Positions 1 to 64,000 of a DNA stretch of 64,000 nt are shown in pieces. The notes beneath the pieces were generated by a model, which had not been told where the DNA came from, made no database searches, and saw only the letters and a list, made by a program, of their open reading frames with translations. Both the position numbers and the translations under genes were made by a program. The stretch covers positions 148,563-212,562 of the forward strand of contig JAHBUH010000006.1 in NCBI GenBank assembly GCA_019638185.1. Direction: 5' to 3'. Source of the DNA: Leadbetterella sp. (lineage in GTDB: Bacteria > Bacteroidota > Bacteroidia > Cytophagales > Spirosomataceae). Positions within the stretch are counted from its first letter, which is position 1, and every line of letters starts with the position of its first letter.

Positions 1-314
1 AGGCCCAGCAAACGGCCGAAAAGCCCACGCTGAAGCTGATCTGGGATCGTTTTCCGAAGTTCGTGATCGGTTTTGTGGCGGCATCGCTCCTGTTTTCCTT
101 TGCACTGCCGGGAGAGAAAGTGGCCGAAGTGAAGTCCGTGATCAAGAGCATCCAGGGCGTCTGGTTTGCACTGGCATTTGTGAGCATCGGGCTGGAAACC
201 AATTTTAAAGAGCTTTTTGCCCATTCCAATAAGAAGCCGCTTTTTGTGTTTTTAGGGGCGCAGGCCTTTAATATTGTGATCACGCTGGTGATGGCGCTGC
301 TGCTGTTCCGGTGA
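1..314 (+). CDS. YeiH/UPF0324-type putative sulfate exporter, C-terminal fragment
   Basis: The gene begins before the window; about 103 C-terminal codons are present, read in the frame starting at base 3 and ending with TGA. The fragment holds a basic segment with the motif WDRFPKFVIGF followed by hydrophobic stretches, and the sequence GVWFALAFVSIGLETNF, which is characteristic of the C-terminal part of the YeiH family (Pfam Cons_hypoth698). These are polytopic inner-membrane proteins annotated as putative sulfate exporters, with little experimental support for the substrate. It is followed closely by a strong hairpin terminator and faces the polysaccharide-utilisation operon tail to tail. 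Family assignment is fairly secure; substrate is not. Confidence 0.8.
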   Translation, partial: AQQTAEKPTLKLIWDRFPKFVIGFVAASLLFSFALPGEKVAEVKSVIKSIQGVWFALAFVSIGLETNFKELFAHSNKKPLFVFLGAQAFNIVITLVMALLLFR

Positions 315-318
315 GTGT

Positions 319-361
319 TTTTAAATGGAAGATCTACGGCCTGTAGATCTTCCATTTAAAA
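319..361. terminator. bidirectional hairpin terminator
   Basis: Perfect 19-bp inverted repeat (319-337 and 343-361) around a 5-nt loop. The outer TTTTAAA/TTTAAAA ends give T-runs on both strands, as expected of a terminator shared by two convergent genes: the transporter ending at 314 and the DUF2264 gene ending at 395. Confidence 0.85.
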
Positions 362-394
362 GTTGTGCAGGAAATTAGACACTATTCAACCTAT

Positions 395-1642
395 TTAATA
401 TTCCACTTTATAATCTTTCTTCACGGGCTGTCCGCTCCAGGCTTTTTTAGCGGTCCAGTCGGCAGCCGGGGCGGTCCAGAACGGATCATTGGCCGGCAGG
501 CCCAGGGGCAGGAAGCCCAGGGTGGCTATGTACAGGCTGCCGGTAGAGGTGTACTGGTCGGCCATCATGGGCTGATGCCCGTTAAAGCCCAGCACCAGCC
601 AGCCTTTGGCATCGAAGTTCTGGTTTCCGTCATACATATTGTAAAAGACTTTGGTAAGGGCGCAGCGCACCTGTGCAGGATTCACCCATTCGGGCAGCTT
701 GTGCAGCAGGGCGGTATGGCCCAGCGCCTGGAAAGCGGCCGTACGGTAGGTCACTGAGCGGCCGAAAGCCGGGTAGGTTCCTTCCGGGGAGATGATACGC
801 TCCAGGAACTCCGCATGGCGGATCATCCGCTGCAGGGCCTGTTCGTAGGCTTCGGTAGTATTGTAACCTTTCTGACGGTATTTCCCGGTGGGTTTGGTGT
901 TCAGGGTTTCCAGCAGGTCTACCAGCATGGAATGGATCACGTAGGAGTTATAATAATCCATGCTGAACTTCGCACCGTCGGTATACCAGCTGTCACCGGT
1001 GTACCATTCCTTCATCTTATTCAGGGCAAAATCCACCCGGGCCGGGTCAAATTCCTCCCCGACAGAGCGGAGAAAGCCTTCAATGATGCCCGAAAACAGC
1101 AACCAGTTATTATAGGCACCGCTCCGGTTACGCTGGGACTTGAATTCTTCCACGTAGCGTTGTTTGGTCACCGCATCCAGCGGTTCCCACAGGGCTTTGG
1201 GCGCCCGCATGAAGGCCTGCGCCAGGTAAGAGGCATCTACGATGGGCTGGTTTTCTTCCCGGAAATTCAGGTAGTCTTTGCTGGCCGGGTTTACGGCATG
1301 GGTGAGCCCCTTCAGCAGGGCGGCTTTGTACTTTTTCCGCAGCTGGCCTTCTTCGGTGTCATCGTCAGGCAGTTCCAGCCAGGGAGCCAGGCCTGCCACG
1401 CAGCGGCCTACCGCCTCCAGGTAAGTGACCTTTTTGGCATCCATGTAGTACTGGGGGCCCTGTTCCAGCGGCATATTCTGGCGGAGGGTTTCCCGGGAAA
1501 GGTTATCCACCACCGGCCAGGCTATCTTGTGCAGGGTCTTTACCCAGTAGCCGCGGTCCTGTGCACCGGTGGTTTTCTGTGCTGAAACGATGGTTACGCC
1601 CAGCAGAAGCAAAACCATCAGTGCGATTCCTTGTTTTTTCAT
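395..1642 (-). CDS. DUF2264 domain protein, secreted, PUL-associated
   Basis: A 415-aa protein with an N-terminal signal peptide (about residues 1-22, ending VSAQ). The body matches the DUF2264 family (PF10022), with motifs such as NNWLLFSG (near residue 180), DYYNSY (near 229) and GRSVTYR (near 294). Members are expected to be (alpha/alpha)6-barrel-like and are repeatedly found in glycan-degradation loci; I infer a periplasmic glycan-processing role but cannot name a reaction. I chose the ATG at 1642 because it directly precedes the signal peptide; the reading frame stays open upstream to 1738 but that part overlaps the GH88 gene and is not signal-like. It lies 7 bp downstream of the GH88 gene and is last in the operon. 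Confidence 0.82.
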   Translation of the reverse strand: MKKQGIALMVLLLLGVTIVSAQKTTGAQDRGYWVKTLHKIAWPVVDNLSRETLRQNMPLEQGPQYYMDAKKVTYLEAVGRCVAGLAPWLELPDDDTEEGQLRKKYKAALLKGLTHAVNPASKDYLNFREENQPIVDASYLAQAFMRAPKALWEPLDAVTKQRYVEEFKSQRNRSGAYNNWLLFSGIIEGFLRSVGEEFDPARVDFALNKMKEWYTGDSWYTDGAKFSMDYYNSYVIHSMLVDLLETLNTKPTGKYRQKGYNTTEAYEQALQRMIRHAEFLERIISPEGTYPAFGRSVTYRTAAFQALGHTALLHKLPEWVNPAQVRCALTKVFYNMYDGNQNFDAKGWLVLGFNGHQPMMADQYTSTGSLYIATLGFLPLGLPANDPFWTAPAADWTAKKAWSGQPVKKDYKVEY

Positions 1643-1649
1643 AGTAATA

Positions 1650-2915
1650 TCAGTCAAAAATCTTTTTCCCTGCCTGTAAGCGGCCATACCGGTGCAGGGC
1701 TTCAATATAATAGTAATCCGCATACACCAGGGGTACATCGATCTCTACCTGGTGGGGAATGCTGCCCACACAGTGTTTCACAATAAACCCGGCGTTAGTG
1801 CCCGGCTGTGCCCGATAAGCCTCACTGCTAAGGGATTGCAGGGCTTTTACAGCGGTCTCTTTGTACGTACGGGAAGCGGCCCCGTTAGTAAAGGTGCTGA
1901 GCTCCAGCAGGGCAGAGGCGGTGATGGCAGCTGCCGAGGCGTCACGGTAGGGGGTGGTCACCTGGTTAGCATACGAATTTTTACCCGGCTGGTAGCCTTT
2001 TTCATTGGCATTAAAGTCCCATGCGGGCACATAGTCTGCCGGGAGGTGTTTAAGATAGTAGTCTGCCAGCCCGGTAGCCGTTTTCAGGAAACGGGGATCG
2101 CCGGTTTCCCGGTAGCACATGGTAAAGCCGTAGATGGCCCAGGCCTGTCCGCGTGACCAGGTGGAGTTATCCGCATAGCCCTGGGCGGTTTCGCGGGCTA
2201 CCACCTGACCGGTTTTGGGGTCATAGCATACCACATGGTAAGAGCTGAAATCCGGCCGGAAATGATTTTTCATAGTGGTGAGCGCGTGGGTCACGGCCAC
2301 ATGGCGGAACGTGGTGTCACCACTGACTTTGGAGGCAAAAAACAGCATTTCCAGGTTCATCATGTTATCAATGATCACGGGGAAGTCATACGACTTATCA
2401 CCGTGCCAGCTTTTGAAAACATTCCAGGACTTAATGGAGCCTGTGACCGGGTCAAACCGGGTGCTCAGGGCTTTGGCGGAATTGACCAGGATGGTCTTAT
2501 AGGCTTCGTTACCGGTGAAGCGGTAAGCGTTTCCGTAGCTGCAGTACATCATAAAACCCAGGTCATGATGGCCGGTAAAGTGCTCCAGGGGTTTCAGCTT
2601 CTCGGTCCATTTAATGGCTTCAGTTTTCAGGCTTTCGTTTTTGGAGTTATCATACAGGAACCAGAGGCTGCCGGGGAAGAAGCCGGGCGTCCAGTCGTAT
2701 ATGGAAGTAGTGGCCAGTCCGCCGGATTTATTGGAAGTGCGCGGGTAAGCGCCCTTTTCGGCGGAAAATGTCTTGTCGGCTTCCCGGAGCTGGTCAGAAA
2801 GCATCTGTTCCGCGTACGCCAGGTTATCTTTTGCAAAATCATCTGCCGGAAGGTTCCTGGAGGCCGTACAAGAGGCCAGTATAGCTAAAAATGCAACAGT
2901 AAGGTTTTTGTACAT
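1650..2915 (-). CDS. GH88 unsaturated glucuronyl hydrolase, lipoprotein
   Basis: A 421-aa glycoside hydrolase family 88 protein. A lipobox (LASC, Cys16) suggests attachment to a membrane, probably the outer membrane facing the periplasm. The family removes the 4,5-unsaturated uronic acid left at the non-reducing end by polysaccharide lyases, by a hydration mechanism. The two aspartates expected for the family are seen as Asp118 in HHDLGF and Asp183 in IIDNMMN; other family signatures are DWTPGFFPGSLW (74-85) and STWSRGQAW. Length is normal for GH88. It is the third gene of the SusC-SusD-GH88-DUF2264 operon, so the imported substrate is probably uronic-acid-containing oligosaccharide made by a lyase encoded elsewhere, as no lyase lies in the window. 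Confidence 0.92.
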   Translation of the reverse strand: MYKNLTVAFLAILASCTASRNLPADDFAKDNLAYAEQMLSDQLREADKTFSAEKGAYPRTSNKSGGLATTSIYDWTPGFFPGSLWFLYDNSKNESLKTEAIKWTEKLKPLEHFTGHHDLGFMMYCSYGNAYRFTGNEAYKTILVNSAKALSTRFDPVTGSIKSWNVFKSWHGDKSYDFPVIIDNMMNLEMLFFASKVSGDTTFRHVAVTHALTTMKNHFRPDFSSYHVVCYDPKTGQVVARETAQGYADNSTWSRGQAWAIYGFTMCYRETGDPRFLKTATGLADYYLKHLPADYVPAWDFNANEKGYQPGKNSYANQVTTPYRDASAAAITASALLELSTFTNGAASRTYKETAVKALQSLSSEAYRAQPGTNAGFIVKHCVGSIPHQVEIDVPLVYADYYYIEALHRYGRLQAGKKIFD

Positions 2916-2950
2916 GATTTACTTTTGATTATGATTCCGTGGAGCATTTT

Positions 2951-3015
2951 GTGAAATATACTTTGTGTACTTTGCACCGGAATAACCGGCACAAAGTACA
3001 CAAAGCAGGTTTCAC
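2951..3015. repeat. imperfect 30-bp-arm palindrome between susD-like and GH88 genes
   Basis: Arms 2951-2980 and 2986-3015 pair with about six mismatches around a 5-nt loop. The core reads CTTTGTGTACTTTG on one arm and its complement on the other. It sits between the SusD-like gene and the GH88 gene, where a hairpin could reduce read-through or set mRNA stability in the operon. It resembles the other palindromes at 24033, 31467 and about 34615 in style (short TGTG/CACA words), suggesting a dispersed repeat family. Confidence 0.7.
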
Positions 3016-3024
3016 AGAGAACGG

Positions 3025-4752
3025 TTACCAGTTCGGGTTTTGGGTAAGCGTACCGTTACTTAAACCGATCTGCGCGGTAGGCAGGGGCCACAGGTAGTCA
3101 CGCTGCGCGTTAAACCTTCTCCGGTCGGCCGCCTGGAAGAGCACATAGCCGTTCAGCAGGGGCGGGGTCACGGCACCGCCGTAGTTCACATCAGTGAAGA
3201 ATTTACGCATTAAAATAGGCTTCGGCAATACTTCCTCGGCTATTTTCCACCGGATGATGTCCCAGTAACGGAAGCCTTCAAAAGCCAGCTCTACCGAACG
3301 CTCCCGGCGAATCTCATCGCGCATGTTCAGGCCGTTAGCCGTTACGAAGGCATTGGTCAGCAGGGGCAGTTTGGTGTTATCGTTATTGGTGGCCCGTTTG
3401 CGCAGCAGGTTAATGCTGGCGTCCAGGTCGGCATCCGAGATGGTATTAGACAGCTCGTAAGTAGCTTCTGCATAGTTCAGCAGTACTTCCGCATAGCGGA
3501 TAGCCATGAAATCCAGGAACACGGTCTGCTGGATAAAGTCCGCCTGGCCGGTCCAGTATTTCTGCTGGTGGTAATGGAAGGTATTGGAATACCGCGGATC
3601 GCCTCCGGCAATAGACGCGTAAGGGTCTCCCACTTTAAACAGGGTCTGCACCAGGCGCGGATCCCGGTTTTCGGTATCGGTCAGCAGTCCGGTTTCTTTC
3701 CCGTTTTTATCCAGGGGAGATTTACCCACGGGCAGGCCATCAGAATAGAGCGCGGTCAGCACATAGGCCCGGGTGGCGGCGTTTCCGCCGTCAGTGAGGC
3801 TGGGACGCATGTAGGCTTGTGAAGCTACTACATTCGACAGGTTCTGGCCGTACAGGCGCACCATGATGTTTTCTTTGTTATTGCCGTAATATTCACCCGG
3901 GTAACGGAAAAGATCCTGGTAACTTAAAGCGCCGCTTCCGGTAAACAGGCTGTGCTTACCTTCATCCATGATGGTTTTAGCGGCCTGGCGGGCTATCGTG
4001 AAGTGTTTAGCCGGGTCTTTGGCGCCTTTCAGTTCAGGCTCACCGTGGAACTTATGCCAGCTTCCTTCATACAGGGCTACCCGTGATTTAAAGGCCAGGG
4101 CGGCACTGCGGGTGATCCGGCCGTATTCGCGTCCGGCGGTTCCGGCGGCGCTGGCTCTTACCGGCAGTTGATCCGCCTGCGGACAGTTCGCTGCGGCAAA
4201 ATCCAGGTCGGCGTAGATGGAGTCTACCACAGCCCGGCGGTCGCTGCGCGGCGTATACAGCAGCGGGTCTTCCCGGCCGGCGACGGTACGGCCCAGGTAA
4301 GGCACATCCCCGTAGATTTTTACCAGGTTAAAGTAAGACATCGCCCTGAAAAACCGGGCCTGGGCTATACAGTAGGTCTTCATGTCGCTGTTCGGCACAC
4401 CGGCTGATTTTTCAATCACGTTATTGGCCGCTCGAATGTAGGAGTAGGCGCTGTTCCAGCGGCCGTCGTTAGAAGGCGCATTCCGGGAGCCGTCGCTCAC
4501 CGAGTTCACGGTAGAGGTCCGGATATCCACGGCGAAGTCGCTCATCAGTTCCTCCAGTGGCGTATCGAAGCTCGGCATGCTGGTGTACAGGTAAGTGGTA
4601 CCTGCTATAAGGTCGCTTTCTGTTTTCCAGAATACCGGATCCGTGATGACGGTCTGGGTAAACTGGTCCAGCTCATTGGTACAGCTTACAGCCCATAGCG
4701 CTATAGTGCTGAGTGCAGTCAGAGTTCTGGTTTTTTTCAACAATAGTTTCAT
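3025..4752 (-). CDS. SusD/RagB-family outer-membrane glycan-binding lipoprotein
   Basis: A 575-aa protein with a lipobox AVSC (Cys24), typical of surface-exposed SusD-like lipoproteins that cap a SusC-type channel and capture glycan. Family features include the N-terminal DPVFWKTESDL segment, TPR-like helical stretches (ARFFRAMSYFNLVKIYGDVPY), and the C-terminal ERSVELAFEGFRYWDIIRWK motif common to RagB/SusD proteins. The first gene of the pair, the SusC-like receptor, ends 29 bp upstream, so the two are co-transcribed and probably form one complex. Ligand specificity cannot be read from the sequence; the downstream GH88 enzyme points to a uronic-acid-containing glycan. Confidence 0.95.
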   Translation of the reverse strand: MKLLLKKTRTLTALSTIALWAVSCTNELDQFTQTVITDPVFWKTESDLIAGTTYLYTSMPSFDTPLEELMSDFAVDIRTSTVNSVSDGSRNAPSNDGRWNSAYSYIRAANNVIEKSAGVPNSDMKTYCIAQARFFRAMSYFNLVKIYGDVPYLGRTVAGREDPLLYTPRSDRRAVVDSIYADLDFAAANCPQADQLPVRASAAGTAGREYGRITRSAALAFKSRVALYEGSWHKFHGEPELKGAKDPAKHFTIARQAAKTIMDEGKHSLFTGSGALSYQDLFRYPGEYYGNNKENIMVRLYGQNLSNVVASQAYMRPSLTDGGNAATRAYVLTALYSDGLPVGKSPLDKNGKETGLLTDTENRDPRLVQTLFKVGDPYASIAGGDPRYSNTFHYHQQKYWTGQADFIQQTVFLDFMAIRYAEVLLNYAEATYELSNTISDADLDASINLLRKRATNNDNTKLPLLTNAFVTANGLNMRDEIRRERSVELAFEGFRYWDIIRWKIAEEVLPKPILMRKFFTDVNYGGAVTPPLLNGYVLFQAADRRRFNAQRDYLWPLPTAQIGLSNGTLTQNPNW

Positions 4753-4781
4753 ATCCTAAAAATATCTTTGACAAATGTTAA

Positions 4782-7700
4782 TTAAAATCCGATGTTTAAG
4801 CCGATGGCATAGCTTCTCCACAGCGGGTAGCTCAGTGAAATGGTATTGGTATTTTCCGGGTCATAGTAGTTAAACCACATACCGGTTTTTTCCCAAAGGT
4901 CCTGGCCGGAGAAGAAAACCTTCACGTCACCCAGTCCTTTTACCTTGTGCGTTCCCGGTTTTACGGTATACCCCAGCTGCAGGTTTTTCAGACGGATGTA
5001 GCTGGCATTCTGCACCCAGTGCGAAGACACTACGTCATTGATCCGGTCACCGATCAGGATCCGGGGGAAGCGGGCATCGTTATTTTCCGGTGTCCAGTAA
5101 TCCTGGTGGATCTTCCATGGCATCATCCAGCCGTTATAGAAAGGCAGGGTATTGCCTGCATCGATCAGCACGCTTCTTTTTCCTACACCGTTAAATAAAA
5201 CCGAGAAGTCAAAGCCTTTCCAGTTCACACCGCCACTGATACCGAACACATAGCGCGGGTTGGTATTACCCAGGTAAACCAGGTCACCGTGATTTTCAGC
5301 CGTATTGATACCGGCGTTGATCTTCCCGTCATTGTTGAGATCCAGCAGTTTAATATCACCCACCCGGGTAGAGGTTACCCGCACGGGATAGCCGTTCAGC
5401 TCTTCTGCGGTGTCAAAATACCCGTCAGCCTTGTAGCCAAAGATGGAATTCGTAGAGAGGCCGGGAAGGGAAGCGTTTATCCCTGCGCCGTAGGATACCG
5501 ATCCGTCATAACGGGTCACTTTGTTCTTATCATCGCTCAGGTTAGCGGCCAGGTAGTAGCCCCCGTTTTTGAAGCGGTCGTTCCAGTTCAGGGTCACGCC
5601 CCAGCCTTTCACCTGCACACCGGCCAGGTTAGCGGCGTTCGGGGTCACGCCCAGCATGGCCGGCAGCTGCTGGCCTACGAATACGTTATTATTCTGCTTC
5701 ACGAAGTAGTCAAAATGCAGGCGCAGCCGGTTTTTCAGCACTTCCATGTCAAAACCCACGTTAGCGGTTTCAATGATCTCCCAGGCTTTGCTGTCGGAAG
5801 GTAAGCCGGACTGGAAGAAATACACGGTTTTGGCGTCATTAAACGGATAGTATCCCCGGGAAAGCGGGCTCTGGAAATCGTAGTTGTTAGCGTTAGGGTT
5901 AGACGTCTGCGCGCCCCCTGCCGTACCGTATGAGGCCGATAGCTTAAATTCATTGATCCAGGGCAGGGCACTGTTAAACCACTTCTCTTCGGCCATGCGC
6001 CAGAAGGCGTTCACCGCATAGAAGTTCTGGAATTTAAAGCCCGGGGCCAGGCGCGAGCTTCCGTCACGCCGGTAGGTTCCTTCCAGGTAGTACTTGCTGG
6101 CATAGTTATAGGTGAGACGGCCGAAGTACGACAGCCACGTATTCACCTGGATGTTATCACTTACATTACCCACGTCAGCGGTAGACAGCGTGGTGTAGTT
6201 CAGTGTAGGGAAGTCATTCAGCAGCAGTGCCCGCTGGATAGCCTGCACGGCATCATACTCGTATTTTTTAAACTCGTAACCGGCCAGGCCATGGAAACTG
6301 TGCTTATTGATCTTGTAATCATAATCTGCCGTGGTAAAGAAGCTCTGGTTAAGCGTATAAGGCCGGGTCTTGGACAGGGAGTTAATCTGGTTAATGGGCG
6401 TTCCCGCTACCAGGTTCATGTTGGCATCCACAGTCCACCGTTCTACGGTTTTGTTAAACGTGGAACCATCGCTCAGCACTAGGCCGGGGCTGTAAACCGC
6501 CTTCAGGTTCAGGCCTTTCACCACGTCATTGGCCAGGAGGCTGATCACTGCGTTTACATCGTAAGCGTCAGTGCGGGAGTAACCGCCGTCTTTCAGGATA
6601 GGGTAGGCATTGGAAATGGTACCGATAAAGGCGTATTTGTCCTCGTAACCCGGTGTAAAGATAGGGTTACGGGCCGCCCGGATGGTGTACACGTTATAGA
6701 GTACGCCACTACCGCCGTTTACGCCCATGGAAGGAGCCATGGTATTGGATTTGGCAAACGACAGACGGGTGTCCAGGCTCAGCTTTTTGGTAAAGCGGGT
6801 ATTGTAATTGATACGGGCGTTGATCCGGTTATAGGAGTCAGGTCCGAATTTGAAAACCCCTTCCTGGTCCAGGTAACCCAGTGAAAACAGGAAGCTGGAT
6901 TTGTCACCGCCACCGCTGGCCGTTACGTTAATGTTCCTTTGCGGGCTCTGGTCACGCATAAGGATTTGCTTCATGTTATTATTGTAGTAGTATTCCCACT
7001 GCTTGCTATTCGGGTTCAGGTAGTACTCCACGTTCGGGTCATCAAACCAGGCCAGTTGCTGATCGTTAAAGGCTGCGGCACCGCCACCGTTAATGGCAGC
7101 TGCGTTCTGCAGTTCGGCTTCTTCGCGTGAGCTGAGCATTTCAGGCCGGGCAAACGGCTTACGGAAGGTGTACATCATGTTTACGTCCACCTTGGTTTTC
7201 TGGTTAGGCTTACCGGCTTTAGTGGTTACCAGGATCACCCCGCCACCGGCTTTGGCACCATAAATGGAGGCTGAGGCGGCATCCTGCAGTACGGTCAGGT
7301 CCTGGATGTCGTTCGGGTTCAGGGTATTGATATTGCCTTCCACACCGTCAATGATCACCAGCGGGGAGTTTCCGGATCCCAGGGAGGTAATACCCCGGAT
7401 CTGGGCGTTCCAGCCTTCCTGGCCCGGCTGCCCGTTAGACCGGGTGATCACCAGGCCGGGTGCGGCACCTTGCAGGGCGGAGAGGGTATTGGTCACCGGG
7501 CGGTCTTTCAGTACTTTGTTATCTACGGTCAGTACCGCACCACCGATATCCCGCTTGATTTTGGAGGTATAACCTACCACCACCACGTCTTCCAGGGCAT
7601 TGGAGGAGTTGTTTAAGCGGATGGTGAGGGTGGTCTCATTAGTCAGCTTGTGATCCTGGGAGTCATAGCCGATGTAGCTTATGGTCAGGATGTCGCCGGG

Positions 7701-7928
7701 GCCGGCATTAATGGAAAACTTACCGTCGGCATCGGTAGAGACCCCGCGGTTCGTTCCTTTGATCACCACGGATGCTCCGGGGAGTCCCGCGCCGGTTTCA
7801 TCGAGAACCGTTCCGGTGATATCCCTTTTCTGCCCGTTTACCAGGAAGGGTAAGCACAGGAAGAGCGGGATAACCCAGAGGATAACCGCACGCGCTAAAA
7901 AATTTTGAGGTAAATTTTTACATTTCAT
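4782..7928 (-). CDS. SusC/RagA-family TonB-dependent outer-membrane transporter
   Basis: A 1048-aa receptor. A signal sequence (about residues 1-32) is followed by a carboxypeptidase-regulatory-like beta-sandwich (ITGTVLDETGAGLPGASV, about 36-120), a plug domain (DVVVVGYTSK start, then GAAPGLVITRS and GVEGNINTLNPNDIQ-type plug motifs) and a long beta-barrel ending in GLNIGF with the usual terminal aromatic. It imports oligosaccharides through the outer membrane using TonB energy, working with the adjacent SusD-like lipoprotein. It is the first gene of the leftward operon and diverges from the HTCS regulator at 8206, which is the usual arrangement for regulator-controlled polysaccharide-utilisation loci. 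No N-terminal STN domain is present, consistent with control by an HTCS and not by an ECF/anti-sigma pair. Confidence 0.96.
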   Translation of the reverse strand: MKCKNLPQNFLARAVILWVIPLFLCLPFLVNGQKRDITGTVLDETGAGLPGASVVIKGTNRGVSTDADGKFSINAGPGDILTISYIGYDSQDHKLTNETTLTIRLNNSSNALEDVVVVGYTSKIKRDIGGAVLTVDNKVLKDRPVTNTLSALQGAAPGLVITRSNGQPGQEGWNAQIRGITSLGSGNSPLVIIDGVEGNINTLNPNDIQDLTVLQDAASASIYGAKAGGGVILVTTKAGKPNQKTKVDVNMMYTFRKPFARPEMLSSREEAELQNAAAINGGGAAAFNDQQLAWFDDPNVEYYLNPNSKQWEYYYNNNMKQILMRDQSPQRNINVTASGGGDKSSFLFSLGYLDQEGVFKFGPDSYNRINARINYNTRFTKKLSLDTRLSFAKSNTMAPSMGVNGGSGVLYNVYTIRAARNPIFTPGYEDKYAFIGTISNAYPILKDGGYSRTDAYDVNAVISLLANDVVKGLNLKAVYSPGLVLSDGSTFNKTVERWTVDANMNLVAGTPINQINSLSKTRPYTLNQSFFTTADYDYKINKHSFHGLAGYEFKKYEYDAVQAIQRALLLNDFPTLNYTTLSTADVGNVSDNIQVNTWLSYFGRLTYNYASKYYLEGTYRRDGSSRLAPGFKFQNFYAVNAFWRMAEEKWFNSALPWINEFKLSASYGTAGGAQTSNPNANNYDFQSPLSRGYYPFNDAKTVYFFQSGLPSDSKAWEIIETANVGFDMEVLKNRLRLHFDYFVKQNNNVFVGQQLPAMLGVTPNAANLAGVQVKGWGVTLNWNDRFKNGGYYLAANLSDDKNKVTRYDGSVSYGAGINASLPGLSTNSIFGYKADGYFDTAEELNGYPVRVTSTRVGDIKLLDLNNDGKINAGINTAENHGDLVYLGNTNPRYVFGISGGVNWKGFDFSVLFNGVGKRSVLIDAGNTLPFYNGWMMPWKIHQDYWTPENNDARFPRILIGDRINDVVSSHWVQNASYIRLKNLQLGYTVKPGTHKVKGLGDVKVFFSGQDLWEKTGMWFNYYDPENTNTISLSYPLWRSYAIGLNIGF

Positions 7929-8032
7929 AAAACATGTATTGAGTTTAAGGTGACAAATAAACCGCCCTTTAGTATGGTACTTTGCGAAGAAAAAAAAGTA
8001 CGGTTTGTTGATTACAATACAATGTTAAGCCG

Positions 8033-8046
8033 GTATAGTACTATAC
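8033..8046. promoter_or_regulatory. perfect 14-bp palindrome in the SusC/HTCS divergent region, candidate operator
   Basis: The 14-bp sequence GTATAGTACTATAC is its own reverse complement and sits in the AT-rich 277-bp gap between the divergent SusC-like gene and the HTCS gene, 105 bp from the SusC start. A related half, AGTATGGTAC, lies at 7971-7980. A symmetric site here is a reasonable operator for the AraC-type output domain of the HTCS, but this is inference only. Confidence 0.4.
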
Positions 8047-8205
8047 TGGGGAGAATTTCTTAAATTTATAGGGGTATTATTTTAAAATTTTATTAACTTA
8101 TTGATTATAAGTGACTTAAATATTTGTAATTCAAGAAGATTATGCTTGTTTTAAAGTTTACCTGCTGAAATTGGTATTCATTTCCGATAAAATATTACTA
8201 TCCGG

Positions 8206-11200
8206 ATGGTTTTTCTTTTACGCTGTTTGCTGCTGGGGTGCTTTTTGACAGGGGCTACGCGTGCCGTTTCCCAGCAGAAACTTTTCCGGCATTTTTCAGT
8301 AGCTGACGGGCTGCCTAATTATAGTGCCATTTCCATCATCCAGGATCACACCGGTTTTATGTGGATTGGCACTACAGACGGTCTCTGCCGCTATGACGGG
8401 CTGCGGTTTAAAGTGTACCGGTACGATGTGAATGACAGTTCCAGCCTTTCCAGCGGGCACATTAATACCCTCTGGACGGGTGCTGACGGAACGCTGTGGG
8501 TAGGTACCTCCGGCGGGCTGGATAAGTATGACCCGGAGCGGGACAGGTTTCAACGGATCCACCTCCGGGGAAAACCGGTGACCAGCATCTTCCGGATCTT
8601 TGAAGATTCCAGGGGGATGACGTGGGTGGGAACGGAAAACGGCCTCTTCACGATTCCCAAAGGGGGGGAAGCGGCTCCTTTTGCAGGCCCCATCACCGGG
8701 AATATGGTCCGGGGCATTTTTGAAGACCGGCTGGGCCGGATGTGGATTGGCACAGACCAGGGGCTTAACTGCCTGGAGCGCTCCGGCGGCGGGTACCGGG
8801 TCACTTATTTTAAGCCTTTTCCCGGGAGGCGCGATAACGTAGTCACTTCTATTATGGAAGATGACCGCCAAACCCTCTGGGTGGGAATGCAGAACCTCGG
8901 GCTGTGTGCGTTTAACCCCGAAACCAGGACTTTTACCCACTACACTACTTCCACGGGGCTGGTGAATGACCATATCCGCTGTATTACCCCTGACCGCACC
9001 GGAAACCTGTGGGTGGGCACGCAGGAAGGGATCAGTATTCTGGATCCCATCCGGAGAACCTTCCGGAACGTGGCCCGGATCCCCGGTGATGAAACCAGCC
9101 TGAGCCAGAATTCGATATTCACTATTTTTAAAGACCGGCTGGGTTCCATGTGGGTAGGGACTTTTTTCGGAGGAGTGAATATCAGCTATGCCTATAATAC
9201 TACTTTCGGGGTGATCAAGGATGATAACCGCCAGAACAGCATCAGTAATAACGTGGTCAGCAGCATAGTGGATGATGGTAAAGGTAACCTCTGGATAGGT
9301 ACGGAAGGCGGCGGACTGAACTATTTTAACCGGGCAACCCGTACGTTCAGCTATTATAAGCATGAGCCTCAAAAGGCTCTCTCCCTCCGGTCTAACCTGA
9401 TCAAAATGATTTACAAAGATACCGATGGAAACATCTGGGTGGGTACGCACGGAGGTGGGCTGAACGTGCTGCCGCCGGGCGGGAGGAGCTTTGGCGAGGG
9501 ACTGGTGAATCTTCCGGCCCCCACTCCGAAGATCGTTACGGAGGTTACTTCGGCCACTGATGATGGAGCGGGGAATCTCTGGGTGGCCACCAATACGGCG
9601 CTGTTTATTTTTAAACGGGAGGGTACCCGCCTTACCGGGGAGCGGAAAGTGGATATTGTGAGCCGGGTGTACCCCCAGAAGTACCTGTTCAGGGATTCGG
9701 GGAATACTATCTGGGTCTTCGGGTCGCGTGGAGTAAGCGCCATAAGGGAGGGCCGGGCAAGAGAGGTAGACAGCACGCTGCTGATCAACTGCTTTGCAGA
9801 AAACCGCATGGGCGAGCTGTGGGGCGGCACTACCGGTGACGGGGTGGTGAGGTATGACGGCGTAAAGTTTATTAAATATACCAATGCCTTCTTTAAAGAG
9901 GCAGCGGTGGTGGGCATTCTGTGCGGTGAGGATCAGGACCTCTGGCTGAGTACAAACAAGGGTCTGGTGCATTTCTTCCCCGAAACGGGCGTTTACAGGG
10001 TATACACCCGGGATGACGGTATAGCCGGTGACGAGTTTAATTATAACTCCTATTTCCGGTCAGCGGACGGCTACTTTTATTTTGGCGGCTATAACGGCCT
10101 CACGTATTTCCGGCCGGCCGATATCCTCAATAACCTCCATAAGGCGCCGCTGGTTTTCACACGGCTCAGGCAGCACAGCGGGGAAGAAGGCAGCGGTTTC
10201 ACGGAAGAAAACATAACCCGCCGGCCGGGAATCCGTATGCGTTACGACAAGAATACGTTTACTGTAGATTTTGCCCTGCTGAACTATATCAAGAGCCAGA
10301 AAAACCTGTACCACTATCAGCTGGAAGATTACGATAAAACCTGGAAAGAGACCTCTGACGGTTCGGCCACTTATACTAACCTTCCGCCGGGAACTTACCG
10401 CCTGCTGGTACGGGGAGCTAATAATGACGGCGTTTGGAGCGATGTTAAAACCCTGGAAATTACTATCACACCACCATTCTGGCTGACCTGGTGGGCATAT
10501 TGCTTTTATATCCTGCTGGCGGGCGGGATGGTTTTTGTGATAGCGCGTTTCTTCTTCCTGCGGGCCCTGTTAAAGAAAGAAGATGAGCTGCACCAGGCTA
10601 AGCTGAACTTTTTCACCAATGCTTCTCACGAGATCAGAACCCACCTTACCCTGATCATGGTACCGGTGGAGCGCCTGCTGAAGGAGAGCACCTCCGGCGA
10701 TTTTGTGCATCAGCAGCTTTCACTGGTCAAGGCCAACACTAACCGCCTGCTGAACCTGGTGCGGGAGCTGATGGACTTCCGGAAGGCGGAGACTAACCAC
10801 CTCCAGCTGTTTTCCCGGCGCCAGGACCTGGTGCCCTTCCTGAGGGAGATCGGGCAGTCGTTCCGGGAAACCGCCCTGGCCTCGCACATCGACATGAGCT
10901 TTACGCATAACGAAGAGGTCATCCCGGTGAATTTTGATGAGAAGCAGCTGGAAAAGGTATTTTTTAACCTCCTGGCCAATGCCATTAAGTTTACACCCGA
11001 AAACGGCCGGATAGCACTTTCAGCAGAGGCCCGGAAAGACGATGTGGTCATTAAAGTGACGGATAACGGCCGGGGGATAGCACCGCAGTATCTTCCCCGC
11101 CTCTTCACTAATTTTTTCCAGGTGGCGGATCACGGCATGCAGAATACGGGCTACGGCATAGGCCTGGCCCTGTCTAAGAACATCGTGGAGCTGCATAAGG

Positions 11201-12198
11201 GACGCATTTCAGTAGAAAGCATCCCCGCCACGGAAGAAGATGAGGGCCGGACCGTCTTTACGGTGATCCTTCCTAAAAATGCCTCTATCCCGGCTACTTC
11301 GCCGCCACCACCGGAGGTGTCCAGCCCGCTTAGTGAACCGGTAGAAGTGGTGGCTCCGCCCGAAACGGGTACCCGGTTTAAAGGCTCCACCGTGCTGGTG
11401 GTGGAAGATAACGCTGAGCTCTGCCGGATGATTGTAGACGAATTTTCTGCCGTTTACCGGGTCATTACCGCTGCAAACGGCCGGGAAGCCTGGGAAGCCG
11501 CTACGGCGGAGATCCCCGAGCTGATCATTTCGGATGTGATGATGCCGGAAATGGACGGCTATGCGCTGTGTGAAAAAATCAGGACCGACGACCGCACCAG
11601 CCACATTCCCCTGATCCTGCTTACGGCAAAAAGTACCCGGAATGCCCAGATAGAAGGGCTCCAGCACGGAGCAGATCTTTACCTGACCAAGCCTTTCAGC
11701 ACCCGGGTGCTCAGCCTGAGCGTGCGGAACCTGCTGGCCGCGCGCGACCGCATCCGCCAGAAAACCACCAAGGAGCTGGCCCGTCTGCATGTGAGCCCGA
11801 CCCCGGCTGAGACCCCGGCAGCTTCTCCCGATGACGCCTTCCTGGAAAAGGTGACCCGGATCATTGACCAGCACCTGGATGACGTGGATTTCGGGGTGGA
11901 GAAACTGGCCCGCGAGGTGGGTATGAGCGTGCCCGTACTGTATAAAAAGCTCAGGGCACTGACCAATATGTCTGTGAATGAGGTGGTGAAGGTGTACCGC
12001 TTCCGGAAAGCGGCCGGACTGCTGGCGCAGAAGCAGCTCAGCATCAGCGAGGTGGCTTCTGCCGTAGGCTATGACGACAGGAAGTATTTCAGTAAGGAGT
12101 TTAAGAAATATTTCGGGGTGGCACCCAGCGACTTCGCCGTTACCCCTTCCGGCACGGAAATGAAGATCGAAGAAACAGATCCTTATTTGAGTTCGTAA
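8206..12198 (+). CDS. hybrid two-component system regulator (HTCS) of the polysaccharide locus
   Basis: A 1330-aa one-protein signalling chain. Order: signal peptide (1-22); periplasmic two-component-regulator propeller repeats with many W(I/V)GT motifs (about 25-690); Y_Y_Y domain (about 700-757, YHYQLEDYDKTW); transmembrane segment (about 757-785); HisKA with phospho-His808 in NASHEIRTHL; HATPase (N-box near 923, later DNGRGIA and GYGIGLAL); receiver domain with phospho-Asp1110 (SDVMMPEMDG) and Lys1162 (LTKPF); C-terminal AraC HTH (about 1208-1321). It senses a periplasmic oligosaccharide and activates the divergent SusC operon. Oddity: the H-box proline normally five residues after the histidine is His813 (codon CAC), a departure from the usual SHEIRTPL. 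The 3' end overlaps the convergent DUF6427 gene by 16 bp. Confidence 0.95.
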   Translation: MVFLLRCLLLGCFLTGATRAVSQQKLFRHFSVADGLPNYSAISIIQDHTGFMWIGTTDGLCRYDGLRFKVYRYDVNDSSSLSSGHINTLWTGADGTLWVGTSGGLDKYDPERDRFQRIHLRGKPVTSIFRIFEDSRGMTWVGTENGLFTIPKGGEAAPFAGPITGNMVRGIFEDRLGRMWIGTDQGLNCLERSGGGYRVTYFKPFPGRRDNVVTSIMEDDRQTLWVGMQNLGLCAFNPETRTFTHYTTSTGLVNDHIRCITPDRTGNLWVGTQEGISILDPIRRTFRNVARIPGDETSLSQNSIFTIFKDRLGSMWVGTFFGGVNISYAYNTTFGVIKDDNRQNSISNNVVSSIVDDGKGNLWIGTEGGGLNYFNRATRTFSYYKHEPQKALSLRSNLIKMIYKDTDGNIWVGTHGGGLNVLPPGGRSFGEGLVNLPAPTPKIVTEVTSATDDGAGNLWVATNTALFIFKREGTRLTGERKVDIVSRVYPQKYLFRDSGNTIWVFGSRGVSAIREGRAREVDSTLLINCFAENRMGELWGGTTGDGVVRYDGVKFIKYTNAFFKEAAVVGILCGEDQDLWLSTNKGLVHFFPETGVYRVYTRDDGIAGDEFNYNSYFRSADGYFYFGGYNGLTYFRPADILNNLHKAPLVFTRLRQHSGEEGSGFTEENITRRPGIRMRYDKNTFTVDFALLNYIKSQKNLYHYQLEDYDKTWKETSDGSATYTNLPPGTYRLLVRGANNDGVWSDVKTLEITITPPFWLTWWAYCFYILLAGGMVFVIARFFFLRALLKKEDELHQAKLNFFTNASHEIRTHLTLIMVPVERLLKESTSGDFVHQQLSLVKANTNRLLNLVRELMDFRKAETNHLQLFSRRQDLVPFLREIGQSFRETALASHIDMSFTHNEEVIPVNFDEKQLEKVFFNLLANAIKFTPENGRIALSAEARKDDVVIKVTDNGRGIAPQYLPRLFTNFFQVADHGMQNTGYGIGLALSKNIVELHKGRISVESIPATEEDEGRTVFTVILPKNASIPATSPPPPEVSSPLSEPVEVVAPPETGTRFKGSTVLVVEDNAELCRMIVDEFSAVYRVITAANGREAWEAATAEIPELIISDVMMPEMDGYALCEKIRTDDRTSHIPLILLTAKSTRNAQIEGLQHGADLYLTKPFSTRVLSLSVRNLLAARDRIRQKTTKELARLHVSPTPAETPAASPDDAFLEKVTRIIDQHLDDVDFGVEKLAREVGMSVPVLYKKLRALTNMSVNEVVKVYRFRKAAGLLAQKQLSISEVASAVGYDDRKYFSKEFKKYFGVAPSDFAVTPSGTEMKIEETDPYLSS

Positions 12199-13580
12199 GT
12201 GTTTTTACCGGTTTTTTTATACTTCCGGGCCAGCCCGGGAATATGCGCAAAGACCTGGGGCATTACGCCCTCTTCGTCAATGATCACTTGGGGCATGTCT
12301 TTGGTGAAATTATTGTAAATGTTAGAGATGCTGAGGTAATTATCCGGGTTCTCAAAATCGCGGCGGGCCAGGTTCCAGCTCAGGTAGCCGGTGGCCATGT
12401 CATTAGAGCGGTAGGCATCAATGTTCCGGCCGGTAATAAAAATTCTTTTGCCGTTATAGTCGGGGACCGTCTCACTTACCCGGTAATCTGCCAGCAGCCG
12501 GGCTGAAACGCCGAAAATATTTTTGGCACCCAGGTAGGAAATAAAGATCAGTGTACTGAAAAACAGCAGGAAGACCACTTCCGGTACAAAAAGCTTTTTG
12601 GAATGTACAAAGAAGCCGGCGCAGTAGAAGGCCAGGGGAATAATGAAATAAACCAGGTTAGAAGGCAGGTATTTCCCGGAAAGCAGGAAGGCCAGGAGCG
12701 CAAAAATACCCAGGATCAGGAGAGCCTGGTGCGAGCGGTTCTGGAAACTGTTATAACGATGCCCGCGCAGCACCTTGGCCACACCCAGTAGCGAGAGCAC
12801 CACCGGTAGCGTATAAACAATAAGGATGTCACGGATATTCAGCAGGGTGACTTTCACAAAACTGTTCAGGTTCAGCAGCCATACCTGGGTGAAATCAGCA
12901 CCCATGTCATTGAAATAGAAGAAAATAAACATGAAAAACAGGGGCAGGAGGAAGGCGAGGATCACCATAAAAGCCTGCCGGATGTTAATACCGGTATACA
13001 AAAACAGGGTGAGTATGGCCCAGAGGATAAACACAAAGGCCGGGTGGTGAAAAAGGGTGGCCAGGCCAAAGAAAATGCCGGTTTCAAAGACGTCGTCCCC
13101 CACGCCGTCGCGCTTCTCGATCTGGCTCAGTACGGAATTTACCCCCAGCAGCACAAAGGTGTTAGCCAGGAGGGAAGGCGAAAGCTTCATGAGGTCAAAC
13201 GAAATGCTCATGAGCACCACGTACAGCAGCGCACCGATGTAATTCTTCTCGTTAAACAGGTTCCGCTTATTGATCATGAAATTCAGCAACAGGGCCTGAA
13301 GGTAAACCACACCGGCTGCAATCACCTGGTATACCATCTGGCTGTGGCCGAAAGTGGCGTCTATCAGCTGGTAGAAATAGGAAGACAGGGGCGCCACCTG
13401 GGTCAGTACCTCGTTATACAGGAAGAGATCTTCATTCAGCTTACGGCCTATCAGCATCCACTCCAGTTCAGTGGACAGCAGCGGAAGCTGGGGCGAAAAA
13501 AACAGCATCCGGATGGCCATAATGATGATCAGAATGGACAGGGTCTGGAAAACGGAATAGATTCTGAAGAAGGTTAACAA
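12183..13580 (-). CDS. DUF6427-type polytopic membrane protein
   Basis: A 465-aa integral membrane protein with about ten or more hydrophobic segments separated by short loops, including ILIIIMAIRMLFF at the N-terminus and a conserved-looking region SPSLLANTFVLLGVNSVL. It resembles the Bacteroidota-restricted DUF6427 family, of unknown function; the architecture is reminiscent of glycosyltransferase-like polytopic proteins, but no catalytic motif is visible. A C-terminal soluble stretch of about 70 residues follows the last helix. It converges on the HTCS gene with a 16-bp overlap of coding ends. Function unassigned. Confidence 0.75.
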   Translation of the reverse strand: MLTFFRIYSVFQTLSILIIIMAIRMLFFSPQLPLLSTELEWMLIGRKLNEDLFLYNEVLTQVAPLSSYFYQLIDATFGHSQMVYQVIAAGVVYLQALLLNFMINKRNLFNEKNYIGALLYVVLMSISFDLMKLSPSLLANTFVLLGVNSVLSQIEKRDGVGDDVFETGIFFGLATLFHHPAFVFILWAILTLFLYTGINIRQAFMVILAFLLPLFFMFIFFYFNDMGADFTQVWLLNLNSFVKVTLLNIRDILIVYTLPVVLSLLGVAKVLRGHRYNSFQNRSHQALLILGIFALLAFLLSGKYLPSNLVYFIIPLAFYCAGFFVHSKKLFVPEVVFLLFFSTLIFISYLGAKNIFGVSARLLADYRVSETVPDYNGKRIFITGRNIDAYRSNDMATGYLSWNLARRDFENPDNYLSISNIYNNFTKDMPQVIIDEEGVMPQVFAHIPGLARKYKKTGKNTYELK

Positions 13581-13733
13581 GGTACGCTCGGCATTTTTTA
13601 TGCAAAAATATGCTTCCTTTCATGCTTAAACCAAAAAATAGCCGGATATTTGTAAATTAAAGCACATAACCGCCATTTTCTGCTACAGGAGGTCTTAACT
13701 GCTTGAAACAATGGGAATTTACAGTATATAAAT

Positions 13734-14099
13734 ATGGAAAGTAAGCGGCAAAGACAGGTGGGAAAGCTGATCCAAAAGGATCTGGGCGATATATTCCAGC
13801 GGGAATTCAGGGGTTTGTTTGCCGGTAATTTTGTAACCATTACCGATGTGAAGGTATCCCCTGACCTGAGTGTGGCCAAAGTATACCTGAGCTTTCTGAA
13901 GACGCATAACCGGGAAGCTATCCTGGATGAGATCCGGGAGAATACCAAAAAGATCCGGGGGCTGTTTGGCGGCATGGCCGGGAAACAGCTGCGCATTATC
14001 CCTAATTTCAGTTTCTTTATTGACGACACGGCCGAATATGCCCAAAAGATAGAGCAATTATTTGCCAATATCCATATTCCGCCTGCTGAGGAAGAATGA
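13734..14099 (+). CDS. rbfA: 30S ribosome-binding factor A
   Basis: A 121-aa protein that matches RbfA across its length: an N-terminal RQRQVGKLIQKDLGDIFQ helix, the KH-like core with VTITDVKVSPDLSVAKVYLS, and the LRIIPNFSFFIDDTAEYAQKIEQL C-terminal strand-helix. RbfA binds the 16S rRNA 5' region during late 30S maturation and cold adaptation. The stop codon overlaps the start of the next gene (ATGA at 14096-14099), so it is translationally coupled to the FtsX-like permease; this rbfA-permease pairing is, to my recollection, common in Bacteroidota. Confidence 0.95.
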   Translation: MESKRQRQVGKLIQKDLGDIFQREFRGLFAGNFVTITDVKVSPDLSVAKVYLSFLKTHNREAILDEIRENTKKIRGLFGGMAGKQLRIIPNFSFFIDDTAEYAQKIEQLFANIHIPPAEEE

Positions 14100-15310
14100 A
14101 TCTGCCGTTTTTTATAGCGCGAAAATATTTCCTCTCCAGGAAAAAGCGAAGTTTCATTAACTTCATTTCCCTGATCTCTATGCTGGGCGTGGGGATAGGC
14201 CTTTCGGCGCTTATCGTTATTCTTTCAGTGTTTAACGGCCTGGAAGACCTGAATCGGCAGATCTTTAAGTCGTTTGATCCCGACCTGAAGATCACGGCAG
14301 CATCCGCCAAGAGCTTTCTGCCCGAACCGGCCCTGGTGCAGGCCATTTCCGCTACGGAAGGAGTGGATTACTGTACCCAGATCTACCAGGACAAGGCCCT
14401 GGCTAAAAATGAGAAGGCCCAGTCCATTGTGGATGTGAAAGGGGTGGACAGCACTTTTGCCCGGAATTCGGAATTCCGGAAATCACTGGCCGGCGGGGAA
14501 ATGAACCTGTATGTGGGGAACCGCCCGGCGGCATTTATCGGCGCCACGGTGTATAACAGCCTGCAGCTGACCCTGAATGATTTCTTCCGGCCCCTGGAGA
14601 TCCTGTACCCTAAAAACCAGAAGCTTAACGTACTGAACCCCGAAGAAAACATTAACCGGGTCACGCTGGAGATCTCAGGTGTTTTTGTGTTGGAGCAACA
14701 TTACGATAATTTTGTCTACCTTCCCATAGAGGTGATGGAAGCCCTGAACGATTACCCCGGCCGGCGCACGGCCCTGGAAATCACGCTGAAACCGGGTGCA
14801 GATGTGGGGAAAGTGAAGGCGGCCATCGGGAAGCAGCTGCCTGCGGGCCTGGTGATCCGGGATCGGGATGAGCTGAATGCTTCTTTGCTGAAAGCCATCC
14901 GGATTGAGAAGCTGTTTATTTTTATCGGCTTGTTTTTCGTGGTGGGCATTGCGGCATTTAATATTTTCTATGCCCTGAGTATGCTGGTGCTGGATAAGAA
15001 GGATGATATTGCCACGTTATCCGCCATGGGGGCGGATAAAGTGCTGATCCGGAGGGTATTTTTTACGGAAGGGCTCATTATTTCCGGTGTGGGTATCGGG
15101 CTGGGGCTGGGCCTGGGCCTGGGCGTGTGCTGGGCGCAGATCCGTTACGGGCTGGTGGGACTGGGCATGGAGCATGCCATCACCACGGCCTACCCGGTGC
15201 GTGTGATGAGCAGCGATGTGCTGTTTTCGGTGGCGGGAATAGTGGTGATCACGCTGCTGGCGTCTTTCATACCTGCCACTAAAGCTGCAAATTTTATGTT
15301 AAACAAATGA
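14096..15310 (+). CDS. FtsX/LolE-like ABC transporter permease
   Basis: A 404-aa permease with the typical layout: an N-terminal membrane helix (about 20-45, ISLISMLGVGIGLSALIVIL), a large periplasmic MacB-type core domain (about 50-265), and three C-terminal helices of the FtsX domain (about 270-400), with the signature KKDDIATLSAMGA. The closest functional class is LolC/E, which extracts lipoproteins from the inner membrane, but no LolD ATPase is encoded next to it and the partner ATPase must lie elsewhere. It starts at the ATG overlapping the rbfA stop codon. Confidence 0.9.
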   Translation: MNLPFFIARKYFLSRKKRSFINFISLISMLGVGIGLSALIVILSVFNGLEDLNRQIFKSFDPDLKITAASAKSFLPEPALVQAISATEGVDYCTQIYQDKALAKNEKAQSIVDVKGVDSTFARNSEFRKSLAGGEMNLYVGNRPAAFIGATVYNSLQLTLNDFFRPLEILYPKNQKLNVLNPEENINRVTLEISGVFVLEQHYDNFVYLPIEVMEALNDYPGRRTALEITLKPGADVGKVKAAIGKQLPAGLVIRDRDELNASLLKAIRIEKLFIFIGLFFVVGIAAFNIFYALSMLVLDKKDDIATLSAMGADKVLIRRVFFTEGLIISGVGIGLGLGLGLGVCWAQIRYGLVGLGMEHAITTAYPVRVMSSDVLFSVAGIVVITLLASFIPATKAANFMLNK

Positions 15311-15433
15311 GATACTTAAAAAGTACGCTAACTGCGGCGTTGTTTCGGAATTCGGCCTCATCCTCAACGCCTTGAATTTGTCACATTTTTTAAGCATTTC
15401 CCCGGGCCATAAAGAACGAATGAGTTTATATAA

Positions 15434-17884
15434 ATGAAAAAACTGTTTTTTTTACTTTTCCTTTCTTCCGTAAGTACCGCACAGGTAAGAACATCGGAAG
15501 ACCTGAAATTTGACCTGATCCATACCGAGCTGCATGTACAGCCGAAATGGGCCGATCAGACCCTGGAAGGGCGGGCCATGCTGACCCTGAAGCCGTATTT
15601 TTACCCGCAGAAAACCCTGAAGCTGAACGCCCGGGAAATGCAGGTGAAATCTGTTACTATGGGAAAACAGGCCCTGAAATACGAAAATGACGGCCGCTAC
15701 CTCACCATAGCGCTGGATAAAGAATACCAGGCAAAAGACACGCTAAAGATAGAGATCGTTTACCTGGCCCAGCCCGAAAAGATCCGGGAAGAAGAGGGCG
15801 AGGAGAACAAAAGCGAGAAAGGCTTGTTTTTTATAAACCCTCTCGGGAAGATCAAAGGCCTGCCCACCCAGTTCTGGACCCAGGGCGAGACCCAGTGCAA
15901 CAGCGCCTGGTTTCCTACCCTGGATGCCCCGAACCAGAATCACACCCAGGACATTTACATTACGCTGGAGAAGAAATATACCACCCTGTCTAACGGGCTG
16001 CTGGTTTCCAGTACGGACAAGCCTAACGGCCTGAAAACCGACCACTGGGCTCAGAACCTGCCCCATGCGGTGTACCTGACCATGATAGCCGCCGGTGATT
16101 TTGTGAAGGTGACGGATCCCAACTTCAAACGTTTTGAGGTAAGTTATTACATGGAACCCGAATACGCGCCTTACGCAGGCGGGATTTTTGGCCGGACCCC
16201 GGAGATGATCCGCTATTTTGAGGAGCTGCTGGGCGTGTCGTACCCGTGGCAAAAGTATGCGCAGGTGCCCATCCGGAAGTTTATCTCGGGAGCCATGGAA
16301 AACACCACGGCCACCACGCATGCCCGTTCGGTATTGAAAAATAACCACCAGCTGGTAGATGGCCATGATGACGCGGTGATTGCGCATGAGCTTTTCCATC
16401 ACTGGTTTGGTGATTACGTGACCTGCGAATCCTGGGCTCAGCTGCCGCTGAATGAGGCTTTTGCCAATTATTCGGAATTTCTGTGGGCTACCCATAAGTA
16501 CGGTAAAGAGGAGGGCGACTTCGCCTACCTGACTGACCTCCAGAGCTACCTGGCAGAGGCGGAAGAGAAACGTGTGCCGCTGATCCGTTTTAATTATCAC
16601 AGCAGTGAAGATATGTTTGATGCCCATTCCTACCAGAAAGGCGGGCGGGTACTGCATACGCTTCGCCGGGAGGTAGGGGATGAGGCCTTCTTTACGGCCC
16701 TGAACCGTTACCTGAAAACCCATGCTTTCCAGACGGCAGAAGTGGAAGACCTGCGCATGGCTTTTGAGAAGGTGACGGGCCGGGACCTGAAATGGTTTTT
16801 TGACCAATGGTTCAAAGGGGCGGGCCATCCGCTGGTGCGCCTGAGCCGCAAGCTGGAAGATAAGGCGCTTTACCTGACAGCCACCCAGGTGACTGATTCC
16901 CTGGGCAATGGCATATTCCGTGCCCAACTGCCGCTGAAGGTGATAGGCAGTGAAGGCACCCGCGATACCGTGCTGGTACTGAGCCGGGAAACCGAAACTT
17001 TCCGGATCCCGGTTCCGGGAGAACTGAAAAACTATATTGCCAATGCCGATGGTTATTTCCTGGGCGTGGTGCAGGACGATAGGACAGCGGATGAGCTGAT
17101 CCACCAGTACGAGGTATCACCGGAGGCCTACGCCCGCATCATGGCGCTGGAGATGGTGATGTACATGGGCGGGGAGGAGCCTCTGGCCGATAAGAAGACC
17201 CGTGACCTGGTGTTTAAAGCGTTAAGTGATAAATTCTGGCGGATCCGCCAGATGGCCGTACAGCGCTTTAACGATTATGATGGCGATGACTTTCTGCAGG
17301 TAGAAAAGGCGCTGGAAAAGGCCATCACCGGGGATGTGTCGTCCAATGTACGGGCCGATGCCCTGCTGTCGGTACGTAACTTCCAGAACCCGGCCCACGT
17401 ACAGCTGGCCCGGGAAGCCATGGCCGATACCTCGTATTCGGTACGGGCTGCAGCGCTGGAGATCCTGCTGGCTAACCAGGCGCCGGAGACAGACAGCCTG
17501 GTGGCCGCTTATGAAAATGTAAACGATGGCCAGATCTTCGGGGTGATCGCCAATTATTTTGTTAGTGCCGAGAAGCCCGGCAAAGCCCAATGGATGATAG
17601 ACCGCATGCAGCTGATGGAGGGCATGGACCTCTATCAGTACATGGGGCTGCTGGCCTCTTACCTGGTGATAGGCGAGCCCGCCGAGCTGAGTATGGCGCT
17701 GCCGTTTATCCGGGAGACGGCCATCCATGAAAGCACCTGGTTTTCGCGCATGAGTGCGGTACGGGTACTTTACACGGTGAAAGATCTGTCAGAAGATGCG
17801 GCCAAAGCATTTACCGAGGCCGTGGCGGCGGAAAAAGACGAAAGACTGATCAACTATTACAAACAGTTTGATGTGGAAAGATAA
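15434..17884 (+). CDS. M1-family zinc aminopeptidase with HEAT-like C-terminus
   Basis: An 816-aa secreted metallopeptidase (signal peptide about 1-16, ending STAQ). The M1 exopeptidase motif GAMEN is at 286-290 and the zinc motif is His318-Glu319-x-x-His322, with the third ligand Glu341 in LNEAFANY, i.e. HExxH-x18-E. The region after about residue 570 contains repeated helical pairs (for example RADALLSVRNF and RAAALEILLANQAP) like HEAT repeats. It should remove N-terminal residues from peptides in the periplasm. Its last codons overlap the following radical SAM gene by 14 bp, suggesting coupled expression. Confidence 0.94.
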   Translation: MKKLFFLLFLSSVSTAQVRTSEDLKFDLIHTELHVQPKWADQTLEGRAMLTLKPYFYPQKTLKLNAREMQVKSVTMGKQALKYENDGRYLTIALDKEYQAKDTLKIEIVYLAQPEKIREEEGEENKSEKGLFFINPLGKIKGLPTQFWTQGETQCNSAWFPTLDAPNQNHTQDIYITLEKKYTTLSNGLLVSSTDKPNGLKTDHWAQNLPHAVYLTMIAAGDFVKVTDPNFKRFEVSYYMEPEYAPYAGGIFGRTPEMIRYFEELLGVSYPWQKYAQVPIRKFISGAMENTTATTHARSVLKNNHQLVDGHDDAVIAHELFHHWFGDYVTCESWAQLPLNEAFANYSEFLWATHKYGKEEGDFAYLTDLQSYLAEAEEKRVPLIRFNYHSSEDMFDAHSYQKGGRVLHTLRREVGDEAFFTALNRYLKTHAFQTAEVEDLRMAFEKVTGRDLKWFFDQWFKGAGHPLVRLSRKLEDKALYLTATQVTDSLGNGIFRAQLPLKVIGSEGTRDTVLVLSRETETFRIPVPGELKNYIANADGYFLGVVQDDRTADELIHQYEVSPEAYARIMALEMVMYMGGEEPLADKKTRDLVFKALSDKFWRIRQMAVQRFNDYDGDDFLQVEKALEKAITGDVSSNVRADALLSVRNFQNPAHVQLAREAMADTSYSVRAAALEILLANQAPETDSLVAAYENVNDGQIFGVIANYFVSAEKPGKAQWMIDRMQLMEGMDLYQYMGLLASYLVIGEPAELSMALPFIRETAIHESTWFSRMSAVRVLYTVKDLSEDAAKAFTEAVAAEKDERLINYYKQFDVER

Positions 17885-18884
17885 CCTCAATTTTCTTTCG
17901 AAGCTGACATTTAAACGGATCTTCAATGCGTTAGGCCTGGTCTTTTCCTTTATTTTCTCCCGGGTAAGCCGCTCGCCCGTGAACCATTACATGCCGGTGG
18001 CCCTGGCGGTGGAGCCTACCACTTCCTGTAACCTGCGCTGCCCGGAATGCCCCAGCGGCCTGCGGTCTTTTACCCGGCCTACGGGCATGCTTCGAAAGGA
18101 GATGTTTGAGAAGCTGATGGCGGAGATCGGTGATACCCTGCTGTATCTTACCTTTTATTTTCAGGGAGAGCCCTACCTGCACAAAGATTTCCTGCAAATG
18201 GTGAAGATGGCCACGGCCAAAGGCATTTATACCTCTACCTCCACCAATGCCCATTATCTGAATTATGAAAATGCGCTGGCTACGGTACGTTCGGGACTGG
18301 ACCGGCTGATAGTTTCCATTGACGGCACCACCCAGGAAATATACCAGCAGTACCGCGTGGGTGGAAAGCTGGATAAGGTGCTGGAAGGCACCCGGAATGT
18401 GCTGAAGGCTAAAAAAGAGCTGGGTTCCTCCACCCCCCACGTGATCTTCCAGTTCCTGGTGGTGAAGCCTAATGAGCACCAGATGGCTGACGTACGGCGC
18501 CTGGCCCGGGAACTGGGCGTGGATGAGCTCCGTTTTAAAACCGCGCAGATCTACGACTACCAGGAAGGTTCAGACCTTATCCCGGATAATGATCACTACT
18601 CGCGGTACCGGAAGGAAGCAGACGGAAAATGGAGCATTAAGAACCGGCTGATCGACCATTGCTGGAAAATGTGGCATTCGGCCGTGGTAACCTGGGACGG
18701 CATCGTGGTACCCTGCTGCTTCGATAAGGATGCAGAATACCGCATGGGCAATGTCTCGGAAGACAGCTTCCGCGATGTATGGTATTCGGAGACGTATAAG
18801 GGGTTCCGGCACAGCCTGATCGGGGGGCGGAAGAATATAGAGATGTGTAAGAACTGTACCGAAGGTACGAAAATCTGGGGCTAA
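17871..18884 (+). CDS. radical SAM/SPASM-domain protein
   Basis: A 337-aa radical SAM enzyme. The [4Fe-4S]/SAM motif CxxxCxxC is Cys53-x3-Cys57-x2-Cys60 (CNLRCPEC), preceded by a membrane-proximal hydrophobic N-terminus (about 18-27). The C-terminus carries a SPASM-like auxiliary-cluster cysteine set (VPCCFDKD, then MCKNC). Such proteins modify peptides or cofactors or act in lipid/sugar-linked chemistry; the substrate cannot be inferred. I chose the ATG at 17871 rather than the TTG one codon upstream. It overlaps the aminopeptidase gene by 14 bp and ends just before a strong shared terminator. Confidence 0.88.
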   Translation: MWKDNLNFLSKLTFKRIFNALGLVFSFIFSRVSRSPVNHYMPVALAVEPTTSCNLRCPECPSGLRSFTRPTGMLRKEMFEKLMAEIGDTLLYLTFYFQGEPYLHKDFLQMVKMATAKGIYTSTSTNAHYLNYENALATVRSGLDRLIVSIDGTTQEIYQQYRVGGKLDKVLEGTRNVLKAKKELGSSTPHVIFQFLVVKPNEHQMADVRRLARELGVDELRFKTAQIYDYQEGSDLIPDNDHYSRYRKEADGKWSIKNRLIDHCWKMWHSAVVTWDGIVVPCCFDKDAEYRMGNVSEDSFRDVWYSETYKGFRHSLIGGRKNIEMCKNCTEGTKIWG

Positions 18885-18890
18885 AAATAG

Positions 18891-18917
18891 TTGGGCGCCG
18901 CCGGAGGCGGCGCCCAA
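18891..18917. terminator. bidirectional GC-rich hairpin terminator
   Basis: Perfect 12-bp inverted repeat (18891-18902 and 18906-18917) with a 3-nt loop and A/T-rich flanks, in the 41-bp gap between the convergent radical SAM gene (ends 18884) and recQ (ends 18926). Confidence 0.85.
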
Positions 18918-18925
18918 ACTCAATT

Positions 18926-21247
18926 TTAGTTCGCCATTTCCGAAATAAACTTAATCCGCATCAGCCGCAGTTCTTCTTCGGTCACTTCTTCCTCGTAATC
19001 CTCAAATTCCTTCAGGGCGGCCCGGATGTCATCGGAGGCTGAGGTCATAAAGTACTCATAAATATCATGCTGCTTCTCTTTGTCGATCACCTGGTTAATA
19101 TAGTAATCCAGGTTCAGCTTGGTACCGGAGAAACAGATGCTTTCAATCTCGGAAATGATCTCCTCGGCTGACATCTCCTTGGCTTCGGCAATATCTTCGA
19201 GGTCTATCTTGCGGTCTATCTGCTGGATAATAAAGATCTTGGTCTTGGACTTATTCACCGTGGTTTTCACCATCAGGTCATGCGTGGTCTCGATCTCGTT
19301 ATCCTCCACGTATTTATTGATCAGGTCCAGGAAAGGTTTCCCAAACTTCTGAACCTTGCCCATGCCCACGCCGTTTACCTGCGCCAGTTCATTGACATTG
19401 GACGGGTAGGTAGTGGCCATTTCCTCCAGGGAAGGATCCTGGAAGACCACATAAGGCGGTACATTCTTTTCTTTGGCTATTTTTTTCCGGAGCGACTTCA
19501 GCAGTTCCAGCAGCGCCTGGTCCGAAGCGCCTGAACCGCCGGCATTGCCCGGGGTTTGCTGCAGCTCATCTTCGCCGCTGCCTTCGGTCTCGTTCAGGTC
19601 GTGATCTTCATGGAAAGTCACTGAATAGGGGTCTTTCAGGTAATTCTGCCCTTTCTGGGTGACTTTCACCACGCCGTAATTATCAATATCCTTTTCCAGG
19701 TAACCGAACACCATCAGCTGGCGGATGATAGACACCCATTTATCCGAGGCGGAGAGACGGCCGTCGGCATTGATATCCGCTTTGGGTTTCTTGTTTACCA
19801 CGATGGCGTCTTCGTCTTCCTCCTCTTCCTCGTCTTCAAACTTATCTTCCAGGTCAAAGTATTTCAGTCCCTGCCCAAAGTACTCCAGCTTATTGTGCTC
19901 GTAGCTTACAATGGCCGGGTTATCTTTGTCATTCCCCGTTAACACATCGGCAATGTGGTTAGCGGAAAAGCGCTGTTCGGTTTTCAGGATGGTATTGATT
20001 ACCAGCTCCACTTCTTCCTTGCCTTTGAAGGTTTTGGTCGGTTTTTTACAGTTATCGCAGAAGCCGCAGTCTTTGTCCATCTGCTCCCCAAAGTAGGAAA
20101 GCAGCTGTCTCCGCCGGCACACACCCAGCGAGGAGTAGGCCACCATTTCCATCAGGAGGGCCTTGGCGTTATCTCTTTCGGTAACGTTTTTATCTTTATT
20201 GAATTTCTCCAGCTTAGTGATGTCATCCAGGGCATAAAACATGAGGCAGGTGCCGTCCAGTCCGTCTCTGCCGCCCCGGCCGGTTTCCTGGTAGTAGCCT
20301 TCCAGCGACTTGGGAGCATCATAATGCACCACAAAACGCACATCTGGCTTATCGATCCCCATTCCGAAGGCAATAGTGGCCACCACGATATCACAGTTCT
20401 CGTTCAGGAAGGCATCCTGGTTTTTCATGCGTATGTCCGAGTCCAGCCCGGCGTGATATGGCAGGGCCTTAAAGCCGTTTACATTCAGCAGCTCGGCGAT
20501 CTCCTCTACTTTCTTGCGGCTGAGGCAATACACGATGCCTGATTTACCCTTGTTCTGGGATACAAATTTGATCAGCTGCTTTTTAGCGTTCTGCTTGGGG
20601 CGTACTTCATAATACAGGTTAGCCCGGTTAAAAGAGGTCTTGAAGATGACGGAATCATCCATGTTCAGGCTCTTTTTAATGTCCAGCTGAACTTTAGGGG
20701 TGGCGGTGGCCGTCAGAGCTATAATGGGCAGGCCGCTGTCAATATTCTCTATGATATCCTTGATCTTCCGGTATTCCGGGCGGAAATCATGCCCCCATTC
20801 CGAGATACAGTGGGCTTCATCCACGGCCACAAACGAAATTTTGGCCTTTTTCAGGAACTCCAGGTTATCTTCTTTGGTGAGGGATTCCGGGGCGATATAC
20901 AGCAGCTTGCACACGCCGTTTATCACGTCATTTTTTACCCGGTTCATTTCCGATTTATTCAGGGTGCTGTTCAGAAACTGGGCGTTTACCCCGTAAGCCG
21001 TCAGCTGGTCTACCTGGTTCTTCATCAGCGCAATGAGCGGTGATATCACGATGGACGTTCCTTCCAGAACGGTGGCAGGAAGCTGATAGCAAAGCGACTT
21101 CCCAGCTCCTGTGGGCATGATCACGAAAGTGTTCTTACCGAAGATCACGCTCTTGATAATTTTTTCCTGTTCGCCTCTAAAGTTATCGAAGCCGAAAATT
21201 TCCTTTAAGTTTTGCTTCAATCTTTGTTCTACTGATTCTGAAATCAT
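18926..21247 (-). CDS. recQ: ATP-dependent DNA helicase RecQ
   Basis: A 773-aa RecQ-family 3'-5' helicase used in DNA repair and recombination. Walker A is PTGAGKS at 45-51, the DEAH box is Asp143-His146, and the aromatic-rich loop (ISEWGHDFRPEY) follows it. The RecQ zinc-binding region contains CRRRQLLSYFG and CGFCDNC. A strongly acidic insertion (EDEEEEEDEDA, near residue 475) precedes the winged-helix region; an HRDC domain follows (about 575-650) and then a C-terminal HTH_40-like domain. The size above 700 aa matches the longer Bacteroidota form. It is transcribed alone and diverges from kdsD. Confidence 0.97.
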   Translation of the reverse strand: MISESVEQRLKQNLKEIFGFDNFRGEQEKIIKSVIFGKNTFVIMPTGAGKSLCYQLPATVLEGTSIVISPLIALMKNQVDQLTAYGVNAQFLNSTLNKSEMNRVKNDVINGVCKLLYIAPESLTKEDNLEFLKKAKISFVAVDEAHCISEWGHDFRPEYRKIKDIIENIDSGLPIIALTATATPKVQLDIKKSLNMDDSVIFKTSFNRANLYYEVRPKQNAKKQLIKFVSQNKGKSGIVYCLSRKKVEEIAELLNVNGFKALPYHAGLDSDIRMKNQDAFLNENCDIVVATIAFGMGIDKPDVRFVVHYDAPKSLEGYYQETGRGGRDGLDGTCLMFYALDDITKLEKFNKDKNVTERDNAKALLMEMVAYSSLGVCRRRQLLSYFGEQMDKDCGFCDNCKKPTKTFKGKEEVELVINTILKTEQRFSANHIADVLTGNDKDNPAIVSYEHNKLEYFGQGLKYFDLEDKFEDEEEEEDEDAIVVNKKPKADINADGRLSASDKWVSIIRQLMVFGYLEKDIDNYGVVKVTQKGQNYLKDPYSVTFHEDHDLNETEGSGEDELQQTPGNAGGSGASDQALLELLKSLRKKIAKEKNVPPYVVFQDPSLEEMATTYPSNVNELAQVNGVGMGKVQKFGKPFLDLINKYVEDNEIETTHDLMVKTTVNKSKTKIFIIQQIDRKIDLEDIAEAKEMSAEEIISEIESICFSGTKLNLDYYINQVIDKEKQHDIYEYFMTSASDDIRAALKEFEDYEEEVTEEELRLMRIKFISEMAN

Positions 21248-21398
21248 ATAACTATGACTTATTTTATGTATCCTGTTAAAGTATGGCTAATTTACTAAAA
21301 ATTACGTTTCTCAAATAAATTCTCCGAAAAATATTATTTGTGAACAGTTTTCGGATTTCTGACGCTAATTTTGTACCCCAAAATGAGCTCTGAAAAAA

Positions 21399-22373
21399 GT
21401 GGAGACGAAAGTAGAAAAAAATATAATTGATACCGCCAAAAAAGTTTTGCTGGATGAATCAGAGGCTATTAAATCTTTGATAAATACAATTGACCCCGGC
21501 TTTGAAGAGGTAGTGGATGCCATTCTGGCTTCAAGAGGGAAAATGGTACTGTCCGGAATCGGGAAAAGCGCCATCATTGCCCAAAAAATAACGGCTACTT
21601 TAAACTCTACCGGTCAGAAGGCGGTTTTCATGCACGCCACAGACGCCGTTCATGGTGACCTGGGCATTATAGATGATGAAGATATTATCCTGATCCTGTC
21701 CAAAAGCGGCAATACGCCCGAGCTGAAGGTGCTGGTACCGCTGATCCGGCGTCTGCCTAACCGGCTGATCGCCATGGTGTCTGATACAGGCTCTTTCCTG
21801 GCTAAAAATTCTGATTATGTATTGAACGCGCACGTGGACCAGGAGGCCTGTCCCATGAACCTGGCGCCCACCACTTCCACTACGGTGTCACTGGCGCTGG
21901 GCGATGCCCTGGCCATCTGCCTGCTGGAGGCCCGGGGTTTCAGTAACCGGGATTTTGCCCGGTACCATCCCGGCGGAGCCCTGGGTAAAAAACTTTACCT
22001 GAAGGTTTCTGACCTGTATCCGAATAACGAAGTGCCGGTGGTCAGCGAAGGAGCCAGCATGGAAGAGGTTATCCTGGAGATGACGTCCAAGCGCCTCGGA
22101 ACTACCGCCGTGATCAATGACCGGCAGGAACTGACCGGTATCATTACTGACGGCGACCTGCGGAGAAAATTAAAGGAAAAGAAAGATATTTTTGCGCTAA
22201 AAGCCCTAGATTTGATGAGCAGAAATCCCAAAGTGATCTCGAAAGATGAGTTTGCCGTGAATGCGCTTAACCGGATGCAGCAGTTGAGTATCACCCAGCT
22301 GGTAGTGGAAGATAACGGAAAGGTTCTGGGGTTTGTGCACCTCCATGACCTGCTGCGGGAGGGACTGGTTTAA
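21399..22373 (+). CDS. kdsD: arabinose-5-phosphate isomerase, KpsF/GutQ family
   Basis: A 324-aa protein with an N-terminal sugar-isomerase (SIS) domain (GKMVLSGIGKSAIIAQKI, then ILILSKSGNTPELK) and two C-terminal CBS domains (about 200-324, TGIITDGDLRRKLK). It interconverts ribulose-5-phosphate and arabinose-5-phosphate, the first committed step toward Kdo for lipopolysaccharide. The only in-frame start compatible with the domain is GTG at 21399, as an in-frame TGA lies at 21384. A 15-codon reading frame in another frame (ATG at 21383) overlaps this start and could couple translation. nadB follows after 11 bp. Confidence 0.93.
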   Translation: METKVEKNIIDTAKKVLLDESEAIKSLINTIDPGFEEVVDAILASRGKMVLSGIGKSAIIAQKITATLNSTGQKAVFMHATDAVHGDLGIIDDEDIILILSKSGNTPELKVLVPLIRRLPNRLIAMVSDTGSFLAKNSDYVLNAHVDQEACPMNLAPTTSTTVSLALGDALAICLLEARGFSNRDFARYHPGGALGKKLYLKVSDLYPNNEVPVVSEGASMEEVILEMTSKRLGTTAVINDRQELTGIITDGDLRRKLKEKKDIFALKALDLMSRNPKVISKDEFAVNALNRMQQLSITQLVVEDNGKVLGFVHLHDLLREGLV

Positions 22374-22384
22374 TGATGTAATGT

Positions 22385-23983
22385 ATGAAGAAAGTTGATT
22401 TTTTAGTGATCGGCTCAGGCATTGCCGGTCTCAGTTTTGCGCTGAAAGCCGCCAAAAAAGGGAAAGTGCTGATCCTGACCAAAGTAAACGCAGACGAAAC
22501 TAACACCAAATATGCCCAGGGCGGAATAGCCACGGTTTTTGACCCGGTAAGCGACTCCTTTGAAAAGCACATCCAGGATACGCTGATTGCCGGCGACGGC
22601 CTCTGTGACCGGGGGATCGTGGAAATCGTGGTTTCCGAAGGGCCGGATCGCATCCAGGAGCTGATTGATTACGGTACGAATTTCGACAAGATGGAGACCG
22701 GGGAGTATAACCTGACCCGCGAGGGCGGGCACTCCGAAAACCGCATTCTCCATTATAAGGATATTACCGGCTGGGAAATAGAGCGGGCCCTGCTGGAGCA
22801 GGCCGCCCGGCAACCGAACATTGAGATCCTCACCCACTATTTTGCGGTAGAGGTGATTACCCAGCACCACCTGGGAGAAAAATCACACGGAAACGTGGAA
22901 AGCTACGGGGTATACGCCCTCAATGTGAACACCCTGGAGGTGGAGACCATCCTGTCTAAAGTGACCGTGATGGCTTCCGGCGGGGCCGGCCAGATCTATT
23001 CTTCCACCACTAATCCCGTGATTGCTACCGGTGACGGCATCGCCATGGTTTACCGGGCGGGCGGCGAGGTGCGTGACATGGAGATGATCCAGTTTCACCC
23101 CACTTCCCTCTATAACCCGGGCACTTTCCCCAGCTTCCTGATCACGGAGGCCGTGCGGGGAGAAGGCGGCGTACTGCGCGACAAGAACGGCCGGGAGTTT
23201 ATGTACGATTACGACGAGCGGGGCTCACTGGCGCCGCGGGATATTGTGGCGCGCTCCATTGACGCCGAAATGAAGAAGTCAGGGGAGGAGCACGTGTGGC
23301 TCGATATTACCCATAAACCCAAAGAATTTATCCTTCAGCACTTTCCGAATATTTACGAAAAATGCCTGAGTATAGGTGTAGACATCAGCAAAGACTACAT
23401 CCCGGTGACCCCGGCAGCGCATTACCAGTGCGGCGGGATCCTGGTGGACGAGTTCGGCCGTACGTCTATTAAAAGCCTGTATGCCTGCGGCGAGTGCTCT
23501 TCCACCGGCCTGCACGGCGCTAACCGCCTGGCGTCTAATTCCCTGCTGGAAGCGGCGGTTTTTGCGAACCGTATTGCCCTGAATGCCCTGGAGGTGATTG
23601 ACTCACTGGATTACGAAAGCCGCGTGCCCGACTGGAACGAGTTCGGAGCGGTGCAGTCGAACGAGGAGATCCTGGTTTCCCATAACACCCGCGAGCTCCA
23701 GAAAATGATGTCGGATTACGTGGGGATCGTGCGCTCCGATTTCAGGCTGGACCGGGCAGAGACCCGCATGCGCATGTTAAAGGAAGAAACCGAAGAATTT
23801 TACCGCAAAACCAAGCTCTCCGTAAAGCTCTGTGAGCTGAGAAACCTGATCCTTTGTGCCCAGATGGTGATCCAGTCGGCCAAGAAACGCAAGGAATCCC
23901 GCGGACTGCACTATAACACGGATTACCCCTATAAACTGGGTGGCAAACCGGAAAACACGGTGCTGCACCGGAAGAGTGAGTAG
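22385..23983 (+). CDS. nadB: L-aspartate oxidase
   Basis: A 532-aa flavoprotein of the succinate dehydrogenase/fumarate reductase flavoprotein family. The FAD-binding GSGIAGLS is at residues 10-17, and the NadB-type segment TKYAQGGIA follows at about 40. Active-site motifs include HSENRILHYKD and the RGEGGVLRDKNG region; the C-terminal helical domain is present (MSDYVGIVR). It oxidises L-aspartate to iminoaspartate, the first step of de novo NAD synthesis. nadA and nadC are not in the window. It is likely co-transcribed with kdsD, 11 bp upstream. Confidence 0.95.
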   Translation: MKKVDFLVIGSGIAGLSFALKAAKKGKVLILTKVNADETNTKYAQGGIATVFDPVSDSFEKHIQDTLIAGDGLCDRGIVEIVVSEGPDRIQELIDYGTNFDKMETGEYNLTREGGHSENRILHYKDITGWEIERALLEQAARQPNIEILTHYFAVEVITQHHLGEKSHGNVESYGVYALNVNTLEVETILSKVTVMASGGAGQIYSSTTNPVIATGDGIAMVYRAGGEVRDMEMIQFHPTSLYNPGTFPSFLITEAVRGEGGVLRDKNGREFMYDYDERGSLAPRDIVARSIDAEMKKSGEEHVWLDITHKPKEFILQHFPNIYEKCLSIGVDISKDYIPVTPAAHYQCGGILVDEFGRTSIKSLYACGECSSTGLHGANRLASNSLLEAAVFANRIALNALEVIDSLDYESRVPDWNEFGAVQSNEEILVSHNTRELQKMMSDYVGIVRSDFRLDRAETRMRMLKEETEEFYRKTKLSVKLCELRNLILCAQMVIQSAKKRKESRGLHYNTDYPYKLGGKPENTVLHRKSE

Positions 23984-24032
23984 TGAACAAAGGTTTATGG
24001 CATTGCTGCTCTCTTCTGAACCTCCTGTTCTG

Positions 24033-24095
24033 AACCACATAGACACATAGAAAACTTACGTTTAAAGCTAATGTGATCTATGTATCTATGTGGTT
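24033..24095. repeat. 18-bp-arm palindrome with ACATAG/CTATGT words
   Basis: Arms 24033-24050 and 24078-24095 are complementary with one mismatch and flank a 27-nt AT-rich spacer. It lies downstream of nadB and upstream of the PspC-like gene. The repeated words (CACATAGACACATAG) look like the palindromic repeats scattered through Bacteroidota intergenic regions; it may also terminate nadB transcription. Confidence 0.7.
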
Positions 24096-24195
24096 TACAA
24101 AACCTGATATTCATTGTTTTGAAAATTTAACAAAAAATTTGTTTTTGTTTCAGGAATTATCCTGAACTTTGTGAGTGTTTTTGGATTAGTAGATT

Positions 24196-24420
24196 ATGGA
24201 TAAGCTCAAATATTTATTGGAAAGTAATCTTTTCGGGGTTTGTTCCAGGATAGGACAAAAACTGAATTTTTCTGCTGCTACCATCAGGAAGTACTTTATC
24301 TACGCTTCATTTTTCACCCTGGGTTCTCCCGTCATCATTTATCTTATACTGGCCTTCTGGATGGAGGTACGAAAGACCATCCGTAACAGCAATCACCCCA
24401 GTGTCTGGGAGCTGGAGTAG
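24196..24420 (+). CDS. small PspC-domain-like membrane protein
   Basis: A 74-aa protein. The N-terminal half (NLFGVCSRIGQKLNFSAATIRKYFIY) matches the usual start of PspC-type domains, followed by one membrane helix (about 35-55, FFTLGSPVIIYLILAFWM) and a short charged tail. PspC proteins sense or respond to envelope stress at the inner membrane. It has the length of stand-alone PspC proteins in Bacteroidota. Promoter-like AT-rich sequence precedes it. Family assignment is likely but the protein is short. Confidence 0.7.
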   Translation: MDKLKYLLESNLFGVCSRIGQKLNFSAATIRKYFIYASFFTLGSPVIIYLILAFWMEVRKTIRNSNHPSVWELE

Positions 24421-24475
24421 GTTACTTTCTGAAGTGCATCTGGCTGATTTTCAGTGTCATAAATCGGATTGACAA

Positions 24476-25408
24476 ATGAAAGCATTTTGTTTATTTTGTG
24501 CTATGTGTTTTGTGATCCATTTTGACACATGGGGAAAGCAAATATCGCATGACCCGATCCTCATTCAGCGGGCCATAGCCTGGTATGAAAAAGAGCTTCA
24601 GGAAAATCCCGGGGCGGCCGCCTTTAAAGACGATTACACCTACCGGTGGGAGAGTGCCCGTGTTTTAGAAAATAAAGAAGTGGTGGTTCCTTTAGAGGTG
24701 ACTGGAAATAACAGGCTTCAGGCCCGCCTTATCCTGGACATAAGCGGGGAGAAAGCCCGTGGAGAGATTTTATATATCATCCCCCGGAAACCTTTACCGG
24801 GCGATATTAATGAGGTGATTAAGCGTAGAGCGGAAGCGTATATCCCGGGTTTTACCGGCCGATTAGTGTTCCATGGTAGGTTTCCCTGGGAATTATCCGG
24901 TAAAACGGTTTATTTTTACCAGGGGAAGAAAGAAAGAACCGGGTATCCGGAAACTGACCCGCTGATCGTGCCGGTGTTACAGGATGGAATGAGCCCCCAA
25001 AGGGCACTGCATGAAAAGCACTTACGCCGCTTAAGCGGGTATAGTATTTTTGAATTCCTGGTCCGGAAAGACGGCACGGTGGATAGCATTCAGATCACCA
25101 GCCGGTATTATGCGGGCAGGGGACTGGATTCGCTTACCCGGAATATAGATGAAAAAGACCGGGCATTACTGTCCGGCTTTAAGTTCAAAGCTTTACCTGC
25201 GGATACCCGGGTACAGTGCAAGGTGTATACCGAATATTTTAATAACCGGGACCGCGATCCCTTCCGCAATTTTAATTACGGTCTACAGGAGCTTCATCAG
25301 AGCGAGACAGACACTTATTTCAGAGATGCTGAGGGGCAGCCCCTGGAATATATTATACAAAACGGGGTGGTGATTTTTGCCCCTACGTACCTGTGGGGAA
25401 TCACCTGA
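24476..25408 (+). CDS. hypothetical secreted protein
   Basis: A 310-aa protein I do not recognise. The first 20 residues look like a signal peptide (FCLFCAMCFVIHFDTWG) with several cysteines. The rest is soluble and charged; the C-terminal half has a segment (SIFEFLVRKDGTVDSIQI) that resembles the C-terminal fold of TonB-like domains seen in Bacteroidota envelope proteins, in which a strand-turn-strand with KDG is common. No catalytic motif is evident. It follows the PspC-like gene by 55 bp on the same strand and may share its transcript. Confidence 0.6.
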   Translation: MKAFCLFCAMCFVIHFDTWGKQISHDPILIQRAIAWYEKELQENPGAAAFKDDYTYRWESARVLENKEVVVPLEVTGNNRLQARLILDISGEKARGEILYIIPRKPLPGDINEVIKRRAEAYIPGFTGRLVFHGRFPWELSGKTVYFYQGKKERTGYPETDPLIVPVLQDGMSPQRALHEKHLRRLSGYSIFEFLVRKDGTVDSIQITSRYYAGRGLDSLTRNIDEKDRALLSGFKFKALPADTRVQCKVYTEYFNNRDRDPFRNFNYGLQELHQSETDTYFRDAEGQPLEYIIQNGVVIFAPTYLWGIT

Positions 25409-25501
25409 AAGCCGGGTATTCCGGTAGGTTTGAGCAGTAGCCGGAAAGTAATCTGAAGGTCCGGCCGAATAATCCGGGAGGCTACATTAAATCGGGAGAG
25501 T

Positions 25502-26716
25502 TTACCGGTCCACTTCCCCCATCACCAGGTCCAGGGAGCCGATAATGGCGATCAGGTCAGCCACCAGGATGCCTTTGGAAATGGCCGGCAGCACGGAGAG
25601 GTTATGGAAGGAGCAGGCGCGGCATTTCACCCGTACAGGAACGTCATTACGGCCATCGGTGCGGAAAAAGAAACCCAGCTCACCTTTGGGGTTTTCGGCC
25701 CGTACATAAAAATCGGTTTCTTTAGGCCGGATTTTTTTAGGTACATAAGCCTGGGGATCAAAATCCGGGGTGCGCTTATGCTCTTTGGTGAGTTTTTCGA
25801 GGCACTGGTCTATGATCCGGAGCGACTCGTGGCATTCCAGTAGCCGTACGTAGTTCCGGTCCCAGCAGTCGCCGGTTTTACCCATTTTTCCTTCCCCCAC
25901 GGGGATGTTGAACTCCAGCTCGGGGTACACGGAGTAGGCATCGGTTTTCCGGAGGTCATATTTCAGGCCGGAGCCCCGCAATACCGGGCCGCTGCAGCCG
26001 TAGTTAATGGCCAGGTCCAGGGGCAGGACGCCTACGTTAGCGGTACGGTTAATGAAGATATGGTTATCAATAATGATCTGTTCCAGTTCCGTCAGTTTGG
26101 GCCGTACGTAGGCGGCAAACTCCCGGCATTTGTCTTCGAAGCCCACCGGAAGGTCATAGAAAAGCCCGCCGATCCAGATATAATTATAGAGTAAACGCGC
26201 CCCTGACACCCATTCCAGCATGCGCAGGAGGGTTTCGCGGTCGCGGAAAAGCCAGAGGAAAGGCGTAGGTGCACCGATGTCAATGGCATAAGACCCGATG
26301 GCCATGAAGTGGGAGGCCAGCCGGTTCAGCTCGGCCATCAGCACCCGGATGTATTCAATGCGCTTCGGAAGGGTGCCTTCTATGCCCAGCATCTTTTCTA
26401 CGCCCATGGCATAGGCGTGTTCGGAATTCATGGAAGCCAGGTAGTCCAGGCGGTCTACATACGGGATGACCTGGTTAAAGGGGAGCGACTCAGCATGCTT
26501 TTCAAAGCAGCGGTGCAGATAGCCCAGGTGAGGAACCACTTCACGGACCAGTTCCCCGTCAGAAACCACCTCCAGGCGCAGTACTCCGTGCGTAGACGGA
26601 TGCTGCGGGCCCAGGTTCAGGATCATCTCTTCCTCGGCCAGGTCTGCCTCTTTAAATTTCAGCGGTTCGGAATCCGTTAAATATTCAGTCCTATATTTGT
26701 ATTGAACTTTCTGCAT
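25502..26716 (-). CDS. nuoD: NADH-quinone oxidoreductase subunit D
   Basis: A 404-aa protein matching the 49-kDa/NuoD subunit of complex I: the N-terminal NLGPQHPSTHGVLRL motif that lines the quinone site, HLGYLHRCFEKHAE, YVDRLDYLASM and the C-terminal region with CRACSFHNLSVLP and GSLDLVMGEVDR. The protein sits in the peripheral arm where quinone is reduced. It stands alone: the flanking genes are an unrelated secreted protein and a divergent hypothetical gene, and no other nuo gene is in the window, although nuoA-N are normally clustered. Confidence 0.95.
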   Translation of the reverse strand: MQKVQYKYRTEYLTDSEPLKFKEADLAEEEMILNLGPQHPSTHGVLRLEVVSDGELVREVVPHLGYLHRCFEKHAESLPFNQVIPYVDRLDYLASMNSEHAYAMGVEKMLGIEGTLPKRIEYIRVLMAELNRLASHFMAIGSYAIDIGAPTPFLWLFRDRETLLRMLEWVSGARLLYNYIWIGGLFYDLPVGFEDKCREFAAYVRPKLTELEQIIIDNHIFINRTANVGVLPLDLAINYGCSGPVLRGSGLKYDLRKTDAYSVYPELEFNIPVGEGKMGKTGDCWDRNYVRLLECHESLRIIDQCLEKLTKEHKRTPDFDPQAYVPKKIRPKETDFYVRAENPKGELGFFFRTDGRNDVPVRVKCRACSFHNLSVLPAISKGILVADLIAIIGSLDLVMGEVDR

Positions 26717-26747
26717 TGTTGCAAATTTAACGGAATACCAGAGTTAT

Positions 26748-27311
26748 ATGCATGAAATAGAACCTTTTTATAACTGGGGCCGGTATTATCTTCCTTACGA
26801 GGATAAAAAAGGCCCGTTTTACGGCAAAGAAGAGGCCTCTGCCTATGAAAATGCGGTTTACGGCTATATTATTCACCCGGATTGGGACTTTATAGGTTCG
26901 GAAACGCTGTACGTAAAACTTTTAATGGTAAATTACGAGCTGAAATATGCGGTGATCGAGCTGATGGGCGAATGGAACGATACCCTGCATAACGATGTCA
27001 TGTACCTGAAACGAGGCGTGATAGACCGGTTGCTGAAAAACGGGATCCGGCAGTTTATCCTGATCGGCGAAAACCTGTTCCAGTTTCACGGAGGTGAGAG
27101 TGATTATTACGAGGAGTGGTTTGAAGACGTGGAAGACGGATGGATAGCCCTGCTGAACCTGCGGAAGTTTGTGATGGAGGAGATCGAGAAGTATAAGCTG
27201 GATTATTACCTGCATTTTGGCGGCACGCTCCAGATGGAAAACTGGCGCACGCTGAAGCCTGATGTGTTCTTTGCGTTAGTATCTACCCTGATACAGCGAA
27301 GATTAGCCTGA
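26748..27311 (+). CDS. conserved hypothetical protein
   Basis: A 187-aa soluble, acidic protein rich in Trp and Tyr, with no signal peptide or membrane segment. It reads well as a real gene (good codon use, tight spacing) but I cannot assign a domain; the sequence ends LVSTLIQRRLA. It diverges from nuoD with a 31-bp gap and is followed by cysE after 10 bp on the same strand, so it probably belongs to the cysE transcript. Its relatives, as far as I recall, are Bacteroidota proteins without known function. Confidence 0.65.
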   Translation: MHEIEPFYNWGRYYLPYEDKKGPFYGKEEASAYENAVYGYIIHPDWDFIGSETLYVKLLMVNYELKYAVIELMGEWNDTLHNDVMYLKRGVIDRLLKNGIRQFILIGENLFQFHGGESDYYEEWFEDVEDGWIALLNLRKFVMEEIEKYKLDYYLHFGGTLQMENWRTLKPDVFFALVSTLIQRRLA

Positions 27312-27321
27312 AACGAGATAT

Positions 27322-28128
27322 ATGGATAAGAAATTTATAAGCTACCTTTTTGATAAACACCAGCAGGTGGAAGGAATCCCTACTTCCAAGACCATTTCGG
27401 GCTGGGCGCTGAAAATATTTAACCTGCTGTTCCCGGAGCGGTCCAAGGATTTTTTCCGGAGTGAAGACGAGGTGGAAGGTGAGTTCTGGAATATCGGTGA
27501 TGAGCTGAGGAGTATCCTGGAAGCTACGGCAGCCTGCAAAGGATGCGGCTCGGAGGAGAAGTCCAAGCAGTTTGTGAATGCCATTCCCGGCCTTTACCGG
27601 GTGCTTTCCACCGACCTGGAATCCATCCTGGCGGGGGATCCGGCCGCCAAATCGAAAATTGAGATCATCCGGGTGTACCCGGGGTTCTTTGCCATTTTCT
27701 TTTACCGGGTGGCGCATATTCTTCATAAAATGGAGATAGCGCTTATTCCCAGGATCTTAACGGAATATGCCCACTCCAGGACCGGTATTGATATCCATCC
27801 CGGCGCGGAGATCGGCGAGAATTTTTATATTGACCACGGCACGGGCGTGGTGATCGGGGAAACCACCCACATCGGGAAAAACGTGAAGATCTACCAGGGG
27901 GTTACGCTGGGGGCGCTGTTTGTGGAGAAGTACATGGCCGATACCAAGCGCCACCCTACCGTGGAAGATAACGTGATCATTTATGCCGGGGCCACTATCC
28001 TGGGCGGGAAAACCGTGATCGGTACAAACAGCGTGATCGGTGGTAATGTATGGCTCACACGGAGTGTTCCGGATAATTCCACCGTTTACCATAAACCTGA
28101 GATCCAGGTCATCAATAACCCCGCCTGA
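27322..28128 (+). CDS. cysE: serine O-acetyltransferase
   Basis: A 268-aa protein with a helical N-terminal domain and a left-handed parallel beta-helix made of hexapeptide repeats (about 150-255). The catalytic and acceptor signatures are visible: DIHPGAEIGENFYIDHGTGVV and GETTHIGKNVKIYQGVTLGA. It acetylates serine from acetyl-CoA, the first step of cysteine synthesis. The methyltransferase gene begins 1-2 bp after its stop codon, so both are probably translated from one message. Confidence 0.94.
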   Translation: MDKKFISYLFDKHQQVEGIPTSKTISGWALKIFNLLFPERSKDFFRSEDEVEGEFWNIGDELRSILEATAACKGCGSEEKSKQFVNAIPGLYRVLSTDLESILAGDPAAKSKIEIIRVYPGFFAIFFYRVAHILHKMEIALIPRILTEYAHSRTGIDIHPGAEIGENFYIDHGTGVVIGETTHIGKNVKIYQGVTLGALFVEKYMADTKRHPTVEDNVIIYAGATILGGKTVIGTNSVIGGNVWLTRSVPDNSTVYHKPEIQVINNPA

Positions 28129-28129
28129 C

Positions 28130-28900
28130 GTGCTGATCAATTACCAGGAATACCAGGCCATGTTTGAGGTGGAAGACCGGATGTGGTGGTACAAAACCCT
28201 TCATGACCGCGTGATAACCGAAATAAAGACGTACACTGATGATTATAAGAATCTTAGGGTACTGGATGCCGGCTGCGGCACCGGTGGCCTGCTTACCCGG
28301 CTGAAGGCGGAAGGCCTTCATGCCATAGAAGGCTTTGATTACAATGAATTTGCGGTAGAGTTTTCACAAAGCCGCGGGCTGCCGGTCAGCCGGAAAGACA
28401 TTACGGCTTTTGACTATCCGCCGGCGTCTTTTGACGTGGTTATTTCAGACGATGTGCTGTACCAGTTCGATGACCCGGAGCTGCTGAATGCTTTAAAGTG
28501 TATTCACCGGGTATTGAAGCCCGGCGGCATTTTTATTACAAACAATAACGCCTTCGCGGTTTTCAGCGGTATCCATGACCTGGCCGTGGGAAGTAAGAGG
28601 CGCTTTGTAAAGACGGATTTTGACCGTTTCCTGGCTGCTTTCCCGGACTTCCGGATGGTGAAGGCCAGTTACTGGTCACTCCTGCTTTCGCCCCTGATCC
28701 TGGCGGTAAGACTGATCCAGCGGCTTCAACTGAAACTGGGTCAGATAAACATGGAGGAAGTAAAATCTGACGTATCACTGCCTTCTGACCCGGTAAACCG
28801 TTTCCTGTACGGAATCTGCACACTGGAAAGGCACCTGCTGAAGCGTTCGCCGTTTGGCAGCTCACTTTTTTTAGTGATCCGGAAAAGCGATCTGCCGTAA
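28130..28900 (+). CDS. class I SAM-dependent methyltransferase
   Basis: A 256-aa Rossmann-fold methyltransferase: motif I is VLDAGCGTGGLLTRL, followed by FDYNEFAVEFSQSRG and SFDVVISDDVLYQFDD. The N-terminal segment FEVEDRMWWYKTLHDRV is typical of family members acting on polyprenyl- or glycan-linked substrates, but the substrate is unknown. The frame remains open upstream into cysE; I chose the GTG at 28130, directly after the cysE TGA, with ATG 28160 as an alternative. gltX follows after 56 bp. Confidence 0.85.
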   Translation: MLINYQEYQAMFEVEDRMWWYKTLHDRVITEIKTYTDDYKNLRVLDAGCGTGGLLTRLKAEGLHAIEGFDYNEFAVEFSQSRGLPVSRKDITAFDYPPASFDVVISDDVLYQFDDPELLNALKCIHRVLKPGGIFITNNNAFAVFSGIHDLAVGSKRRFVKTDFDRFLAAFPDFRMVKASYWSLLLSPLILAVRLIQRLQLKLGQINMEEVKSDVSLPSDPVNRFLYGICTLERHLLKRSPFGSSLFLVIRKSDLP

Positions 28901-28956
28901 TTCGGGCATGTTTGAATTTTATCCTTAATTTTGCGGTTTGTTTGAAAATTTGATCT

Positions 28957-30453
28957 ATGAGTGTTAGAGTGAGATTTGCTCCCAGCCCTACGGGGCCGCT
29001 GCATATTGGCGGCGTACGTACGGCTTTGTATAATTATCTTTTTGCCCGGAAGATGGGCGGTAAAATGCTGCTCCGGATAGAAGATACCGACCAGACCCGC
29101 CTGGTGCCCGGTGCGCAGGACTACATCCTGGAGGCCCTGAAATGGATAGGAATTACTATAGATGAGGGGGTAGGTGCCGGCGGAGAGCTGGGGCCCTACG
29201 TGCAGTCGGAAAGAAAAGAGATCTATGCCCGCTATGCCCAGGAACTGCTGGATAAAGGCCAGGCGTATTATGCTTTTGATACCCCGGAAGAGCTGGAGCA
29301 GATGCGTAAGGAGCTGGAAGAGGCCAAAGTGGATAATATTTCCTACAATGCCTTTACCCGCATGAAGATGAAAAATTCCATTACCCTGCCGGCGGAAGAG
29401 GTGAAGGCCCGGATAGCGGCCGGAGACCCTTATGTGATTCGCCTTAAGGTGCCTTTGAAAGACGAGGTCCGTTTTAAAGACCTGGTGCGGGGATGGGTGT
29501 CTGTGCATTCTTCCACCATTGATGATAAGATCCTGATGAAGTCAGACGGAATGCCTACTTACCACCTGGCGAACATCGTGGATGACCACCTGATGGAGAT
29601 CACCCATGTGATCCGGGGTGAAGAATGGCTGCCCTCAGCCCCCCTGCATATCCTGCTGTACAAGGCCTTTGGCTGGCAGGCACCTGATTTTGCCCATCTG
29701 CCCCTGCTTTTAAAGCCGGAAGGAAACGGTAAACTGAGTAAGCGCGACGGCCTGCTGGGCGATTTCCCGGTTTTTCCACTCCAATGGACAGACCCGGTCA
29801 GCGGCGAAACGTCAAGAGGATTCCGGGAAGACGGCTATTATCCTGAAGCCGTGATGAATTTCCTGGCGCTGCTGGGCTGGAACCCGGGCACGGACCAGGA
29901 GCTGATCAGCGCTGAAGAGCTGATCGGGCTGTTTGATATTCATAACATTCAGAAAGCCGGAGCGCGTTTTGACGTGAATAAGGCCAAATGGTTTAACCAG
30001 CAGTACCTTCGTAAGAAAGATAATGCCGAGCTGGCCGCCGAGCTGGACCGCGAGATAGGGAACCCGGACCTCTCCGCGAAGATCGTGGAGCTGATGAAAG
30101 ACCGGGTGGATTTCGTACGGGAAATGAAAGCCGGCGTACCCTTCCTTTTTGCCGCACCGGAAAAATACGATGAGGAAGTGGCCGCTAAAAAGTGGGATGA
30201 CCTGGCCCGGAGTGCCATGCCGGTGATCACCACCGCCCTTTCCGGAGTAGAAAACTTTACTTCACAAAGCATCCACGATACCATTTTCGGCGCGCTGGAA
30301 GCCGCCGGCATCAAAGTCGGAAAAGTGATGCAGGCCCTGCGCCTGGCCGTAACCGGTGAAGGCAAAGGCCCGGACCTGATGCTGATCATGGAGATCCTGG
30401 GGAAAGCGGAGACGCTACAGAGGATCAACAGGGCGGTGGAAGTGCTAGGGTAG
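28957..30453 (+). CDS. gltX: glutamyl-tRNA synthetase
   Basis: A 498-aa class I aminoacyl-tRNA synthetase. The HIGH motif is His16-Ile-Gly-Gly19 (PLHIGG) and the KMSKS-type loop is KLSKR at 259-263. The catalytic-domain element RIEDTDQTR is intact, and the C-terminal anticodon-binding domain has normal length. It charges tRNA-Glu with glutamate in the cytoplasm. It ends 22 bp before the convergent DUF3825 gene. Confidence 0.97.
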   Translation: MSVRVRFAPSPTGPLHIGGVRTALYNYLFARKMGGKMLLRIEDTDQTRLVPGAQDYILEALKWIGITIDEGVGAGGELGPYVQSERKEIYARYAQELLDKGQAYYAFDTPEELEQMRKELEEAKVDNISYNAFTRMKMKNSITLPAEEVKARIAAGDPYVIRLKVPLKDEVRFKDLVRGWVSVHSSTIDDKILMKSDGMPTYHLANIVDDHLMEITHVIRGEEWLPSAPLHILLYKAFGWQAPDFAHLPLLLKPEGNGKLSKRDGLLGDFPVFPLQWTDPVSGETSRGFREDGYYPEAVMNFLALLGWNPGTDQELISAEELIGLFDIHNIQKAGARFDVNKAKWFNQQYLRKKDNAELAAELDREIGNPDLSAKIVELMKDRVDFVREMKAGVPFLFAAPEKYDEEVAAKKWDDLARSAMPVITTALSGVENFTSQSIHDTIFGALEAAGIKVGKVMQALRLAVTGEGKGPDLMLIMEILGKAETLQRINRAVEVLG

Positions 30454-30474
30454 AAATCCGGGAGAGGCTGTATT

Positions 30475-31269
30475 TTATGGTTTCAACCAATTACTTTGTG
30501 GCTTGACAATCAGCCGGGCATTATTATAGGCCAGCTTCAAGGTTAAACAGGTTCTTGCCGTATAGGTAGTATCGTTTAGTTTATGAATGACTAAAATCAG
30601 GTCGGGATTGGGAGACCCAGAGGTTAAACAGAGCGGGAGCAATAGCTGTATTTTATTGTCATAATATTGCGGTACCGCTATCTTGTAGTTTGGACGTACT
30701 CTTTTCTTGACTTCTTCTATAGCGCCTACCAGCTGCCTTCTCAGTTCGGCATCATCTGCTTTCTGGAGGTGTGGAGGAAACCGGGATAAATTATCACCTA
30801 TAATGTGGTCCAAATCGGGGATCAAATCACATTTCGGATTGAAAATAAGCAATTCCGGTTTATCGAAAAAGTCTGCAATATCCGGAATGGAGTGCGAAAA
30901 ATGCTGGAGAATCGTATTATCACTTTTCTTTAAGAATGCTTTAAAGCGAAAAGGTGTGGTAAGTCCTTTTCCCGGATTTTTGTATTCTTCAAAAAAAGCA
31001 AAAATATCTTCCAGGTTTTCAGTAACCAGTCCTGTATTGAAACAGGCAAATTTATTACCTCCGGTAAAAATAATTTTCTTTTCCTGCTGTAACTTCCTGA
31101 AAGTAAATTCAAGATAATTTTTGAGGATACTGTTATTTCTTACAATAGTATCTGAGAAATTCCACGCTTCTTTATCCGCTAATGTGTTAGCTAAAAAAGT
31201 AATGGAGCTTTCGTAATTGGGGAAGTAGGCGAATCCAAAAAGCTCGGACCTGAACTGTTTTTTTGTCAT
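30475..31269 (-). CDS. DUF3825 domain protein
   Basis: A 264-aa soluble protein that fits the DUF3825 family (PF12873): N-terminal LFGFAYFPNYESSITFLAN, the central LKNYLEFTFRKL and FACFNTGLVT segments, and a C-terminal region ending RLIVKPQSNWL. The conserved CFNTGLVT stretch suggests an enzyme or nucleic-acid-related role, but none is established that I know of. Base composition is lower in GC than its neighbours gltX and the S9 peptidase, hinting at lateral acquisition. It is monocistronic. Confidence 0.8.
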   Translation of the reverse strand: MTKKQFRSELFGFAYFPNYESSITFLANTLADKEAWNFSDTIVRNNSILKNYLEFTFRKLQQEKKIIFTGGNKFACFNTGLVTENLEDIFAFFEEYKNPGKGLTTPFRFKAFLKKSDNTILQHFSHSIPDIADFFDKPELLIFNPKCDLIPDLDHIIGDNLSRFPPHLQKADDAELRRQLVGAIEEVKKRVRPNYKIAVPQYYDNKIQLLLPLCLTSGSPNPDLILVIHKLNDTTYTARTCLTLKLAYNNARLIVKPQSNWLKP

Positions 31270-31466
31270 GTTGATTTAAATTTATGGTTGGGTGTTATAA
31301 AAAAATAAGAACCATCAACTTAATCTGGATGGTTCTCTTTATGTTCTCTTTAGTTTTATCTTCAGTGTTTGCAGATAGACCTGCAAAAATCTTTATGTGA
31401 AATGATTTGCAATTATAATATGTTATCTTTAAATAAACAAATTATTTTTGTTATTTTTCTTGTGGA

Positions 31467-31515
31467 CCCTACGGATTCACACAGATAATCCATAAATCTC
31501 TGTGAGTCCGTAGGG
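31467..31515. repeat. imperfect palindrome of the dispersed type
   Basis: Arms 31467-31485 and 31499-31515 pair imperfectly (CCCTACGGATTCACACAGA against TCTGTGAGTCCGTAGGG). It sits in the 292-bp gap between the divergently oriented ends of DUF3825's promoter region and the S9 peptidase 3' end. It may act as the terminator for the S9 gene; its wording resembles other palindromes in the window. Confidence 0.6.
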
Positions 31516-31561
31516 GCCGTAAGAACTTCTCAGGCTCTGAACAGTATGCCCACAGGCCTGA

Positions 31562-34048
31562 TCACCGCCTCAGCGGCACCTCCCTATTCATTTCCGTCAG
31601 GTCCGTTTCATCTGTTTGGGAATTACCCAGCAGGTGCTCGGCGAAATAGTCTGCCATTTTCCAGAAGAAGTACTCGGTCATGTTACCGAAACCGTGGCGC
31701 TGTCCGGGTAGGATCACAAAATCAAAACGTTTGTTGGCTTTGATGAGTGCTTCGGCCATCCGGATGGTGTTAGCCGGGTGGACGTTATTATCGATGTCTC
31801 CGGTGGCCAGCAGCAGCTTTCCTTTGAGGTTTTTGGCGAGCTCGGTGTTTTTCTCGATCTGGTAGGTAAAGGTGGTGTCACCTTTTGGGCTTACTTTCTC
31901 CGTTACGCCGTGGTGGCGTTCGCTCCACCAGCGGTTATAGATGTTATTTTCGTGGTTACCGGCGCCGGATACGGCCACTTTGAAGAAGTCGGGGTACACC
32001 AGCATGGCTGCGGTAGACATAAAGCCGCCGCCGGAGTGGCCGGTGATGCCCACACGGTCTGCATCAATGAAGGGGTGGCGTGCGGCCAGCTGCTCTACGG
32101 TCACTTTCTTGTCTTCCAGGCCGTAGTCGCGCAGGTTTCCGTACCCGTAAGTATGATACCACTTAGAGCGGGCGGGGTGGCCGCCGCGGTTTCCTACGGT
32201 GATCACGATAAAGCCCATTTGTGCCAGGCGGTCTATGCGGTCCATGCTGCGGCCGAAGGCCTTATTCACGGCTTCGGTTTGCGGGCCGGGGTACACGTAT
32301 TCAATGATGGGGTAGACTTTGGTAGAGTCAAAGTCGAAGGGCTTGTACATCACGCCATAAAGGTCGGTAATGCCGTCACCTGCTTTCACCTTGAAAGGCT
32401 CGGGGAATTTATAGCCGGAGGCCATCAGTTGAGAGAGATCGGCTTCTTCCAGTTTCAGGAGGAGTGTTCCTTTGGAATCATAGAGTTCCGAAACGGGCAC
32501 GGTGTTTACGCGGGAGGAGTTATTGACAAAGAAACGGCCGCTTTCGCTGGCGGAAACCTGGTGGTCAAAATTCCCTTTGTTCAGTAATTTAGGTTCCCCG
32601 CCGTTCAGGCTCAGGGCATAATGGTGCAGGTAATACGGGTCTTCACCGGCTTCTTTTCCGTTAGCGGTAAAGGTGAAGGTCTGGGTTTTGGCGTCGTAGC
32701 CGGTGATGCTCTCGCAGTTATATTCTCCGGAGGTGAGCTGGCGTACCAGGGTGCCGTCTGCGTTATAGAGGTAGTAATGGCCCCAGCCGTCGCGTTGCGA
32801 CCAGTGAATAAACTGCTGGCCGTTATTGACCAGGTAAGGTTTTTGTACATCGAGGTACACATTAGAGCGTTCGCTGACCACGTTCCTGACGGTGCCGTTC
32901 ACGTTTACCGCCGCGATGTCTATCCGCTTCAGGTCACGGCTGGAGCGGCTGATATAAAACTCGCGGTTATCGCCCAGCCAGTAGCTGATATAGTGCTTCC
33001 CGGTGTAGCTGGATTTATCGCGCTCTTTCCAGAAGATACCCACGGTCTGGTTTTTAAAGGCCGGAACGGAGATATGCTTTGAAGCGAAGCTTTGAGCATC
33101 AAAGAGGTGCAGTTCCACCTCGGTGGAGTCGGTTTCTCCCGGCATCTGGTATTTGTAGGTTTCCAGGGTGGGGCGTTTGCCGCCTACGTTATTGATGACC
33201 CACAGCGGGCTGAGGTGGCGGTTATCTTTGCGGGTGAGTACAAAATGCTTTCCGTCGGGCGACCAGCTGAGCCGCACGCCTTTCCGCTTTTTAAGCTCTT
33301 CGTCGGCCTTTTCGTCGCCGGTGGTGATGCTGTAGTCGTCTCCGCCCCAGGCGTAGTATTGTACGCCGTCTTTGGTGATCTGGTGTTCTACGATGGTGCT
33401 GTCTTTCTCGTCTTTGATGGCTTTTTCAAAGTTAGCCCTGTCCATCCAGTAGAGGTTATAGTTCCGGGCAAAGAAAATGCGGAGGGTATCAGGCGAATAG
33501 GAAGCCCAGGTAGGCCGGGTTTTTTCTTTCAGGGAATCCGCCAGTTCCTTCACCTGGCGGGTAGCCAGGTCGTATTCCAGGAAGAAGACTTTTTTCTTCA
33601 GGGTATCTGATTTTACTTTGAGCTTAGCGATCTCCTCTTTGGATTTCAGGGTGTCTTTGGTACTTTTTACTTCAAACCGGATCCGTTTCTCGTCGTCGGT
33701 AAACTCCAGCTTATCGATCTCCAGGTGCTGGGCATCGAAAGGATTCTTCACAATGCGGGTGATCTGGCGGGCCAGGTCGGCATTATCAAAAAGCGGCTGC
33801 CGGGAACGGGTGGCAGGGTCTACCAGGTACCAGCGTTTCCCGGAAGAGGTCTGGTATTCGTACCAGAAGCGGTCGGAGTGGTTGATCCAGTTGGGCCGTA
33901 CGTCGGTGCTAAAGATTTTAGTCCGGAGTTTTGCCGGGGAAAATTGGGAAGCGAGGTCGTAATTGGCTTTGATAGCCGCAGGCTTCCTGTTCTGGGCCGT
34001 GGCCGTCAGGTGCAGCACTACGCCCAGGAGAAGTAACAGTTTTCGCAT
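31562..34048 (-). CDS. S9-family prolyl dipeptidyl peptidase, DPP-IV type
   Basis: An 828-aa secreted serine peptidase (signal peptide about 1-18, ending TATAQ). The N-terminal beta-propeller (DPPIV_N, about 60-560) is followed by the alpha/beta-hydrolase catalytic domain, where the nucleophile is Ser672 in GHSGGGF. The catalytic-domain end has GDIDNNVHPANTI, containing the probable Asp, and GQRHGF, containing the His. It should release X-Pro dipeptides from peptides in the periplasm. It is monocistronic. Confidence 0.94.
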   Translation of the reverse strand: MRKLLLLLGVVLHLTATAQNRKPAAIKANYDLASQFSPAKLRTKIFSTDVRPNWINHSDRFWYEYQTSSGKRWYLVDPATRSRQPLFDNADLARQITRIVKNPFDAQHLEIDKLEFTDDEKRIRFEVKSTKDTLKSKEEIAKLKVKSDTLKKKVFFLEYDLATRQVKELADSLKEKTRPTWASYSPDTLRIFFARNYNLYWMDRANFEKAIKDEKDSTIVEHQITKDGVQYYAWGGDDYSITTGDEKADEELKKRKGVRLSWSPDGKHFVLTRKDNRHLSPLWVINNVGGKRPTLETYKYQMPGETDSTEVELHLFDAQSFASKHISVPAFKNQTVGIFWKERDKSSYTGKHYISYWLGDNREFYISRSSRDLKRIDIAAVNVNGTVRNVVSERSNVYLDVQKPYLVNNGQQFIHWSQRDGWGHYYLYNADGTLVRQLTSGEYNCESITGYDAKTQTFTFTANGKEAGEDPYYLHHYALSLNGGEPKLLNKGNFDHQVSASESGRFFVNNSSRVNTVPVSELYDSKGTLLLKLEEADLSQLMASGYKFPEPFKVKAGDGITDLYGVMYKPFDFDSTKVYPIIEYVYPGPQTEAVNKAFGRSMDRIDRLAQMGFIVITVGNRGGHPARSKWYHTYGYGNLRDYGLEDKKVTVEQLAARHPFIDADRVGITGHSGGGFMSTAAMLVYPDFFKVAVSGAGNHENNIYNRWWSERHHGVTEKVSPKGDTTFTYQIEKNTELAKNLKGKLLLATGDIDNNVHPANTIRMAEALIKANKRFDFVILPGQRHGFGNMTEYFFWKMADYFAEHLLGNSQTDETDLTEMNREVPLRR

Positions 34049-34671
34049 TAGTAAGATGATTTGTTTATAGGGAGGCTAAAATATCGAAAAATACGGTAGG
34101 GTAGAACTATTTGTCGACTTATTCTTATAGCCGGACTGTCAAAGGGGGAACAGTTTCGACGAAAAAAAATGGGATTAATGATATCCGGCCGGTGGCTTCC
34201 GGCGTTATGATGTAGAGATGCATTTGTATTTATTTGATTTTGAGGGGGTAATAAGGCAATTTTGACGACCTGTTTTACCGGAGAGCAGGTTTTTTTCGCT
34301 TTTTTTCCTTAAAATTCTCCATTCCGGGGCGTGGCTTTGTACCGTATAATAAAAATGCGGGTTTATATGCGTGTTGTTAAAAATTATTGTTATAATTTAG
34401 ATGCGAGTTAAGAGTGTTTCCTAAACGCGATAAAAAATTACTGTATAGTTATGAAAGAGAAAGTAGGAATTGTAGTGGTGCTGCTTCTTTTATTATTAGG
34501 AATAATGGGCATGTGATCTGTCGGGGAAAGACAGACACATAGAAGCAGGAGCGAAAAAAGCATTGGTTTTCCGGTTAACGGAGTTAAAAAGAGAGAAGTT
34601 GATTGCAAATCACGTATGCCGCGGTGCACGGGTAAGGTTAATGCTATCCGTGTATCCGTGGCAAAAAAATT
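34049..34671. other. 623-bp intergenic region, no convincing large gene
   Basis: Between the start of the S9 peptidase and the 3' end of an XRE regulator. It contains the tiny hydrophobic reading frame at 34451-34516 and an imperfect palindrome near 34615-34665 (words GCCGCGGTGCACGG and CCGTGTATCCGTGGC) like the other dispersed repeats. The 34141-34345 part shows a GGAGAGCAGG-type stretch followed by T-rich sequence that could be a weak terminator. Nothing else was identified. Confidence 0.5.
34451..34516 (+). CDS. possible 21-aa membrane micropeptide
   Basis: ATG-initiated 21-codon frame: a short charged start (MKEKVG) followed by one run of hydrophobic residues including six leucines, ending GIMGM. 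It has the shape of a single-pass membrane micropeptide. No neighbour suggests a role, and a short frame of this kind can arise by chance; support is limited to its composition. Confidence 0.25.
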   Translation: MKEKVGIVVVLLLLLLGIMGM

Positions 34672-35097
34672 TCAGGAGGATTGTTCTCCGCCAATGAGTT
34701 TTTCCAGCCGGAGCATCATTTCATCTTTTTCACGCAGCATGCGTTCGTACAGCTGGATTTTTTCTTCGTGAAGCTGTACCATTTTCTCCACGGGGTTAAT
34801 GATAGGGTAGTAGTTAAAGAGGGCATTGCCGGAAGCGTTATCGCTGTTATTTACGGTATTGGCAATGATGGTAATGGCTTTCTCCTCATCGAAATTCTTA
34901 ATAGCGATATCGGGTATTTTCAGGGCCCGGGAGACTTTATAGAGTACTTCAGGTTCCAGTACCGCCTTTTGTTCCATCAGCGAAACCTTTTTCTGATTCC
35001 ATTCATCGCCCAGTTCATTAGCAAGCGCCTCCTGTTTAATTCCGAGCATCTCGCGAAATCGCTTTACATTCCTTCCTTCATGAATCTTAGGTTCCAT
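34672..35097 (-). CDS. XRE-family HTH regulator with C-terminal coiled coil
   Basis: A 141-aa protein. The N-terminal region (about 10-65, GRNVKRFREMLGIKQEALANEL) is a Cro/C1-type HTH; the C-terminal third (about 105-135) is strongly helical and charged (EKIQLYERMLREKDEMMLRLEK) and likely dimerises as a coiled coil. Such proteins often act as small transcription regulators in Bacteroidota. It lies on the opposite strand upstream of the sigma/dead-Cas12f locus; whether it regulates it is unknown. Confidence 0.8.
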   Translation of the reverse strand: MEPKIHEGRNVKRFREMLGIKQEALANELGDEWNQKKVSLMEQKAVLEPEVLYKVSRALKIPDIAIKNFDEEKAITIIANTVNNSDNASGNALFNYYPIINPVEKMVQLHEEKIQLYERMLREKDEMMLRLEKLIGGEQSS

Positions 35098-35354
35098 ACT
35101 CCATCCTGGTTAAAGCAGTTCAAACTTAGTTCTTTTTTCAATATGTCAGTTGATCGTAAAGGTAGATAATTTATCCCGGAATTTAACTGAAATATCCCTT
35201 TTATGACTGGAATATCCCGCGCTTTCCTCCTTTTTTTGCAACAATTCTATACCTTTTAAATAATATCATCAATGAAACTGAAAAATTTACAAAATCTCAT
35301 GACCCGGTGGGGCCTCCAGGTGGGGCCGCCAGGCGGGGCCGTCTGAATAGTGTA

Positions 35355-35603
35355 TCATACTCCGGGCTCCTGCCTGTTCAGCCTGATGTCTTTGCAGATG
35401 TATTCCAGCAGGTGGCAGGGATCTTCGTGAATGGCTTTTGCTAAGATGTAGATCTCGTCAGCCCGCATTTTCAGGCAGTCTTTTGAGGCGAATTCACTGA
35501 TCCGGTTAGGGCGGATTCCCGTGGCACGGGAAAGTGCGGCCTGGTTAATGGCCTTGCGGTCAAGATACCTTCCGAAACTTGTCCTGTGGTTCCTGTTGCT
35601 CAT
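35355..35603 (-). CDS. small XRE-type HTH protein
   Basis: An 82-aa protein with an HTH of the Cro/C1 type (about 10-65; FGRYLDRKAINQAALSRATG followed by RPNRISEFASK). It ends in a charged tail. It diverges from the 57-aa gene and the sigma factor, and the 119-bp spacer between them holds repeated ATCGATAT words, so it is a candidate regulator of the sigma/dead-Cas12f operon. Function not established. Confidence 0.75.
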   Translation of the reverse strand: MSNRNHRTSFGRYLDRKAINQAALSRATGIRPNRISEFASKDCLKMRADEIYILAKAIHEDPCHLLEYICKDIRLNRQEPGV

Positions 35604-35722
35604 GGTATTGAGGTTAATCGATATAAATATATTAGAATCCGATACGAATATTTGGTGGTTATACTTATATTAGGTATTTTTATATTGAAAATCGATATTT
35701 ATCTAAAATCACAGGACAACTT
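35604..35722. promoter_or_regulatory. divergent promoter region with repeated ATCGATAT words
   Basis: A 119-bp, very AT-rich spacer between the XRE gene (leftward) and the 57-aa gene (rightward). ATCGATAT occurs at 35617-35624 and again at 35691-35698, 74 bp apart, each followed or preceded by TTTAT/ATAAAT. The pair could be operator sites for the XRE protein. Promoter elements could not be placed with confidence. Confidence 0.4.
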
Positions 35723-35896
35723 ATGCAGATCGAGATCCTACTGAAAGAACCCGTCCGGTACCGTGAAGCCCTCTTAGGATTATTGAAAGCGGTGGAAGTG
35801 AAAGACCTCACCGGAAAACTGGCAGAAGAAGTAAAGCTTATTTACCAGCTGATGGACCTGATCGAGACCCGGATCAGGGCGGCTAACAGCGGCTGA
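35723..35896 (+). CDS. 57-aa helical protein upstream of the sigma factor
   Basis: ATG-initiated 57-codon frame. The product is predicted helical and charged (IEILLKEPVRYREALLGLLK, then a run of Leu/Glu/Lys), with no membrane segment. Its last codon lies 41 bp before the sigma-factor start on the same strand, so it probably shares the transcript. I do not recognise a family; it might be a small partner or antagonist of the sigma factor or of the dead Cas12f protein. It is short enough that other annotations could miss it. Confidence 0.6.
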   Translation: MQIEILLKEPVRYREALLGLLKAVEVKDLTGKLAEEVKLIYQLMDLIETRIRAANSG

Positions 35897-35937
35897 TGCT
35901 TTAGCGGTGTGTACACTATACTAAACTCTGACATAAC

Positions 35938-36777
35938 ATGATGACCTTGGAAAACATTTATCTTGAAAAATTAAAGAAGGGCGATGAGGCGGGCCTGTCC
36001 TGGTTTTACGGACATTTTTACCGCTGGTATGCCTATCGCGCTTATCGGTATATCCGCGAAGACCTGGATGCCCATTGCATAGCGCAGGAGGCTTTCCTGC
36101 GGCTGTGGATCTTCCGGGAGAGCATTGAAGACGTACCGCATCTGCACCGGTTTATCAGCCGGCAGGTGACCGAGGCGGGAAAGGCGTATCACCGGAAACG
36201 GAGCAACCAGTTTCGCCGGCAGCTGCTCTGGTTTTTTGATTATGAAGATCCGGAGGGCCTGCTACCGGGAAGTTCCCCGGAGTGGGCGGAAGAGCCGCTG
36301 CTGGAGATCGAAGAGCCGGATGAGCAGGATTCGGAGCGGCTGGAAGCGCTGAACAGGCTGCTGCCTCACCTGGACGGCGAACAGCAGCTGTTTATCCGGC
36401 TTTGCCTGAAGTATGATTTTAACTATGAGCGCATAGCCTTTTACCTGGGCGGTATCCGGGAGTACGAGGTGGCTCAGCGGGTGGAGAAGTGCATAGACCG
36501 GCTGAAAAGCCTGCTGGCTGACAGCCGGAAGCTTTCAGAGGTGACGCGTACGCATACGTTCCGGGTAGACCGTCAGCTGAGCCCCGAACAGGCGGATATC
36601 CTGAGGCTGCGGTATGAGCTGGGAAATTCCTTTGAAGAGATCGCGGCCGGCCTCCACCTGACCCCGGAAAAAGTAAGAACCCTTTTTATTCAGGCATTCA
36701 CCATTATTAAAAGTAGTAAGCATGGAAAAAATTATCCTCACACGAAGGGTGCAGCTGATCATCAACTCCAGGGATAA
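35938..36777 (+). CDS. long ECF-type sigma factor, linked to dead Cas12f
   Basis: A 279-aa sigma-70-family protein. Region 2 lies at about 10-85 (GLSWFYGHFYRWYAYRAYRY, then IAQEAFLRLWIFRES), the core-polymerase and -10-type recognition part. Region 4 is at about 200-255 (LSPEQADILRLRYELGNSFEEIAAGLHL, a helix-turn-helix). Between them is a second region-4-like block at about 135-190 (LNRLLPHLDGEQQLFIRLCLK, NYERIAFYLGG), separated by an acidic linker (EPLLEIEEPDEQDSE). A normal ECF factor is about 180-200 aa, so this one is enlarged. Its 3' end overlaps the next gene by 56 bp, so the two are probably translated together. No anti-sigma gene is adjacent. With the dead Cas12f homologue it fits an RNA-guided transcription initiator; that function is inference. 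Confidence 0.85.
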   Translation: MMTLENIYLEKLKKGDEAGLSWFYGHFYRWYAYRAYRYIREDLDAHCIAQEAFLRLWIFRESIEDVPHLHRFISRQVTEAGKAYHRKRSNQFRRQLLWFFDYEDPEGLLPGSSPEWAEEPLLEIEEPDEQDSERLEALNRLLPHLDGEQQLFIRLCLKYDFNYERIAFYLGGIREYEVAQRVEKCIDRLKSLLADSRKLSEVTRTHTFRVDRQLSPEQADILRLRYELGNSFEEIAAGLHLTPEKVRTLFIQAFTIIKSSKHGKNYPHTKGAADHQLQG

Positions 36778-37810
36778 GGAGGTGCTGAAGACGTATTATG
36801 ACCAGATGTACGAGTACCAGCGCCTGGTCTGTTACGCAGCCAATATGATCAATACCCACCTGTTTCTGCAGGACAGGCTGAGAGACCTGGTGTACCTGAC
36901 CACGGAAACGAAGGTAAAGCTGGCGGATGCCATGAAAGACGAGGACGGGATCCTGACCACTTCCCACATGAATTCTATCTACCGGCTGCTCAGTGCTAAT
37001 TTTCTGAAGCTCCTGCCGTCTTCCACCCTGAGTAACCTTAACCAGGCGCTTTACCGCACGTACCAGAGTAACCGGGAGGTGTACTGGCGGGGGGAGAAGT
37101 CGATGCCGAATTACCGGAAGGATATTCCCATCCCTTTCAGTAACCGGGATATGACGCTTCACGAGGAAGAGGGCGGCAAAAACTTTACGTTTACCCTCTT
37201 TAAGATCCCGTTTAAGACCTACCTGGGGCGCGACCGCTCCGGTATGCGTATGATCCTGAGGAAGATAGCTAACGGTGAGCTTCCTCTACGCCAGAGCGCT
37301 ATCCAGATGAAGAATAACAAGATCTACCTGCTGGCCAGCCTGGAGGCGGAAAGGCAGCGTTCGGAACCGGACCCGTCGCTGATAGCGGAGGTGTCGCTTT
37401 CCATGGAGTACCCGCTGGTGGTGAAGATCGGGCGGGAGGAGTTCCAGATCGGGAATAAGGAAGAGTTTTTATACCGCCGGCTGTCCATCCAGGCGGCCCG
37501 CCGGCGCCTGCAGATCGCCGCTACCTGGAACAAGGGCGGGAAGGGAAAGAAAAGGAAGCTGAAGAGCCTGGAAAATTACAGTGAGAAGGAGAAGAATTAT
37601 ATTGAGTCGAGGCTCCACCTGTACAGTCGCCGGCTGATAGACCACTGCCAGCGGGCGGGGGCGGGAACTATCCTGCTGGTGAACCAGTCGTATAAGGAGG
37701 AGGTAGCCAAAGGAGATACCGTTCTGCTGCGCAACTGGAGCTATTACGGGCTCAAAACGAAGATTGCGTATAAAGCAAAGTTAGCCAACATCCTGCTCAT
37801 GGAAGAGTAG
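36722..37810 (+). CDS. nuclease-dead Cas12f/TnpB-family protein
   Basis: A 362-aa protein with a Cas12f/TnpB-type RuvC half: FLYRRLSIQAARRRLQIA, then the basic GKGKKRKLKSLENY, SRLHLYSRRLIDHCQRAGAG and WSYYGLKTKIAYKAK, which match the conserved order in that family. All three catalytic acids appear lost. The RuvC-I site (normally GIDLG) reads VVKIGREEF; the RuvC-II glutamate position in TILLVNQS is Val; the protein stops after YKAKLANILLMEE, before the zinc-finger and RuvC-III aspartate. The N-terminal half (about 1-180) is a divergent recognition/wedge-like region with basic character (MPNYRKDIPI). It overlaps the sigma gene by 56 bp and precedes a structured RNA-like region at 37811-38225. 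Such proteins bind guide RNA and DNA without cutting. Confidence 0.82.
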   Translation: MEKIILTRRVQLIINSRDKEVLKTYYDQMYEYQRLVCYAANMINTHLFLQDRLRDLVYLTTETKVKLADAMKDEDGILTTSHMNSIYRLLSANFLKLLPSSTLSNLNQALYRTYQSNREVYWRGEKSMPNYRKDIPIPFSNRDMTLHEEEGGKNFTFTLFKIPFKTYLGRDRSGMRMILRKIANGELPLRQSAIQMKNNKIYLLASLEAERQRSEPDPSLIAEVSLSMEYPLVVKIGREEFQIGNKEEFLYRRLSIQAARRRLQIAATWNKGGKGKKRKLKSLENYSEKEKNYIESRLHLYSRRLIDHCQRAGAGTILLVNQSYKEEVAKGDTVLLRNWSYYGLKTKIAYKAKLANILLMEE

Positions 37811-37998
37811 TTAAGATATGCTGGATTAGTATGAGGAGGTTGTCCGCACAACCGGATGCTGAGGCGCAAGCACTCGGCAAGTAGCTAACACTACATGCGG
37901 GTAAGGCGTGAGAAACTTTTCGCTTTAATTCAGAGAGGCCGGGGCGCGCCGCTGCAGATGCCGCGTGCAGAAGGAACCCGCAGAGAAGGATACTACCG
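37811..37998 (+). ncRNA. putative guide-RNA scaffold/tracrRNA-like region
   Basis: Non-coding stretch right after the dead Cas12f stop codon, on the same strand, with several short hairpins: 37838-37853 (GGTTGT/ACAACC, loop CCGC), a stem TGCTGAG/CTCGGCA around 37858-37879 and GTAG/CTAC at about 37881-37894. It ends in an anti-repeat ACCCGCAGAG (37976-37985) that is exactly complementary to the first repeat copy at 37999-38008. Scaffold RNAs of Cas12f systems show this order: structured tracr part, anti-repeat, repeat. Boundaries are uncertain and expression is not shown. Confidence 0.6.
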
Positions 37999-38209
37999 CT
38001 CTGCGGGTAATCCCGGCAGGGGGAGGTGTTTGGAGTGATCCGGTGAGGATGGCCCGGGTAGGTTACGATTTTCCATTCTGCGGGTAATGCCCGGCAGGAG
38101 GAGACGTTTGGAGTGATCCGGTGAACGTGCACCGGGTAGGGCGCGATTATCCTTTGCTAAAGGGTTTATGGCAGGGTGATCCGGTCGGCTGCGGGTAATG
38201 CCCGGTAGG
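37999..38209 (+). repeat. three-copy CRISPR-like repeat array of the dead-Cas12f locus
   Basis: The 20-21-nt core CTGCGGGTAATGCCCGG(C/T)AGG occurs at 38001-38020, 38078-38098 and 38189-38209. Each forms the same stem-loop; the first copy lacks one G and still pairs with the bulge removed, and the third has a C-to-T change that keeps a G-U pair, so the structure seems conserved. Units 38001-38077 and 38078-38155 also share GTTTGGAGTGATCCGGTGA, so intervals are not unrelated spacers as in a classical CRISPR. The third copy is followed by GAAACAAAAAATCTTTTGGG, a possible guide. I could not match any guide elsewhere in the window. Confidence 0.6.
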
Positions 38210-38306
38210 GAAACAAAAAATCTTTTGGGGCTGATCGTACAGCCTTAGGGTGAGGTCAGAGACACTCATTAAGTACAGAGCATGTGGTGCATACGGTGTG
38301 TCACGT

Positions 38307-38325
38307 CGTTTCATTTTGTGAAACG
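38307..38325. terminator. hairpin upstream of the phosphodiesterase gene's 3' end
   Basis: Short perfect stem CGTTTCA/TGAAACG (38307-38313 and 38319-38325) with a 5-nt T-rich loop. It lies beyond the stop codon of the leftward phosphodiesterase gene (ends 38385) and could end its message or the guide-RNA transcript. No T-run follows on the minus strand, so support is weak. Confidence 0.3.
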
Positions 38326-38384
38326 GCAGGATATCGTTTTGCACTGGCCCGGGTACGTACGAAAGCCGTCGGAACTTAGATATC

Positions 38385-39620
38385 CTATTTAATGACCCAG
38401 CGGTTCACGGCATTTTTTTCACCTTCTATCACGATCTTCAGGAAGCGGGCTTCCTTCAGCTCCGGGCTGAGGGGAATGACCGCCCGGCCGCTGCTGAGGT
38501 CAAAGCTGCCGGCGTTCCGGTAGATATCGCCTTTGCCTTCCGTTTCAAAGCGGTGAGTAGAGGAGATGAGCACGTTCACCTTGCCGGTGGTTTCAAAGGG
38601 AGTCCACTCCAGGCGGAGCTCGTCATTCACCACGCGGGCCGATGGCTCAGCCAGGGATATGCCGCCTATGAAGGGCACGCCGTCCAGCTCATAGCGGCTG
38701 TCTGTAGGAATGGCCAGGTTCAGGTGGCGGGCCACAGAGGGCAGTACGTCTACTATAGCCGGGGTATAGGCATGGAAGTACCGGTTCAGTTCACGGCTAT
38801 TGGTACAGATCCAGGAGGTCCGCTCGCGGGCGGACTGCTTCCCGTGCGAGAGGCCCGTGGCCACATCCCTTCCGTGATCCGTGACAATCACCATCAGCCA
38901 ATCTTCGGCGTAATATTGCTGCCGGTACAGGATGGCCTGGTAGAGCTCGCCCAGCTGACGGTCGGTTTTACGGATGGCCGCTGTCATCTTCTCGCTGTCA
39001 CCCGAGGCATGCCCCACATCATCCGTATACTGCAGGTACACCCAGCTCAGGTCAGGGGCATCGGTACGGAGGCTGTTAGCGGCCTGGCGGATGACCTCCT
39101 CATCGATGCGGTTAATGTAGACTGACTCCCCGTCATGGGGGAAACGCTCCTTATCCAGTTCATAGCCGTCAAATACGTAATCCAGTTTCAGGAAACCGGT
39201 CTGGGGCAGGTTCTCGCCCAGCAGTTTGGTACGGTTATCGGTCCAGGTAGAATAGACCGCCAGCTTCTTTTGGGGCATGGCTTCCCGGAGAAAGCTGAAG
39301 ATGGTGCGGTAATGGTAGTTAGGGGCAGTGATGCGGTTATCCCATACATTATGTTTATTTACCCAGGTGCCGGTCAGCATGCTGTTATAAGAAACGGCTG
39401 AGATGGTAGGGGTCTGGGAGTAAGCCCCTTTTTCTCCGCCTACATAGGCACGGGTATATCCGCCGTCGTGCCGGATGATATCCAGGTTAGGAGTAGGCGT
39501 GCGCTCCAGCAGGTCAGCCGGAATGCCGTCAGCAATGACCATCAGGGCTTTTGGGGTACGGGTTTGGCCGTAGGCCGAACAGGAAAGTATGAAAAAGAGA
39601 CTAAAACAGAGGCTTCGCAT
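38385..39620 (-). CDS. nucleotide pyrophosphatase/phosphodiesterase-like alkaline-phosphatase superfamily protein
   Basis: A 411-aa secreted protein (signal peptide about 1-19, ending SAYG). Alkaline-phosphatase superfamily features: [18 protein letters not shown] near the N-terminus, the nucleophile region [13 protein letters not shown], the metal-binding [13 protein letters not shown] (DxxGH) and the C-terminal VTDHGRD plus LSHGKQ motifs. It should hydrolyse phosphomono- or phosphodiester bonds in the periplasm. The C-terminal 80 residues form an added beta-sandwich-like domain. It is monocistronic and converges on the guide-RNA region of the dead Cas12f locus. Confidence 0.9.
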
Positions 39621-39931
39621 GGTGTTAGGGAGATAAGAGGGGTAAAGATATAAAAATGTGGGATGCAGCGGGTGTTTTCAGGGTTAAAAAGGCATATTTC
39701 CCGGTGAGCAGGCAGGATTTCTGGGCATCAACCTGGGATCTTACCGGTAGCCTTACAGCAGATATCGGGGCGTCTGTAGTGATTTATCCGGTATTTATGC
39801 GTACCTTTAAGCCAGGATTAGAGGCACCCGCCCATTGCTTTTCTGCTGGCCCGGATATTTTATCTATCTTAATCTCTTAATACCTGTAGGGTAGAAATTC
39901 CCAACCGGGAAGAAATTTTAAATAACAAACT
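39621..39931. other. 311-bp intergenic region, long leader of the cold-shock gene
   Basis: Divergent region between the phosphodiesterase gene and the cold-shock-domain gene. The last 70 bases contain ACCTGTAGGGTAGAAATTCC and an A-rich stretch leading to the ATG at 39932, consistent with a long 5' leader as is usual for cold-shock genes. An inverted GC-rich pair (GAGCAGGC at 39706 against CTGCTGGCC at about 39845) is too loose to call. No further feature was identified. Confidence 0.4.
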
Positions 39932-40372
39932 ATGAGCGAAACATTTGCTAAAAAAGAAAGCATCAAAAAGAAAGCTAAGAAAAAACAACAAAAGGAACAG
40001 GAGCGCCAGGATAGGAAGGCGAATAACAACAAAGGCAAAAGCCTGGACGAGATGATGGTGTATGTGGATGAAAACGGTAATTTCACCACGGTGCCTCAGG
40101 ACCTTCATAACCGCAAGGAAGTGGCCATAGAAAGCATACAGCTGGGAGCCGCCCGCGTGGTGGAGGAAGAAGAAGACCCGATCAGAAAAGGAAAGGTAAC
40201 CTTCTTAAGCGATAAGGGATTTGGTTTTATCACGGAAACCGGGTCACAGGAGAAAATTTTTGTTCATGTGAATGATATGGTGGAGTTGGTTAAGCTGAAC
40301 GATAAAGTGAGCTTTAAAGTTGAGAAAAGAGAGCGCGGACCGGTGGCCGTTGAGGTAAGACCGGCTAATTAA
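39932..40372 (+). CDS. cold-shock-domain protein with basic N-terminal extension
   Basis: A 146-aa protein. A lysine-rich N-terminal tail (about 1-35, KKESIKKKAKKKQQKEQERQ) and a middle linker precede a C-terminal cold-shock domain (about 85-146) with KGKVTFLSDKGFGFIT and KIFVHVNDM, the RNP-like RNA-binding motifs. It probably binds single-stranded RNA or DNA and acts as an RNA chaperone. The basic tail plus linker is a Bacteroidota variant. It is monocistronic. Confidence 0.93.
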   Translation: MSETFAKKESIKKKAKKKQQKEQERQDRKANNNKGKSLDEMMVYVDENGNFTTVPQDLHNRKEVAIESIQLGAARVVEEEEDPIRKGKVTFLSDKGFGFITETGSQEKIFVHVNDMVELVKLNDKVSFKVEKRERGPVAVEVRPAN

Positions 40373-40490
40373 TACTTGACGGGCGCATTTGAAAAAGTAT
40401 TCAAATGTGACCCGATCCCCTCCACACACATCTCCATCCTGCTTTGCAGAATTATTCATAAATTTTTTTTCGCATTTTAATGGAAGATTT

Positions 40491-41003
40491 TCAGGAACCG
40501 GGTGATACGAGTTCCTGCATTTGCCTGCTTTTTTTTATTGCGGCATTTCCCCATGTATTATTGAAATAGATAAATGCCCTCTCTACCTCCGGAGGGATCT
40601 GGCTAAGCAGCTCCTGCAGGGTTTGTTCCGGGTATTCCGATTTGTACAGCACCCGCTTTCCAGGGAAACGGTAATAAACAGAGCTGCCGTTTACCATGAG
40701 AGATTCCGCCAGGCTGCCGAGGTAGCTTTGCCCGCAAAAAAGATGATTTTACTTTCCCGGAAGCGGTGAAAAACCTCCGGCTGCCACCGGGTGTGGTGAC
40801 GGAATTCCACCACATTGCTGAAGCGATAGTCCAGCAGGCTGCAGATTAAATGTAGGTCCACGGTAGAAAGCGGAATTGATCTCAATCGTATTATAGTGAC
40901 TGCAATAATACTTAAACCAGTCTTTAACCGGCAATCCCGCAGGATAGAACATCTCTTTCCATTCCTTGTAGTGGAAACCTGAACACCCGATATAAAATTT
41001 CAT
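40491..41003 (-). pseudogene. DUF72/YecE-like gene, decayed
   Basis: Three reading-frame pieces on the minus strand match successive parts of DUF72 proteins: an N-terminal piece (FYIGCSGFHYKEWKEMFYP), a central piece (YRFSNVVEFRHHTRW) and a C-terminal piece (VYYRFPGKRVLYKSEY, AFIYFNNTWGNAAI). Consecutive pieces are in different frames, and the total (about 171 codons) is shorter than the roughly 240-250 aa usual for the family, so there are at least two frameshifts and an internal deletion. The ends are intact, suggesting fairly recent decay. Confidence 0.8.
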
Positions 41004-41084
41004 ATCGCTGAATGCTTATATTTGTAATAAATAGTCATTTCTTTTCTTACAAAACTATTTAATATACCTTATAATCTTCTATAA

Positions 41085-43262
41085 ATGTTTAGCCGGTTTA
41101 TCCTTGTTGTCCTGTTTTTGTCTCAGTCTGTAGGGATAGCCTATGCACAGAAACCGAACGAAAACTTTAAATATTATATTCAAAAGTCGGTTTCGGCCAT
41201 TAAAGTGGATGCCGTAGCAGACGAAGAAGCCTGGGTCCAGGCACAAACGGCTGAAAATTTCTTCATGATCACCCCCGTGGATACCGGTTATGCCCGGTGC
41301 ATCACCCAGGTGAAAATGACGTATGATGACCATCATATATACATCCTGGTAATCAACCATAAGAGGATCCCGGGTTCGCTGGTGGTGGAGTCGCTGAAAC
41401 GGGATTTTTCTTTTGGGAAGAACGATAACTTCCTGCTGGTGATGGATTCTTTTGATGACAGGACGAACGGCTATGTATTTGGTACAAATGCAGCCGGAGC
41501 GCCGTGGGATGCCCAACTGGGCGAGGGGGGCGCTGCGGATACAGGATGGGATGCCAAGTGGACCAGTGTCGTAAAAAATTATGACGACAAATGGGTATGG
41601 GAGGCCGCCATTCCGTTTAAGAGCATCCGTTATAAAACCGGGATATCCCAGTGGGGGTTAAATTTCAGCCGGATGGATATTGGCGTATCTGAAAAATCAT
41701 CGTGGGCGCCCGTACCCCGTCAGATGCCGTCGGTGTCCCTGGCCTACACCGGAACGTTAGTGTGGGATGCCAATCCCCCGGCTGCCCGCACGAATATTTC
41801 TTTCATTCCCTATACAGCCTTGAGAAGTATAAAGAAATATGAAACAGGGGCCGGAACAAAAACCAGGCTGGCCGTGGGTGGCGATATCAAAGTAGGCCTC
41901 ACCCCATCCTTAAACCTGGATCTCACCATCAATCCCGACTTTTCGCAGGTGGATGTGGATGTGCAGCAAACCAACATTGACCGCTTTGAACTGTTTTTCC
42001 CGGAACGACGGCAATTCTTCCTGGAGAACGCGGATTTATTTGCCAATTTTGGCTACGCCACATTAAGGCCATTTTTCTCAAGACGCATCGGGCTGGACGC
42101 TCCTTTGCAGTTTGGGGCTAAAATAAGCGGTAAAATCAACAAAAACTGGAGGGTGGGGGCCTTAAATGCTCAAACCGGTGCGGCAGACAGCTTAAGCCCG
42201 GCTTTTAATTATTCGGTGATGGCCTTGCAAAGAAGGCTGTTTGACCGATCGAACATCCGGCTGATCATGGTGAATAAAGAGGCTACCAATTATTCCACTG
42301 AGCTCCATCCGGCCACTAACCGCTTTAACCGGAATGTCGGATTAGAATTTAACCTGGCCAGTAAGAGTAACATCTGGACGGGCAAAATGATGATGCTAAA
42401 ATCTTTCAGCCCCCATACGTCCACAGATGATATAAGTTATGCGGCAGACCTGAAATTTGGCAAGGCCAATATATTCTGGCAGTGGCAGCAGGAGTATGTA
42501 GGCAAAAACTACCTGGCGGAGGCTGGTTACGTACCCAATGGAATCCGCAACGGATACTATAAAATAAGCCCGAATATCGGCTATTTATTTTTCATCAGGT
42601 CCAAGAAACTTGTAAGCCACGGCCCGAAATTACTGACCAATATTTACTGGAATAAAGATTTTGAAAACACCGACCAGGAATACATTTTATCCTATAACTT
42701 TAACTTTCTTAAACTCGCCACTGCATCGTTTTGGGGATCTGCTAATTATGTGAAACTCCTCCGGCCGTTTGACCCCACTAACCTCAGGATAGCCCTCCTC
42801 CCCATAGGAAGCACTCATAAATGGCAGACAGCGGGTTTTGATCTGTTATCATCGCCTCAAAAGCGCTTTACATACTCCTTGTCGTCGTCTTACGGAGGTT
42901 ATTACCAAAACGGGCGCCGGAACAATGCAAAGACCGAAATAGGATACAGACTCCAGCCTCATGCCCTGTTCCTGTTATCTGCCAACTACAACCGCATTGA
43001 ACTTCCTGAACCCTGGAATACCACCCATCTCTGGCTGGTGGGCCCCCGCTTAGACATCACATTTACGAACTCCCTCTATTTTTCCGCCTTAACCCAATAT
43101 AATAACCAGGCAGAAAATATTAACCTGAATGCCCGCGTACAATGGCGTTATAAGCCGGCCTCCGATTTGTTTATCGTGTACACCGACAATTACCTGCCGG
43201 AAAATTTCAAAGTAAAAAACAGGGCCATTGTGCTGAAATGGACTTACTGGTGGAATCTGTGA
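41085..43262 (+). CDS. DUF5916 protein with CBM9-like N-terminal domain
   Basis: A 725-aa secreted protein (signal peptide about 1-21, ending AYAQ). The N-terminal part (about 30-220, IKVDAVADEEAWVQAQTAENF) fits the CBM9-like carbohydrate-binding sandwich of DUF5916 proteins; the rest (about 220-725) is beta-strand-rich, with NPDFSQVDVDVQQTN and FFPERRQFFLENADLF, hallmarks of the family, and probably forms an outer-membrane beta-barrel. Substrate or ligand unknown. It is well conserved in length. It begins 81 bp downstream of the decayed DUF72 gene on the opposite strand. Confidence 0.87.
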   Translation: MFSRFILVVLFLSQSVGIAYAQKPNENFKYYIQKSVSAIKVDAVADEEAWVQAQTAENFFMITPVDTGYARCITQVKMTYDDHHIYILVINHKRIPGSLVVESLKRDFSFGKNDNFLLVMDSFDDRTNGYVFGTNAAGAPWDAQLGEGGAADTGWDAKWTSVVKNYDDKWVWEAAIPFKSIRYKTGISQWGLNFSRMDIGVSEKSSWAPVPRQMPSVSLAYTGTLVWDANPPAARTNISFIPYTALRSIKKYETGAGTKTRLAVGGDIKVGLTPSLNLDLTINPDFSQVDVDVQQTNIDRFELFFPERRQFFLENADLFANFGYATLRPFFSRRIGLDAPLQFGAKISGKINKNWRVGALNAQTGAADSLSPAFNYSVMALQRRLFDRSNIRLIMVNKEATNYSTELHPATNRFNRNVGLEFNLASKSNIWTGKMMMLKSFSPHTSTDDISYAADLKFGKANIFWQWQQEYVGKNYLAEAGYVPNGIRNGYYKISPNIGYLFFIRSKKLVSHGPKLLTNIYWNKDFENTDQEYILSYNFNFLKLATASFWGSANYVKLLRPFDPTNLRIALLPIGSTHKWQTAGFDLLSSPQKRFTYSLSSSYGGYYQNGRRNNAKTEIGYRLQPHALFLLSANYNRIELPEPWNTTHLWLVGPRLDITFTNSLYFSALTQYNNQAENINLNARVQWRYKPASDLFIVYTDNYLPENFKVKNRAIVLKWTYWWNL

Positions 43263-43438
43263 CACACCAGCCTGTAGCATCCGTAAAATGTATCCGCTTT
43301 CAGGTATTCTGTTTGCGTTTTGAAAGGGTAATCACGCATAATTTAGCCTGATTAAAAATGAGTAATAATTTATAAAAGGCTTGGACTTTGCGGCTCGTGT
43401 ATTGCTGAAAGCGGGATGCCGGATCATCAGAAACAGGT

Positions 43439-43675
43439 ATGGATAAATATAACAATGGAATTTTAGCTTTAATTATAGGCGGTTCCCTCGGCGGCCTGAC
43501 CACCGGTCTGGCCTTGTCGCGCATCGGTATCTCATCTACTATACTGGAGCGGACGGCCGGGCGTACGCAGCGGGGCGTGGCAATCCGTGTGACCGGGGCC
43601 CCGTTACAAAACGCGGTAGGCAAATCTACCTACAAAACCCTTACCGGATATTCCCAGGGCGCTGGAGCAGTATGA
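43439..43675 (+). pseudogene. FAD-dependent oxidoreductase N-terminal fragment
   Basis: A 78-codon frame with the Rossmann nucleotide-binding signature LIIGGSLGGLTTGLALSRIG and the following ISSTILERT strand, as in flavin monooxygenases, then breaks off in sequence without family resemblance. A full protein would be about 350-400 aa, so only the FAD-binding start remains. It ends in TGA at 43675 and the following bases read as non-coding. Confidence 0.65.
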
Positions 43676-43754
43676 ATCACGGCGTTTAGGCTCAATGAGA
43701 AGCCGGGTAGAAGCCAGGCAGGCGTTTGGAAAGTCGATGATGTAACAGAAGATA

Positions 43755-44005
43755 TTACAACAACCCAACCTCCCGGAGCTCCAATTTTAATTGGTCAGGA
43801 TTATGGAAATGGATACCATAAAAGCCGAGATCAAGAGAAGCCTCAATGTTCTCTTTGTTATCATCGATGAAAGCACAATTTTCAGCCCGTAAATTGTACC
43901 TGTTTAAAAGTATCTGAAAAAATTCCTTGTCAGGCTTTATCTTTTTTTCCTCGCCGGACACAACAATCCCATCCAATAAGCGCAGGAATTCAAAGATGGT
44001 TACCC
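43755..44005 (-). pseudogene. HAD-family hydrolase C-terminal fragment
   Basis: About 80 codons on the minus strand read FEFLRLLDGIVVSGEEKKIK and continue with AFIDDNKENIEA and GIHFHNPDQLKLEL, the typical C-terminal half of HAD-superfamily phosphatases with the motif III lysine and motif IV DD acids. An in-frame TAG about nine codons before this sequence, and no upstream start, show that the N-terminal half with the nucleophile aspartate is missing. It lies between two other broken genes. Confidence 0.7.
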
Positions 44006-44034
44006 TCTATCTTATTCTAGGTTCCATTCATTTT

Positions 44035-44425
44035 TCAAGCTGATATTTCCACATAGTTTCCCTCCGGGTCTAATACCACGCTTTCGTAATACCCGTCTCC
44101 CGTAGTGCGGGGTTCGCTCTCTATCAGATAGTTATCGGCTCGTAACCGCTCTGTAAGCCTATTTACTGCTTCTTTACTCCCCACAGAGATAGCAGCAAAG
44201 TGCGCACCTCTTCATAAACCCTCTTTTAGCAGGCTCATGAGTAATGTCTGGTCTGTTCATAAGTTCAAGCCTTGTTTTGCCTTCGCCGAATGCTAAGAAA
44301 TAGGCGGTAAAGCCCGTCCTGACATTCGTGTATTTCTCTGCGCTTGTCATATCAAAATACGTTAAATAGAATTGACGCATTTTTTCCAAATCATCAACCC
44401 AAATCGCTAAATGTTCTATTTTCAT
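44035..44425 (-). pseudogene. VOC/glyoxalase family gene with one frameshift
   Basis: The frame from ATG 44425 encodes MKIEHLAIWVDDLEKMRQFY and continues with TRLELMNRPDITHEPAKRG, as in lactoylglutathione-lyase-like VOC proteins, then turns to sequence with four cysteines. A second frame from about 44220 to 44035 continues the family ([34 protein letters not shown]) to a TGA at 44035. Together they make a standard 125-130 residue VOC protein, so a single indel near 44205-44215 broke the gene. The alternative is a sequencing error. Confidence 0.72.
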
Positions 44426-44504
44426 AATTAAGTGTTTAACTTTTTTCTAATATTTTGCAATATTATACAAATTTGCATAATATTGCAAAACATAATATTT
44501 TTGA

Positions 44505-45692
44505 ATGAATGATATAGTAAAAGCAAAAAAGGCCACCCGATGGATATTTTTTGTATGCGGATTGGGTATTTCAAGTTGGGCTCCGATGGTACCTTTTGCT
44601 AAAGACCGTTTAGGCGTAAACGATGCTGATTTAGGTTTTCTGCTTCTTTTATTAGGCTTTGGAGCCATGATCATGATGCCTGTTTCAGGGGTTTTGATGA
44701 GCAAAATGGGAAGTCGTAAGGTAGTAGCTATCGGAACATTAGTCACCGCCCTTACCCTTCCTGTATTAGTTATTATTCCTTCTTATGCCGGAATGGCGAT
44801 AGCTTTATTTGTCTTTGGTGCAGGAATAGGGGCGGTTGACGTGGCAATGAATTCACACGGTGTACAGGTGCAGAACCTGTATGGCCGGCCTATTATGTCT
44901 TCGCTGCATGGCTTGTTTAGCGTGGGCGGATTGTTTGGTTCTTTAGGCCTTGGATTTTTGATGACCATAGGGCTAAATCCTTTGTACGCTTCGTTCGTGA
45001 TTTCTGCGATGCTTATTATTTTATTGATAAGTCAATATAAAAACCTGTTTGAGGATAAATTTGAAAAGGAAGCAATTGAAAAGTATACTAAAACGGAAGT
45101 GCATGCCAAAGAGGGAAATGGTTTTCAGTGGCTTAATAAAAGTGTCTTGCTTCTTGGGTTTATGTGTTTTTCTTTATTTTTGGCGGAAGGGATGATGCTG
45201 GATTGGAGTGCCATTTTTCTTCGGGAACTAAAGAATATTTCATCCGAATTTGCGGGGATAGGTTATGGCGCGTTTTCGGTATCTATGGCTGTAATGCGCC
45301 TGGCAGGAGATAAAATTATTGAAAGGTTCAACAGTAAAATTATTGTTCTTTGTGGCTGTTTTATTGTGGCAACGGGATTAATGGTGATTATTATAAGTTC
45401 TTTGTTTCCCGTTGTCCTTTTCGGCTTTATTTTGATTGGTATCGGAGCATCTAATATAGTTCCGATATTTTTCAGTGAAGGCGGACGGATAAAAGGAGTT
45501 TCTCCCTCCATAAGCATCCCTGCGATTACCACAATGGGCTACACGGGGCAATTGGCAGGGCCTGCACTGGTAGGTTACGTGGCTTACCGCTTTTCCTTAG
45601 AGACAGCTTTTGGGTTAATTGCCTTTTTGATGCTCCTTGTTGCCGTGTTATATCATTTTAGAAAAGTTTATGCTGAAAGAAGAACGTTTTAA
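44505..45692 (+). CDS. MFS transporter, YbjJ-like
   Basis: A 395-aa major facilitator superfamily permease with twelve hydrophobic segments. It has MFS signatures in the cytoplasmic loops (FGAGIGAVDVAMNSHGVQVQ and the SLHGLFSVGGLFGSLG motif) and resembles the YbjJ/FucP-like subgroup. Substrate unknown; the DeoR regulator overlapping its 3' end and the neighbouring HAD remnant suggest a sugar or sugar phosphate. Base composition is lower in GC than the flanking core genes, so the pair may be acquired. Confidence 0.85.
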   Translation: MNDIVKAKKATRWIFFVCGLGISSWAPMVPFAKDRLGVNDADLGFLLLLLGFGAMIMMPVSGVLMSKMGSRKVVAIGTLVTALTLPVLVIIPSYAGMAIALFVFGAGIGAVDVAMNSHGVQVQNLYGRPIMSSLHGLFSVGGLFGSLGLGFLMTIGLNPLYASFVISAMLIILLISQYKNLFEDKFEKEAIEKYTKTEVHAKEGNGFQWLNKSVLLLGFMCFSLFLAEGMMLDWSAIFLRELKNISSEFAGIGYGAFSVSMAVMRLAGDKIIERFNSKIIVLCGCFIVATGLMVIIISSLFPVVLFGFILIGIGASNIVPIFFSEGGRIKGVSPSISIPAITTMGYTGQLAGPALVGYVAYRFSLETAFGLIAFLMLLVAVLYHFRKVYAERRTF

Positions 45693-46419
45693 TACGATAT
45701 TGAAAAAGCTGAAAAAGGACGGTAAAGGCACCTATGAAACCTTTTCCTCCTTACTTGCGGTATCTGTAGATACGGTAAGGCGTGATATTGATTTTTTATA
45801 TCAAAACGGCCTGCTGATAAAAGTCAGGGGTGGGGCCATATTACGGAGTAAAGACCCTTTGTCTTTTCAGGAACGCACCTCTGTTGCCACTAATGCAAAA
45901 GATATCATTGGGCGCAAAGCGCAAAAGTTTATTAAAGATGGTTTAACCCTGTTTATGGATGGCAGTACCACGGTAGATGCCATTACCCATCATTTCCCTT
46001 TGGATATTTCGCTGAAAGTGATTACCAATCATCCCAACTTAACCTCTATAGTTACCAAATATAAAAATATTGAGCTGATCATTTTGGGCGGTACCTACCA
46101 CGCCGATACCGCAATCACCACAGGCGTAGATACCTGTGTGGATGCCACTAAGTACATAGCTGACATTTATTTTATGGGAAACTGCGCTATAGACAGTAAA
46201 TTAGGCACTTCAGCTGTATTCAGGGAAGATGCCGAAGTGAAGCAGGCCATGATAAAATCTTCTAAAAAAATTATAGCACTGGCAGACCACAGCAAACTGG
46301 GACGCACAGAAGCCTATAAGGTGGCGGGCATTGAGGCCATCGATGTACTGATAACAGATTTGGCAAGCAGTGATATTAAATTAGAGGATTTCCGGAATTT
46401 GGGGTTGAAATTGGTATAA
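45670..46419 (+). CDS. DeoR-family transcription regulator
   Basis: A 249-aa regulator: an N-terminal DeoR HTH (about 5-60; LLAVSVDTVRRDIDFLYQNG) and a C-terminal sensor domain (about 75-245) with the phosphosugar-binding DGSTTVDAI, ILGGTYH and DHSKLGRT signatures. It probably represses the neighbouring transporter gene in response to a phosphorylated sugar. I take ATG 45670, giving a 23-bp overlap with the MFS gene, which is translationally coupled; an upstream in-frame TTG (45637) is less likely. A palindromic terminator follows the gene. Confidence 0.88.
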   Translation: MLKEERFNTILKKLKKDGKGTYETFSSLLAVSVDTVRRDIDFLYQNGLLIKVRGGAILRSKDPLSFQERTSVATNAKDIIGRKAQKFIKDGLTLFMDGSTTVDAITHHFPLDISLKVITNHPNLTSIVTKYKNIELIILGGTYHADTAITTGVDTCVDATKYIADIYFMGNCAIDSKLGTSAVFREDAEVKQAMIKSSKKIIALADHSKLGRTEAYKVAGIEAIDVLITDLASSDIKLEDFRNLGLKLV

Positions 46420-46426
46420 TGTGAAA

Positions 46427-46452
46427 AGGGCCCCGCAGTACTGCCGGGCCCT
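46427..46452. terminator. near-perfect 26-bp palindrome after the DeoR gene
   Basis: AGGGCCC and GCAGTACTGC-type symmetry, with one mismatched pair (C/C) in the 26-bp element. It lies 8 bp after the DeoR stop and 49 bp before the 3' end of the leftward PQQ-dehydrogenase gene, so it can terminate both converging transcripts. Confidence 0.65.
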
Positions 46453-46500
46453 CGTGAGCCTACGTAGATCGCAGGCGAACACCTTCAATTTTCCCTGACA

Positions 46501-48651
46501 TCATAGAGAAAAAGCCATTATTGAACCTGACGGGTTTTCTTTTGTTCCTCCTACGGATAGAGCAATATACTGTTTGCCGTTTAGGTAATAAGAACAGACA
46601 TTGGCGTTATTAGCGGCGGGTAATTCCGTTTCCCAAACCATTTTGCCGGTAGTTTTATCAAATGCCCATAGTTTTTTGTCTTCGGCACCGCTGATAAAAA
46701 CCAAGCCGCCTGCTGTTACCATCGGGCCGGATCTTCCCAGTAAGCCGGTGATCGGGCCGCCCTTTTCCTGCAATTTCTCATCGTTACCTAAAGGGATTTG
46801 CCATTCGTATTCGCCGGTGGAAAGATTCAGGGCATTTAAGGTACCCCAGGGGCCTTTCATGGCCGGGTTCCCGGAAGGGCCTGCCCACGTTTTGTAACCG
46901 GTGATGTTACCATACCGGATAGCATTCGTTTCTCCTGTTTTTACTTCTGCAACCGGTCCGGCCTGGTCCCCTTTTTTGTCATACAAAAATGCTATTATCG
47001 CTTGTTCCTCGGCCGGGGTCAGTACCCCTTTATAGCCAGGCATGGACCCGCCGCCCATTCTTATTTTTTCGAGTGCTTCCTTTTCACTCGTTTTATTTTT
47101 CAGGTTTACCAGGGAAGGGAAAGTAGGAGGGATACCCTTTTTCTCTGCCCCATGGCAGGCGGAGCAATGTCGCATGTAGGCTACTCTTCCGGTTTCAAAA
47201 ACCGAGTTGTCACGGGCTGCAAAGTGCTTGTCCAGGTCTACAATGGTTATGATTTCCGGTAAGTTATTTCCCCTGATGTAGAGATGAGCGGTACCCGGGT
47301 CGTAGGCGGCTCCGCCCCAATTGGCTCCGCCTCGGGTGGCCGGGAGTGATAGTGTTCCCTTCAAATCAGGGGGTGTAAACAGTCCTTCGTATCGTACGGA
47401 CCGGAATTGCTGGAGGATAGCTTTGTGGTCTTCGTCTGAATAATGATTTAAATCTTCCTCGGTCATAAACTGTTTCACAAAGGCTTTCGGTTTTACCGGG
47501 AACGGCTGGGTGGGCCAGACTTCTTCGCCCGGTATATGGGAAGCGGGTACTTTACGTTCTTCCACGGGATAGACGGGCTTTCCGGTATCCCGGTCAAGGA
47601 TAAAGACGAAACCCTGTTTGGTGACCTGGGCTACGGCATCCACCTGTTTCCCGTCTTTGGTGAAAGTCACTAGATTGGGCGGCGCCGGCAGGTCATAATC
47701 CCACAAGTCATGATGTACGGTTTGGAAATGCCATTTGTATTGACCGGTGGCCGCATCTAATGCCAGCACGCAGTTGCCAAAAAGGTTTTCCCCCTTTCTG
47801 TCAGTGGCATAATAGTCATAGGAAGGGGAGCCGAGTGCCAGGAAAACCATGCCTCTCTTTGTGTCAATGCTCAGGCCTGCCCAGCAGTTAACGCCGCCGG
47901 CATATTTATAGGCATCAGGAGGCCAGGTCTCATAGCCGGGTTCGCCGGGATGCGGAATGGTATGGAAGGTCCATTCCAGTTTACCGGTTTTGCAATTATA
48001 GGCCCGGATATAGCCCGGAGGTGCCCCATAAGAGTCCGGCGTTCGGGCTCCGATAATGATTAAATCTTTGTATATCCTGCCGGGAGAGGAGAGAGTCACC
48101 GAAATTTTTTCAGGATCATCTCTCATGCCTTCATTCAGGTTTACCCGGCCATTGGTGCCGAACGAAGGGATGATCTTGCCGGTCTTTGCATCAATAGCCA
48201 TCAGATAATTTCCGGAAGAATATAAAATCCGTTTGTCGCCTTTACTTTCCCAATACGTAACTCCCCGGCTGGCGGCACTGGGCACACCTTCATCCAGCGT
48301 CTTACACGACCAGATTTCTTTACCGGTAGCGGCATCAATGGCATAGACCGTTTGCTTGCCGGAGTTGGCGTACATGACGCCATCCACGATGATGGGATTA
48401 CTCTGGCTGGATACGGGCTGCTCGCCCTGCGGCAGGTCACTCATTTGAAAAGTCCAGGCATTTTTTAAGCCGCTTACATTAGAAACGTTGATTTCCTCTA
48501 GCGGAGAGTAGCTGGAACTGGTTTCATCGCCTTTGTAAAAAGACCAGGTTCTATCCAGGTTAACCGAGTCGGTATTGGATTTACAGCCGGCTATTAAACC
48601 GGCGAGCAAAAGCATCATCAGAATGCCTTTTTTCAATGGGAACTTCATCAT
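46501..48651 (-). CDS. PQQ-dependent dehydrogenase with C-terminal cytochrome c, lipoprotein
   Basis: A 716-aa quinoprotein: lipobox AGC (Cys23), then an eight-bladed propeller with PQQ-enzyme repeats (WAFDKTTGKMVWE, YAIDAATGKEIWS). A c-type haem site CSACH is at about residue 494, with a later methionine in GGGSMPGYKG as the probable axial ligand. It oxidises a sugar or alcohol in the periplasm and passes electrons to the respiratory chain. No PQQ synthesis genes are in the window. It is the last gene of a leftward set of four (hydrolase, cupin and decarboxylase genes upstream), 22 bp after the cupin gene. Confidence 0.93.
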   Translation of the reverse strand: MMKFPLKKGILMMLLLAGLIAGCKSNTDSVNLDRTWSFYKGDETSSSYSPLEEINVSNVSGLKNAWTFQMSDLPQGEQPVSSQSNPIIVDGVMYANSGKQTVYAIDAATGKEIWSCKTLDEGVPSAASRGVTYWESKGDKRILYSSGNYLMAIDAKTGKIIPSFGTNGRVNLNEGMRDDPEKISVTLSSPGRIYKDLIIIGARTPDSYGAPPGYIRAYNCKTGKLEWTFHTIPHPGEPGYETWPPDAYKYAGGVNCWAGLSIDTKRGMVFLALGSPSYDYYATDRKGENLFGNCVLALDAATGQYKWHFQTVHHDLWDYDLPAPPNLVTFTKDGKQVDAVAQVTKQGFVFILDRDTGKPVYPVEERKVPASHIPGEEVWPTQPFPVKPKAFVKQFMTEEDLNHYSDEDHKAILQQFRSVRYEGLFTPPDLKGTLSLPATRGGANWGGAAYDPGTAHLYIRGNNLPEIITIVDLDKHFAARDNSVFETGRVAYMRHCSACHGAEKKGIPPTFPSLVNLKNKTSEKEALEKIRMGGGSMPGYKGVLTPAEEQAIIAFLYDKKGDQAGPVAEVKTGETNAIRYGNITGYKTWAGPSGNPAMKGPWGTLNALNLSTGEYEWQIPLGNDEKLQEKGGPITGLLGRSGPMVTAGGLVFISGAEDKKLWAFDKTTGKMVWETELPAANNANVCSYYLNGKQYIALSVGGTKENPSGSIMAFSL

Positions 48652-48673
48652 ATTTTAAGGTTAAATCTTTTAA

Positions 48674-49150
48674 CTACTGGTGGTATTCTTCTTCCGTTAC
48701 TTCCTGTAACCAGACCGTTTCGCCTTTCTCCCGCCCGGTTATAGCGATCTGAACAAAGGCCGTATCAGGGCTTGCTCCGTGCCAATGGGGCACATTTACC
48801 GGGCATTTTACCACTTCCCCCTTCCGGATAATTACTTTTTCTTTGGCATCTTCCTGGTAGTAACCCACGCCCTCCAGGGCCAGGATAATCTGCCCGGCAG
48901 GATGGGAATGCCATTTGGTTCTTGCGCCCGGTTCAAAGGTGACACTTCCCACGGCATTCTGGTTCAGGCTATCGGCACTAACCAGGTTATTTAACCAGGC
49001 GGTTCCTGTAAAGTTATCGTTTGTGATTTTTTCACCTTTGGCAAAAACAGGTTCCTGTGCCTGCTCTTTTGCAGCCTGATCCTGTGGCCGGCAGGAAAAC
49101 GTTAAGGCTGCAAGAAGGAATAGTTTTACGGTGCTTTTGGGCTTCATCAT
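48674..49150 (-). CDS. cupin-domain lipoprotein
   Basis: A 158-aa protein with a lipobox (Cys20; TFSC) and a cupin fold. Cupin motif 1 is GARTKWHSHPAGQ and motif 2 is PHWHG, giving the His residues for a metal. The nearby VTFEPG and QIILALEGVGYYQ stretches match the cupins commonly co-encoded with carboxymuconolactone-decarboxylase proteins. It may act on small carbonyl or phenolic compounds, but no reaction can be named. It is adjacent to the hydrolase gene (no gap) and upstream of the PQQ dehydrogenase. Confidence 0.85.
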   Translation of the reverse strand: MMKPKSTVKLFLLAALTFSCRPQDQAAKEQAQEPVFAKGEKITNDNFTGTAWLNNLVSADSLNQNAVGSVTFEPGARTKWHSHPAGQIILALEGVGYYQEDAKEKVIIRKGEVVKCPVNVPHWHGASPDTAFVQIAITGREKGETVWLQEVTEEEYHQ

Positions 49151-50221
49151 TTAAAGGTTGGTCTTATAAAAGTTTAATAATTTATGGACGGCCTGCAATA
49201 CATATTCCGGTTTCCAGTAGGTTTCAATATGCGTAGCGCCGTCAATGACAAACAGCTCCTTGTTTTTGGCATGTACTGCTTTGGCAAATGCTTCATCGGT
49301 CATATATTTTGAATCGGCTTTGCTGCCGGCTATCATCAGCAGGGGCTGGTTGATCAGCTCTATATGGTCAGTGGCATCCCAGGTCATCAGGTCGAGAAGG
49401 CTGCTTACGGTGTAGACCCCGCCCGAGTTAGGGTACGCCCCTGAACTGGGATGGGCATGGGTACGTCCGTAATAGATAGCCCCCTCCCGGTACATCTCAA
49501 ACGGCATAGCAGCAATCTGCTCATCAGTGGGTGCAGGCCCTCCGCCCACATAACGAACCTTTCCTCCGGCCGCTTCTTCAGCCCGGGCTTCGGAAGCCTG
49601 TTTTAGTCGTTCCTGTATGGTGGAAACCTGGGAGTTCATAAAACCATTCCGTCTTACTTCCCCGGAATTGAACATGCTTAATGTGGCCACGGCTTTAAAG
49701 CGCTTGTCGGATTGGGAGGCTTTCAGCGTATAACCGCCGCCACCGCAAATGCCCAGTACTCCCAGCTTGTCGGTATCCACCCCCTTATACCCCGAAATGT
49801 AGTCTGCCATGCCATGTATATCTTCAATACGGTTTTCAGGCTTGTCCACATTGCGCGGCAGCCCGCCGCTGGCCCCCTGGTAGGCTGCATCAGCGGTGAT
49901 GGTGATGTAGCCCTGCTCGGCCAGGCGCTGGGCATATAAGCCGGCCACTTGCTCCTTTACCCCTCCGTTAGGGTGTGCAATCACCACGGCCGGGTATTTT
50001 TGGGAGGCGTTGTAACCCGGCGGTGTATACACATTGGCAGCGATGGTAATGTCTTTGATTTTATAGGTAACCGGATGAATGTTTACTTTTCCTTTTATAT
50101 TTTCGGTAATGGCTCCCTCATACACCAATGTATAAGGGTTAAGCTTTTGGGTTTGGGCATGGATTCCATCGGTTACGGCTGTGGAGACGGCAAATGCGGC
50201 TATCGATATTATGTTTTTCAT
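49151..50221 (-). CDS. alpha/beta hydrolase with Cys nucleophile, secreted
   Basis: A 356-aa secreted protein (signal peptide about 1-22, ending IHAQ). The alpha/beta-hydrolase core is intact: AHPNGG (oxyanion region), nucleophile elbow GICGGGG with Cys159 at the position of the usual Ser, and a C-terminal GATHIET histidine. A cysteine nucleophile is the arrangement known from dienelactone hydrolase-like enzymes, so the substrate may be a lactone or ester. It stands between the cupin and the carboxymuconolactone decarboxylase homologue, in the same direction, and starts 18 bp after the latter. Confidence 0.88.
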   Translation of the reverse strand: MKNIISIAAFAVSTAVTDGIHAQTQKLNPYTLVYEGAITENIKGKVNIHPVTYKIKDITIAANVYTPPGYNASQKYPAVVIAHPNGGVKEQVAGLYAQRLAEQGYITITADAAYQGASGGLPRNVDKPENRIEDIHGMADYISGYKGVDTDKLGVLGICGGGGYTLKASQSDKRFKAVATLSMFNSGEVRRNGFMNSQVSTIQERLKQASEARAEEAAGGKVRYVGGGPAPTDEQIAAMPFEMYREGAIYYGRTHAHPSSGAYPNSGGVYTVSSLLDLMTWDATDHIELINQPLLMIAGSKADSKYMTDEAFAKAVHAKNKELFVIDGATHIETYWKPEYVLQAVHKLLNFYKTNL

Positions 50222-50239
50222 TTTTAAAGAATTTGAATT

Positions 50240-50962
50240 TTACTTCCTGTTTTTAATCACTTCGTCTAAGATTTTCTGTGCTGATCTGGCTTCTTTTTTA
50301 CCAATAGCAGATTTAATAACGGCCACAAATTCCTGTAACTGGTCAGCGGTTAATCCTACATTCAGGCAATTGTTTAAGTGAGAACGTAGCATTCGCTCCA
50401 CCCCACCGATAGCGGCCAGAACCGATACGGTTACCAACTGCCTTTCGGCATAAGTCAGCACATCACGATCAAAAAGATCGGCAAACAGATGCTCTTTCAG
50501 GAATACTTCTATTTCGGGCGCGAAAGCGGCATAGCCGGTTTTTACGCCTGTTTCCTTCACACCTGTCAGCTTTTCCAGGTTGGTCTTTCCCCGGTCGTAC
50601 CGGGTGCGGTGGTCGTTTACCGGGGATGCCTCTCTACCCGCCTCATCGGTAAGGCCTTTGGCTTTACGGTCATCAAGTACCTGCATGAAGGTTTGCAATC
50701 CCCGGAGACTGCGGGGGAATCCGGCATACGCATACAGGTGGACAAGGCTCTCTTTCACCTGGCTGACGGTTAATCCGGCGTCAAGCCCCGTGTTCAGGGC
50801 GGCTTTCAACTGGTCTAAATCTCCTTTTGCGGTCCATGCGGCAATGGAAATCGTACTTTGGTCTTTGGGACTTAATGCTCTTTTTATACCCTGCGCATTT
50901 ATAGGATTACTCATGCCTGCCAGGGCTATCAGCAATCCTATAATTGATTTCATTATTTTCAT
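50240..50962 (-). CDS. carboxymuconolactone decarboxylase family protein, secreted
   Basis: A 240-aa protein: a signal peptide (about 1-23, ending INAQ) and two carboxymuconolactone decarboxylase (CMD/AhpD-like) domains. The first (about 35-105) has SISIAAWTAKGDLDQLK and the second (about 160-230) has LTYAERQLVTVSVLAAI and LRSHLNNCLNVGL. The family members decarboxylate or act as alkylhydroperoxidase-like proteins, typically with a CxxC; no CxxC is visible in either domain here, only Cys of LNNCLN. It is the first gene of the leftward set regulated, presumably, by the divergent AraC gene. Confidence 0.87.
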   Translation of the reverse strand: MKIMKSIIGLLIALAGMSNPINAQGIKRALSPKDQSTISIAAWTAKGDLDQLKAALNTGLDAGLTVSQVKESLVHLYAYAGFPRSLRGLQTFMQVLDDRKAKGLTDEAGREASPVNDHRTRYDRGKTNLEKLTGVKETGVKTGYAAFAPEIEVFLKEHLFADLFDRDVLTYAERQLVTVSVLAAIGGVERMLRSHLNNCLNVGLTADQLQEFVAVIKSAIGKKEARSAQKILDEVIKNRK

Positions 50963-51128
50963 ATTATTTGATGATGAGTAGGATTATATTCTGCAATACA
51001 AATTTGCCGGTAATTATTGACACCTGCTTATACCTATTACGGTATTACTTACCAATATTACTGATTGCCGGTTAAAACCTCAAAAACCGCCGTTCGATTT
51101 AGTAAATTTGTACTATAAAGATAAAAAA

Positions 51129-52022
51129 ATGGACGGTGTGGTTAACTTCAGCAGCATAAAGGAATATAACGCCTTTAATCATAACGAAACCCTGCACCCC
51201 CTGGCGGGTGTGGTTTACCTGGACAAAGCTGCTCCCCGGAGAAACCGGCGTTTACGTTATGAATTTTATACGATCTTTCTGAAAAAAATACATTGCGGTG
51301 ATTTGCGGTATGGGCTGGGCAACTATGATTATGAAGAGGGGACATTGATATTTCTTGCTCCGGGGCAGGTGATCGGTCAAAACACCGATGACTATTATCA
51401 GCCGGAAGGGATTGCCCTGGTATTTCATCCTGATTTGCTACTGGGTACCTCGCTCGGAAAAAATATGGGCAATTACCATTTTTTCTCCTATGCCGTAAAC
51501 GAGGCCCTGCATTTAGCCGAGCAGGAAAGAAAAATTATATTGGAGTGTATTGCTAAAATTGAAAATGAATTACATCACGCTATAGACAAACACAGCAAGC
51601 AGCTGATTGTAAATACTATTGAGCTGTTCCTGAATTATTGCACCCGGTTTTATGACCGCCAGTTTATTACAAGGGATACGATCAACAAAGGGGTTCTGGA
51701 AAAGTTTGAAGACCTGATGAATGACTATTTTTTATCGGATAAGCCCGTTAATATCGGTTTGCCTACGGTGGCCTGGTGTGCCGGCGAGCTGAACTTGTCT
51801 GCCAATTATTTCGGTGATTTAATCAAAAAGGAAACAGGGGTATCGGCACAGGAGTATATTCAGTCAAAAGTAATTAATACGGCTAAAAGCCGGATTTTTG
51901 ATGGTCATAAATCCATCAGCGAAATTGCCTATGACCTGGGCTTTAAATATCCGGCTCATTTTACCCGTCTTTTTAAGCAAAAGACAGGAGTAACACCTAA
52001 TGAGTACAGGAATCTGAATTAA
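51129..52022 (+). CDS. AraC-family transcription regulator
   Basis: A 297-aa protein with a cupin-like N-terminal sensor domain (YEEGTLIFLAPGQV) and a C-terminal pair of AraC HTHs (about 205-297; LNLSANYFGDLIKKETG, SISEIAYDLGFKYPAHF, FKQKTGVTPNEYRN). I take ATG 51129; a TTG at 51108 extends the frame but is not needed. It diverges from the CMD/hydrolase/cupin/PQQ-dehydrogenase set with a 166-bp gap and is probably its activator. This arrangement (AraC plus CMD plus cupin) recurs in Bacteroidota. Confidence 0.9.
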   Translation: MDGVVNFSSIKEYNAFNHNETLHPLAGVVYLDKAAPRRNRRLRYEFYTIFLKKIHCGDLRYGLGNYDYEEGTLIFLAPGQVIGQNTDDYYQPEGIALVFHPDLLLGTSLGKNMGNYHFFSYAVNEALHLAEQERKIILECIAKIENELHHAIDKHSKQLIVNTIELFLNYCTRFYDRQFITRDTINKGVLEKFEDLMNDYFLSDKPVNIGLPTVAWCAGELNLSANYFGDLIKKETGVSAQEYIQSKVINTAKSRIFDGHKSISEIAYDLGFKYPAHFTRLFKQKTGVTPNEYRNLN

Positions 52023-52089
52023 TAGGTGTCTGGTATTTTCTCTTGGGGTTATCTTATTACACTCGATGTCAGACTGAGAGCGTGTAAAA

Positions 52090-52273
52090 ACCTTTTTAAG
52101 ACTCTTTATTTTCCAAACAGCATTCTCAGGCTTCTTCCATTTCTGAGTATCCGTGTATGAGGTAGCTTCCTGAATCTTTTTAAAAGTTTCATTTGACACA
52201 TAAATCACTTCAAGTGCCTTTGAGTATGCCAGGTCCACTGAAGTAAGCTTTGAATTATTGGATAAATCATTGC
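52090..52273 (-). pseudogene. leucine-rich-repeat protein fragment cut by the IS
   Basis: About 55 codons on the minus strand read NDLSNNSKLTSVDLAYSKAL then EVIYVSNETFKKI and NAVWKIK, the C-terminal end of Bacteroidota leucine-rich-repeat surface proteins. Upstream (toward higher coordinates) the reading ends at the boundary of the IS4-type element (52274), so the rest of the gene is missing. On the other side of the element a different gene begins, so the other part was lost. Confidence 0.6.
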
Positions 52274-53556
52274 TGTCCACTTAAAATAAGCTGAGTGACA
52301 GCTGGTTAACGATTTGTTCTTTGACATCTTGATAATTTGATTTTTTAAGAAGCTCATTTACAGGGGTTTTGTCAAGCAGCGATATGCCTAATACCTGTAA
52401 TATTTCGTAGGGCTGCCGTCCTGTTTTTAGGTCTTCGGTAATGATGGCCACCAGACAGTAAGCAGTTATGGCTGCATATATCTGTATACGTACAGCATTT
52501 TCGGATGTACCCCAGAATGATTTTATTTTCAGGTGCTGTTTAACCCACTTAAAGAATAGCTCGATGGCCCATCGGTGTTTGTAGAGCCTGGCAATATCTA
52601 TGGCAGCGATTTCCATATTGTTGGTCAGGAAGATAAAACTCCTTCCGGATTCATCATCATGGAATTTTACCTTCCTTATTTTCCCGGGGTAATCCCGAGA
52701 GGTATAATAACCGGTGAGTTTACCAATCTGGTCACATAGAACTCCGTTTTCTTTGTCAGATTTCCAGGAATACATACGCCTGAATTTATGGTTTGATTTA
52801 GCGCGGATAACAAAATATGCTCCGGCATTGTGTAACCTATACAACCTTGTGTAATCCAGATACGCAGGATCAAAAATATAGAAGGCATCAGACTCATACC
52901 TGAGTTGATCCATTGCGTTGACATCGTGCAAGGTAGCAGCTGTAATGTGCATAAAGGCGGGTATACGCCTGTTGGCATCGTAAAGGGTATGGATTTTGAT
53001 TCCTCCTTTATTCTTCCTGAACGTCGCCCACCAGAACACACTAAGGCACAGATCAATGGTCGTGGAATCAAATAGGTAAACCTGTGAATCTATGCCAAGA
53101 TCTACGTTCTTACACTTAGACCTGGCCAGGTCAATCATGTGATAGGCAAACTCCTCAAATATCACACTTGGTCGGTTTGAATTTGCTTTGGCCAGGTTGC
53201 TGCGTGTGACCTGTTTGCCTAAACCCAGGTGGTAAGATTTATTACTGTGCGCATCCAACACAAGCATTAGGTCTCGTAAACTATCCCGATTGGAAAGCTG
53301 ACGGAACATCATATACAGAAGTTGATTCCAACAAGTGAAATGCTTTACATATTTGTTCCCTCCGTGTTTCTGAACGATTGTATCAAACACTCGTTGTGGA
53401 AGAAATTCAGTTAGTTGGGCGAAAACATACTTGCCGTGATTCATCTAAACCGCTTTTTGCGGTAACCTAAGCATTTTCAAATCGTCACGCCTAAAAAAGC
53501 ATCATAACAATCAGATTATCAATATGTCAAAGAACTATTTTATTTTTTAGTGGACA
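52274..53556 (-). mobile_element. IS4-type insertion sequence, about 1.28 kb
   Basis: The element contains one transposase gene and ends in short terminal inverted repeats: TGTCCACTTAAAAT at the left (52274-52287) and its near-complement ATTTTTTAGTGGACA at the right (ending at 53556). Flanking 10-nt sequences (AAATCATTGC left, CTAATGTTTT right) do not match, so no target-site duplication is visible. This, and the LRR fragment on one side only, suggest that a rearrangement followed insertion. Confidence 0.8.
52281..53444 (-). CDS. IS4-family transposase
   Basis: A 387-aa DDE transposase. The N-terminal DUF4372-type region (QRVFDTIVQKHGGNKYVKHF) is followed by the DDE catalytic domain: DLGIDSQVYLFDSTTIDL (first Asp), FDPAYLD (second Asp) and ELFFKWVKQHLKIKSFWG (the YREK-like Glu). 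No internal stop or frameshift, so it may be active. The stop codon overlaps the left inverted repeat, and the gene fills most of the 1.28-kb element. Confidence 0.92.
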   Translation of the reverse strand: MNHGKYVFAQLTEFLPQRVFDTIVQKHGGNKYVKHFTCWNQLLYMMFRQLSNRDSLRDLMLVLDAHSNKSYHLGLGKQVTRSNLAKANSNRPSVIFEEFAYHMIDLARSKCKNVDLGIDSQVYLFDSTTIDLCLSVFWWATFRKNKGGIKIHTLYDANRRIPAFMHITAATLHDVNAMDQLRYESDAFYIFDPAYLDYTRLYRLHNAGAYFVIRAKSNHKFRRMYSWKSDKENGVLCDQIGKLTGYYTSRDYPGKIRKVKFHDDESGRSFIFLTNNMEIAAIDIARLYKHRWAIELFFKWVKQHLKIKSFWGTSENAVRIQIYAAITAYCLVAIITEDLKTGRQPYEILQVLGISLLDKTPVNELLKKSNYQDVKEQIVNQLSLSLF

Positions 53557-53572
53557 CTAATGTTTTAAGATA

Positions 53573-54223
53573 TTAATAAGCAACAGTGAAACGCTCTTTG
53601 ATATGTTTAGGCTGCTCAACTTCGTCCACGATAGCAACGGCAACATCTTCTGCTGAAATAATACTTCTGTTATTTTCGTCGAAAACTGGTGTTTCCAAAC
53701 CTGTACGGTAGGTTCCTTTTCTTTCGCCCGAAGTTCCTTGGTGCATTTCGATAGCTGGGCTAAGGAATGTCCAATCCAAATCTTGCTCGTTTTTAATGAC
53801 ATTTAAGTAATCTCTTGCTGCCAAAGCACCTGCTTTCCAATCTGCTGGAAAATCTGGGCTATCCACAAGTTGTACGCCATCAGCTACAAACAAACTTCCT
53901 GCACCACCCATAACGATCAATCTTTTTACACCTGATTTTTTTACACCTTCCTGAATAGCTTCTGAACCTTTCAAAAACTCATTGTAAATATCGGGATTAG
54001 TCCATCCTGCGTTATATGTACTAACAACCACATCGTGTCCTTTTACTGCATCGGCTAGGACATCGGTATCTAGTACATCCACTTTTTTAGCTACTACGTT
54101 TTCATTTTTGGCCACAGCCTCTGGATTTCTCACGATGGCGGTTACTTGATGATTTCTGTTTACCAATTCAGTCAAGATTTTTGTTCCTACGAAGCCTGTT
54201 GCTCCAATTAATGCTACTTTCAT
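53573..54223 (-). CDS. NAD(P)-binding SDR/NmrA-like protein
   Basis: A 216-aa Rossmann protein of the atypical SDR/NmrA class: VALIGATGFVGTKILTEL (GxxGxxG) at the N-terminus, VDVLDTDVLADAVKG and a LDWTFLSPA-type segment. It probably reduces or senses a small quinone/aldehyde; similar genes linked to Rrf2 regulators are redox-responsive. An operator matching one at the Rrf2 gene lies 37-59 bp upstream of its ATG. Base composition is low in GC. Confidence 0.85.
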   Translation of the reverse strand: MKVALIGATGFVGTKILTELVNRNHQVTAIVRNPEAVAKNENVVAKKVDVLDTDVLADAVKGHDVVVSTYNAGWTNPDIYNEFLKGSEAIQEGVKKSGVKRLIVMGGAGSLFVADGVQLVDSPDFPADWKAGALAARDYLNVIKNEQDLDWTFLSPAIEMHQGTSGERKGTYRTGLETPVFDENNRSIISAEDVAVAIVDEVEQPKHIKERFTVAY

Positions 54224-54259
54224 TGTTTTAAAATTTAAATTTTACTATTATTTTATTTT

Positions 54260-54282
54260 ACTGTATGTAATCTTATTACAGT
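54260..54282. promoter_or_regulatory. ACTGTA-N11-TACAGT operator upstream of the SDR gene
   Basis: A 23-bp inverted repeat with the same spacing and arms as the site at 54705-54727. It is 37-59 bp upstream of the SDR start codon and in the 73-bp gap between the Rrf2 gene and the SDR gene. Two copies of the same dyad beside an Rrf2 gene strongly suggest Rrf2 binding sites. Confidence 0.75.
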
Positions 54283-54296
54283 TATAGTGAAAAAAA

Positions 54297-54704
54297 TTAA
54301 AAGAATTTTTTACTAAAATCTTCCAGTGTAATCTGTTTAATTTGTTTAAGAAACTCTTTATCTACGGTCTCAAAAAGATCATTTAAGTGGCTATTAATAT
54401 TTTTACCAACGGGACAATCTGGGTTAGGATTATGCGATTTGCCCAACAGATGCGTTTCACTTATCGCTTTATACAAATCAGATAAATATATTTTTTTTGC
54501 AGACTTCCCGAGGGAATATCCACCACCTTTACCTTCTTTACTGTCGATAAACTCTAATGAGCGTAGATTTTTTATTTCTTTTCGTACCACAGCAGCATTA
54601 ACATTCACACTTCCGGCGATAAATTCCGATGACAGAAGTTGTCCTTCTTTCATACGAAGAAGTGTTAAAATATGTAATACTGTTGCAAATCTAATGTTGT
54701 TCAT
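54297..54704 (-). CDS. Rrf2-family transcription regulator
   Basis: A 135-aa regulator. The Rrf2 winged helix fills the N-terminal half (MNNIRFATVLHILTLL start; SVNVNAAVVRKEIKNLRSLEF recognition helix; GKGGGYSLGK wing); the C-terminal half has the Rrf2 cysteine position only as Cys in NPDCPVGK, so an Fe-S cluster with three cysteines is not present. I chose ATG 54704; upstream start codons would place the operator inside the gene. It probably represses itself and the SDR gene through the paired ACTGTA-N11-TACAGT sites, in response to an effector. Confidence 0.88.
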   Translation of the reverse strand: MNNIRFATVLHILTLLRMKEGQLLSSEFIAGSVNVNAAVVRKEIKNLRSLEFIDSKEGKGGGYSLGKSAKKIYLSDLYKAISETHLLGKSHNPNPDCPVGKNINSHLNDLFETVDKEFLKQIKQITLEDFSKKFF

Positions 54705-54727
54705 ACTGTAACAGTTACTATTACAGT
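54705..54727. promoter_or_regulatory. ACTGTA-N11-TACAGT operator adjoining the Rrf2 start
   Basis: A 23-bp dyad (arms 54705-54710 and 54722-54727) lying directly before the Rrf2 start codon. It matches the site at 54260-54282 in arm sequence, spacing and the shared TATTACAGT half, which supports negative autoregulation. Confidence 0.75.
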
Positions 54728-54804
54728 ACAAAGGTAAAACTTTTTTGAAAGCAACAATAGGGCATTAAAATTTTAACTGATTTTGACATTTCTATTGTTG
54801 CGTA

Positions 54805-55074
<270 letters not shown>

Positions 55075-55089
55075 TGTTTTAAAAATAAA

Positions 55090-55115
55090 AAAGCCCGAGC
55101 GTAAACTCGGGCTTT
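55090..55115 (-). terminator. strong rho-independent terminator upstream of the tyrS fragment
   Basis: Perfect 10-bp stem AAAGCCCGAG/CTCGGGCTTT with a 6-nt loop. On the minus strand it is followed by a T-rich run (55081-55090), so it terminates leftward transcription just before the tyrS-like ATG, either ending the 48-codon frame's transcript or acting as an attenuator for the former tyrS. Confidence 0.85.
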
Positions 55116-55129
55116 CGGTTATGTTTTTC

Positions 55130-55276
55130 TTACATATCAATTAGACAAACCTTTTCCGAGCAAATATTATGTTGTGATAATAAGTGCTGAAAAATGGAAG
55201 ACGTAATATGTTGCTCAAGTGCTTCATTGAGGCTGCGAAATTCATGTATTTTTTTGCTTTTGCAAATGTAAGTCAT
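55130..55276 (-). CDS. 48-aa hypothetical protein
   Basis: ATG-initiated 48-codon frame with a soluble, polar product (MTYICKSKKIHEFRSLNEAL, then NICSEKVCLIDM) that has three cysteines. It ends 15 bp before the terminator at 55090-55115 on the same strand. I do not recognise it; it may be a small independent gene or the tail of a lost one. Composition and clean start/stop are the only support. Confidence 0.4.
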   Translation of the reverse strand: MTYICKSKKIHEFRSLNEALEQHITSSIFQHLLSQHNICSEKVCLIDM

Positions 55277-55351
55277 TCTATTCTATATTATGGCTGTGGT
55301 GTTTGGTCTTTTTATCTGTCGTTGTCTCGGTAGATATCCGTTTAAAATATC

Positions 55352-56047
55352 TTAATACCAAAACCCTTTTGATTTTATTTGATTGCCTATTATGTCTTGA
55401 GATTTTAGATATTTCCGAAGATGCACCACCATTTTTGCATAGCCAACAATGTAGAATATAGTGTTTTCTTTATCGTCCAATTGTTGTATTAGTTGTTCTG
55501 TTTTATGATAGATTTCGTCATAACCCGTCAAACTTTCTATGGGAAGCCCAGTACAATTTTTGGTAAAATCTTTTGCCGTTTGCTGCTCATTGAAGCAGAT
55601 GTGCCCACTGATTTGTGCTTTATCGTTGGCTAATTGTTGTAAAGCACAAAAATGCCCTATAGCGGTTTGATCGCCTAAAAAAACAAGTTGTTTGCCATCA
55701 ATTGGATAATGATTTTCAAAATCAATATGCAGATAATGCAAGGTGTCATTTTCTTTCATCGCTTTTGCCCATTGGCTGCCTTTTCCCTTATGACTTATAT
55801 CTATGTACAGGGTACAAGTGTGTTCATCCTTGTCCCACATTGACGGAGTATAATCTGTATAATGCATAGCTGAAGTACGACATTTGATTGCAGGTGTTTT
55901 GTTCCATTTCGTAAAATCCACATTGGGTAAATGTATATCTACTTCGCAAATTTTGTTACTGTCCCATATCCTTACCTGACTTACTGTAGCCGTTTTCGTA
56001 AGCATTTTTTCAAATACTGATACTCTTTTTTCTTGCTGTCCAACCAT
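55352..56047 (-). CDS. siderophore-interacting protein (FAD/NAD ferric reductase family)
   Basis: A 231-aa protein resembling the siderophore-interacting family (FAD_binding_9 plus SIP domain): VDIHLPNVDFTKWNKTPAIKC region, LYIDISHKGKGSQWAK, FLGDQTAIGHFCAL (NAD-binding loop) and the closing FYIVGYAKMVVHLRKYL. Members reduce ferric siderophores in the cytoplasm with NAD(P)H to free iron. It lies next to an AraC regulator on the same strand; the two may be co-transcribed (79 bp apart). Composition is low in GC, like the rest of this region. Confidence 0.85.
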   Translation of the reverse strand: MVGQQEKRVSVFEKMLTKTATVSQVRIWDSNKICEVDIHLPNVDFTKWNKTPAIKCRTSAMHYTDYTPSMWDKDEHTCTLYIDISHKGKGSQWAKAMKENDTLHYLHIDFENHYPIDGKQLVFLGDQTAIGHFCALQQLANDKAQISGHICFNEQQTAKDFTKNCTGLPIESLTGYDEIYHKTEQLIQQLDDKENTIFYIVGYAKMVVHLRKYLKSQDIIGNQIKSKGFWY

Positions 56048-56126
56048 AATTCTTTCAATTTAATTATGAAGTAAAATTAGAAGTTCCGCAATGTAAAATG
56101 TATATCAGACAACGGACAAAATAGGA

Positions 56127-56981
56127 CTAATCACGGAATCTATTACGAAACATTGTTGGAGTTACACCTACTATTTTCTTGAACAGGCGTATAAAGTAAG
56201 CGTTATCTTCGTAGCCCAAAGCGTATGCTATTTCCTGAATGTTACTGTCCGTGTAATACAACATTCTCTTAGCTTCGGTTATAACGTAACGCTGAATTTG
56301 CGTAGAAACAGAAATACCTGTATTGGCTTTAATGGTATCATTAAGATGGGAAACTGTTATGTGTAGGGCATTGGCGTAATCTGCAGGTTTTTTCCATTGT
56401 TTAAAATGAAGTTGCAGTAGTTGTAGAAAACCCTGTTCTATCTGTTTTGCTCTGTTTCCTTTGCTGTTGTCATGTCTAACATCTATATCATTCACTATCA
56501 TAGCAAGTAATGCGTGCAACAAATAATGAGAAACGTGTAGATGATTGGGCCTATCTTTTTGCTTAGCCTTTATCATTATTTTGATAATTTCTACAATGTC
56601 TTTCAGAAGTTGGGGATTGGCCGAAAAAAATCTTTTCTGCAAAAAATAAGTTTCTAAAACGGGTTTCAGTTCCACAGGCATCAATTCCGTATTAAAACTG
56701 ACCGTATATCCCTCAACTATTTGAGCATCGACAACCTGATGAACCTGTGCAGGACTGATGAGTGCTGCAAAGGGTTCTGATATTTTTACATTGTCAAAAT
56801 CAATGACTGCTTCAACAACACCGCCACAAGATACAAGTAATAAATAATGGTCATCCCGATGTGGTATAGTTGTATCCTGTGGAACATTAAACGTGAAGTT
56901 TTCTTGAGACACAACGTGAACGCCGTCTTTTACCGATTGGGGGAATTGATGTTCGGGAATATGCTTTGTTTTCTTTGCCAC
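56127..56981 (-). CDS. AraC-family transcription regulator
   Basis: A 284-aa regulator: a cupin-like N-terminal sensing domain (about 15-150; HRDDHYLLLVSCGG) and the C-terminal AraC HTH pair (about 185-284; DSNIQEIAYALGYEDNAYFI and RLFKKIVGVTPTMFR). It presumably controls the neighbouring siderophore-interacting gene in response to iron or a small molecule. The next feature on this strand is the attC-like element, 85 bp beyond its start. Confidence 0.88.
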   Translation of the reverse strand: MAKKTKHIPEHQFPQSVKDGVHVVSQENFTFNVPQDTTIPHRDDHYLLLVSCGGVVEAVIDFDNVKISEPFAALISPAQVHQVVDAQIVEGYTVSFNTELMPVELKPVLETYFLQKRFFSANPQLLKDIVEIIKIMIKAKQKDRPNHLHVSHYLLHALLAMIVNDIDVRHDNSKGNRAKQIEQGFLQLLQLHFKQWKKPADYANALHITVSHLNDTIKANTGISVSTQIQRYVITEAKRMLYYTDSNIQEIAYALGYEDNAYFIRLFKKIVGVTPTMFRNRFRD

Positions 56982-57065
56982 GTTTTATTTATATTCTTCT
57001 TTTTGTCGCAAAGTTAGAAATAAATATCCCTTTGAATGGGTCTATGCTGATTTTTGGACATAGCC

Positions 57066-57197
57066 TATAACGGTTCGGGGCTTGGCGTTCGGGCGGGATT
57101 TTCGGCAGAAAATTCCAAGCGAGCGACAAGCCCAAATTTACGAAAAAGTGTCAAACGGGAACGTTCGACCCGCCTGACGCCAAACCCTTGTTAGCTG
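57066..57197. repeat. attC-like palindromic element, about 132 bp
   Basis: The element starts CTATAAC and ends GTTAGCT, matching the AAC...GTT triplets of integron recombination sites; inner arms pair well (TTGGCGTTCGGGCGGG at 57083-57098 against CCCGCCTGACGCCAAA at 57169-57184). A central part of about 70 nt is variable. At 132 bp it is within the known attC range of about 57-141 bp. It lies immediately beyond the stop codon of the DinB gene, the position of attC in a gene cassette. No integrase or second site is visible, so it may instead be a Bacteroidota dispersed repeat. Confidence 0.55.
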
Positions 57198-57229
57198 TTC
57201 GGATATTTGTCGAGCGTTTTTTGTCATTT

Positions 57230-57673
57230 TTATCGTTTGTAAAAAATGTAGTCAGTAACCAATGGTTCAAGTCCGTGATGTTTAAATTCTGTTGCTATTT
57301 GTCCTCTGTGATAAGTTGAATGATTGACAACATGAAACAAGATGTCAGGAATACTGTTGCTAAAAGTTTGTCCTTTGCTGTTTGCGTAGTTAATGGTTTC
57401 GGTTAGGTCAAACTTATCAAGTATTTGCAAAGTCTGTTCGTAGTTTGTTTGGTCAATGTTTTTTAAATCTGAAATTGCGTGAAGTTCCCAAACTCCGAAA
57501 GGTGGTTGTTTCGGGTCAATTCGATAGTTCCAAATTTGATGAGCGTTTAAAACGTGGTTAAACAGCCTTTCTGCTTTTTCAGGTGTTTTGTCTGGGTTGT
57601 CACTAATTACTTCAAACAACTTTTGATTGAAGTGATGTCCGTATTCAAATAGTTCTTTAAAAAACTGTTTCAT
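57230..57673 (-). CDS. DinB-family protein
   Basis: A 147-aa protein of the DinB/YfiT-like four-helix family. Metal-binding histidines are visible in FNHVLNAHQIW and VNHSTYHRGQIATE, the usual His triad of DinB. I take the internal ATG at 57673, since the longer form (to 57745) adds residues with no family support. These proteins are often stress-related thiol transferases or of unknown role. Its 3' end abuts the attC-like element, which is consistent with a mobile gene cassette. Confidence 0.82.
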   Translation of the reverse strand: MKQFFKELFEYGHHFNQKLFEVISDNPDKTPEKAERLFNHVLNAHQIWNYRIDPKQPPFGVWELHAISDLKNIDQTNYEQTLQILDKFDLTETINYANSKGQTFSNSIPDILFHVVNHSTYHRGQIATEFKHHGLEPLVTDYIFYKR

Positions 57674-57913
57674 TTGTCTATGTCTTATGTTCGTTTTGGG
57701 GTCGTCATACCTGATAGCTAACTTCCATATTGACGCATATTTCAAGGAGCCGATTTCAATTATTTAAAATGTATAATTATCTAAATATTAATAGTATATA
57801 CGCGTTTTGTTTCAGCTCTCATTAGCTAATAGAGTTTTATTGGTAGACTCTTTTATAGATAAGGGAAAAAGTGCCAAGACTTTTGACAGACCAGATTTTA
57901 TAAAATTAGAAAT

Positions 57914-58505
57914 TTTTATAGAATAGTAGAACAGGAAGCAGCTATTGTTCGATATATCTATGAAGCATTTTTAAAAAATGTACCACTGTATATCATTAAA
58001 GAGCATGCCAGGTTAATGGGTTTTCCAACTAAAGGTAATTCTGCAATTGAAAAGTTACTAGCCAAACCTGGTTTATGCAGGAATGTTATGGGTGGAGAGT
58101 TACAGAGAATATGCTGGTAGATTATACCCCGGAATACATGAGCCAATAGTGGATATTACAACATGGAACCTGACTCAAGCAAAGCTGAAAAAACCAATTA
58201 AGGGAAAGACAATTATTGTTGATGAAATGCCATTAAGGGGAGTTTTGAAATGCCATTGTGGTTGTTCATTGACTGGGGCTCCATCCCGTAGTAAGTCAGG
58301 GAAGTATTTTTATTATTATAAATGTAATCAGCCGAAGCATAATAATATCAGCGCAGTTAAAGCACATGATCAGCTTCTTGAAGCATGTAAGTTAATGAGT
58401 CTTCCCAAATCTCGTGTTGAGAAAATTCGAATTGATTCCAAAGCTAAAATTGAAGCGGAAATGAAAGTGAACAAGAAAAAGGTATTTTTAGCCATAACCA
58501 TCTGA
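57914..58505 (+). pseudogene. serine-recombinase remnant (recombinase and zinc-ribbon parts)
   Basis: From about 57914 one frame reads RIVEQEAAIVRYIYEAFLKN and LIIKEHARLMGFPTKGNSAI-like sequence, the recombinase domain that follows the resolvase domain; near 58083 the reading moves to a second frame with WNLTQAKLKKPIKGK, then MPLRGVLKCHCGCSLTGAPS and YYYKCNQPKHN, the zinc-ribbon (CHCGC). The N-terminal catalytic serine domain is absent and a frameshift lies at about 58083. It is a remnant of a site-specific recombinase, a sign of past integration of the neighbouring island. Confidence 0.75.
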
Positions 58506-59187
58506 AAATGAAAGAAAAAGGGTAATTGATATATGAAAAAATAGGGGGATTTCGCAATGAAATCCCCCTAAGTGAAGACAGGGGGATTGCAATCGAACAC
58601 CTTATTCCTTTCTTAGCATTCTTAGACAGTATTAAGTAGTTGTAAATAAGTAAGATAAATTTATTATACTTTACAAATCCTTGCAGTTAACCTTTTTACC
58701 TTTGGTAATTTGTTTAACAAATAAGTTTGGTTCTTTGAGTAGGATTAGTAGTTAAATTGGTGCACAGAAGATCAAAGCCCGGGCTTGTTTATGAAGAACG
58801 AAAGCTTCAATCTATCTTCAGTCAATATGAAGTATTATAAATGTCCGCATAATATATTTGAGTTTGATATGGGTTTCCAACTAATAAGGTTGATATAATT
58901 CTTCAAACAACATCGGCCAATTCTCAGAGTATTCTTTTTGACATTAGTTTATTATAATTTTCTCATTAAAAGGATGTTACTATAATAATGCCAAATTGAA
59001 ATAATAATTTCGAAATCCAATGGTCTACCATACATCACTATTTCCTAGTAAGTATTCAAGTGTACTGATTATTTCCTGAAAATTGTGTTTGTTCTTGGTT
59101 AAATGAAGTTCAATAGTGAATATATTTTATTTGTGCACATGTACTGCACAAATAGATATTTATATTGTGAAACCAAATCCTTTATTC
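58506..59187. other. 682-bp region with one hairpin, no gene
   Basis: Low-GC region with no reading frame of note. It contains a perfect hairpin at 58542-58570 (11-bp arms TAGGGGGATTT/AAATCCCCCTA) and, at about 58650, AT-rich sequence leading to the defence genes. No tRNA or attachment site was recognised. The promoter for the downstream pair must lie here but was not located. Confidence 0.5.
58542..58570. terminator. perfect 11-bp-arm hairpin after the recombinase remnant
   Basis: Arms 58542-58552 and 58560-58570 around CGCAATG. It lies 37 bp after the recombinase remnant's stop codon, so it is a likely transcription terminator for that gene; the following bases repeat GGGGGATT, which may be a copy of the arm. 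Confidence 0.6.
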
Positions 59188-62100
59188 ATGAGCAAATTTC
59201 AAGATTTATTGTCAGCCAATCAGTTAGTCCGGCACTCGGGACAAGCCATTTGGAAGTATGGCCTTGGCGATAACGCATTTCAACAGTTAAAAAAAATGCT
59301 AATTGAAACAAGGCGGATAAATGATCTTGATAGCAGGGACTGTTTATTATACTACGCAGAATGGTGGAAGCGATGTTATAATGGCGGCTACCCATCAAAA
59401 AAAGAAGTTTTCGCTTCAATTAGTAATGGACAATATTATAACGAAGATGATTTTTACAAGTCCGCAAAAAAAGGCGCTGCGTTGCTTGGCATAAGATGGA
59501 TCAAGCGTCAAAATACGCAATATTTCAAGACGCTCCTTTTCCAGGGCGGCCTACCAATAAAGCATATCGCAACTAATAAAGGTGCTTATAAAGATTTGTT
59601 GCTGAAAATACTTGAACTTAATCCGACTACAATAGATGACTTTGCATTTAATAGTGAGATAACGAACCTGTTGCCACCATCTGGCCGAAATGATGAAATT
59701 TATGATTGCTGTTTGGCCATTGTTTCGGCGATTATTAATGAAGATCAGGATTACCTATCTATACTGGATAAAAACAATGAGCTACGCGAAATTACTGGTG
59801 AGCTAAGAACGAAAAAGAGAACCTTAACTTTTGAAAAGAAAAAGAGCGGCTTTAAGTCCTATTGGGTATTAGAACCTGAAGAACAACGCATCAGGCTATA
59901 TTTAGGACTTACCGATATGTCTGGCGACAAATTTCGAAGCTTGTTCGGAATTGAAGATGACGAATCGTTGGACTTTGAATACAAATTATTTTACAACGGC
60001 GGATTCCTGTGCAAATTCACGAAGCGCACAGATGAAATGATGCGCGTAAAATGGGTGGGAGATCATGAGCTTATATGGGACAAAGCCGACCAACTGCCGG
60101 ATTTGTACTTGGTTGGATCATCTGGACTTAAACATGAATCACAGCATTTAATTACTTATTTCCCAAGGTTAAATAAGCCGACTTTATGGAGGAAGTATTC
60201 TGAAAAGCAATGGATATTAGAAAAAGGGCTCAATACTTCCGCAAACGAAGGTTTGGCGCTTTACCCTCTTGATATTTTAAATCCTCAAGGAGCGAATAGT
60301 AAGAAGATGGTAGTGAATGGGATAGAGTTTAACTGGTGTTTATTTATAGGCAATTTTACTCTGTCAAAACTATCTGAAAGATGGGATTTAAAAACAGGGC
60401 AGCACAAAATTGATTGGATTATAGACGATCATAAACCTTCTTGGATGATCCGCGCAAATCACACGGTGGTTCGAGGCAAGCCAAAAATCATTGTTTATGA
60501 TGAAAACGAAAATGTATTGTCGAGGTGCGTCCTCAAATGGAAACCTAAAGGTGGTGGGTATTGGCATGACTGGAACATGACCATGACTCCCGGATTGTTG
60601 GAGATCATGATTATCGCTGGGCCAGTTAAGGAATATGATACAATTTTTAACATTGGGCAATTAAATTTAAAAATTACTTCAAATTCATTGCAGGAAGCAA
60701 TTGCAGAAGTCAGCGCCAACACATTTTTGTTTTCAATAAACAACGGGATAAATTGTAACGCCGAAAAAGTTAGCAATAATAAATACAATCTTTCTTTAGT
60801 AAATAACTCTGTAATTCCCTTAGCGATTCAAGGGACGTTGCGTCATGCGACGCAGAGTTCAGGTCTCCGTTTCGAAATGTTACCACCGTTTAGGGGAGTT
60901 GAGATTATTGATAACGACAACTCTATAGTGCCGGAAACAACTACTTTAAGTTTAACGAGATTAAACGGCATGCGCTTAATGTCAAATCAGAATCAATTGC
61001 AGGTCAATATGTGGAATACATCACGTTCCGGTATGGTCGCGTCAGTTAGTTTACAAGAATCGTTTATCCCACTTCGCACTTTTTCAGATAAGATGTTTCA
61101 GCTTTATTCACTATCTGATACAATGGATGGTACGGCGGAGATTAAATTTGAAATTGTTGAAGAACGGCAGTCAGGGACTGTCAAAATCAAAGAATATAGT
61201 ATTAAACGATATGATGTAATATTACAGGCAGCATTCAATGAAAAATTGGAAGTCAATATTACATCAAGCGATCCGACAATAGAACTTCTGGCGGTTCCGC
61301 TGGATTGTAATAACGAAGAGCTATCACTTCGCGCACTCGACTTAGAGGAAGGACACTGGCAGTTTTCCGAATTGGAAAACATTGAAAAATTCGTGGTATT
61401 TGGGGTTTTGGGTCCAATGAAAACCCAACCGATATTTATTAGTCGCAATCCCCGCAATGTTCCGACCAGCGAAGGTGACCGGCAAAAAAGGGTGATAGCG
61501 TTAAAGGAGGAACTGTTAACCAGCAGTTATGATTCGGATGTTTGGCAAAGGCTTCTCAGTTATTACAGAATTTGTTTGAACCACGATTTGCCATACTCAA
61601 CTTTCGACATACTGAGAGCGACAACTTTTTCGTCATTGTTGGCCGCCAAAGTATTTGTATTTCTAACGGTGTACGATAGCAAAGATGAGTTTGCAGTAGT
61701 TGATTGTAGCGACCTGGAAAACGATCTAGGCTTTTCTTTTCATTGGATTTGCGGCGATCACTGGGGGGAAGCTTTAGATTGGATGGGAGCAGGTTTAGGC
61801 ATGTCTCTTATTCACGATCTTGGTGCGTCATTGAAAATATATTTAGAGATGCAGCAGCCATTTGTCGAATTTGCAAAGACAGCGACGTACATTCTACAGG
61901 CTAGCAAGCCTTCGCTAGTAAGTGGATTCCACCTTAACACGCGGATCATGCAACTCAGAACCTCCCTTGGCGAGAAAGTTTTAAAGGAATTACCTCAGAA
62001 ATACCCTCGGGTTCCTGACAATTTTCAGGCCATTATTCCTGTCACTGAGCAGACGGCGAAAGTTGAAATGCTTTTGAGAGCTCCATTAGTTGTTGCGTTA

Positions 62101-62232
62101 TCCATCGCAGGGAAAGATGATGCATTATGGCACGAGGATAATGAGTTTAGAAGAAGAAATATCAGATATGCGCAACAGCTAAATCCGGAATGGTATGCTG
62201 AGGCCCTTAACTATTGTCTAACCAAAATATAA
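59188..62232 (+). CDS. large YjiT-like protein, candidate DruH of a Druantia type III-like system
   Basis: A 1014-aa soluble protein without membrane segments. The sequence resembles the STY4851/ECs_5259 (YjiT-like) family: an N-terminal LVRHSGQAIWKYGLGDNAFQQL, then CLLYYAEWWKRCYNGGYPSK and the central PLDILNPQGANSKKM region. This family lies next to a large DEAH helicase in Druantia type III anti-phage systems (DruH plus DruE), as far as I recall. The mechanism is unknown. I took ATG 59188; the frame extends to a GTG at 59116, but the sequence before 59188 has no family resemblance. The helicase gene begins 8 bp later, so the two are coupled. Confidence 0.65.
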   Translation: MSKFQDLLSANQLVRHSGQAIWKYGLGDNAFQQLKKMLIETRRINDLDSRDCLLYYAEWWKRCYNGGYPSKKEVFASISNGQYYNEDDFYKSAKKGAALLGIRWIKRQNTQYFKTLLFQGGLPIKHIATNKGAYKDLLLKILELNPTTIDDFAFNSEITNLLPPSGRNDEIYDCCLAIVSAIINEDQDYLSILDKNNELREITGELRTKKRTLTFEKKKSGFKSYWVLEPEEQRIRLYLGLTDMSGDKFRSLFGIEDDESLDFEYKLFYNGGFLCKFTKRTDEMMRVKWVGDHELIWDKADQLPDLYLVGSSGLKHESQHLITYFPRLNKPTLWRKYSEKQWILEKGLNTSANEGLALYPLDILNPQGANSKKMVVNGIEFNWCLFIGNFTLSKLSERWDLKTGQHKIDWIIDDHKPSWMIRANHTVVRGKPKIIVYDENENVLSRCVLKWKPKGGGYWHDWNMTMTPGLLEIMIIAGPVKEYDTIFNIGQLNLKITSNSLQEAIAEVSANTFLFSINNGINCNAEKVSNNKYNLSLVNNSVIPLAIQGTLRHATQSSGLRFEMLPPFRGVEIIDNDNSIVPETTTLSLTRLNGMRLMSNQNQLQVNMWNTSRSGMVASVSLQESFIPLRTFSDKMFQLYSLSDTMDGTAEIKFEIVEERQSGTVKIKEYSIKRYDVILQAAFNEKLEVNITSSDPTIELLAVPLDCNNEELSLRALDLEEGHWQFSELENIEKFVVFGVLGPMKTQPIFISRNPRNVPTSEGDRQKRVIALKEELLTSSYDSDVWQRLLSYYRICLNHDLPYSTFDILRATTFSSLLAAKVFVFLTVYDSKDEFAVVDCSDLENDLGFSFHWICGDHWGEALDWMGAGLGMSLIHDLGASLKIYLEMQQPFVEFAKTATYILQASKPSLVSGFHLNTRIMQLRTSLGEKVLKELPQKYPRVPDNFQAIIPVTEQTAKVEMLLRAPLVVALSIAGKDDALWHEDNEFRRRNIRYAQQLNPEWYAEALNYCLTKI

Positions 62233-62240
62233 CCAAACCT

Positions 62241-64000
62241 ATGAACTTTAAACATTTTTATAACGCAGCTGACGATCGCCTGAAAGAGTCAATAATTTCC
62301 CTTTGGGCTACTGGGGACGCAGAGATGCAAAAATACTTCACATGGCTTCTTGAAAAAGAAGGATTATTAGCTGAACCTGTATTTCAAACGGCATTCCCCT
62401 GGGAGCCGTCTGCACTGTCATTCGGGGAAGCCTCACAAATCTTTGACGTGCCTTTCGTAAATGCGCTCGATGCGGTTGAAGATGGGGACTATCGTTTCCC
62501 AAAGAGTCGTCTTCCTTATAAACATCAGATTGAAAGCTGGGACATGTTAATTAATAAAGGAAAATCGATAGCGGTAACAACGGGAACGGGATCCGGAAAA
62601 ACTGAATGTTTCATGTTGCCTGTGTTATATGATATCTATCGTAATAGCCGCAATAAGACGGGCGTGAACGCACTTTTTCTTTATCCATTGAATGCCCTTA
62701 TTGGGAGTCAAAGGAAAAGGATGGACACCTGGTGCAGGGCTCTCAACGGCATTCAATATGCGATTTACAATGGTCAAACATTGGAAACTGCGCCAGCTGC
62801 CAAAATAGCCGAGAGTCTTCCCGAATTGATTTCCAGAAAGCAAATTAGACAAACGCCGCCGCAGGTTCTTTTTACAAATCCTTCTATGTTGGAATACATG
62901 TTGGTAAGGAATAAGGATGTCGAATTACTTAACAATTCTAAAGGGTCACTGCGCTGGATATTGCTGGATGAGGCACATACTTTAACGGGTTCTTCGGCAG
63001 CGGAGATGGCCTTATTAATTCGACGTGTTGTTGATGCCTTTGAAGTGGATATAAAGCAACTACGATTTGCTATAACTTCTGCAACTGTTGGTTCAGACGA
63101 AGACACTGAAGTTGCGTTGAAAAAGTTTATGTCGAACCTTTGCGGGATTGAAGAACATCAAATTGTTGTCATTAAAGGTTCGCGCGTGACAACGCAGGAG
63201 CTACCGAAAGCTGAATTTACCATTCAAAAAACTGCATTAAAAGACCATCGGACTCCCGCGTTATTTAAGGAAGTTCAAACGTTGCGGCAAGAGCTTCTAT
63301 CGCAATCGCTGTCACTGTCCACGATCACGCAAAAATTAGGCTCCGGGGATGTAAATCACGGCCTTACATTGGTTGATCAATTGAGCGCACACGAACAAGA
63401 CGGAAAATCAATATTGCCCGTTAGGGGACATTTCTTTGCCAGGGGAATTGGAGGTGTATTTGTTTGTACAGACCCGCACTGCAGACAACATCTGAAGATT
63501 AAACCCGCGTCCGCGATTGGGACGATGACCACTATTGCAGGCAGCGTTTGCACCTGTGGCGCGCCACTATTGGAATTGGTGGCCTGCCGTTCTTGCGGCA
63601 ATCAATTTCTGGAGTCGGAGCTGAAAGTAGATTTTAATGGTGATGAAACGTTGCAGTTGGTTTCAGCGGTTAGTCAAGATCCATTCGCAGTAGAAAGACA
63701 GGACGACGACGATGATGACTTGCCGCCAACTGCGGCAATTAATAAATTTTATTTTACGAGACATATTGCTGACACACGCTATTACAGTCCGGGTACACCA
63801 TTTTCGATTAGTAAAAGTGGAGAAAAAATTGGTGGTAATGATTTCTATGAAGTTGGGGACGGAACTTGTTGCCCTCATTGTGGCGAACCTGCGGGGGAAC
63901 CATTGCATTTTAGGATTTCTTCGTCTTTTATTAATAGAGTATTGGCCGATATTATTTTGGAGGAAACGCCAATTTCCGAACACCAAACACAGCAAACACT
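62241..64000 (+). CDS. DEAH-box helicase, DruE-like, N-terminal part
   Basis: The first 586 codons of a large helicase that runs off the window. A Q-motif-like YKHQIESWDMLI precedes Walker A (GTGSGKT, residues 115-121, Lys120), the DEAH box is Asp243-His246 and SAT (motif III) follows near 272. A cysteine-rich zinc-binding part lies at about 409-452 (Cys409, 414, 437, 439, 449, 452), with a further Cys543-Cys544-Cys547 set. This layout is that of superfamily-2 helicases with a DUF1998-type zinc region, as in DruE. The ATG at 62241 is 8 bp after the previous stop. The missing part (probably over 1000 aa) would include the second RecA domain and DUF1998. Confidence 0.75.
   Translation, partial: MNFKHFYNAADDRLKESIISLWATGDAEMQKYFTWLLEKEGLLAEPVFQTAFPWEPSALSFGEASQIFDVPFVNALDAVEDGDYRFPKSRLPYKHQIESWDMLINKGKSIAVTTGTGSGKTECFMLPVLYDIYRNSRNKTGVNALFLYPLNALIGSQRKRMDTWCRALNGIQYAIYNGQTLETAPAAKIAESLPELISRKQIRQTPPQVLFTNPSMLEYMLVRNKDVELLNNSKGSLRWILLDEAHTLTGSSAAEMALLIRRVVDAFEVDIKQLRFAITSATVGSDEDTEVALKKFMSNLCGIEEHQIVVIKGSRVTTQELPKAEFTIQKTALKDHRTPALFKEVQTLRQELLSQSLSLSTITQKLGSGDVNHGLTLVDQLSAHEQDGKSILPVRGHFFARGIGGVFVCTDPHCRQHLKIKPASAIGTMTTIAGSVCTCGAPLLELVACRSCGNQFLESELKVDFNGDETLQLVSAVSQDPFAVERQDDDDDDLPPTAAINKFYFTRHIADTRYYSPGTPFSISKSGEKIGGNDFYEVGDGTCCPHCGEPAGEPLHFRISSSFINRVLADIILEETPISEHQTQQT

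Follow-up and report, generated by a model that had tools for sequence, protein, structure and literature searches.

The window, by which we mean the whole 64-kb stretch of DNA that we analysed, very probably carries a chromosomal system of the dCas12f-σE kind for RNA-guided initiation of transcription, with an ECF-type sigma factor gene, a gene for a nuclease-dead Cas12f (dCas12f) and two putative guide RNAs (Table 1). This kind of system is already known, and the locus adds a new case. Sequence evidence gives strong support for this class membership. Because PDB entry 9n9q contains both proteins, the two genes code for relatives of the partners in a single solved assembly. The first-pass annotation had placed the locus in a class of dCas12f proteins with a dedicated ECF sigma factor, and our findings that both partners match one solved complex, that RuvC is dead and that guide-RNA scaffolds adjoin the gene bear out that assignment.

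Table 1. Features of the dCas12f-σE locus and its surroundings (window positions)
Feature	Position	Strand	Evidence or remark
Cro/C1-type HTH gene, divergent from sigma operon, possible regulator	35355..35603	-	PF13443, 23.0 bits (cut-off 22)
Small ORF, 57 aa, between HTH gene and sigma	35723..35896	+	Conserved in G001
ECF-type sigma factor gene (σE partner), 279 aa	35938..36777	+	Match to 9n9q_C RpoE; TIGR02937 and Sigma70_r4 over cut-off
Nuclease-dead Cas12f (dCas12f), 362 aa	36722..37810	+	9n9c match; alignment with L015/L016
Guide RNA 1 (gRNA1) scaffold, three stems and possible pseudoknot CCGCA:UGCGG	37836..37901	+	R1, 27.9 bits, E 1.5e-4
Guide 1, TAAGGCGTGAGAAAC, end may be further 3′	37902..37916	+	Directly after pseudoknot half; 15/15 identical in G001
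Three-copy GC-rich 21-nt repeat, CTGCGGGTAATGCCCGGCAGG	38001..38209 (copies at 38001, 38078, 38189)	+	Between the guide RNAs
Guide RNA 2 (gRNA2) scaffold, three stems and possible pseudoknot UCGUA:UACGG	38227..38297	+	R1, 40.5 bits, E 1.6e-7
Candidate guide 2, starting GTGTCACGTCGTTTC	38298..38312	+	Inferred from position after scaffold

Both proteins resemble partners of one solved complex

The Cas12f-family similarity that the first-pass annotation had proposed to look for was found in the dCas12f product, residues 6-359 of which matched PDB chain 9n9c, 'Nuclease-deactivated Cas12f', with an E value of 1.6e-105 (second best, 9.8e-41). Sequence likeness to the CRISPR-Cas12f nucleases 9nzo and 9nzr was partial, at about 1e-40 (9.8e-41 and 1.1e-40). 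The product had no Pfam family; NF040570 (guided_TnpB) matched with an E value of 1.3e-21, yet with 77.4 of the 100 bits needed by its curated cut-off. Catalytic loss, which had also been claimed, was confirmed by alignment with 9nzo and with two longer relatives that retain the RuvC acids (L015 and L016). At the positions that we take to be RuvC-I and RuvC-II, Ser225 replaces Asp and Asn321 replaces Glu, so that neither alignable acidic residue is retained; the C-terminal part, with what is presumably the zinc ribbon and the third acid, is missing as well. Unlike Cas12f nucleases, the 362-aa protein thus does not have an intact RuvC D, E and D.

Residues 10-260 of the sigma factor matched chain C of 9n9q, 'RpoE', with an E value of 1.9e-29 (next match, E 0.06; phmmer), so that the linked sigma factor is homologous to that of the solved complex. 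It scored 52.8 bits for TIGR02937 (sigma70-ECF; cut-off, 42.9) and passed the Pfam cut-off for Sigma70_r4, with region 2 under cut-off. The two ORFs lie on the same strand and overlap by 56 bp, as first annotated, with 279 and 362 codons. As aligned, chain 9n9c is identical to the dCas12f of locus L131 (Allomuricauda taeanensis) over 357 residues and chain 9n9q_C to the sigma of locus L200 over 260 residues, both loci being from one genome (G222).

Conservation of the locus

We found 216 dCas12f loci and named the best 79. Among these best 79 of 216, a sigma relative ended less than 200 bp from the start of the dCas12f match in 75, and a scaffold of our guide-RNA model (R1) was present in 76, or in 60 of 63 once the 16 loci that gave R1 training rows were left out. 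Within the genus, dCas12f and scaffolds were confined to the same 2 of 10 genomes, in a scaffold scan that scored the best 150 of about 700-1240 candidates per genome. The second of these genomes, from another species (G001), has the two ORFs with a 50-bp overlap, and an HTH_26 gene at the place corresponding to the divergent HTH gene (517785-517955, minus strand). The 57-aa ORF, for which we detected no Pfam match, aligned with its G001 counterpart with a score of 95, and 500 shuffles reached at most 50. A dCas12f search of plasmids returned nothing and one of phages returned one weak match (22% identity); a first scan of genome contigs with a single protein query gave no match.

Two guide-RNA scaffolds lie downstream of dCas12f

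R1, a covariance model built with the window sequences left out, gave two matches, and no more, at E < 1 across the 64 kb, both beside dCas12f. For gRNA1, the match covered 37836-37898, and we moved its end to 37901 to take in the pseudoknot. The top match was gRNA2. The guide-RNA-like region first annotated, ending at 38225, therefore does contain one scaffold, whereas the better-scoring one begins 2 bp beyond it. The pseudoknot of relatives can form in both scaffolds with different, compensated bases. In alignment A3, whose rows had been cut at the pseudoknot motif, it was paired in 26 of 26 rows, with double changes at three of five pairs; pair counts on A3 also indicated that the stems of both scaffolds covary. 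On this sequence evidence, a cognate guide RNA is encoded beside dCas12f.

The hairpin-rich character reported for the noncoding DNA behind dCas12f was upheld, as 37811-38225 folded with a z score of -2.91 and 1 of 100 shuffles was equally stable. Folding stability of the scaffolds themselves was unremarkable (z -1.64 and -1.46), and gRNA2 folded alone favoured a 3′ hairpin joining scaffold and guide. An Rfam search of the window at the gathering threshold gave no match. Within 37700-38500, the sole promoter-like site is on the opposite strand, and terminator-like sites, of which there are two where 0.9 would be expected, overlap the gRNA2 3′ end and guide 2. The scaffold folding and these promoter and terminator results weigh against the system proposed here.

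Guide 1 was identical at 15 of 15 positions at the same locus of G001 (L002 2664-2678), with divergence beginning right after it, and the noncoding stretch outside guide 1 was hardly alignable. We dropped an alternative guide boundary after GTGAGAAAC, since the pseudoknot position in relatives sets the guide start earlier; with that boundary, up to 3 mismatches in 20 gave the locus itself alone (control, 0).

Candidate targets of the guides

With guide ends still provisional, we detected no convincing target for guide 1 or 2 in the window's own genome (95% complete) or for guide 1 in G001. At up to 2 mismatches in 15, guide 1 had 5 matches including itself in its own genome versus 7 for the reversed control, and 11 versus 12 in G001; its exact 10-nt seed had 10 including itself versus 7, and 5 versus 6. 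Guide 2, at up to 3 mismatches in 16, had 7 matches including itself versus 25 for the control. In 388 kb of loci, partly picked by guide seed, a search that allowed up to 3 mismatches found guide 1 preceded by G three times, once in the guide gene itself, and guide 2 preceded by G once (controls, 0 and 0), and none of the G-preceded matches inspected was sense-oriented upstream of a gene. A guide constant over 15 nt in two species, neither genome with a convincing target, offers a test of target finding.

Individual candidates were also rejected. Two matches with G are antisense: one for guide 2, with all 10 nt of the seed matched (L064), falls within a susC match, and one in G001, with an 11-nt seed (L036/L171), directly follows a gene with a susD-like end, as judged by eye. 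For autoregulation through guide matches upstream of sigma (35604-35990), 89 and 47 of 100 shuffled guides did as well. Upstream of susC, in the 30 loci scanned of the 61 susC matches listed, only the guide-RNA gene itself beat controls. Self-targeting of the guide-RNA gene was rejected as well. A loop partner exact over 5 nt lay downstream in 95 of 137 scaffolds, some by chance, and the next base was mostly C (69, with T in 21, A in 3 and G in 2); it is G in gRNA1 of the window and T in gRNA2 and in G001.

Of 13 guide-like sites that we collected in flavobacterial relatives, seven precede a TonB-receptor gene, five the σE-dCas12f operon and one the locus end. A first selection, which asked for G and tolerated at most 3 mismatches over 14 nt, gave matches for 8 guides, from which we kept L135 (1 mismatch), L146 (0), L154 (3) and L163 (2) and dropped L086, L121 and two L159 guides; at some of these loci, shuffled guides too came within 3 mismatches. 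A second selection in 8 genomes listed 48 matches versus 29 for the reversed control, about ten being guide-RNA genes with C or T in front. Thirty of the 48 listed were obtained as loci and 12 inspected, of which L190 and L193 (guide-RNA genes) and L202 (coding DNA with no shared element) were dropped. Two of the 13 sites, L184 and L200, come from the genome of A. taeanensis, with 3 mismatches to the guide used and no match to the dCas12f-adjacent guide of L131. Among 11 in-locus matches with at most 1 mismatch, the preceding base was T nine times and G twice (L135 and L146); eight of the nine T-preceded matches (seven in L105, one in L119) carry the array-like TTGAAAGGTATACA, and the ninth is L109. 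With sites partly chosen by G, and with T before 9 of these 11 matches, a G rule depends in part on how sites were selected and on what is reported of such systems. For 101 array guides, there were 3 in-locus matches, versus 2 for shuffled guides. Location of the flavobacterial sites upstream of TonB-receptor genes or of σE itself supports activation in the window solely by analogy, and the relatives suggest rules that could be put to the test: G on the 5′ side, the system's own operon or a TonB-receptor gene downstream, and a divergent HTH gene nearby.

Proposed mechanism and comparison with known systems

In the mechanism that we propose, dCas12f, incapable of cutting, would bind guide RNAs made from approximately 37836-37916 and 38227-38312 and would then find guide-matching DNA next to a short 5′ motif. 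This motif is reportedly G at dCas12f-σE targets; G also precedes the flavobacterial sites, which were partly selected by it. At the matched DNA, dCas12f would hold the dedicated sigma factor, which would bring RNA polymerase to initiate, with no normal promoter, at a set distance downstream; the start site in such systems is said to be set by distance from the R-loop. The solved homologue and the published accounts of such systems suggest both complex formation and promoter-free initiation. By analogy solely with the flavobacterial relatives, the targets may be susC-like operons for TonB receptors or the operon of sigma itself.

The dCas12f-σE system for RNA-guided transcription of Flagellimonas (Allomuricauda) taeanensis, reportedly described by the Sternberg and Chang groups in 2025, is represented by PDB entries 9n9c, 9n9m, 9n9o and 9n9q. 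Like the window, it has sigma and then dCas12f on one strand, a guide RNA just downstream with a three-stem scaffold and pseudoknot before the guide, and a dead RuvC. In contrast, the dCas12f proteins share 47% identity, and the window has two guide RNAs, in which the pseudoknot bases and the guide differ. ORF overlap as in the window occurs in 1 of the 75 sigma-adjoined named loci, counted from the tblastn match start among the best 79 of 216. The closest named dCas12f relatives (also among the best 79 of 216), at no more than 56% identity, are Parapedobacter and Sphingobacterium loci (among L086-L126), in which sigma likewise adjoins dCas12f and, in many, there are several scaffolds. The locus is a case well apart from the solved flavobacterial system, and its two scaffolds with changed, matching bases test the pseudoknot.

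Alternative explanations

A decaying locus, with proteins intact and guides that now match nothing, would have little or no present function. Such decay would be compatible with target searches that gave nothing convincing in both genomes, with dCas12f in only 2 of 10 genus genomes and with a three-copy repeat that could be a degraded guide array. It appears unlikely, however, as the sigma and dCas12f ORFs are both open, the locus holds the same place in G001 with guide 1 identical over 15 nt, and stems and pseudoknot have been compensated rather than lost.

Still less probable is an RNA-guided repressor that binds DNA and blocks transcription while the neighbouring sigma acts independently. 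PMC13418256 describes TldRs as TnpB-like, nuclease-dead, phage-encoded repressors that act by silencing, and the window protein would resemble them in being nuclease-dead, RNA-guided and engaged in gene regulation; a dead Cas12f/TnpB fold by itself would permit such a role. A free-standing repressor needs no sigma factor, whereas one is adjacent in 75 of 79 loci (best 79 of 216), and that of the window matches the sigma deposited with dCas12f in 9n9q. With a dedicated sigma factor encoded, unlike for TldR, activation would be expected.

An ordinary ECF sigma gene beside an unrelated transposon TnpB remnant, with the hairpins as transposon ends, merits almost no credence: TnpB and Cas12f do belong together and NF040570 did match below cut-off, but this reading is already contradicted by the 9n9c and 9n9q matches (1.6e-105 for dCas12f versus 7.2e-18 for the best chain named TnpB), by sigma adjacency in the same 75 of 79 loci (best 79 of 216) and by scaffolds at the same place.

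The three-copy repeat

The three-copy repeat, which the first-pass annotation had included in its guide-RNA-like region, is real, with copies 76-100% identical to the reference copy, but R1 with filters off found no scaffold there, and we rejected it as one. The second arm (37999-38008) of a 10-bp perfect inverted repeat overlaps its first copy. We also rejected a CRISPR array, as the 21-nt repeats are spaced 77 and 111 nt; the spacers are not unique, since 66-nt stretches of the first two repeat units are 80% alike. Some Parapedobacter and Sphingobacterium loci, unlike the window, have CRISPR-like arrays (a 36-nt repeat in 66-nt steps in L105; 17 array-like sites in L088), suggesting many guides from an array in some genera; the L088 array region had no match in phages at an E value of 1.

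TGCGG occurs four times in 37811-38400, once in gRNA1 and three times in the repeat, and on each occasion the word reads TGCGGGTAA. Shared by the repeat and by gRNA1, where it takes in a pseudoknot half and the beginning of the guide, TGCGGGTAA is a marginal similarity, the likeness of the three repeat units to gRNA1 being matched by 43, 16 and 19 of 300 shuffles. Tentatively, and with the odds against it, the repeat might be left over from a crRNA-like array that the gRNA1 scaffold reads, with the two scaffolds as separate channels of one RNA-guided sigma factor. The differing pseudoknot codes, the shared TGCGGGTAA words and the arrays of Parapedobacter and Sphingobacterium would be consistent with such a remnant.

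An ECF-type sigma factor overlaps a nuclease-dead Cas12f homologue

As claimed in the first-pass annotation, which proposed an RNA-guided transcription system here, open reading frames of 279 and 362 codons lie on the same strand with a 56-bp overlap. The enlarged sigma gene is of the ECF type: TIGR02937 and Sigma70_r4 score over their cut-offs, with region 2 under its own, and the sole strong PDB match is 9n9q_C, "RpoE" (E 1.9e-29; next match, 0.06). The 362-aa product has no Pfam match and scores under the curated cut-off of NF040570. Its reading as a Cas12f/TnpB homologue, for which a dCas12f search had been proposed, is borne out in the PDB, where the best chain is 9n9c_A, "Nuclease-deactivated Cas12f" (E 1.6e-105, residues 6-359), and the remaining Cas12f/TnpB chains match at 9.8e-41 and weaker. 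As aligned, chain 9n9c_A equals the dCas12f of locus L131 (Allomuricauda taeanensis JCM 17757) across 357 residues, and 9n9q_C equals the sigma factor of locus L200, in the same genome, across 260 residues. Entry 9n9q includes a dCas12f chain as well as the RpoE chain, so each partner of one solved assembly has a homologue encoded in the window.

Comparison with longer relatives (L015 and L016) and with 9nzo agreed with the proposed catalytic loss. Ser225 and Asn321 occupy the positions of the RuvC-I aspartate and RuvC-II glutamate, and the C-terminal part bearing the third acid and the zinc ribbon is absent. At the level of sequence, the two proteins, the dead RuvC site, and the scaffolds described below are established and together support membership, as the first-pass annotation proposed, in the dCas12f-sigmaE class, on which the Sternberg and Chang groups reportedly published papers in 2025. 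The locus adds a member to this recently described kind of system. Its best reading is an RNA-guided transcription initiation system, in which dCas12f and a guide RNA would mark a DNA site and the sigma factor would bring RNA polymerase to it; complex formation and activation are proposed by analogy with the solved homologue and from the papers on this class. PMC13418256 describes TldR proteins as repressors.

Features of the sigma factor-dCas12f locus (window positions)
Feature	Position	Strand	Evidence or remark
HTH gene divergent from sigma operon	35355-35603	-	Similar arrangement to divergent small ORFs at flavobacterial sites
57-aa ORF	35723-35896		Immediately 5' of sigma gene
ECF-type sigma factor, 279 aa	35938-36777	+	TIGR02937, Sigma70_r4
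dCas12f, 362 aa	36722-37810	+	PDB 9n9c_A
gRNA1 scaffold (R1 match)	37836-37898	+	E 1.5e-4 (64-kb window)
Guide 1	37902-37916		15 nt
Three-copy repeat	38001-38209		Tandem repeat
gRNA2 scaffold	38227-38297	+	R1, E 1.6e-7 (64-kb window)

The locus in relatives

Protein matches occurred in 17 of 222 family genomes, a count that takes in longer relatives with the RuvC acids kept (G051 and G053). A species of the same genus, G001, has the sigma factor and dCas12f (55% and 68% identity) at the same place, preceded by matches, in kept order, to 13 ORFs from 12-34 kb of the window and followed by a guide RNA and then a susC-like gene. The 57-aa ORF is also conserved in G001, and its profile has weaker matches in L005 (E 5.8e-5) and just upstream of the L019 sigma gene (E 0.012). 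A 51-sequence tree joined the window with G001 in a single group (100/99), whose neighbours were weakly placed. Among 79 named loci (the best of 216), a sigma relative adjoins dCas12f in 75.

Within the same family, loci of a large-genome group, g8 (L003, L006, L007, L025, and others), carry a dCas12f-sigmaE pair and either one or two guide RNAs. An adjoining MobA/VirD2-like relaxase gene, for which the Pfam search covered L003, suggests carriage on a mobilisable element.

Guide-RNA scaffolds

A common scaffold recurs downstream in many relatives: stem 1 (loop CUUGUA), stem 2, stem 3, and AUACAAC, followed by the guide. An alignment of 28 scaffolds (A2), with the window and G001 left out, backs the three stems, with 98.1% of cells paired and 9 pairs showing double changes. 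None of 500 shuffles was as good by either measure, a test in which kinship among sequences can outscore shuffles even without structure; sliding the partner along lowered pairing to 27-60%. The pseudoknot letters in A2 are little proof because rows were chosen and trimmed by those motifs.

The covariance model R1, built from A2 with the pseudoknot outside the model, matched the window twice, the third-ranking match having E 4.6. The guide RNA that the first-pass annotation expected beside dCas12f is supported, with its position revised: the first scaffold lies within the proposed region, the second beyond its end at 38225. R1 found scaffolds in 76 of the 79 named loci and at least two in 36, counts that leave out one minus-strand match in L129 and include 16 loci that supplied training rows. 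When window and G001 copies were added (A3; gRNA1 and G001 rows ended by hand at the pseudoknot), all 5 pseudoknot pairs formed in 26/26 rows, with double changes at 3. The bases are CCGCA:UGCGG in gRNA1 and G001 and UCGUA:UACGG in gRNA2, and two scaffolds with different pseudoknot codes are worth testing. R2, a model trained on the three window and G001 copies and applied to the 150 top-ranking candidates of each genome, placed scaffolds in 2 of 10 genus genomes, at the dCas12f locus; the same two have dCas12f. Folded alone, the gRNAs have ordinary stability, and gRNA2 prefers a competing hairpin.

Across 95 scaffolds of named loci, G hardly ever directly precedes the guide (C 69, T 21, A 3, G 2), as though guide-RNA genes were kept from targeting themselves when the target motif is G.

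Three-copy repeat and arrays in relatives

The three-copy repeat of the first-pass annotation is a real tandem repeat. As a guide-RNA scaffold it was rejected, R1 with filters off finding none between gRNA1 and gRNA2. Its units carry TGCGGGTAA, as in the gRNA1 pseudoknot half and guide start, a marginal similarity. Since CRISPR-like arrays adjoin dCas12f-sigmaE genes in some of the closest relatives, the repeat may by analogy be a decayed array.

In Parapedobacter luteus (L088, 11290-14600), 17 array-like sites lie downstream of the dCas12f-sigmaE pair, most ending TTTGAAAGGTATATACAAC, with spacers of about 30 nt and many at 66-nt steps; the region holds a PIN-domain gene and had no match to phages. 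In Sphingobacterium olei (L105, 5000-9100), the region upstream of sigmaE has a CRISPR-like array and four scaffold copies, two of which flank a YafQ-like toxin gene. Of 76 loci, 15 have a repeated 12-mer whose end is the pseudoknot half; it is GGTATAYACAAC in 12, and the other three (L104, L122, and L145) resemble something else.

Guides and targets

Guide 1 is identical over 15 nt in G001, with divergence starting right after it, and the searches gave no convincing target for the guides in the window's own genome or in G001, a combination worth testing. In Flavobacteria, sites matching GCGTGGGCTCTCTTAT, a guide there, or variants of it have G in front, a base that partly served to select them. 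At 13 selected sites, what comes next is a TonB-receptor gene (7, with a Plug domain in 7/7 tested), a sigmaE-dCas12f operon (5), or the end of the available locus sequence (1). All 13 have a small divergent ORF on their upstream side, its end lying 167-200 bp from the site; an HTH match with E no higher than 0.02 occurs in 12 (above a curated cut-off in 8) and none in L207. By analogy with these relatives, the window's system may control a TonB-receptor regulon.

A shared element surrounds the 13 guide-like sites (L146, L135, L154, L163, L183, L184, L185, L194, L199, L200, L203, L207, and L209). Its centre is GGTATACC or similar, its arms are like GGCGTGAG...CTTATC, and it lies between the divergent small, mostly HTH, gene and the TonB-receptor or sigmaE gene.
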